Below are positions 1 to 20,035 of a stretch of 20,035 bases of DNA, one piece after another. The notes under the pieces are model-generated. The model made no database searches and was not told where the DNA came from. It saw only the letters and a list, made by a program, of their open reading frames with translations. Source of the DNA: Candidatus Sumerlaeota bacterium (GTDB lineage: Bacteria; Sumerlaeota; Sumerlaeia; JAFGJS01); contig JAFGJS010000021.1 of NCBI GenBank assembly GCA_016928995.1, positions 1 through 20,035 on the forward strand. Direction: 5' to 3'. How positions within the stretch are numbered: position 1 is the stretch's first letter; each line of letters begins with the position of its first letter. Made by a program: the position numbers and the translations under genes.

Positions 1-96
1 GAGGACAATCGCCCCTACCCGAAAAATTTGTCTCTGCTTGCTGCGCCGATCATGTGAACGTGATACAAACGATCAAAATCCCGCCTGACTCTGGAT

Positions 97-146
97 CGTA
101 CTGCGGGCATCCTGCCCGCAGCTGTGGGCAAGATGCCCACAGTACG
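97..146. repeat. 50-nt double-hairpin intergenic repeat
   Basis: Outer arms CGTACTG (97-103) and CAGTACG (140-146) are perfect inverted complements. They enclose two further hairpins: GCGGGCA..TGCCCGC (about 103-119) and TGTGGGCA..TGCCCACA (about 123-141). The unit could fold as a cruciform or a three-way junction. It has the look of a dispersed REP-like element rather than a terminator, because no T-run follows on either strand. Only one copy lies in this window, so repetition in the genome is an inference. Confidence 0.7.
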
Positions 147-390
147 AACAGCTGAAAGCCCACAATTTTCGGACAAACCGTCCGTCCCGCAAACCCATTC
201 GCAATTTCCGGACACTCCACTAAACCAAATCGCGGCAAGATACCAACTGATTTTTACGTTTAAATATCCGCATCCGCTCTGTTGCGTCAAGGTTTTTTTA
301 TTTTCATCGGTTTTTATCAGGAATGGGCACAGCGATGATTGAGTATTGCGCATCAGGTTTCGTTGTGGACAAAATTCTTGCACTGATTGC

Positions 391-421
391 TTGACGCAGT
401 TGGCGGTTTGGGGGGCATAAT
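391..421 (+). promoter_or_regulatory. Possible sigma-70-like promoter
   Basis: TTGACG at 391-396 resembles a -35 box and CATAAT at 416-421 a -10 box. The spacer is 19 nt, longer than the optimum. It lies about 75 nt before the start codon at 498. The match is only suggestive. Confidence 0.3.
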
Positions 422-497
422 GAGCGCCGTCATTGAAAACGCCTGCTGAAGTGGACAAAATGAGTCATTCAAAATCAAACCGGGCAGCCTGAATTCT

Positions 498-2120
498 ATG
501 CCGCATGCATCCAACAGAACTCCGCTGATCTTATACTTCCTGGCTGCGACGGGGATTCTGTTTTTTGCGGTCTTGATCGGCAATCAGGCGGATCTGGATT
601 TGTGGGGGCGGATGGCGGCTGGAGCGCTGATCGCGCAAAATGGAAAATTCCCATATCACGACGTGTTCTCCTACACCGCGCCGGACGCAGTCTGGATCGA
701 TCATGAATGGGGATCAGGATTCATCTTTTATCACGTCCTGCGGGCGGCAGGCGGCGCCGGATTGCAGCTGTTGAAGCTCTTGCTGCTGCTGGCCGTCCTC
801 ACGATTGTTTTCTGCAATGAAATCATACAAAACACTGGCGAATCAGATAAGTCAGAAGATCAGCGGCACGTTCGATTATTGCTGTTCGCCGTTGTACTGA
901 TCCTGCTGCTGCCGCCGTTGATCGCGCACAGCTGGCTGACGATCCGCTGCCAGTTATTCTCGTATTTATGCTACGCGCTGACACTGCTTGCGCTTGAAGC
1001 CTTCAGGCTGCGCAAGCGCGGCGGGCGTGGCGCGATCTGGCTGCTCTGCGCGTTGTATCTCTTTTGGATCAATGTCCACGGCGGCTTTGCTTATGGTTTT
1101 GCCGCGATTTTCTTCTACGTTGTCTGGATGCTGTTCAGCGGCCGTCGCCGCGACGCTGTGGAACTGCTGCTCGTCGCGCTGGCCTGTTTGGCCGTCACGC
1201 TGATCAATCCCTACGGAATTCGCTTCCACCGCCATATCATCTGGTCATGGGCGCTGCCGCGCGAAAATATCGCCGAATGGAAAACGGTCTTCGTCCATTC
1301 TGGATGGATATTTGGAGCGCTCTACAGCGCCTGCTTGCTGGGCTGGTGCAGTTTGAGCGTTTACGCCTGGAGCAAGAATCGCAGGCAATTCCCCGGCGCG
1401 GGCATGATGATCCTCGCCACTGGAATCGAAGGACTGCTGCACGTCAAGATGCTCCCCCTGTTTGCGATCACCGCCGCCATGCTCGGACCTGGCCTTGCGG
1501 ATGCCATGCAATCGCCGCCATTGGCCAGAGCGTTGCGCTCGAAGCGCTTCGCGGATTGCCTGCGCATCTACTTTCCGGTTTTGCTGCTCCTGCTAACGAT
1601 CCCCCTGTGCGCGCAACAGCTGCTTGCGCCGGGACCGGCGTTCACTACCCGCGCACCAAATCAAGATCCGCAAAGCAACATGGTGATTTATCCAGTCGAT
1701 GCGGTGCAATTTCTTCAAATGCATGACATTCAGGGCAACCTCTGGTGCCCGTTCGATTGGGGCGAGTTTTTATTATGGACGTTGTATCCGCGGATGCGCA
1801 TCAGCATTGACGGGCGCTACGAAGAGCTCTATCCGCATGAAGTTTTCGATGACGCTTATGCATTTTATTACGGCGAACAAAACCTGCAAATCGCGCTGAA
1901 ATATCCCACAACGCACATCATCATTCCGGCGCGGATGGACCCGTTGATTGACAAAATGCGCGAACTCGAAGAGTGGAGGCTGATCTATCGCGATCCGACC
2001 GCGCTGATCTATGCGCGCGGCAACGGCAGTGAGCTGATGGAGAATCGTAAACTGCAACCATCTGTCGCGCTGGACGATTTGGCCGGGGATTTAAATCGAT
2101 TCCGAAGCCACCCAGATTAA
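498..2120 (+). CDS. Polytopic membrane protein, GT-C/PMT-like glycosyltransferase type
   Basis: A 540-residue integral membrane protein. A first hydrophobic helix (about residues 9-28) is followed by a polar stretch with DLDLWGR (about 33-39) and later FSYT and DHEWG (about 57-71). Then come roughly eight to ten hydrophobic segments up to about residue 375, and a soluble C-terminal domain (about 390-540) containing CPFDWGEFLLW and ISIDGRYEELY. This layout, with an acidic first loop after helix 1, many helices and a C-terminal extramembrane domain, is typical of GT-C fold enzymes that use lipid-linked sugars, and of a family of uncharacterised membrane proteins that share it. The donor and acceptor cannot be told from the sequence. 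The start at 498 is the first ATG of the frame; no strong Shine-Dalgarno is seen. The gene stands alone, 183 nt before the next one. The coding call is secure; the glycosyltransferase assignment is moderate. Confidence 0.8.
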   Translation: MPHASNRTPLILYFLAATGILFFAVLIGNQADLDLWGRMAAGALIAQNGKFPYHDVFSYTAPDAVWIDHEWGSGFIFYHVLRAAGGAGLQLLKLLLLLAVLTIVFCNEIIQNTGESDKSEDQRHVRLLLFAVVLILLLPPLIAHSWLTIRCQLFSYLCYALTLLALEAFRLRKRGGRGAIWLLCALYLFWINVHGGFAYGFAAIFFYVVWMLFSGRRRDAVELLLVALACLAVTLINPYGIRFHRHIIWSWALPRENIAEWKTVFVHSGWIFGALYSACLLGWCSLSVYAWSKNRRQFPGAGMMILATGIEGLLHVKMLPLFAITAAMLGPGLADAMQSPPLARALRSKRFADCLRIYFPVLLLLLTIPLCAQQLLAPGPAFTTRAPNQDPQSNMVIYPVDAVQFLQMHDIQGNLWCPFDWGEFLLWTLYPRMRISIDGRYEELYPHEVFDDAYAFYYGEQNLQIALKYPTTHIIIPARMDPLIDKMRELEEWRLIYRDPTALIYARGNGSELMENRKLQPSVALDDLAGDLNRFRSHPD

Positions 2121-2303
2121 CTCAAGCGAATACAGCGCATAACGACACATTGGGGCGACTATATGACTACCGCAACCCAAAGGTCATTTGCACCTCCTGC
2201 AATCATCGCCAAAAACGGTTGAATGTTCCGAATCGAGCAGGTAAACCATCGCCTGCTTTCGCAAAAAAAATCGTCCATAGTTTGACCAGGAGTTACACCC
2301 GAC

Positions 2304-2978
2304 ATGCCCATCAGCAAAGGTTCGCTTTCCTGCCGCCTGTATCGCGCGCAGGATGATCTGCCTCCCGATTATGAGGAGCGTTTTCCACGGCAATTACGCC
2401 GCCATTGGTTTCACGAGATCGATTCACGTCGCGGCGAGGATCGTTCAACCGGCTGGGTGAATCTGCGGCATCTCCTCGACACGGAGCCGAACTGGGACGA
2501 AATGTGCCTTTATCCGTGGCTGCTGCTGGGGTTGCGGCGCGACCGCAAGTCGCTGAATCCCGCGCTGTTGCGCGCTCGCATCGAACTGAAAATCGAGGAA
2601 ATCTGCAAGGAAAAGTCCGTCGAGCGAATTGGCAAGCAGGAGCGCAAGGCCGTCACGGAGCAGGTCAAGATGGACATGCTTGTCGAGCAAACGCCATCCA
2701 CGCAAATTATCGAAGCTGCCTGGAATCTGCAATCGGGCTTGGTCGTGTTCGGAGCGGCGAGCGAAAACGCCGGACTGATTTTCTCGGATCTCTTCACCGA
2801 AACGTTCCAGGTGGAACTCTGGCCGATGCTCCCCTTCACGCTGGCTGAAAAATGGACCGAGGGGCAAGGCAAGCCGGAATTGCTCGAACTGCTCCGCCCT
2901 ACGATCTTTTCCAGTCTCTACGATCAACTGGCTCAGGAAGCCGTGACGCAAAATGCGGATTTGCTGCATGAGGAATAA
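2304..2978 (+). CDS. rdgC: RdgC-like recombination-associated protein, short form
   Basis: A 224-residue soluble protein. The opening MPISKGSLSCRLYR, the charged helix at about 92-130 (ARIELKIEEICKEK..KQERKAVTEQVK) and the following segment at about 136-165 (AAWNLQSGLVVFGAASENAG) match the order of segments in RdgC. There, a helix after the N-terminal domain leads to a strand pair where the family has a short W-D/N-GL-V-AS pattern. RdgC forms a ring dimer on double-stranded DNA and limits RecA action. At 224 residues it lacks roughly the last quarter of the E. coli protein (about 300 residues, from memory), so this is either a compact lineage form or a distant relative. AGGAG at 2288-2292 lies 11 nt before the ATG, supporting the start. 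It is unrelated in function to the BMC operon on the other strand. Confidence 0.68.
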   Translation: MPISKGSLSCRLYRAQDDLPPDYEERFPRQLRRHWFHEIDSRRGEDRSTGWVNLRHLLDTEPNWDEMCLYPWLLLGLRRDRKSLNPALLRARIELKIEEICKEKSVERIGKQERKAVTEQVKMDMLVEQTPSTQIIEAAWNLQSGLVVFGAASENAGLIFSDLFTETFQVELWPMLPFTLAEKWTEGQGKPELLELLRPTIFSSLYDQLAQEAVTQNADLLHEE

Positions 2979-3019
2979 TCGACACACAGTCGCAATACGG
3001 AATGCGGTTGATTAAGGGA

Positions 3020-3097
3020 TGGTAGCGCCATGGGGATTTGAACCCCAGTTTCCGCCGTGAGAGGGCGGCGTCCTGGACCGGGCTAGACGATGGCGCC
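3020..3097 (-). tRNA. trnE: tRNA-Glu (anticodon CTC)
   Basis: On the minus strand the sequence folds as a full cloverleaf. The acceptor is GGCGCCA with TGGCGCT (one G-U at the first pair), followed by discriminator A and an encoded CCA (3020-3022). The anticodon stem is CCGCC/GGCGG with the seven-base loop CTCTCAC giving anticodon CTC. The T arm is TGGGG/CCCCA with loop TTCAAAT. The anticodon reads GAG codons, so this is glutamate. It stands alone, downstream of the BMC operon on the same strand. Confidence 0.95.
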
Positions 3098-3242
3098 GAA
3101 TGAAAATTTCATGCAAAAGGGAAACGAAACCTAGCTCGTGGGCCGTCCCCTGTCAACTGGAAAAAACTCTATTCTCTTAAGACGCCATTATTTATCGAAA
3201 AAGCGTCTTCAGCCATATAGATATTTCAAAAAACACATTTTC

Positions 3243-3337
3243 GCACAGAGCCACGGAGCACGCAGAGAGGCTATGCTCATAATATTTCCCAGCACATATA
3301 GTGCTTTCTCTGTGTCCTCTGTGCACTCTGTGGTGAT
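3243..3337. repeat. CACAGAG-rich inverted repeat element, copy 1
   Basis: The left arm (3243-3269, GCACAGAGCCACGGAGCACG...) is an imperfect inverted complement of the right arm (about 3307-3334, TCTCTGTGTCCTCTGTGCAC...). The middle has its own hairpin AGCAC-ATATA-GTGCT (3291-3305). The right arm abuts the stop codon of the dehydrogenase gene. In the operon's direction the folded element is followed after about 10 nt by a T6 run, so it may also serve as the operon terminator. The arms match those of the element at 6471-6609. Confidence 0.75.
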
Positions 3338-3341
3338 TTTA

Positions 3342-4271
3342 TCAGTTCATACCGATCTTACCGAGCATGTCCTGCAACGCGCGCGCGGAGTTTTGCAGGC
3401 CGGTTTTTTCCTTCGGCCAAAGCTCGATCTCTTCGTGCGACAGCACGCCATTGCGGCCAATGACCGTCGGCACGCTCAGGCAGACGTTGCGAATGCCATA
3501 CGCCCCTTGCTGCAACGACGAAACCGGCAGCAGCGTCCGCGAATTGAGCGCGATGGCATGAATCACCTCGCGCATCGCCACGCCCACGGCCCAGCCCGCG
3601 CCGCCTTTTTTCTTGATCACTTCGGCGCCGCTGGTTCGCGCCCGTTCCGCCAATTGCATCATTAAACCCGGATTCAGCGCCTTGACGCCGGACAACGGCA
3701 GGCCGTTCACTGACGCGCTGGACCAAATCGGCACCATCGAATCGCCATGCTCGCCCAGCATCAGCGCCTTCACTTGCGCCGGCGCCAGTTGCAGCGCTGC
3801 TGCAATCATCGATGAAAAACGGCTGGTATCCAGCATCGTGCCCAGACCGATCACCTGCCGCCACGGCAGATCAAGCCGCCGCACGGCCGCCTGCGTGAGC
3901 ACGTCCACGGGATTCGACACGACGAACACGATGGCCTCGCGCTTCATCCCGGCCGACGCGATGCTGTCCAGAATCTGGTTGAACAGCGCCATGTTGCGGT
4001 TGATCAGATCGAGCCGCGATTCATCCGGCTTGCGGCGCAGCCCTGCCGTGATGACGAAAATATCGCTGTCCTTGCCGCGAGCATAATCTCCAGTGTAGAT
4101 CCGCTGATCCGCGCACATCGCCGCTCCGTGCAGCAAATCCAGCGCCTCGCCTTCCGCCGCGTCCTGATTCGCGTCCAGAATCTGAATCTCGCTCACAATG
4201 CCGCCGCACTGCAAGGCAAACGCCGCGCAAGCCCCCACGCGCCCGCCGCCGCCGATGATGGTCACTTTCAT
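3342..4271 (-). CDS. Lactate/malate dehydrogenase family enzyme (BMC-associated)
   Basis: A 309-residue NAD-dependent 2-hydroxyacid dehydrogenase. The Rossmann motif is at residues 7-13 (GGGGRVG), and Asp33 at the end of strand 2 favours NAD over NADP. The catalytic set is present: Arg86 (DESR), Asp148 and Arg151 (GTMLDTSR), His175 (GEHGD). The substrate-specificity position before KP is Arg80, as in malate dehydrogenases, where lactate dehydrogenases have Gln. The GTMLDTSR block reads more like lactate dehydrogenase, so the true substrate is open. I chose the ATG at 4271 because GGGAG lies 8 nt upstream; an in-frame ATG 18 nt earlier would precede that site. It is the last gene of the BMC operon. 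Enzymes of this family are known in PVM-type loci, where a role in NADH recycling or lactate/pyruvate conversion is inferred. There is no obvious encapsulation peptide. A 476-bp cassette separates it from the aldolase gene. Confidence 0.9.
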   Translation of the reverse strand: MKVTIIGGGGRVGACAAFALQCGGIVSEIQILDANQDAAEGEALDLLHGAAMCADQRIYTGDYARGKDSDIFVITAGLRRKPDESRLDLINRNMALFNQILDSIASAGMKREAIVFVVSNPVDVLTQAAVRRLDLPWRQVIGLGTMLDTSRFSSMIAAALQLAPAQVKALMLGEHGDSMVPIWSSASVNGLPLSGVKALNPGLMMQLAERARTSGAEVIKKKGGAGWAVGVAMREVIHAIALNSRTLLPVSSLQQGAYGIRNVCLSVPTVIGRNGVLSHEEIELWPKEKTGLQNSARALQDMLGKIGMN

Positions 4272-4294
4272 TATAGAAACTCCCGCCAAAATTT

Positions 4295-4324
4295 CTTAAT
4301 CCTAATCCTAATCTTAATCCTAAT
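4295..4324. repeat. Left hexamer array of the cassette (5 units)
   Basis: Five uninterrupted hexamers CTTAAT, CCTAAT, CCTAAT, CTTAAT, CCTAAT. Positions 4307-4325 form a perfect 19-nt inverted repeat with 4752-4770. Confidence 0.9.
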
Positions 4325-4341
4325 CGAACCATCAAACTTCC

Positions 4342-4711
4342 TTAATGCTTCCGCCATTTCGAATTGCTCTTAATCAGACCGATCAGCATCGCCACAATAC
4401 TGGATAAGTATTCTTTGCCTTGTTTTGCTTGCTCTCGATCGATTAATTGTTTCAGCGCCATCACATCCAAACATGCCGCGCATTCTAAAGCGGAGCCACG
4501 CGCAATGTCAAAAAAAACGTCGACGATCATTCGATGTGAACTTTCCATTTCCTTCTGCGATGTTGAGAGCGATAGAAATCGACGCCCGATCAATTTGGTT
4601 AATCACCGTATTTGTCTTGGAATGCTTCTCAAGAATTGGCGTCAGCCATTCTATAAATTGAATGGCTGTTTGATAAACCTGCAATTTTTCGTGGTCGAAT
4701 GCTGTCGCCAT
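4342..4711 (-). pseudogene. Four-helix-bundle protein (23S rRNA IVS protein family), frameshifted
   Basis: The first part (4711 down to the T8 run) encodes MATAFDHEKLQVYQTAIQF.. and IDRASISIALNIAEGNGK, ending DRRRFF before a stop. The second part, in another frame, continues FFDIARGSALECAACLDVM and ends near 4342. Together they give the family's usual sequence of about 122 residues, with the hallmarks L.VYQ.AI, SI..NIAEG and (FF).IARGS..E. The break falls exactly at a run of eight T (plus-strand A run at 4510-4517). Removing one T restores the whole frame. It may be a real decay mutation, a sequencing error, or a site of polymerase slippage. Proteins of this family form pentamers of helical bundles; their function is uncertain. 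The gene is on the operon's strand, inside the hexamer-flanked cassette. Confidence 0.85.
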
Positions 4712-4740
4712 TCTGTGTTTTATTCTCAATTTTGAATAAG

Positions 4741-4770
4741 ATTAAGATTTGGATTAGGATTAAGATTAGG
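4741..4770. repeat. Right hexamer array of the cassette (5 units)
   Basis: Five tandem hexamers ATTAAG, ATTTGG, ATTAGG, ATTAAG, ATTAGG, inverted with respect to the array at 4295-4324. A further degenerate unit, AATAAG, precedes it at 4735-4740. Confidence 0.9.
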
Positions 4771-4780
4771 ACGAAAAAAT

Positions 4781-5860
4781 TTATCCTTGATTCGTTCGCT
4801 TCATAATCTCATCCGTGATGCGCTTCACGACCTCCTCGGCTTGCGGGCTGTAATCCACGTGGCCGTCGGGCAGTTCCTCGCCGCAGCGCGTGGCCACGCA
4901 GGTCACGCCCGGACGCCAATCGGCGTCCATCCGGCCGAGTTCCGCTTCCTTCAGATCGAAACGCGGATCGGGAATCTCCAGGCCCTTCTTCAGATTCAGC
5001 AGATCGCGCATCTGGCTGCCGGTGAATTTCTCCGGCGTCTTGCCCAGCTGCGTTGTCACCATGATCGTGCGGCAATACGCCTCCAGGATTTCCATCTTGA
5101 AGTATGCGTCTTCCACCGACAGATGGCTCCACGCAACCACGCCGTGATTCGCCATCAGGATCGTGTTATGCTCCGGCGCCAGCTGCGCCACGTTCAGCGC
5201 CATGTTTTTCGTTCCCGGCGTTTCGTACGCCGCAATCGGCACCTCGCCGATGAACACCTCGAACTCCGGCAGCATCTTATTCGGCGGTTTGACGCCAGAC
5301 ACCGCGAACGCCGTGGCATACGGCGGATGGCAATGCGCCACGGCCATTGCGCGCGGCACAGCCTTCATCACTTCAAGGTGCATCAGAATTTCGCTTGTGC
5401 GGCGCTTGCGCCCGGCCAACTGATCGCCTTCCAGATTCACCAGGCAAAGGTCTTCGGGCTGCATGAAGCCCTTCGAGACCAAGGTCGGCGTGCATAGCGC
5501 GATGTCCGGCTTCACGCGAATCGAGATATTCCCCCCGTTGCCGTCCACATACTCGCGATTCCACATCCGCCGTCCGATATCTACGATCGCTTTTTTCAGT
5601 TCCAACAGCTCCGGCGAATTCAGATAGGCTTCCAGCACTTCCTTCGGTGAATCCGCCGTTACATTGTCGAACCGTGACGCGCCGCCTGTCGTTTTCACGC
5701 CACCGACCGATTCGCGCCGCGACTCGGTCAATTTCGCCCGGCCTTCCAGCCCGAGCAGATCCCGCGCCGAAGGCGTCAGAATCGCGTCCGGCGGCAGTTC
5801 CGTCACGCCGCCGTTTTTCAGCATCGCCTCAACATCCCGCGCTGTAATCACTTTTTTCAT
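4781..5860 (-). CDS. Class II aldolase (fuculose/rhamnulose-1-phosphate type), BMC cargo
   Basis: A 359-residue class II aldolase/adducin-family enzyme. The fold starts at about residue 85. Phosphate-loop residues are GNGGNIS (107-113); the catalytic acid is probably Glu157 (TSEILMH). The metal ligands are His176 and His178 (HCHPP) and His239 (NHG). The expected reaction is cleavage of L-fuculose- or L-rhamnulose-1-phosphate to DHAP and L-lactaldehyde, the entry to PVM-type compartments. Sequence alone does not choose between the two sugars. The N-terminal 40 residues (VITARDVEAMLKNGG and ILTPSARDLL) are outside the usual aldolase fold, which is about 215 residues in FucA. They resemble extensions seen on BMC cargo, so a targeting role is inferred. 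A C-terminal extension after about residue 290 is also present. The start is 10 nt after the stop of the preceding BMC-P gene, and GAGAAAG precedes the ATG. Confidence 0.9.
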   Translation of the reverse strand: MKKVITARDVEAMLKNGGVTELPPDAILTPSARDLLGLEGRAKLTESRRESVGGVKTTGGASRFDNVTADSPKEVLEAYLNSPELLELKKAIVDIGRRMWNREYVDGNGGNISIRVKPDIALCTPTLVSKGFMQPEDLCLVNLEGDQLAGRKRRTSEILMHLEVMKAVPRAMAVAHCHPPYATAFAVSGVKPPNKMLPEFEVFIGEVPIAAYETPGTKNMALNVAQLAPEHNTILMANHGVVAWSHLSVEDAYFKMEILEAYCRTIMVTTQLGKTPEKFTGSQMRDLLNLKKGLEIPDPRFDLKEAELGRMDADWRPGVTCVATRCGEELPDGHVDYSPQAEEVVKRITDEIMKRTNQG

Positions 5861-5870
5861 CGTATCTTTC

Positions 5871-6176
5871 TCACTTCGCTAATTCGATTCGATCCATAAT
5901 CGCCACATTGATCGCGTCCACCGGCGTCCGTTCTTCAAAGGGCGCCGCCGCCTCGCGGCCTTCGACGTAGCCGATGATCTGCCCCGTCCACGCGCCCATC
6001 GCGTCATACACCACCGGACTGAAGGCGTTGCTCATTTTCTCCGGATGCGGATCGCCGTCCATCGACTCCCGCATCAGTTTCAGCGACATCGGCGACACGA
6101 TCACATAGCGTCCGCCTTTGAGCGAAGGAACCGCTTTGTTCAGCGTCACCCGGCCGATCACTCTTCCTAGTTTCAT
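5871..6176 (-). CDS. BMC-P shell vertex protein (EutN/CcmL family), divergent
   Basis: A 101-residue protein of the pentameric vertex family. The first strands, MKLGRVIGRVTLNKAVPSL, and GGRYVIVSP match the EutN/CcmL start, and it ends INVAIMDRIEL, equivalent to IIGIVD. The middle differs from canonical members: a longer charged segment (about 33-50, SLKLMRESMDGDPHPEK) comes first. The usual VD..GAG.GE..L..GS motif is replaced by YDAMGAWTGQIIGYVEG, so the pore region is altered. It overlaps the upstream BMC-P gene by 4 nt (6173-6176) with AGGAGG 7 nt before its ATG, indicating translational coupling. It is one of three different BMC-P proteins here, as expected for a PVM-type shell, where pentamers cap the vertices. 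Confidence 0.9.
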   Translation of the reverse strand: MKLGRVIGRVTLNKAVPSLKGGRYVIVSPMSLKLMRESMDGDPHPEKMSNAFSPVVYDAMGAWTGQIIGYVEGREAAAPFEERTPVDAINVAIMDRIELAK

Positions 6177-6445
6177 GCCTGCGCCTCCTGGTCGTCTACA
6201 ATGCCAATGATCGTGTTGCGCGCCGGACTTTTTGGATCGCCGACCAGTTCCTGCGCGTATCGCCCGTCCGTTGAAACCATCACGCGCTGTCCCGCTGCCG
6301 CGCCGTGCGGATCAATCGCCACAACCGGCACGTCCTCCGGTTCGCCATCCTTGCTGATCGGCTGGCAGACCAGCAGCCGCCAGCCTTTCAGGCTCGGATG
6401 CTTCACCGTCGAGATCACGCTGCCTTCCACGCGGCACAGCAACAT
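6173..6445 (-). CDS. BMC-P shell vertex protein (EutN/CcmL family)
   Basis: A 90-residue EutN/CcmL-family protein. MLLCRVEGSVISTVKHPSL followed by GWRLLVCQP is the classic start. VVAIDPHGAAAGQRVMVSTDG is the pore-side loop, and NTIIGIVDD the closing strand. The length is normal for the family. AAGGA lies 9 nt before the ATG. It ends in a 4-nt overlap with the next BMC-P gene. The spacer upstream of it is filled by a CACAGAG-type repeat element that separates it from the aldehyde dehydrogenase gene. Its role is to form pentamers closing the vertices of the polyhedral shell. Confidence 0.93.
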   Translation of the reverse strand: MLLCRVEGSVISTVKHPSLKGWRLLVCQPISKDGEPEDVPVVAIDPHGAAAGQRVMVSTDGRYAQELVGDPKSPARNTIIGIVDDQEAQA

Positions 6446-6470
6446 TTGCTTTATTCCTTAACAGAAAATA

Positions 6471-6609
6471 TTCACCACAGAGGGCACAGAGAACACAGAA
6501 ATTTTTTGAGAGAAACCAAAAAAAACTTCAAGTTTTCAAATCCGATAAATCCTGTTCATCCTGTCAAGAAAAAATCAGTTCTCTGTGATCCTCTGTGCGC
6601 TCTCTGGTT
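6471..6609. repeat. CACAGAG-rich inverted repeat element, copy 2
   Basis: The left arm TTCACCACAGAGGGCACAGA (6471-6490, continuing to about 6500) is an imperfect inverted complement of the right arm at about 6577-6609 (TTCTCTGTGATCCTCTGTGC...). The interior holds a different repeat-like phrase, AATCCTGTTCATCCTGTC (6548-6565). The arms match those of the element at 3243-3337. It fills nearly the whole spacer between the aldehyde dehydrogenase stop (6619) and the BMC-P start (6445) inside the operon. Confidence 0.8.
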
Positions 6610-6618
6610 TAATGATCC

Positions 6619-8103
6619 CTAGTATATTCTCAAGTTGTCCACCATCACGCAACGGCGTGTGCGGGTGAATGTGCGCGGATTCGTCACGCCTTCGCCTGTC
6701 GGCGTCGCCACGGTGTAGCTCAGGTAGCCCTCGCCGCCCAATCCCAGACCGGCCATGCACGGACCGTTCTTGACGAAGATCGTCGTGTCCATCGCGCGCG
6801 CCATCTTGGTCATGTAATTCACATTGTGCGTATGAATCATCGAGGTGTGTCTGAAGTTGTGCTCCGCCTGCAGCGAATACTCAATCGCCTGATCCACGTC
6901 GCGCACGCGCACGATCGGCAGGAACGGCGTCATTTGCTCTTCCTGCACAAAGGCATGTTGCAGATTAGTCTCACCGAACAGCAGCTGAATCCCGCTGGAG
7001 ACATTCACACCCGCGGCTTTTGCCAGTTGCGCCGCGTCCATGCCGACGAATTTCTTGTTCAGCGTCGCATGAGCGCATCCCACGCCCTCGCCTTCTTTGA
7101 AGGTGAATACTTCTTTGGTCAGCTTGTCGATCTGCGCGGCGTTCAAGCGCACCGCGCCGTTTTTCTCCATCGCGGCCATCAATGCGTCCGCCATGCTGTC
7201 CACCACGAACACTTCTTTCTCGCCGGTGCAGAGCAGATTGTTGTCGTAGCTCGCGCCGAGGATAATCTTCTGCGCCGCCAGCGTGGGGCAGGCGTCCTCC
7301 GCCACAACCACCGGCGGATTGCCTGGTCCGGCGCAGATCGCGCGCTTGCCGGTCTTCATCGCCGCGGCCACCACGCCCGGTCCGCCGGTGACGCAAATCA
7401 GGCGCGTCAGGGCATGCGTGCAAATGCCGGTGAACGACTCGACGGTCGGTGTTTCGATCATGCAGACAAGATTGGCGATGCCGGTCTCGCGTTCGATGGC
7501 ATCGTTGTAAGCGTTCACCGCGACCTTCGCACATTGCGTCGCGCTCGGATGGGTGTTGAATACCACGGCGTTGCCCGCCGCGACCATGTTGATCACATTG
7601 CCGCTCAACGTCGGGATCGAATGCGTGGAAGGCGTCACAGCCGCGATCACTCCGAACGGCGTGTATTCTTCCAGGGTGATGCCATGATCGCCGCTGCGGC
7701 CATCGGGACGCAGCCACTCAACGCCCGGAACAAGTTTCACGATTTGCAATTTCTCGATCTTATGATCCAGCCGCCCGATCTTGGTTTCATCTAATTCGAT
7801 GCGGCCCCATTCCTCGGCGTTTTGCGTGCTTAGAGTCTTGACGATGTCCACGACTTTTTTACGCGCAGCCAGACCCGCTTCCCGCAATTTCAGATGCGCC
7901 TGATGCGCCGCTTCGCAAGCTTTGGCTGGATCGGCGAACACGCCTTTGTTGCCGCCGCGCACGATCATACTCGGCGCCGGTTTTGCCGCCGGAGACGGCG
8001 CTGCGACTTCCTGCCGCGAGCGCTTCGGCGTCACGACGCTCGTGCCGCCGCCGAGTTGCGACATGACTTGCTCCACAATATCCCGTATCATTGCGTCATT
8101 CAT
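6619..8103 (-). CDS. pduP: CoA-acylating aldehyde dehydrogenase, PduP type
   Basis: A 494-residue aldehyde dehydrogenase-superfamily enzyme of the CoA-dependent acylating group. The predicted reaction here is lactaldehyde plus CoA and NAD to lactyl-CoA inside the compartment. The catalytic cysteine is Cys292 in NNLLCTGEKEVFV. Other family blocks are TPFGVIAAVTPSTHSIPTL (about 148-166), AGNAVVFNTHPSA (176-188), TGGPGVV (239-245) and AGPGNPP (258-264). The first 18 residues (MNDAMIRDIVEQVMSQLG) form a short amphipathic helix joined by an Ala/Pro-rich linker (about 22-46). This is the typical encapsulation peptide of PduP-like cargo. AGGAG precedes the ATG by 9 nt. It lies between two BMC-P genes in the operon, with a repeat element just downstream. 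Confidence 0.95.
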   Translation of the reverse strand: MNDAMIRDIVEQVMSQLGGGTSVVTPKRSRQEVAAPSPAAKPAPSMIVRGGNKGVFADPAKACEAAHQAHLKLREAGLAARKKVVDIVKTLSTQNAEEWGRIELDETKIGRLDHKIEKLQIVKLVPGVEWLRPDGRSGDHGITLEEYTPFGVIAAVTPSTHSIPTLSGNVINMVAAGNAVVFNTHPSATQCAKVAVNAYNDAIERETGIANLVCMIETPTVESFTGICTHALTRLICVTGGPGVVAAAMKTGKRAICAGPGNPPVVVAEDACPTLAAQKIILGASYDNNLLCTGEKEVFVVDSMADALMAAMEKNGAVRLNAAQIDKLTKEVFTFKEGEGVGCAHATLNKKFVGMDAAQLAKAAGVNVSSGIQLLFGETNLQHAFVQEEQMTPFLPIVRVRDVDQAIEYSLQAEHNFRHTSMIHTHNVNYMTKMARAMDTTIFVKNGPCMAGLGLGGEGYLSYTVATPTGEGVTNPRTFTRTRRCVMVDNLRIY

Positions 8104-8127
8104 AATGCGTCGCTCCTAAACCGCCGC

Positions 8128-8439
8128 TTAATCCCGCGCGTTGAAAATCTGCTTGCCCAGCACATCCACGCAATCCACGATGCCGATGATCACCGCATCT
8201 ACCGGCGCGTTTTTCAGGTGCGGCGCCAGACGCGAAGAACTCCCCTGGCAAAACAGCACCATCTCGCCCTCGCCCGCGCCTACGCTATCCACGGCGACAA
8301 TTGTGTTCTTGCCGCGTTTGAACTTTGTCGGATCTTCGTCATCGATCAGCATGGGACGCACGAGCAACAGTTTGGCGCCTTTGATCGCCTCTTGCTTTTT
8401 CGTCGCCACAACCTGGCCTTCAATCAATGCCAAATACAT
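8128..8439 (-). CDS. BMC-P shell vertex protein (EutN/CcmL family)
   Basis: A 103-residue vertex protein, the most canonical of the three in this locus. MYLALIEGQVVATKK starts it. LLLVRP follows, then TIVAVDSVGAGEGEMVLFCQGSS, which contains the signature VD..GAG.GE..L..GSS, and VDAVIIGIVD near the end. TGGAGG lies 7 nt before the ATG, so the start is firm. It sits 24 nt before the aldehyde dehydrogenase gene and 43 nt after a BMC-H gene. It forms pentamers at the shell vertices. Confidence 0.95.
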   Translation of the reverse strand: MYLALIEGQVVATKKQEAIKGAKLLLVRPMLIDDEDPTKFKRGKNTIVAVDSVGAGEGEMVLFCQGSSSRLAPHLKNAPVDAVIIGIVDCVDVLGKQIFNARD

Positions 8440-8482
8440 CGTCCGGCCTCCAGGACTTGAATTTCACCATCCGGCGGATTGC

Positions 8483-8785
8483 TTACTTGCCGCCCGCCTT
8501 CGCCGATTTCTTCGGCAGCACCTTGTCCACATCGTTATGCGGACGCGCGATCACATGCACGCTCACCACTGTGCCGCCGATCGCTTTGACGGCTTCCGCT
8601 CCTGCGTCCACCGCCGCCTTGCAGGCCGCCACGTCGCCCAGCACCGTCGCCGTCACCAGCGCGCTGCCGACTTGCTTCATCGGACCGGCCAGCGTCACGT
8701 TCGCCGCCTTCAGCATCGCGTCCGTGCCCTCAACCAGGGCCACCAAACTTTTTGTCTCCAGCAAACCTATCGCCTGTTGCGCCAT
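8483..8785 (-). CDS. BMC-H shell hexamer protein (pore motif GSA)
   Basis: A 100-residue single-BMC-domain protein (Pfam BMC/CcmK-PduA fold). MAQQAIGLLETKSLVALVEGTDAM and [17 protein letters not shown] are family hallmarks. The pore loop at about 38-43 reads QVGSAL where PduA-type proteins have VGSGL, so Ala replaces the last Gly of the loop. It has a Lys-rich tail after residue 88. It forms hexameric facets of the shell that pass small metabolites. AAGGAG 8 nt before the ATG fixes the start. It lies between the kinase and a BMC-P gene. Confidence 0.95.
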   Translation of the reverse strand: MAQQAIGLLETKSLVALVEGTDAMLKAANVTLAGPMKQVGSALVTATVLGDVAACKAAVDAGAEAVKAIGGTVVSVHVIARPHNDVDKVLPKKSAKAGGK

Positions 8786-8854
8786 CGTTTGACTCTCCTT
8801 CGCATCATTGTGCTATTTTGCATTATTCGTCGTTTTCGAAAATAAAATCGGATT

Positions 8855-10045
8855 TTAACCGGTTGCTTCCAGTTTCCTTTTCACCTCGCGCGCGATCACC
8901 AATTCCTCGTTCGTGTGAATCACCATCACCTTGACCGGCGAGTCCTCCGCGCTGATCACTGCATCCTGTTCCCAGCGATCCTGCGCGGCCTTTTCCGCGT
9001 CCAGGCGAATGCCGAGATTTTCCAGCTTCGCGCAGACCTCGCGGCGCAGGGCGCCGTCGTTTTCGCCGATCCCGGCCGTGAACGCCAGCGCGTCGATGCC
9101 GTTGAGCTCCAGATAGAACCAGCCGACGTAGCGGCGAATCTCCGCGACCAGCACGTCCAGCGCGATCCGCGCGCGTTGATTGCCCTGCTCCGCCGCCTCG
9201 CGAAGGTCGCGCACGTCGTTCGACACGCCCGACATGCCCAGCAATCCCGACTCCTTGGTCATGATCCGTTCGGCCTCATCCAGCGAAAGGCCCGTTTCGC
9301 GCATCAGGTACGGCAGCGCGCAGGGATCAAGATCGCCGACCCGGTTGTTGTGCGGCAACCCAGACTGAGGCGTCATGCCGAAACTATTGCCGATCGCCAC
9401 GCCGTTGCGAATACCGGTCACCGAGGAACTCCCGCCCAAATGGCAGGAGATGACGCGCAGATCGGGTCCAGCCACCGGCGATGTTCCGCCATCCCGATAG
9501 AGCCGCTGCGCGCGCTGCGCCACATCCTCGCGTCCCAGTAATTCCGCTGAGCGCTCGGCGATGTACTTATGGCTCGCGCCGTGAAAACCGAAGCGCCTCA
9601 CGCCGCGCTCGCGCCATTCCTCCGGCACGGCAAAGCGCGTGTTCGCCTCGGGAATCCACTGGTAAAACGCCGTCTCAAACAGCCCGACCAGCGGCGCGCC
9701 CGGCGCCTTTTCGCGAAACATCCGCACGCCGTTGATGTACGGCGGATTGTGCGCCGGCGCGATCGGACTGAACGCCTCCATCGCCGCCAGCACGGATTCC
9801 GTCATTTCCACGCAACCCGAAACGCCCTGTGCGACCACGGGCTTGAAGCCCACCGCGGCCAGTTCGTCCAAGCCGGACAAATGTCCCTCGTCAATCAGCG
9901 ATCGCAAGCATTCGTCCACCGCCGCCGCGTAGTCCGTGATCCGCTCCTGTCCGCCGCGAGCCACGAGCCGCTCCTGCCCGCCATCCATCGCATACAGGCT
10001 GTGCTTCATCGAAGTGGAACCGAGATTGGCGACGAGTATTTTCAT
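8855..10045 (-). CDS. ackA: Acetate/acyl kinase-family protein with altered active site
   Basis: A 396-residue member of the acetate kinase family (ASKHA fold), near the usual 400. Conserved blocks are NLGSTSMK (7-14), HNPP (99-102), RFGFHGASHKY (151-161), NRVGDLDP (234-241), FTAGIGEN (322-329) and TNEEL near the C-terminus. Several normally invariant positions differ. The block usually read GHR.VHGG is GFKPVVAQG (66-74), placing Lys68 where the catalytic/substrate Arg sits. FETAF (123-127) has Glu in place of the usual Asp. HLGGSSS (202-208) replaces HLGNG.S, and TPQSGLPHNN (225-234) replaces TP.EGL.MGT. These comparisons are from memory of the family. In this pathway it would turn lactyl- or propionyl-phosphate plus ADP into the acid plus ATP, so a changed pocket may reflect a bulkier substrate. 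No strong Shine-Dalgarno is seen. It follows pduL after a 91-nt spacer. Confidence 0.88.
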   Translation of the reverse strand: MKILVANLGSTSMKHSLYAMDGGQERLVARGGQERITDYAAAVDECLRSLIDEGHLSGLDELAAVGFKPVVAQGVSGCVEMTESVLAAMEAFSPIAPAHNPPYINGVRMFREKAPGAPLVGLFETAFYQWIPEANTRFAVPEEWRERGVRRFGFHGASHKYIAERSAELLGREDVAQRAQRLYRDGGTSPVAGPDLRVISCHLGGSSSVTGIRNGVAIGNSFGMTPQSGLPHNNRVGDLDPCALPYLMRETGLSLDEAERIMTKESGLLGMSGVSNDVRDLREAAEQGNQRARIALDVLVAEIRRYVGWFYLELNGIDALAFTAGIGENDGALRREVCAKLENLGIRLDAEKAAQDRWEQDAVISAEDSPVKVMVIHTNEELVIAREVKRKLEATG

Positions 10046-10136
10046 AGAACCAGTTTCTTTATTCCTGCATGTTAACCTGTCAGACCAGTCGGACTCGTCC
10101 AGCCAATCCTGAACACTAAACTCTAAACTCTTCCCG

Positions 10137-10811
10137 CTATGCTTTCACCAATTCCAGCGGAGTGTCCGCGCGCAAATCGCATGCGTTCCCTTCGTCGGTG
10201 TCCAGGTGCATCTCCAGCCGCAAACCCTCGCTCACGCGCACCAGGATGCCGTTGAACGTCACGGGGCACTCGCCGCGCACGCGCAACGACATCTTGTCGC
10301 CGTTCTGCACGCCATAGAACGCCGCGTCCGCCGGCGACATGTGCACATGCCGCTTCGCCCGGATCACGCCCTCGCGCATTTCGAAAAAGCCCTTCGGCCC
10401 CATCAGCATGCCGCCCGGCGTGCCCTGGATGTTGCCCGAAAGCCGCACGGGGATATCGAAACCCAGCGCAATCGCGTCGGAATAGGCCAACTCCACCTGG
10501 TTGATGTCGCGGCAAGGCCCCAGGATGCGCAGATTGCTGATCACCCGGCTGCGCGGACCGATCAACGTCACGGTTTCCTTCGCCGCGAAATAGCCCTGCT
10601 GGTAAAGCCATTTGGCGGGGGTGAGATGATGCCCCGCGCCAAACAAAGCCTCGACCGCCTCCTGCGTCAGATGGCAATGCCGCGCGCTGACGTTCACCAC
10701 CAGCGAATTCGGCGCGCCCGCCGCCTTGGGCAGGGGCAGCCCCATGCGCTCGTACACCGCCTGGCGCACTAAATGCTCAACTTCCGCCCGATGCAGACCT
10801 GCCAAACTCAT
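10137..10811 (-). CDS. pduL: PduL-type phosphate acyltransferase
   Basis: A 224-residue phosphotransacylase of the PduL (PTAC) family, which moves the acyl group from CoA to phosphate, recycling CoA inside the compartment. Two zinc-site segments are visible: SARHCHLT (43-50) and RHVHMSP (about 154-160). EMHLDTDEGNAC near the C-terminus carries another conserved His. The central LRILGPCRDINQVELAYSDA block and LSGNIQGTPG are further family hallmarks. Residues 5-24 (GLHRAEVEHLVRQAVYERMG) form a likely amphipathic helix, consistent with an encapsulation peptide. AAAGGACGAGG lies upstream of the ATG. It is followed by the kinase gene, the next step in the pathway. Confidence 0.95.
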   Translation of the reverse strand: MSLAGLHRAEVEHLVRQAVYERMGLPLPKAAGAPNSLVVNVSARHCHLTQEAVEALFGAGHHLTPAKWLYQQGYFAAKETVTLIGPRSRVISNLRILGPCRDINQVELAYSDAIALGFDIPVRLSGNIQGTPGGMLMGPKGFFEMREGVIRAKRHVHMSPADAAFYGVQNGDKMSLRVRGECPVTFNGILVRVSEGLRLEMHLDTDEGNACDLRADTPLELVKA

Positions 10812-10876
10812 GGGCCTCGTCCTTTATTCAAGTAATCCGGCAGGAGCCACGCTCCCGTCCGCCATGCCGCACATGA

Positions 10877-11158
10877 CTACTTCAAGTACGGTCCCAGCTC
10901 GCCCAGCTCTTCATGCGGACGCGGAATCACGTGCACCGCGATCACCTCGCCGACCTGCGCCGCAGCCTGCGCTCCCGCGTCCGTTGCCGCCTTGCAGGCC
11001 GCCACATCGCCGCGGAAAAACGCCGTCACCATGCCCGATCCGGTTTTCTCCCAGCCGACTATGCGCACGTCCGCCGCCTTCAGCGCGGCGTCCGACGCCT
11101 CCATCAGGGCGCAAATGCCCTTGGTCTCAATCATTCCGATGGCCTCGTTCATAGCCAT
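10877..11158 (-). CDS. BMC-H shell hexamer protein (pore motif GSG)
   Basis: A 93-residue single-BMC-domain protein: [23 protein letters not shown], then a pore loop EKTGSGM, then [18 protein letters not shown] and [14 protein letters not shown]. The pore motif GSG is the PduA-like form. I start it at 11158 because GGAGG lies 8 nt before that ATG; an upstream in-frame ATG (11173) overlaps the ribosome-binding site. It is second in the operon, separated from the first BMC-H gene by a hairpin-rich spacer. Confidence 0.95.
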
Positions 11159-11198
11159 AGTTCCATCCTCCAAAGATTCAAACTCGAATTCGTTGTAG

Positions 11199-11224
11199 AA
11201 AAGTCCGGGGATTAATCCCCGGAC
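11199..11224 (-). terminator. Palindrome plus T-run after the first shell gene (attenuator-like)
   Basis: On the minus strand, the perfect 22-nt palindrome at 11203-11224 (stem GTCCGGGG/CCCCGGAC, loop ATTAAT) is followed directly by TTTTCT. This has the form of an intrinsic terminator, placed between the first and second BMC-H genes. It may lower transcription of the rest of the operon, or protect the 3' end of a short shell-gene mRNA. It could alternatively be part of a REP-like element with the hairpin at 11226-11244. Confidence 0.55.
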
Positions 11225-11225
11225 T

Positions 11226-11244
11226 GCGGCGGTTCTCCCGCCGC
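11226..11244. repeat. GC-rich hairpin next to the attenuator
   Basis: GCGGCGG (11226-11232) and CCGCCGC (11238-11244) pair over a 5-nt loop, one base from the 22-nt palindrome. Together they make a double hairpin in the spacer between two BMC-H genes. Confidence 0.7.
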
Positions 11245-11263
11245 CCTTCGCCGGAATTGACGA

Positions 11264-11533
11264 TTATTTTTTGAATGCGGCCAGCAGATCCTCATGCGGG
11301 CGCGCGATCATATGCGACGCGACCAGTTCGCCGACGCGCGCGGCGGCATCGGCGCCGGCGTCCACCGCCGCCTTTACGCTGCCCACGTCTCCCTGCACCA
11401 GCACGGTGATAAATCCGCCGCCGATGGGAATCGTCTGAATCAGTTCTACATTTGCCGCTTTCACCATGGCATCGCTGGCTTCCACGCTGCCGGTGAATCC
11501 TTTGGTTTCCACCATTCCGATGGCTGCGCTCAT
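11264..11533 (-). CDS. BMC-H shell hexamer protein (pore motif GGG), first gene of the operon
   Basis: An 89-residue single-BMC-domain protein: [23 protein letters not shown], then [29 protein letters not shown] and [13 protein letters not shown]. The pore loop PIGGG lacks the Ser/polar residue of the GSG form and so presents a different pore lining. I place the start at the ATG at 11533, 10 nt after GGAGG; a GTG 21 nt earlier is also in frame but lies upstream of that site. Being the first gene, before an attenuator-like hairpin, it is probably the most highly made shell protein, an inference from position. Confidence 0.95.
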
Positions 11534-11595
11534 TTTGTCTTTGCCTCCGTTCACTTAAAAAAGCGTTTTATCCGTACTCTTCATCGTTTTGGCAA

Positions 11596-11626
11596 CACAT
11601 AACTCGTGCATACTACCCATTGTCAA
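11596..11626 (-). promoter_or_regulatory. Candidate promoter of the BMC operon
   Basis: On the minus strand a perfect -35 box TTGACA (11621-11626) lies about 90 nt before the first shell gene. The best nearby -10 is weak (TATGTG at 11596-11601, spacer 19 nt), which would suit an activated or tightly controlled promoter. It faces away from the DeoR-family regulator gene. Confidence 0.4.
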
Positions 11627-11645
11627 GAAGAAAATAAAAATAAAT

Positions 11646-11764
11646 GCAGATAAACGAAGATATTCTCAATTTAAGCGGATATAGATTTGTGCGTTAAAGC
11701 CAATTTCCTGAGCGATTTTTCAAATTTCTTGCCATATGGATCATCATTATCTGCGTTAATCTTT
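11646..11764. repeat. Inverted repeat element in the divergent control region
   Basis: Arms 11646-11664 (GCAGATAAACGAAGATATT) and 11746-11764 match as inverted complements at 14 of 19 positions, around 81 nt of AT-rich sequence. It resembles degraded dispersed elements built of (A)ACGCAGAT units. It lies between the candidate BMC operon promoter and the DeoR-family gene. Confidence 0.5.
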
Positions 11765-11771
11765 AAAGTTC

Positions 11772-11811
11772 TTGACTTTTTATATCAGTCCAATTCATGA
11801 TTATCAATGAA
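11772..11811 (+). promoter_or_regulatory. Candidate promoter/operator of the DeoR-family gene
   Basis: TTGACT (11772-11777) resembles a -35 box, but no good -10 stands at normal spacing. TTCAT (11794-11798) and ATGAA (11807-11811) form an AT-rich dyad with an 8-nt spacing that could be a regulator site. Both assignments are tentative. Confidence 0.3.
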
Positions 11812-11834
11812 ATTAAACAAATGAGGCCTTTTAT

Positions 11835-12596
11835 ATGATCGCTGTTGAGCGCCAGCAACGCATTTATGAATATGTTGAACAGCACCGGTCGGCGAAAGTG
11901 TCGGAATTAGCGGAACTGATGAGTGTCACTGAAGAAACCATCCGCCGCGATCTGGATGAACTGACCCTTCAAGGCCGGCTGCAACGGCGGCATGGCGGCG
12001 CGATGGCTGTCGATCCAGTGCACTACGACCTTTCCTTCGATGACCGCAAGGTGCTGCTGGTGGCGGAAAAACAGATGATCGCCCAACACGCGCTGAGCTA
12101 CATCAACGAAGGCGACACCTTGTTTCTCGACGCAAGTTCGACCGTCCTGCAATTGGCGAAAATCCTGCCTGATATGCGCCTGACCGTGATCACAAACTGC
12201 TATTATTTGATTCAGGAACTGGCCGGAAAACCGAAAATCCGCATCGTCAGTTCCGGCGGCAATCTGGACGTCACCTCGATGTCCTTCCTCGGCCCCTCGG
12301 CGGAAAAAACGCTCCAGAACTACTTTGTGGACAAACTCTTCATCTCCTGCCGGGGATTGGATCTGTCGCGCGGAGCGTCCGACGCCATTGAATTGCAATC
12401 CTCCCTCAAATCCATCATGATGCACAACGCTGAAGAGCATTATCTCTTGCTGGACCATACCAAGTTTGACAAGAAATCCCTGGCGGTCTTCGCCAGCGTG
12501 CAGCAATTCGACCGGATCATCACGGACAGCGCAATCAAACAATCGATTCGGCAAAGCTACCGGACGCACGAACTGCCGTTGGAGATCGCCGGCTAG
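11835..12596 (+). CDS. DeoR-family transcriptional regulator
   Basis: A 253-residue regulator. The N-terminal winged helix-turn-helix (about 5-57) contains RQQRIYEYV, VSELAELMSVTEETIRRDLDEL and GRLQRRHGGA, the DeoR signature. The C-terminal sugar-phosphate-binding domain (about 75-235) has FLDASSTVLQLAK, the usual ligand loop, then VITNCYYLIQEL and VSSGGNLD. The length is typical. DeoR regulators commonly repress sugar catabolic genes until a phosphorylated sugar binds. It is transcribed divergently from the BMC operon, and PVM-type loci are known to carry such a regulator, so a fuculose/rhamnulose phosphate signal is inferred. GAGG lies 8 nt before the ATG. Confidence 0.92.
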   Translation: MIAVERQQRIYEYVEQHRSAKVSELAELMSVTEETIRRDLDELTLQGRLQRRHGGAMAVDPVHYDLSFDDRKVLLVAEKQMIAQHALSYINEGDTLFLDASSTVLQLAKILPDMRLTVITNCYYLIQELAGKPKIRIVSSGGNLDVTSMSFLGPSAEKTLQNYFVDKLFISCRGLDLSRGASDAIELQSSLKSIMMHNAEEHYLLLDHTKFDKKSLAVFASVQQFDRIITDSAIKQSIRQSYRTHELPLEIAG

Positions 12597-12703
12597 CATC
12601 GCGCCCCCCTGATGCCGTCGCCCTTGACTTGATCACGACCCGCTGATAACATCGCCAGACAACATTGAACAAAACTAGCATAATCACGTCGGGAGGTTTG
12701 GGC

Positions 12704-13639
12704 ATGTACGATGATGATCAATTCCATCCTTCGATCCTTCAGTGGCTCGCGATTTTGATGTTTGCAGGCATCTGCGGCGCGCTCGCTTTTCATCGCATGG
12801 ATGCGGACCAATGGTATATCTATTACGGCGCCGGTTTCGCGGCGGGAGGAGTCATTGCCGGTTTGCTAGGCGGATGGTGCGGCTATCGTCTTGGCGGCCG
12901 CAACGCCTTCGCCGGAGTGATCTTCACCTTCCTCACCCTGTTCGGATGCTTCCTCGCCTACATCGCCATGGTGAATCGCCTCGATCATTACGTCGAGGAT
13001 CAAAAAATCATCGGTCAGCTCGGTGAACAGGTCCACGCCTTGTGTCAACAAAAGGCCTCCATTGCAAACACAAAAAAAATCCGCGACCTCCGAGTGGAGC
13101 GAGTGCAGCTCGCCATGAAGTGGGAGGATAAGAACGAACGGCATCATTCCGAAGCGAGTCTGGTTTACTATACACAAATGGCGGAAAAAGTCATCGCCAT
13201 ACTGAGAGCGCACGCTAAAATAGCAAAGGTTTTCAAGCATCGATCGCCATTAAATCCAGCTTCATTGGATGAAGACATCGCCGCTTTCGATCAATATGTA
13301 GCGGCCATGGAGGATTATATCGATTTCCTCGAATCTACCGATCAGTTTTATCGAGATCACTTGCGCAAATCCGGTGTTGACGAAGCCTGGATCGACAAAC
13401 GGCTGAAACTTATGTGTAGGCACGTGCGAGCCAGCGAAGCGCGAAGATGCCGCCGTGAACGGGAAACCATTATAGTTATTTCCAAATTCTTGCGAAGATT
13501 CCGCGACAATCCGGATGAATGGGAATATCGCAGCGACATCGGCAAATTTATTTTCAAATCAAAAGAATTTGAACAGCAATATTGGGATGATATTAAAACA
13601 ATGGAAGAGCTGATAAAAAACGAAGTCCGATCATTCTGA
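12704..13639 (+). CDS. Membrane-anchored helical protein of unknown function
   Basis: A 311-residue protein I do not recognise. Three hydrophobic helices occupy about residues 12-30 (ILQWLAILMFAGICGALAF), 38-62 (glycine-rich: GAGFAAGGVIAGLLGGWCG) and 66-88. A hydrophilic, charge-rich and mostly helical tail of about 220 residues follows, with possible coiled-coil stretches and clusters such as RRCRRERE. There is no enzyme motif. The ATG at 12704 is chosen because GGGAGG lies 7 nt upstream; a TTG 39 nt earlier is in frame but has no such site. It follows the regulator gene by 107 nt on the same strand and has no clear link to the compartment. Confidence 0.85.
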   Translation: MYDDDQFHPSILQWLAILMFAGICGALAFHRMDADQWYIYYGAGFAAGGVIAGLLGGWCGYRLGGRNAFAGVIFTFLTLFGCFLAYIAMVNRLDHYVEDQKIIGQLGEQVHALCQQKASIANTKKIRDLRVERVQLAMKWEDKNERHHSEASLVYYTQMAEKVIAILRAHAKIAKVFKHRSPLNPASLDEDIAAFDQYVAAMEDYIDFLESTDQFYRDHLRKSGVDEAWIDKRLKLMCRHVRASEARRCRRERETIIVISKFLRRFRDNPDEWEYRSDIGKFIFKSKEFEQQYWDDIKTMEELIKNEVRSF

Positions 13640-13966
13640 AAAAACCGCACAATAACGGCGCAATATGCTCAATCGCTGCGCGCTCAGCAACTTTGCGTGA
13701 AATACAATTTCAGAAATCCCAATATTTCCGCATTTCCGCGTTAACATCCCTCCGATCCACATCGCTTTCGGCCTACACCGCCACTGGCATCAGAAGCTGC
13801 ATCTGCACGCGCTGAATTCCACCTTTCTGCTTGCGATTCAAAGTCAATTCCTCTTTGTTATATCCTGAATTAAAATTTATTCAGCGCGCAAAACGCAATG
13901 CGTTCGTTGCGTGTCAACTGAAGCAAGATCCGCACTTCATTCAGCTCAACACAGCAGGAGAAAAAC
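13640..13966 (+). other. Intergenic leader of the GH16 gene
   Basis: No gene is seen. Near the 3' end is an 18-nt AT-rich near-palindrome (13866-13883, TGAATTAAAATTTATTCA). After it comes a hairpin at 13887-13911, in which CGCAAAACGCA pairs with TGCGTT and TTGCG across a 2-nt bulge, about 55 nt before the GH16 start. Either could be regulatory. No T-run follows the hairpin, so it does not look like a terminator. No convincing promoter boxes were found. Confidence 0.45.
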
Positions 13967-16900
13967 ATGCGCAGGATTCATCGCCCCACCATGATTCTAG
14001 CGATTTTTCTTTTTCAAATCGCCGGTCTGAGTTTCATTGCCGCCAAACCGCCCCAGGAATACAACAAACTGGTGTTTTCCGACGATTTCCTCGGCTCCAC
14101 GCTGGATGAAAGCAAATGGGGCTATAACTACTCCTGGAACACCTACCACAATCATCGTGCGAACATGCGCCCCGAGCAGGTCAAGCTCGCCGACGGCATA
14201 CTCACACTCACGGCGGTTCACGAGCGCAGCATATGGAATCCAATGAGCATCGAATTCAATCCCTTCGGCCATCTGGAGTTGGACTATTCCTCTGGAGCGG
14301 TGCACACCGACGGACGTTTTCGTTTTACGCATGGCTATGCGGAAGCGCGGATCAAAATGCCGCCGGTGAAAAGCACCTGGCCGGCATTCTGGACCTTGCA
14401 GGGCGGCTGGCCGCCGGAAATCGACATACTTGAAGTGATCAACGATCGCACGGAATATCACCAATATTTTCACTATCGCCATCCGGATGGCTGGAGCACG
14501 TCGTTCGGTGGCACACACAAGACGCCGGACTTGAGCGCGGACTTCCATGTCTTCGGCTTCGAATGGACCGAAGACACCATGGCCTGGTATTTCGACAATC
14601 AGGAAATCCGCAGGCAAACAAACGCGCAAGCCGTGGCTCAGGCGCATGACATGTATCTGATCCTCAATTTGGCTGTCGGCGGCTGGGCCCAAGCGCCAGA
14701 TCCGGCCGATTATCCCACCTCCATGTATGTGGACTGGGTGCGTGTTTGGCAAAAAGGCGAAATCGTCAGCGGTTCCGGCGGCTCCGCGCAGTATGACTTC
14801 GAGCAAAACATGACCGACAGCACCGGCAACGGCAACGATGCCGTGCTGACCGGAGGGCGCTACACCGGCGGCATGATCGGTTATGGTTTGGAATTGAATG
14901 GGGCGGAAAGTTACGTCAGCCTACCGGCCAATCTTGGAAAATGCGAAGACATCACATTCGCGGCCTGGCTCAAGTGGGACGGCGGCGATCCCTGGCAGCA
15001 TTTTTTCGATTTCGGCAGCGGACCTGAGCAGAGCATTTATCTGAGTCCGCAAACAGCTGGTTGGAAGCTCCGTTTTAAGATGAAAAGCGGCGCGACTGAA
15101 CAGTTCATCGAGGCTGATCCGCTGCCGACCGGAAAATGGACGCATGTGGCCGTGACGCTGCAGGGCGACACCGGCAAGTTGTTCGTCAACGGCGAAATCG
15201 TAGGCACAAATGAAGCGATGACGCTCAATCCATCCGATGTGGACATACAGCATAATTACATCGGCCGGAGCCTGTGGCCGAACGATCCGTTTTTCGATGG
15301 CCGGGTTGATGATTTCCGGGTGTACGACCGCGCTCTGACCGATGCCGAAATCGCCGGACTGGCGAAAAGCGTCAACACTCCCCCGTCCTTCGCTGTCTTG
15401 TCGATCACCAAGCCGGATGCGACGGAAGACGCGATGTATAGCGGCAGCATCGCCGGCGAGGTCAAGGATAAGGATGACAGCGACACCATCCGCTACAGCA
15501 AGGCGGAAGGTCCGGAATGGCTGACCGTGTCGGAAAACGGGGCGCTCAGCGGAACGCCGACAGCTAAGGATGTCGGCATTAATGTCTTCACCGTGCAGGC
15601 CATGGACAACCACGGCTCGCTCGATGATGTCACCCTGAACATCAACGTGCTCAACACGAACGACCCGCCGGCGTGGCGAGTGGATACCGTCCGTGCGGCC
15701 GGCGCCGTCGAAGGACAACCCTATTCCGCTTCGATTTCATCGCAAGCCAGCGACATTGACCCTGACGACACGCTGACATTCGCCAAAGTCAGCGGTCCGG
15801 ACTGGCTTGACGTTTCCGGCGGCGGAGTGATTTCCGGTTCGCCCACGAGCGCGGATCTTGGCGCCAACAGTTTCGTCGTTCGCGTGACCGACAAAGCCGG
15901 CGAATCGGCCGAAGTCCCGCTCAGAATCGAAGTCACGCAAAAAAAATTAGCGCTCCACTATGAATTTGAAGGAAATCTCCTGGACAGCTCCAGCGAGAAT
16001 CATCATGGAACAACATTCGGCAGCCCGACATATATTGACGGACCGGTCGGACGTGCTCTCCTGTTTGATGGAGTGGATGATTATGTTTGCACGCCCGAGG
16101 GAGCGGCCAATTTCCCCGCCATGACCATCGCCACCTGGGTGCGCTGGGATGGCGGAGATCCATGGCAGCGTATTTTTGATTTTGGCGAAGGCACCAGTCA
16201 ATATTTGTACTTAACCACGCGCTCACGCACCAATGTCTTCCGTTTCGCGATTCGAAACAGCAGAGCCAATGAACCCGTGGAAGCCCAACGACAACTGATT
16301 ACGAATCAATGGGTGCACGTGGCCGCCACGGTCAACAACGGCTCTGGCGCGCTATACGTCAATGGCGCCGTTGTCGCGACGGGCGACATCACATTAAATC
16401 CAACCGATGTCAATCAGGTCGAGAACTACATCGGAAAAAGCCAATGGGCAAATGATGCGATCTTCAAGGGCGCCATCGATGACTTCCGCATTTATAACTA
16501 CGCCCTTTCCGCCGATGAAATCCTGGCCCTGCCCGGCGTTAAACTGAATAACAATCCGCCCAACTTCACGGAAGATCCGTTGAGCCGCGCCGATGCGACG
16601 GAAGGAGTGGAGTATTTCGGTCAGACCTTGGCCGGCGCCGCAACGGACGACGGCATGGATCGAGTGGTGTTCCGCAAAGTTGACGGACCGTCATGGTTGA
16701 AAGTGGCCGAGAATGGCGCCCTTTCCGGCGCGCCGGGCGCGAATGACTCCGGCCCCAATGCATTCACCGTGCGCGCGACCGATGCAACGGGCGCTTCCGC
16801 GGACGCCAAACTCAAGATCAACGTCGGGGGCAAACGTATGGAGCTCCATTATCGGTTCGAAGGCGACGTCAACGACTTGTCCGGTCAAAACCGGCACGGT

Positions 16901-18892
16901 ACCGTTTCCGGCAATCCCGCATATGGACCCGGAAAAACAGGACAAGCCATCCTCTTCGACGGCATGGATGATTGCGTCAATATGCCCGAAGGCGCGGCGA
17001 ACTTCAGCGATCTCACCGTGACTGCATGGGTTTACTGGGAAGGCGGCGGCCCCTTCCAGCGCATCTTTGATTTCGGCAACGGAACCACCGAATACCTTTA
17101 CTTGACGCCCAGTTCCGGCGACGGCAAGTTTCGTTTTTCCATTCGCAGCGGGAACAGCAAAGAATCGTTGGACGCCGCCAGTCAATTGCCCATCGGCGAA
17201 TGGACTCATGTGGCGGTCACGCTCAATGGAAACATGGGCGCGCTTTACGTCAACGGTTCACTCTCGACCTCCGGCGAAATCACGCTAAATCCGACCGACG
17301 TCAAACAACTCACCAATTACATCGGCGACAGCCAATGGCCCGACGATCCCTTTTTCAAAGGGCGCATCGATGATTTCCGTATTTATAATTACGCACTCTC
17401 CGCAAGCGATCTCACCATCTTGATGAACAGCGGCGATCCGCTGGCGCTTGATCGCGCCTCTCCGCGCCGTCAGCATGCGGCGGCGAATCATTTCAAAGCG
17501 GAACCGATCATGGCCGTCCATATGACGAATCGTGGCGCGGCTGATCAAAAAACCGCCAAGCATAAACGGGCAGCCCTATTCGCAGCGGATACGACGCAAA
17601 AAAAAACTGAAAAAGCCAAGATTATATCCGCAGTCGAACCGGTCCTGAATTACACCTTCGACGACGATGTTGATGACCACTCGCAAAAGCATCTCAATGG
17701 CGAGATCTGCGGCAAACCGGCGTATATTGATGGGAAAAACGGCAAGGCGATTCAGTTCAACGGCTCGGATGACTATGTCAAAATGCCTCCGGATATCGCC
17801 CGATGCAACGACTTCACGGTGACCACATGGGTGAAGTGGGCCGGCGGCGATCCGTGGCAGCGGATTTTCGACTTCGGCGCCGATAATAAAAGTTACATGT
17901 TCTTGACGCCATGCTCCATGGACAAAATGCTCCGCTTCGGCATCTCAACCAACGGCTATCAAGCGGAACAACGGATTGAGACCAGTGAATTGCCCGCTGA
18001 TCAATGGATCCACGTGGCAGTCACGCTCAGTGGAGACATCGGCAAACTCTATGTCAACGGCGTCTTCGTCGCATTCAATACAATCGAGTTGAATCCATCG
18101 GATATCGGGCAAAGCGTCAATTACATCGGCAAAAGCCAATGGCAGGAGGATCCTCTGTTCAAAGGGAGCATCGACGATTTCCACATCTATGACTACGCCC
18201 TCAGTTCCAGCGAGATCATCGAACTCAACGGTCTGGATCCGCCGCCCGAAAACGCGGGTATTACCATCGTCAAACCGAACAGCATGGTGCTGCGCTACAC
18301 GTTTGATGAAAACGTCAAGGATGCTTCTATCTATAATATGAATGCAATCCCTGCCGGCAGCCTCTCGTTCACCGAAGGCAAACTCGCCAAGGCCGTCGTG
18401 CTCGATGGCGATGACTACATCAGCCTGCCGGATAACATCGCAAGCAGCGCTGATTTCACCGTGGCGGCATGGATCAAATGGAACGGCGGCGATCCCTGGC
18501 AGCGCATCTTCGACTTCGGCGACGGCGGCGGCAAATGCATGTTCCTCTCGCCGCGCTCCGACATCGGCACGTTGCGTTTCGCCATCACAAACAACAGAAA
18601 CAGAGCCAACGAACAAAGGCTGGAAGCCGCGCGGCTGCCGGCGGATCAATGGACGCATGTCGCCGTCACGTTGAACGGCAACACAGGGAAATTATTCGTT
18701 GATGGGGAAATCGCGGCGTTCGGCAGCATCCTGCTCAACCCATCGGACATCAATCCTTCGAAAAACTTCATCGGCAAGAGTCAATACACCGATCCGCTGT
18801 TCCGGGGGCAGATCGATGACTTCCGCATTTACAACTTCGCCCTTTCCGACTCCAATGTCGCCGATCTGGCCGCGACAAGCCAGGACCGCTAG
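13967..18892 (+). CDS. Secreted GH16 glycoside hydrolase with five LamG and three cadherin-like domains
   Basis: A 1641-residue secreted protein. A signal peptide (about 1-26, hydrophobic core ILAIFLFQIAGLSFIAA) leads to a GH16 catalytic domain (about 34-265). The active-site motif is EIDILE: Glu151 nucleophile, Asp153, Glu156 acid/base. GH16 enzymes cut beta-1,3/1,4-glucans or marine galactans; the exact substrate is not clear. Then come LamG 1 (about 274-467), two He_PIG/cadherin-like domains (470-565, 566-658), LamG 2 (662-856), a third cadherin-like domain (863-954), LamG 3 (958-1155), a basic linker (1156-1223), LamG 4 (1225-1421) and LamG 5 (1440-1641). Each LamG carries a close copy of GGDPWQRIFDFG, a VNG..V turn and a closing DDFR(I/V)Y.(Y/F)AL. 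No anchor or sorting domain is seen at the C-terminus. AGGAG lies 6 nt before the ATG. It may supply sugars, but no link to the compartment is shown. Confidence 0.92.
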   Translation: MRRIHRPTMILAIFLFQIAGLSFIAAKPPQEYNKLVFSDDFLGSTLDESKWGYNYSWNTYHNHRANMRPEQVKLADGILTLTAVHERSIWNPMSIEFNPFGHLELDYSSGAVHTDGRFRFTHGYAEARIKMPPVKSTWPAFWTLQGGWPPEIDILEVINDRTEYHQYFHYRHPDGWSTSFGGTHKTPDLSADFHVFGFEWTEDTMAWYFDNQEIRRQTNAQAVAQAHDMYLILNLAVGGWAQAPDPADYPTSMYVDWVRVWQKGEIVSGSGGSAQYDFEQNMTDSTGNGNDAVLTGGRYTGGMIGYGLELNGAESYVSLPANLGKCEDITFAAWLKWDGGDPWQHFFDFGSGPEQSIYLSPQTAGWKLRFKMKSGATEQFIEADPLPTGKWTHVAVTLQGDTGKLFVNGEIVGTNEAMTLNPSDVDIQHNYIGRSLWPNDPFFDGRVDDFRVYDRALTDAEIAGLAKSVNTPPSFAVLSITKPDATEDAMYSGSIAGEVKDKDDSDTIRYSKAEGPEWLTVSENGALSGTPTAKDVGINVFTVQAMDNHGSLDDVTLNINVLNTNDPPAWRVDTVRAAGAVEGQPYSASISSQASDIDPDDTLTFAKVSGPDWLDVSGGGVISGSPTSADLGANSFVVRVTDKAGESAEVPLRIEVTQKKLALHYEFEGNLLDSSSENHHGTTFGSPTYIDGPVGRALLFDGVDDYVCTPEGAANFPAMTIATWVRWDGGDPWQRIFDFGEGTSQYLYLTTRSRTNVFRFAIRNSRANEPVEAQRQLITNQWVHVAATVNNGSGALYVNGAVVATGDITLNPTDVNQVENYIGKSQWANDAIFKGAIDDFRIYNYALSADEILALPGVKLNNNPPNFTEDPLSRADATEGVEYFGQTLAGAATDDGMDRVVFRKVDGPSWLKVAENGALSGAPGANDSGPNAFTVRATDATGASADAKLKINVGGKRMELHYRFEGDVNDLSGQNRHGTVSGNPAYGPGKTGQAILFDGMDDCVNMPEGAANFSDLTVTAWVYWEGGGPFQRIFDFGNGTTEYLYLTPSSGDGKFRFSIRSGNSKESLDAASQLPIGEWTHVAVTLNGNMGALYVNGSLSTSGEITLNPTDVKQLTNYIGDSQWPDDPFFKGRIDDFRIYNYALSASDLTILMNSGDPLALDRASPRRQHAAANHFKAEPIMAVHMTNRGAADQKTAKHKRAALFAADTTQKKTEKAKIISAVEPVLNYTFDDDVDDHSQKHLNGEICGKPAYIDGKNGKAIQFNGSDDYVKMPPDIARCNDFTVTTWVKWAGGDPWQRIFDFGADNKSYMFLTPCSMDKMLRFGISTNGYQAEQRIETSELPADQWIHVAVTLSGDIGKLYVNGVFVAFNTIELNPSDIGQSVNYIGKSQWQEDPLFKGSIDDFHIYDYALSSSEIIELNGLDPPPENAGITIVKPNSMVLRYTFDENVKDASIYNMNAIPAGSLSFTEGKLAKAVVLDGDDYISLPDNIASSADFTVAAWIKWNGGDPWQRIFDFGDGGGKCMFLSPRSDIGTLRFAITNNRNRANEQRLEAARLPADQWTHVAVTLNGNTGKLFVDGEIAAFGSILLNPSDINPSKNFIGKSQYTDPLFRGQIDDFRIYNFALSDSNVADLAATSQDR

Positions 18893-18972
18893 AGATAGCG
18901 CCTTCACCCCGCGATTCCCCATCATTAACAAGAAAGCCACGATGCTGGAGCGATCGGAAGATCATCGCCTGC

Positions 18973-20035
18973 TTATCGCACGATGATATTAAAAATCTGC
19001 CGGCTCTGAAGGCCCTGAGGATCCGTGTAGGTCGCGACGATTGTCACCGACTCCTGCGGCGAAACGGTTTGTTCGCGGTTGCCTCCGCTAACGCCCGGTC
19101 CGCTCCAACTCCAAGAACCGCCTGTCCTTGGCTGCGGCCCCATCGTGACCCGGTCGCCCGAATTGATCGTCACGCTGTCGGTTCTTTCCCAATCCCCTCC
19201 GTTGACCTGCATATATGGCGTAACCACTGATTGAGTGTCATCCGCCAACGCGGCGATCGCCGTATCCGGCAATGCAAAGTGATAAACCCGGAAATCATCA
19301 ATGAGGCCGGCGTACATCGGATCGACTGCAAACTGGCTTTTTGCCAGAAAGTTGTGCTGTGGTTTGACATCGGTTGGATTCAGTGTGATGCGTTGCGTGT
19401 CGACCTTGACGCCGTTGACGAACATCGAACCGATGTCGCCTTCGAGCTTGACGGCGACATGGGTCCATACCTGAGGCGTCACATTCGCAGTGGTCAGACT
19501 TTGCTCATTATCCGCCCCGGTTCCGTTGATCGAAATAGAAAAACGCATTTTATCTTCTGCCGTATCAGGGGCTAAAAACAGATACTGCCGGTCGTTATTT
19601 CCGAAGTCGAAGATACGCTGAAAGTCACGCTTGTCATAAGTGAGCACCCATGCGGCGACGGTGATGTCATTGCAATCGGCTACGCTGGACGGCAGCGTCG
19701 CGTAACTGTCGATTCCATTGAATTCGATCGCTTTGCTAATCCGGCCCGCCATGTATTTCACCTGCCCTGCGATCGTGCCGTGGTTTGCTCCGACGCTGTC
19801 GATCAGGCTGGTTTCAAAATCGGTGTTTTCGAATTGGTAATGCGCAAAGAGCGCCGATGCGCCTGCGCCGCTCGTTGTGACTGGCAATGCAGGCGGCTGA
19901 ATATTTCCCGGTGAAGTCGTGGAAGGCGGCCTGGGCGCCGCGCCCGGCGCCATCGGCGCGCCACGGACCAATGCGGCGATGTGCTCATCTGACAAAGCGG
20001 TATCGTAGAGCCTGAAGTCATCGATTTTGCCGTTA
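18973..20035 (-). CDS. LamG-domain secreted protein, 3' part (runs off the window)
   Basis: An open frame from the right edge to a stop at 18973, about 353 residues, lacking its N-terminus. It opens inside a LamG domain (KIDDFRLYDTALSDEHI, the usual closing strands). A Pro/Ala-rich linker follows, then a full LamG domain (from FAHYQFENTD to FRVYHFALPDTAIAALADD), with FQRIFDFG matching the LamG repeats of the convergent GH16 protein. It ends in an Ig-like domain (about 19195-18976; GGDWERTDSVTINSGDRVTM and SWSWSGPGVSGG). An apparent TTG start at 19995 is not the real start because the frame and homology continue upstream. Its stop lies 80 nt from that of the GH16 gene, tail to tail, with no clear terminator between. 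The N-terminal part, possibly catalytic, is outside the window. Confidence 0.88.
   Translation of the reverse strand, partial: NGKIDDFRLYDTALSDEHIAALVRGAPMAPGAAPRPPSTTSPGNIQPPALPVTTSGAGASALFAHYQFENTDFETSLIDSVGANHGTIAGQVKYMAGRISKAIEFNGIDSYATLPSSVADCNDITVAAWVLTYDKRDFQRIFDFGNNDRQYLFLAPDTAEDKMRFSISINGTGADNEQSLTTANVTPQVWTHVAVKLEGDIGSMFVNGVKVDTQRITLNPTDVKPQHNFLAKSQFAVDPMYAGLIDDFRVYHFALPDTAIAALADDTQSVVTPYMQVNGGDWERTDSVTINSGDRVTMGPQPRTGGSWSWSGPGVSGGNREQTVSPQESVTIVATYTDPQGLQSRQIFNIIVR

Follow-up and report, generated by a model that had tools for sequence, protein, structure and literature searches.

The window (the whole stretch of 20,035 nucleotides analysed, from the genome of a Candidatus Sumerlaeota bacterium) holds a microcompartment operon in which an insert of about 480 bp separates an aldolase-like gene from a dehydrogenase-like gene, both co-directional with the gene carried by the insert (Table 1). 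The preliminary description had placed this gene in the four-helix-bundle family of 23S rRNA intervening-sequence (IVS) proteins, and the assignment was confirmed by a match of its N-terminal part to PF05635 (E = 1.6e-11) and by a match to the NCBIfam model TIGR02436, 'four helix bundle protein'. Beyond the T8 run, the PF05635 domain carries on with its second half in the next frame, a break which the preliminary description does not mention and which may reflect a sequencing error, a pseudogene or slippage. With its frame broken, the window copy is probably dead or moved in trans, and intact relatives of the gene are present elsewhere in the same genome. One in-frame stop was also seen in three other four-helix-bundle genes, namely L347 (G622:C1), L037 (G001:C198) and L151 (G056:C36).

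Table 1. Positions of the insert, its host genes and the gene-less array pairs in the window.
Feature	Position	Strand	Remarks
Gene-less inverted 9-mer array pair (CACAGAG.. / CTCTGTG..)	3243..3332		shortly past the end of the dehydrogenase gene
Downstream host gene, L-lactate/malate dehydrogenase-like	3342..4271	-	start 22 nt past the array
Array downstream of the insert gene	4294..4325		about five hexamers, + strand TCTTAA TCCTAA TCCTAA TCTTAA TCCTAA TC
Four-helix-bundle gene (PF05635/TIGR02436, hexamer subfamily)	4342..4711	-	ATG 4711-4709; two frames
T8 run, site of the frame break	4510..4517	-	TGA in frame at 4510-4508
Array upstream of the insert gene	~4734..4771		six hexamers, inverted copy of the 4294-4325 array
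Upstream host gene, class II aldolase-like	4781..5860	-	9 nt between its stop codon and the outer array edge
Second gene-less inverted 9-mer array pair (CACAGAGGG.. / ..CCTCTGTG)	6475..6605		between two operon genes

Inverted hexamer arrays lie on both sides of the gene, as had been described. The longest perfect inverted match between the two arms was found to extend over 20 nt (4306-4325 with 4752-4771), so that the match reported earlier stands and its length of 19 nt is corrected. The locus reached an inverted-repeat score of 25; among 800 mismatched combinations of left and right arrays drawn from other loci, the 99th percentile was 16. The heptamer AAAATTT, a candidate target duplication, is present on both sides of the insert; its sequence is almost identical to its reverse complement, and one of the two occurrences shares bases with the aldolase stop codon. 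In L013, a locus from a genome in a different family within the class, these two genes are separated by 27 nt without any insert, and the window therefore carries an insertion. Comparison of the aldolase-dehydrogenase junctions thus yielded the empty spacer expected from the initial claim of an insert between two metabolic genes, and the insertion is well supported.

Eight PF05635 places were found in the window's genome, most of them with short arrays on both sides. The units differed between the loci, comprising AAGGCATC-like 8-mers, GGGTCTA 7-mers, TCGTTC 6-mers, TAATCC 6-mers and others, so that these loci are not copies of a single element with constant terminal repeats. A left/right inverted-repeat score of at least 14 was taken as the threshold for an array pair and applied to a named sample of 80 PF05635 loci from a scan of public genomes, which were chosen by protein alone and of which 71 had full flanks. 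The sample ranges over Clostridia, Proteobacteria, Bacteroidota, Acidobacteria, Planctomycetota, Chloroflexota, candidate phyla and Methanophagales archaea. The threshold was reached by 72% of the matched pairs (n = 71) vs 4% of the 800 mismatched left/right pairs, and, with flanks sampled at a distance of a further 1,200 bp, by 2% of 59 pairs. Chance tandem repeats are refuted by these two controls; the arrays are closely bound up with such genes, contrary to the unrelated simple repeats that would have spoken against the first reading.

With loci from relatives of the window's organism and other genomes included, 145/185 PF05635 loci had inverted arrays at this threshold (at least 8 of the 185 being loci fetched twice), and about 20% of PF05635 loci were without a clear array pair; the search for arrays at both ends of four-helix-bundle genes, proposed in the preliminary description for the host genome and its relatives, thus gave a positive result. 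Gammaproteobacterial loci chosen only by similarity to XCC0516 of Xanthomonas campestris (PDB 2GSC) had matching arrays in 14 of 17 cases. Within a locus, the left array matches the right array, whereas the units (6-, 7- and 8-mers) differ between loci; a period of 7 was the most common, followed by 8 and then 6. At least two PF05635 matches, mostly at scattered places, were present in 21 of 61 genomes, and tblastn gave no match among 50,697 phage records. We conclude that the existence of this cassette class is well supported, and the data point to array-gene-array cassettes being a widespread, poorly recognised mobile element.

Several related arrangements were observed in the course of the survey. 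In a type I-D CRISPR operon on plasmid pANA02 of Anabaena sp. 90 (L237, 883-1251), cas6 and cas4 are separated by a cassette that carries a four-helix-bundle gene and has heptamer arrays of the unit GGTGACA. A longer protein with a partial PF05635 domain (L008, G000:C81:23595-23807) is accompanied by a 9-mer array (GTCCACCTT) at a single flank, and further proteins of 200-280 aa resembling it also carry a partial PF05635 domain. On contigs C2, C3, C7, C12 and C13 of G047, 19 partial PF05635 matches were found, often arranged in divergent pairs with a few hundred bp between the partners.

Mapping of the array period onto the protein tree revealed clustering, with 13 changes vs 20.3 after shuffling (0/200). 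The subfamily of the window protein (EKLDVY..IAEGNGK) was accompanied by hexamers at 7/7 loci. In a prospective test, where a profile of this subfamily was run against 395 Bacteroidota genomes, all six loci found had hexamer arrays, so that hexamers accompany 13/13 members overall, six of them predicted beforehand in another phylum; the profile gave no match at the cut-off in 369 gammaproteobacterial genomes. A 9-mer label given to L166 was discarded, as it derived from a nearby G-run array and the locus is a hexamer locus by eye. Array similarity also rose with protein identity (Mantel r = 0.21, 0/60 permutations), mainly among close relatives (>65% identity).

The information content of the 7-mer units was about 8 bits within a locus and 2.4 bits across loci, compared with a null value of 1.9; the unit sequence is therefore largely locus-specific. 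A strong universal consensus was sought and rejected, since only a weak AG was evident in the 7-mers and a weak TCG in the first seven 6-mers, with nothing above null in the 8-mers, and the strand of the hexamer unit was not conserved in Bacteroidota. Both solved relatives of the protein (2GSC and 2RLD) have five chains. From the correlation of period and protein, it is likely that the protein reads its own arrays; the coupling may also stem from shared descent of gene and array rather than from binding.

The same architecture was found with a second gene family. Genes for GxxExxY proteins (PF13366, TIGR04256; PDDEXK_3) in the window's genome and its relatives had inverted arrays of 8-10-mers at 26/30 loci (L205-L233, L057-L064). 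Their units, such as CACAGAG, CGCAGAG and ACAGATGAAC, are more uniform, and because they resemble one another, mismatched GxxExxY pairs reach the threshold in 10% of cases. A de novo scan of 348 kb, made up of stretches of the window's own genome and the window, returned only five inverted array pairs by its criterion, gene-less pairs among them. The gene-less pair next to the dehydrogenase gene is possibly a miniature cassette.

Evidence on the exchange of cassettes was obtained from one intergenic spacer in Flavobacterium. In a survey of 150 genomes, about 47 hold a full-length cassette match in this spacer, and 30 of these were analysed in detail (L271-L300). The array type (CARAG or CTRAG) was the same in the left and right arm in 30/30 cassettes. 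On the tree of the host flanks, the array type required 10 changes (shuffled mean 10.2), and on the tree of the cassette genes it required one. Between L283 (G078) and L297 (G135), the 480 bp upstream are 100% identical and the 500 bp downstream 94-98% identical, with 98-100% identity of the flanks where they adjoin the insert, vs about 70% identity of the cassette gene and 47% of the upstream array. Where the upstream gene reaches its last codon the identity breaks off, and it is restored from the start codon of the following gene onwards; four other pairs repeated this pattern. Exchange of the cassette as a discrete unit is thus well supported at this one site, and the small mobile unit postulated initially gains support from this swap between near-identical flanks. 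Homologous recombination with break points very near the cassette edges could in principle bring about the same swap.

Three further Flavobacterium genomes carry a different PF05635 subfamily in the spacer (L318-L320), and most other genomes have only a gene-less hairpin there, which could be a miniature cassette or a terminator. In L301-L308, L311, L313, L314 and L317, this hairpin is composed of AAGAGCC/AAGATAA-like 7-mers. Clean empty Flavobacterium sites were sought; most of the non-matching genomes had a gene-less hairpin or another cassette instead, and no target duplication was readable. Some cassettes are old and have been kept, as is evident from sister pairs such as L291/L293 whose cassettes are near-identical, and the cassette gene is under purifying selection in Flavobacterium (dN/dS 0.07-0.10). 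No transposition event and no excision product was seen at any of the surveyed loci, nor did any donor-recipient pair show a clean target duplication.

A cassette of this build was also detected within an rRNA gene. Locus L240, on plasmid AZO_p2 of Azospirillum lipoferum 4B, lies inside a 23S rRNA gene (Rfam LSU match, 372-2171), where an insert at 830-1298 without annotated features contains a four-helix-bundle gene with inverted 7-mer arrays at its ends; by reading of the sequence, it was placed at the helix-45 position. At least one classical rRNA IVS therefore has the array-gene-array build, which substantiates the IVS-like character noted at the outset, and the rRNA IVSs look like one special case of the cassette class.

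On balance, we favour the reading that the window insert belongs among small selfish DNA cassettes that form a widespread class and encode a protein that probably recognises its own arrays. Such a cassette would consist of one short gene, for a four-helix-bundle protein or elsewhere a GxxExxY PDDEXK-like protein, and its two ends would be formed by inverted arrays of 6-10 bp tandem units. By recognising its own array units, the protein may mark or pair the cassette ends at the DNA level. The four-helix-bundle (PF05635) family is not known to include a nuclease, and movement would be completed by host or other trans-supplied factors; no common trans-acting enzyme was identified for the cassettes surveyed. 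The two arms of a locus are matched, not identical, and may be kept so by copying of one arm from the other via a hairpin or strand-switch intermediate, while drift and slippage of the units would give each locus its own sequence. Most copies are located in operon spacers and are co-directional with the upstream gene, and this sense orientation would reflect read-through expression from the host operon and toleration of the insert at such positions. The broader proposal is of a new class of mobile DNA, the ends of which are inverted 6-10 bp arrays re-made in each element lineage and read by the element's own protein, and which would include the rRNA IVSs, the orphan heptamer arrays (STRRs and those of Xanthomonas and Geobacter) and the GxxExxY genes; here, we consider the case evenly balanced.

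Were the insert instead to act at the RNA level, as in the 23S rRNA IVS, its arms would pair in the transcript and be kept for the stem, RNase III would cut this stem, and a cut in the spacer would spare the neighbouring genes. The window transcript does fold, with the arms closing a near-perfect 28-bp terminal stem (z = -3.85), and the Coxiella IVS, which is 428 nt long, has a 28-bp terminal stem that is cut by RNase III in vitro (PMC4990558). Sense-oriented inserts in spacers and the same ends on the helix-45 rRNA insert also agree with an action on RNA. In an RNA-selected stem, however, arm mismatches read on the gene strand should favour G-U over A-C, and the 103 loci analysed gave 125 G-U vs 126 A-C, a comparison that is without a positive control and partly reflects unit register; for Flavobacterium, the counts were 24 G-U vs 48 A-C. 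The lack of a G-U excess argues against a selected RNA stem, without excluding it. Of the transcript stem with the gene in its loop, as proposed in the preliminary description, the folding is thus retained and the service of the arms as an RNA stem is not. Moreover, a processing stem explains neither the strict tandem periodicity nor a period that follows the protein subfamily, and about 11% of the cassettes are antisense to the upstream gene. At 72/81 loci, the upstream neighbour is co-directional, its stop codon lying within a few nt of the array, and the need for read-through expression explains this bias as well as RNA processing does. Taken together, an RNA-level insert appears unlikely.

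A domesticated regulatory gene, the protein of which uses the arrays as operators to control its own expression or that of the operon, would agree with the purifying selection, with a period that follows the protein and with the long residence at one Flavobacterium site; presence and absence would then reflect ordinary gain and loss. Operators need not flank a gene on both sides in inverted copies, however, and the host genes are unrelated between loci, the unit was swapped between near-identical flanks, and about a third of the genomes, as counted above, have mostly scattered multiple matches, so that we regard this explanation as decidedly improbable. Ordinary slippage repeats, placed around these genes by chance or through an annotation effect, might be considered because arrays of 6-9-mers are common in some genomes (PMC4692102); with mismatched pairs and far flanks near background and so few inverted array pairs in the de novo scan, we give this explanation almost no credence.

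Both the four-helix-bundle and the GxxExxY proteins occur commonly and lack an explanation, and the tandem heptamer arrays of Nostoc, Xanthomonas and Geobacter have hitherto been without an accepted function. The present analysis joins IVS mobility, the two protein families and the heptamer arrays in a single testable hypothesis, with exchange of a cassette as a unit well supported at one site. Were the protein to read its own arrays, this family would offer a natural collection of proteins that differ widely in the short repeats they recognise.

Mobility of IVSs has been proposed since 1990. The IVS of Coxiella was called selfish, its mobility being presented as an unproven hypothesis (PMC4990558). 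Like the 23S rRNA IVSs with an S23p/IVP gene (Coxiella, Leptospira), the window insert is of similar length and has a PF05635 reading frame (here in two frames), complementary ends able to form a terminal stem, and a host RNA that is transcribed through it. Unlike these IVSs, it lies in the spacer between an aldolase-like and a dehydrogenase-like gene rather than inside an rRNA gene, and nearly all copies described here are likewise located between protein genes. Further differences are that the cassette ends are tandem arrays of locus-specific units, that a second gene family has the same architecture and that the cassettes show no sign of RNA-stem selection.

Orphan arrays resemble the cassette ends in being 7-8-mers, which are often paired in inverted orientation in Xanthomonas and Geobacter and are of the STRR type, GGGGA(C/T)T, in Nostoc. 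Xanthomonas has 70-75 inverted pairs of GGGAATC arrays in spacers (PMC4692102), and paired octa-/heptamer 'global regulator binding sites' lie on opposite strands in spacers of Geobacter (PMC2700814). Orphan repeats were reported to be generally absent from mobile elements (PMC4692102), and such arrays, unlike the cassettes, are described as G-quadruplex, regulatory or unexplained sequence. No connection of orphan arrays with a mobile unit, or with genes for four-helix-bundle or GxxExxY proteins, was found in the openly available literature, and prior work may exist.

The occurrence of gene-less inverted spacer pairs beside gene-bearing copies is shared with MITEs and with REP/REPIN sequences and their RAYT transposases. 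In those systems, a fixed end sequence is read by a known transposase, whereas the end sequence of the cassettes varies by locus, no transposase is present, and no fixed terminal inverted repeat, the mark of IS elements and MITEs, was common to the PF05635 copies in the window's genome. The Avd accessory proteins of diversity-generating retroelements are four-helix bundles that form pentamers; the cassettes are too short for a reverse transcriptase or a template repeat, and what they have in common with Avd is the four-helix-bundle fold.
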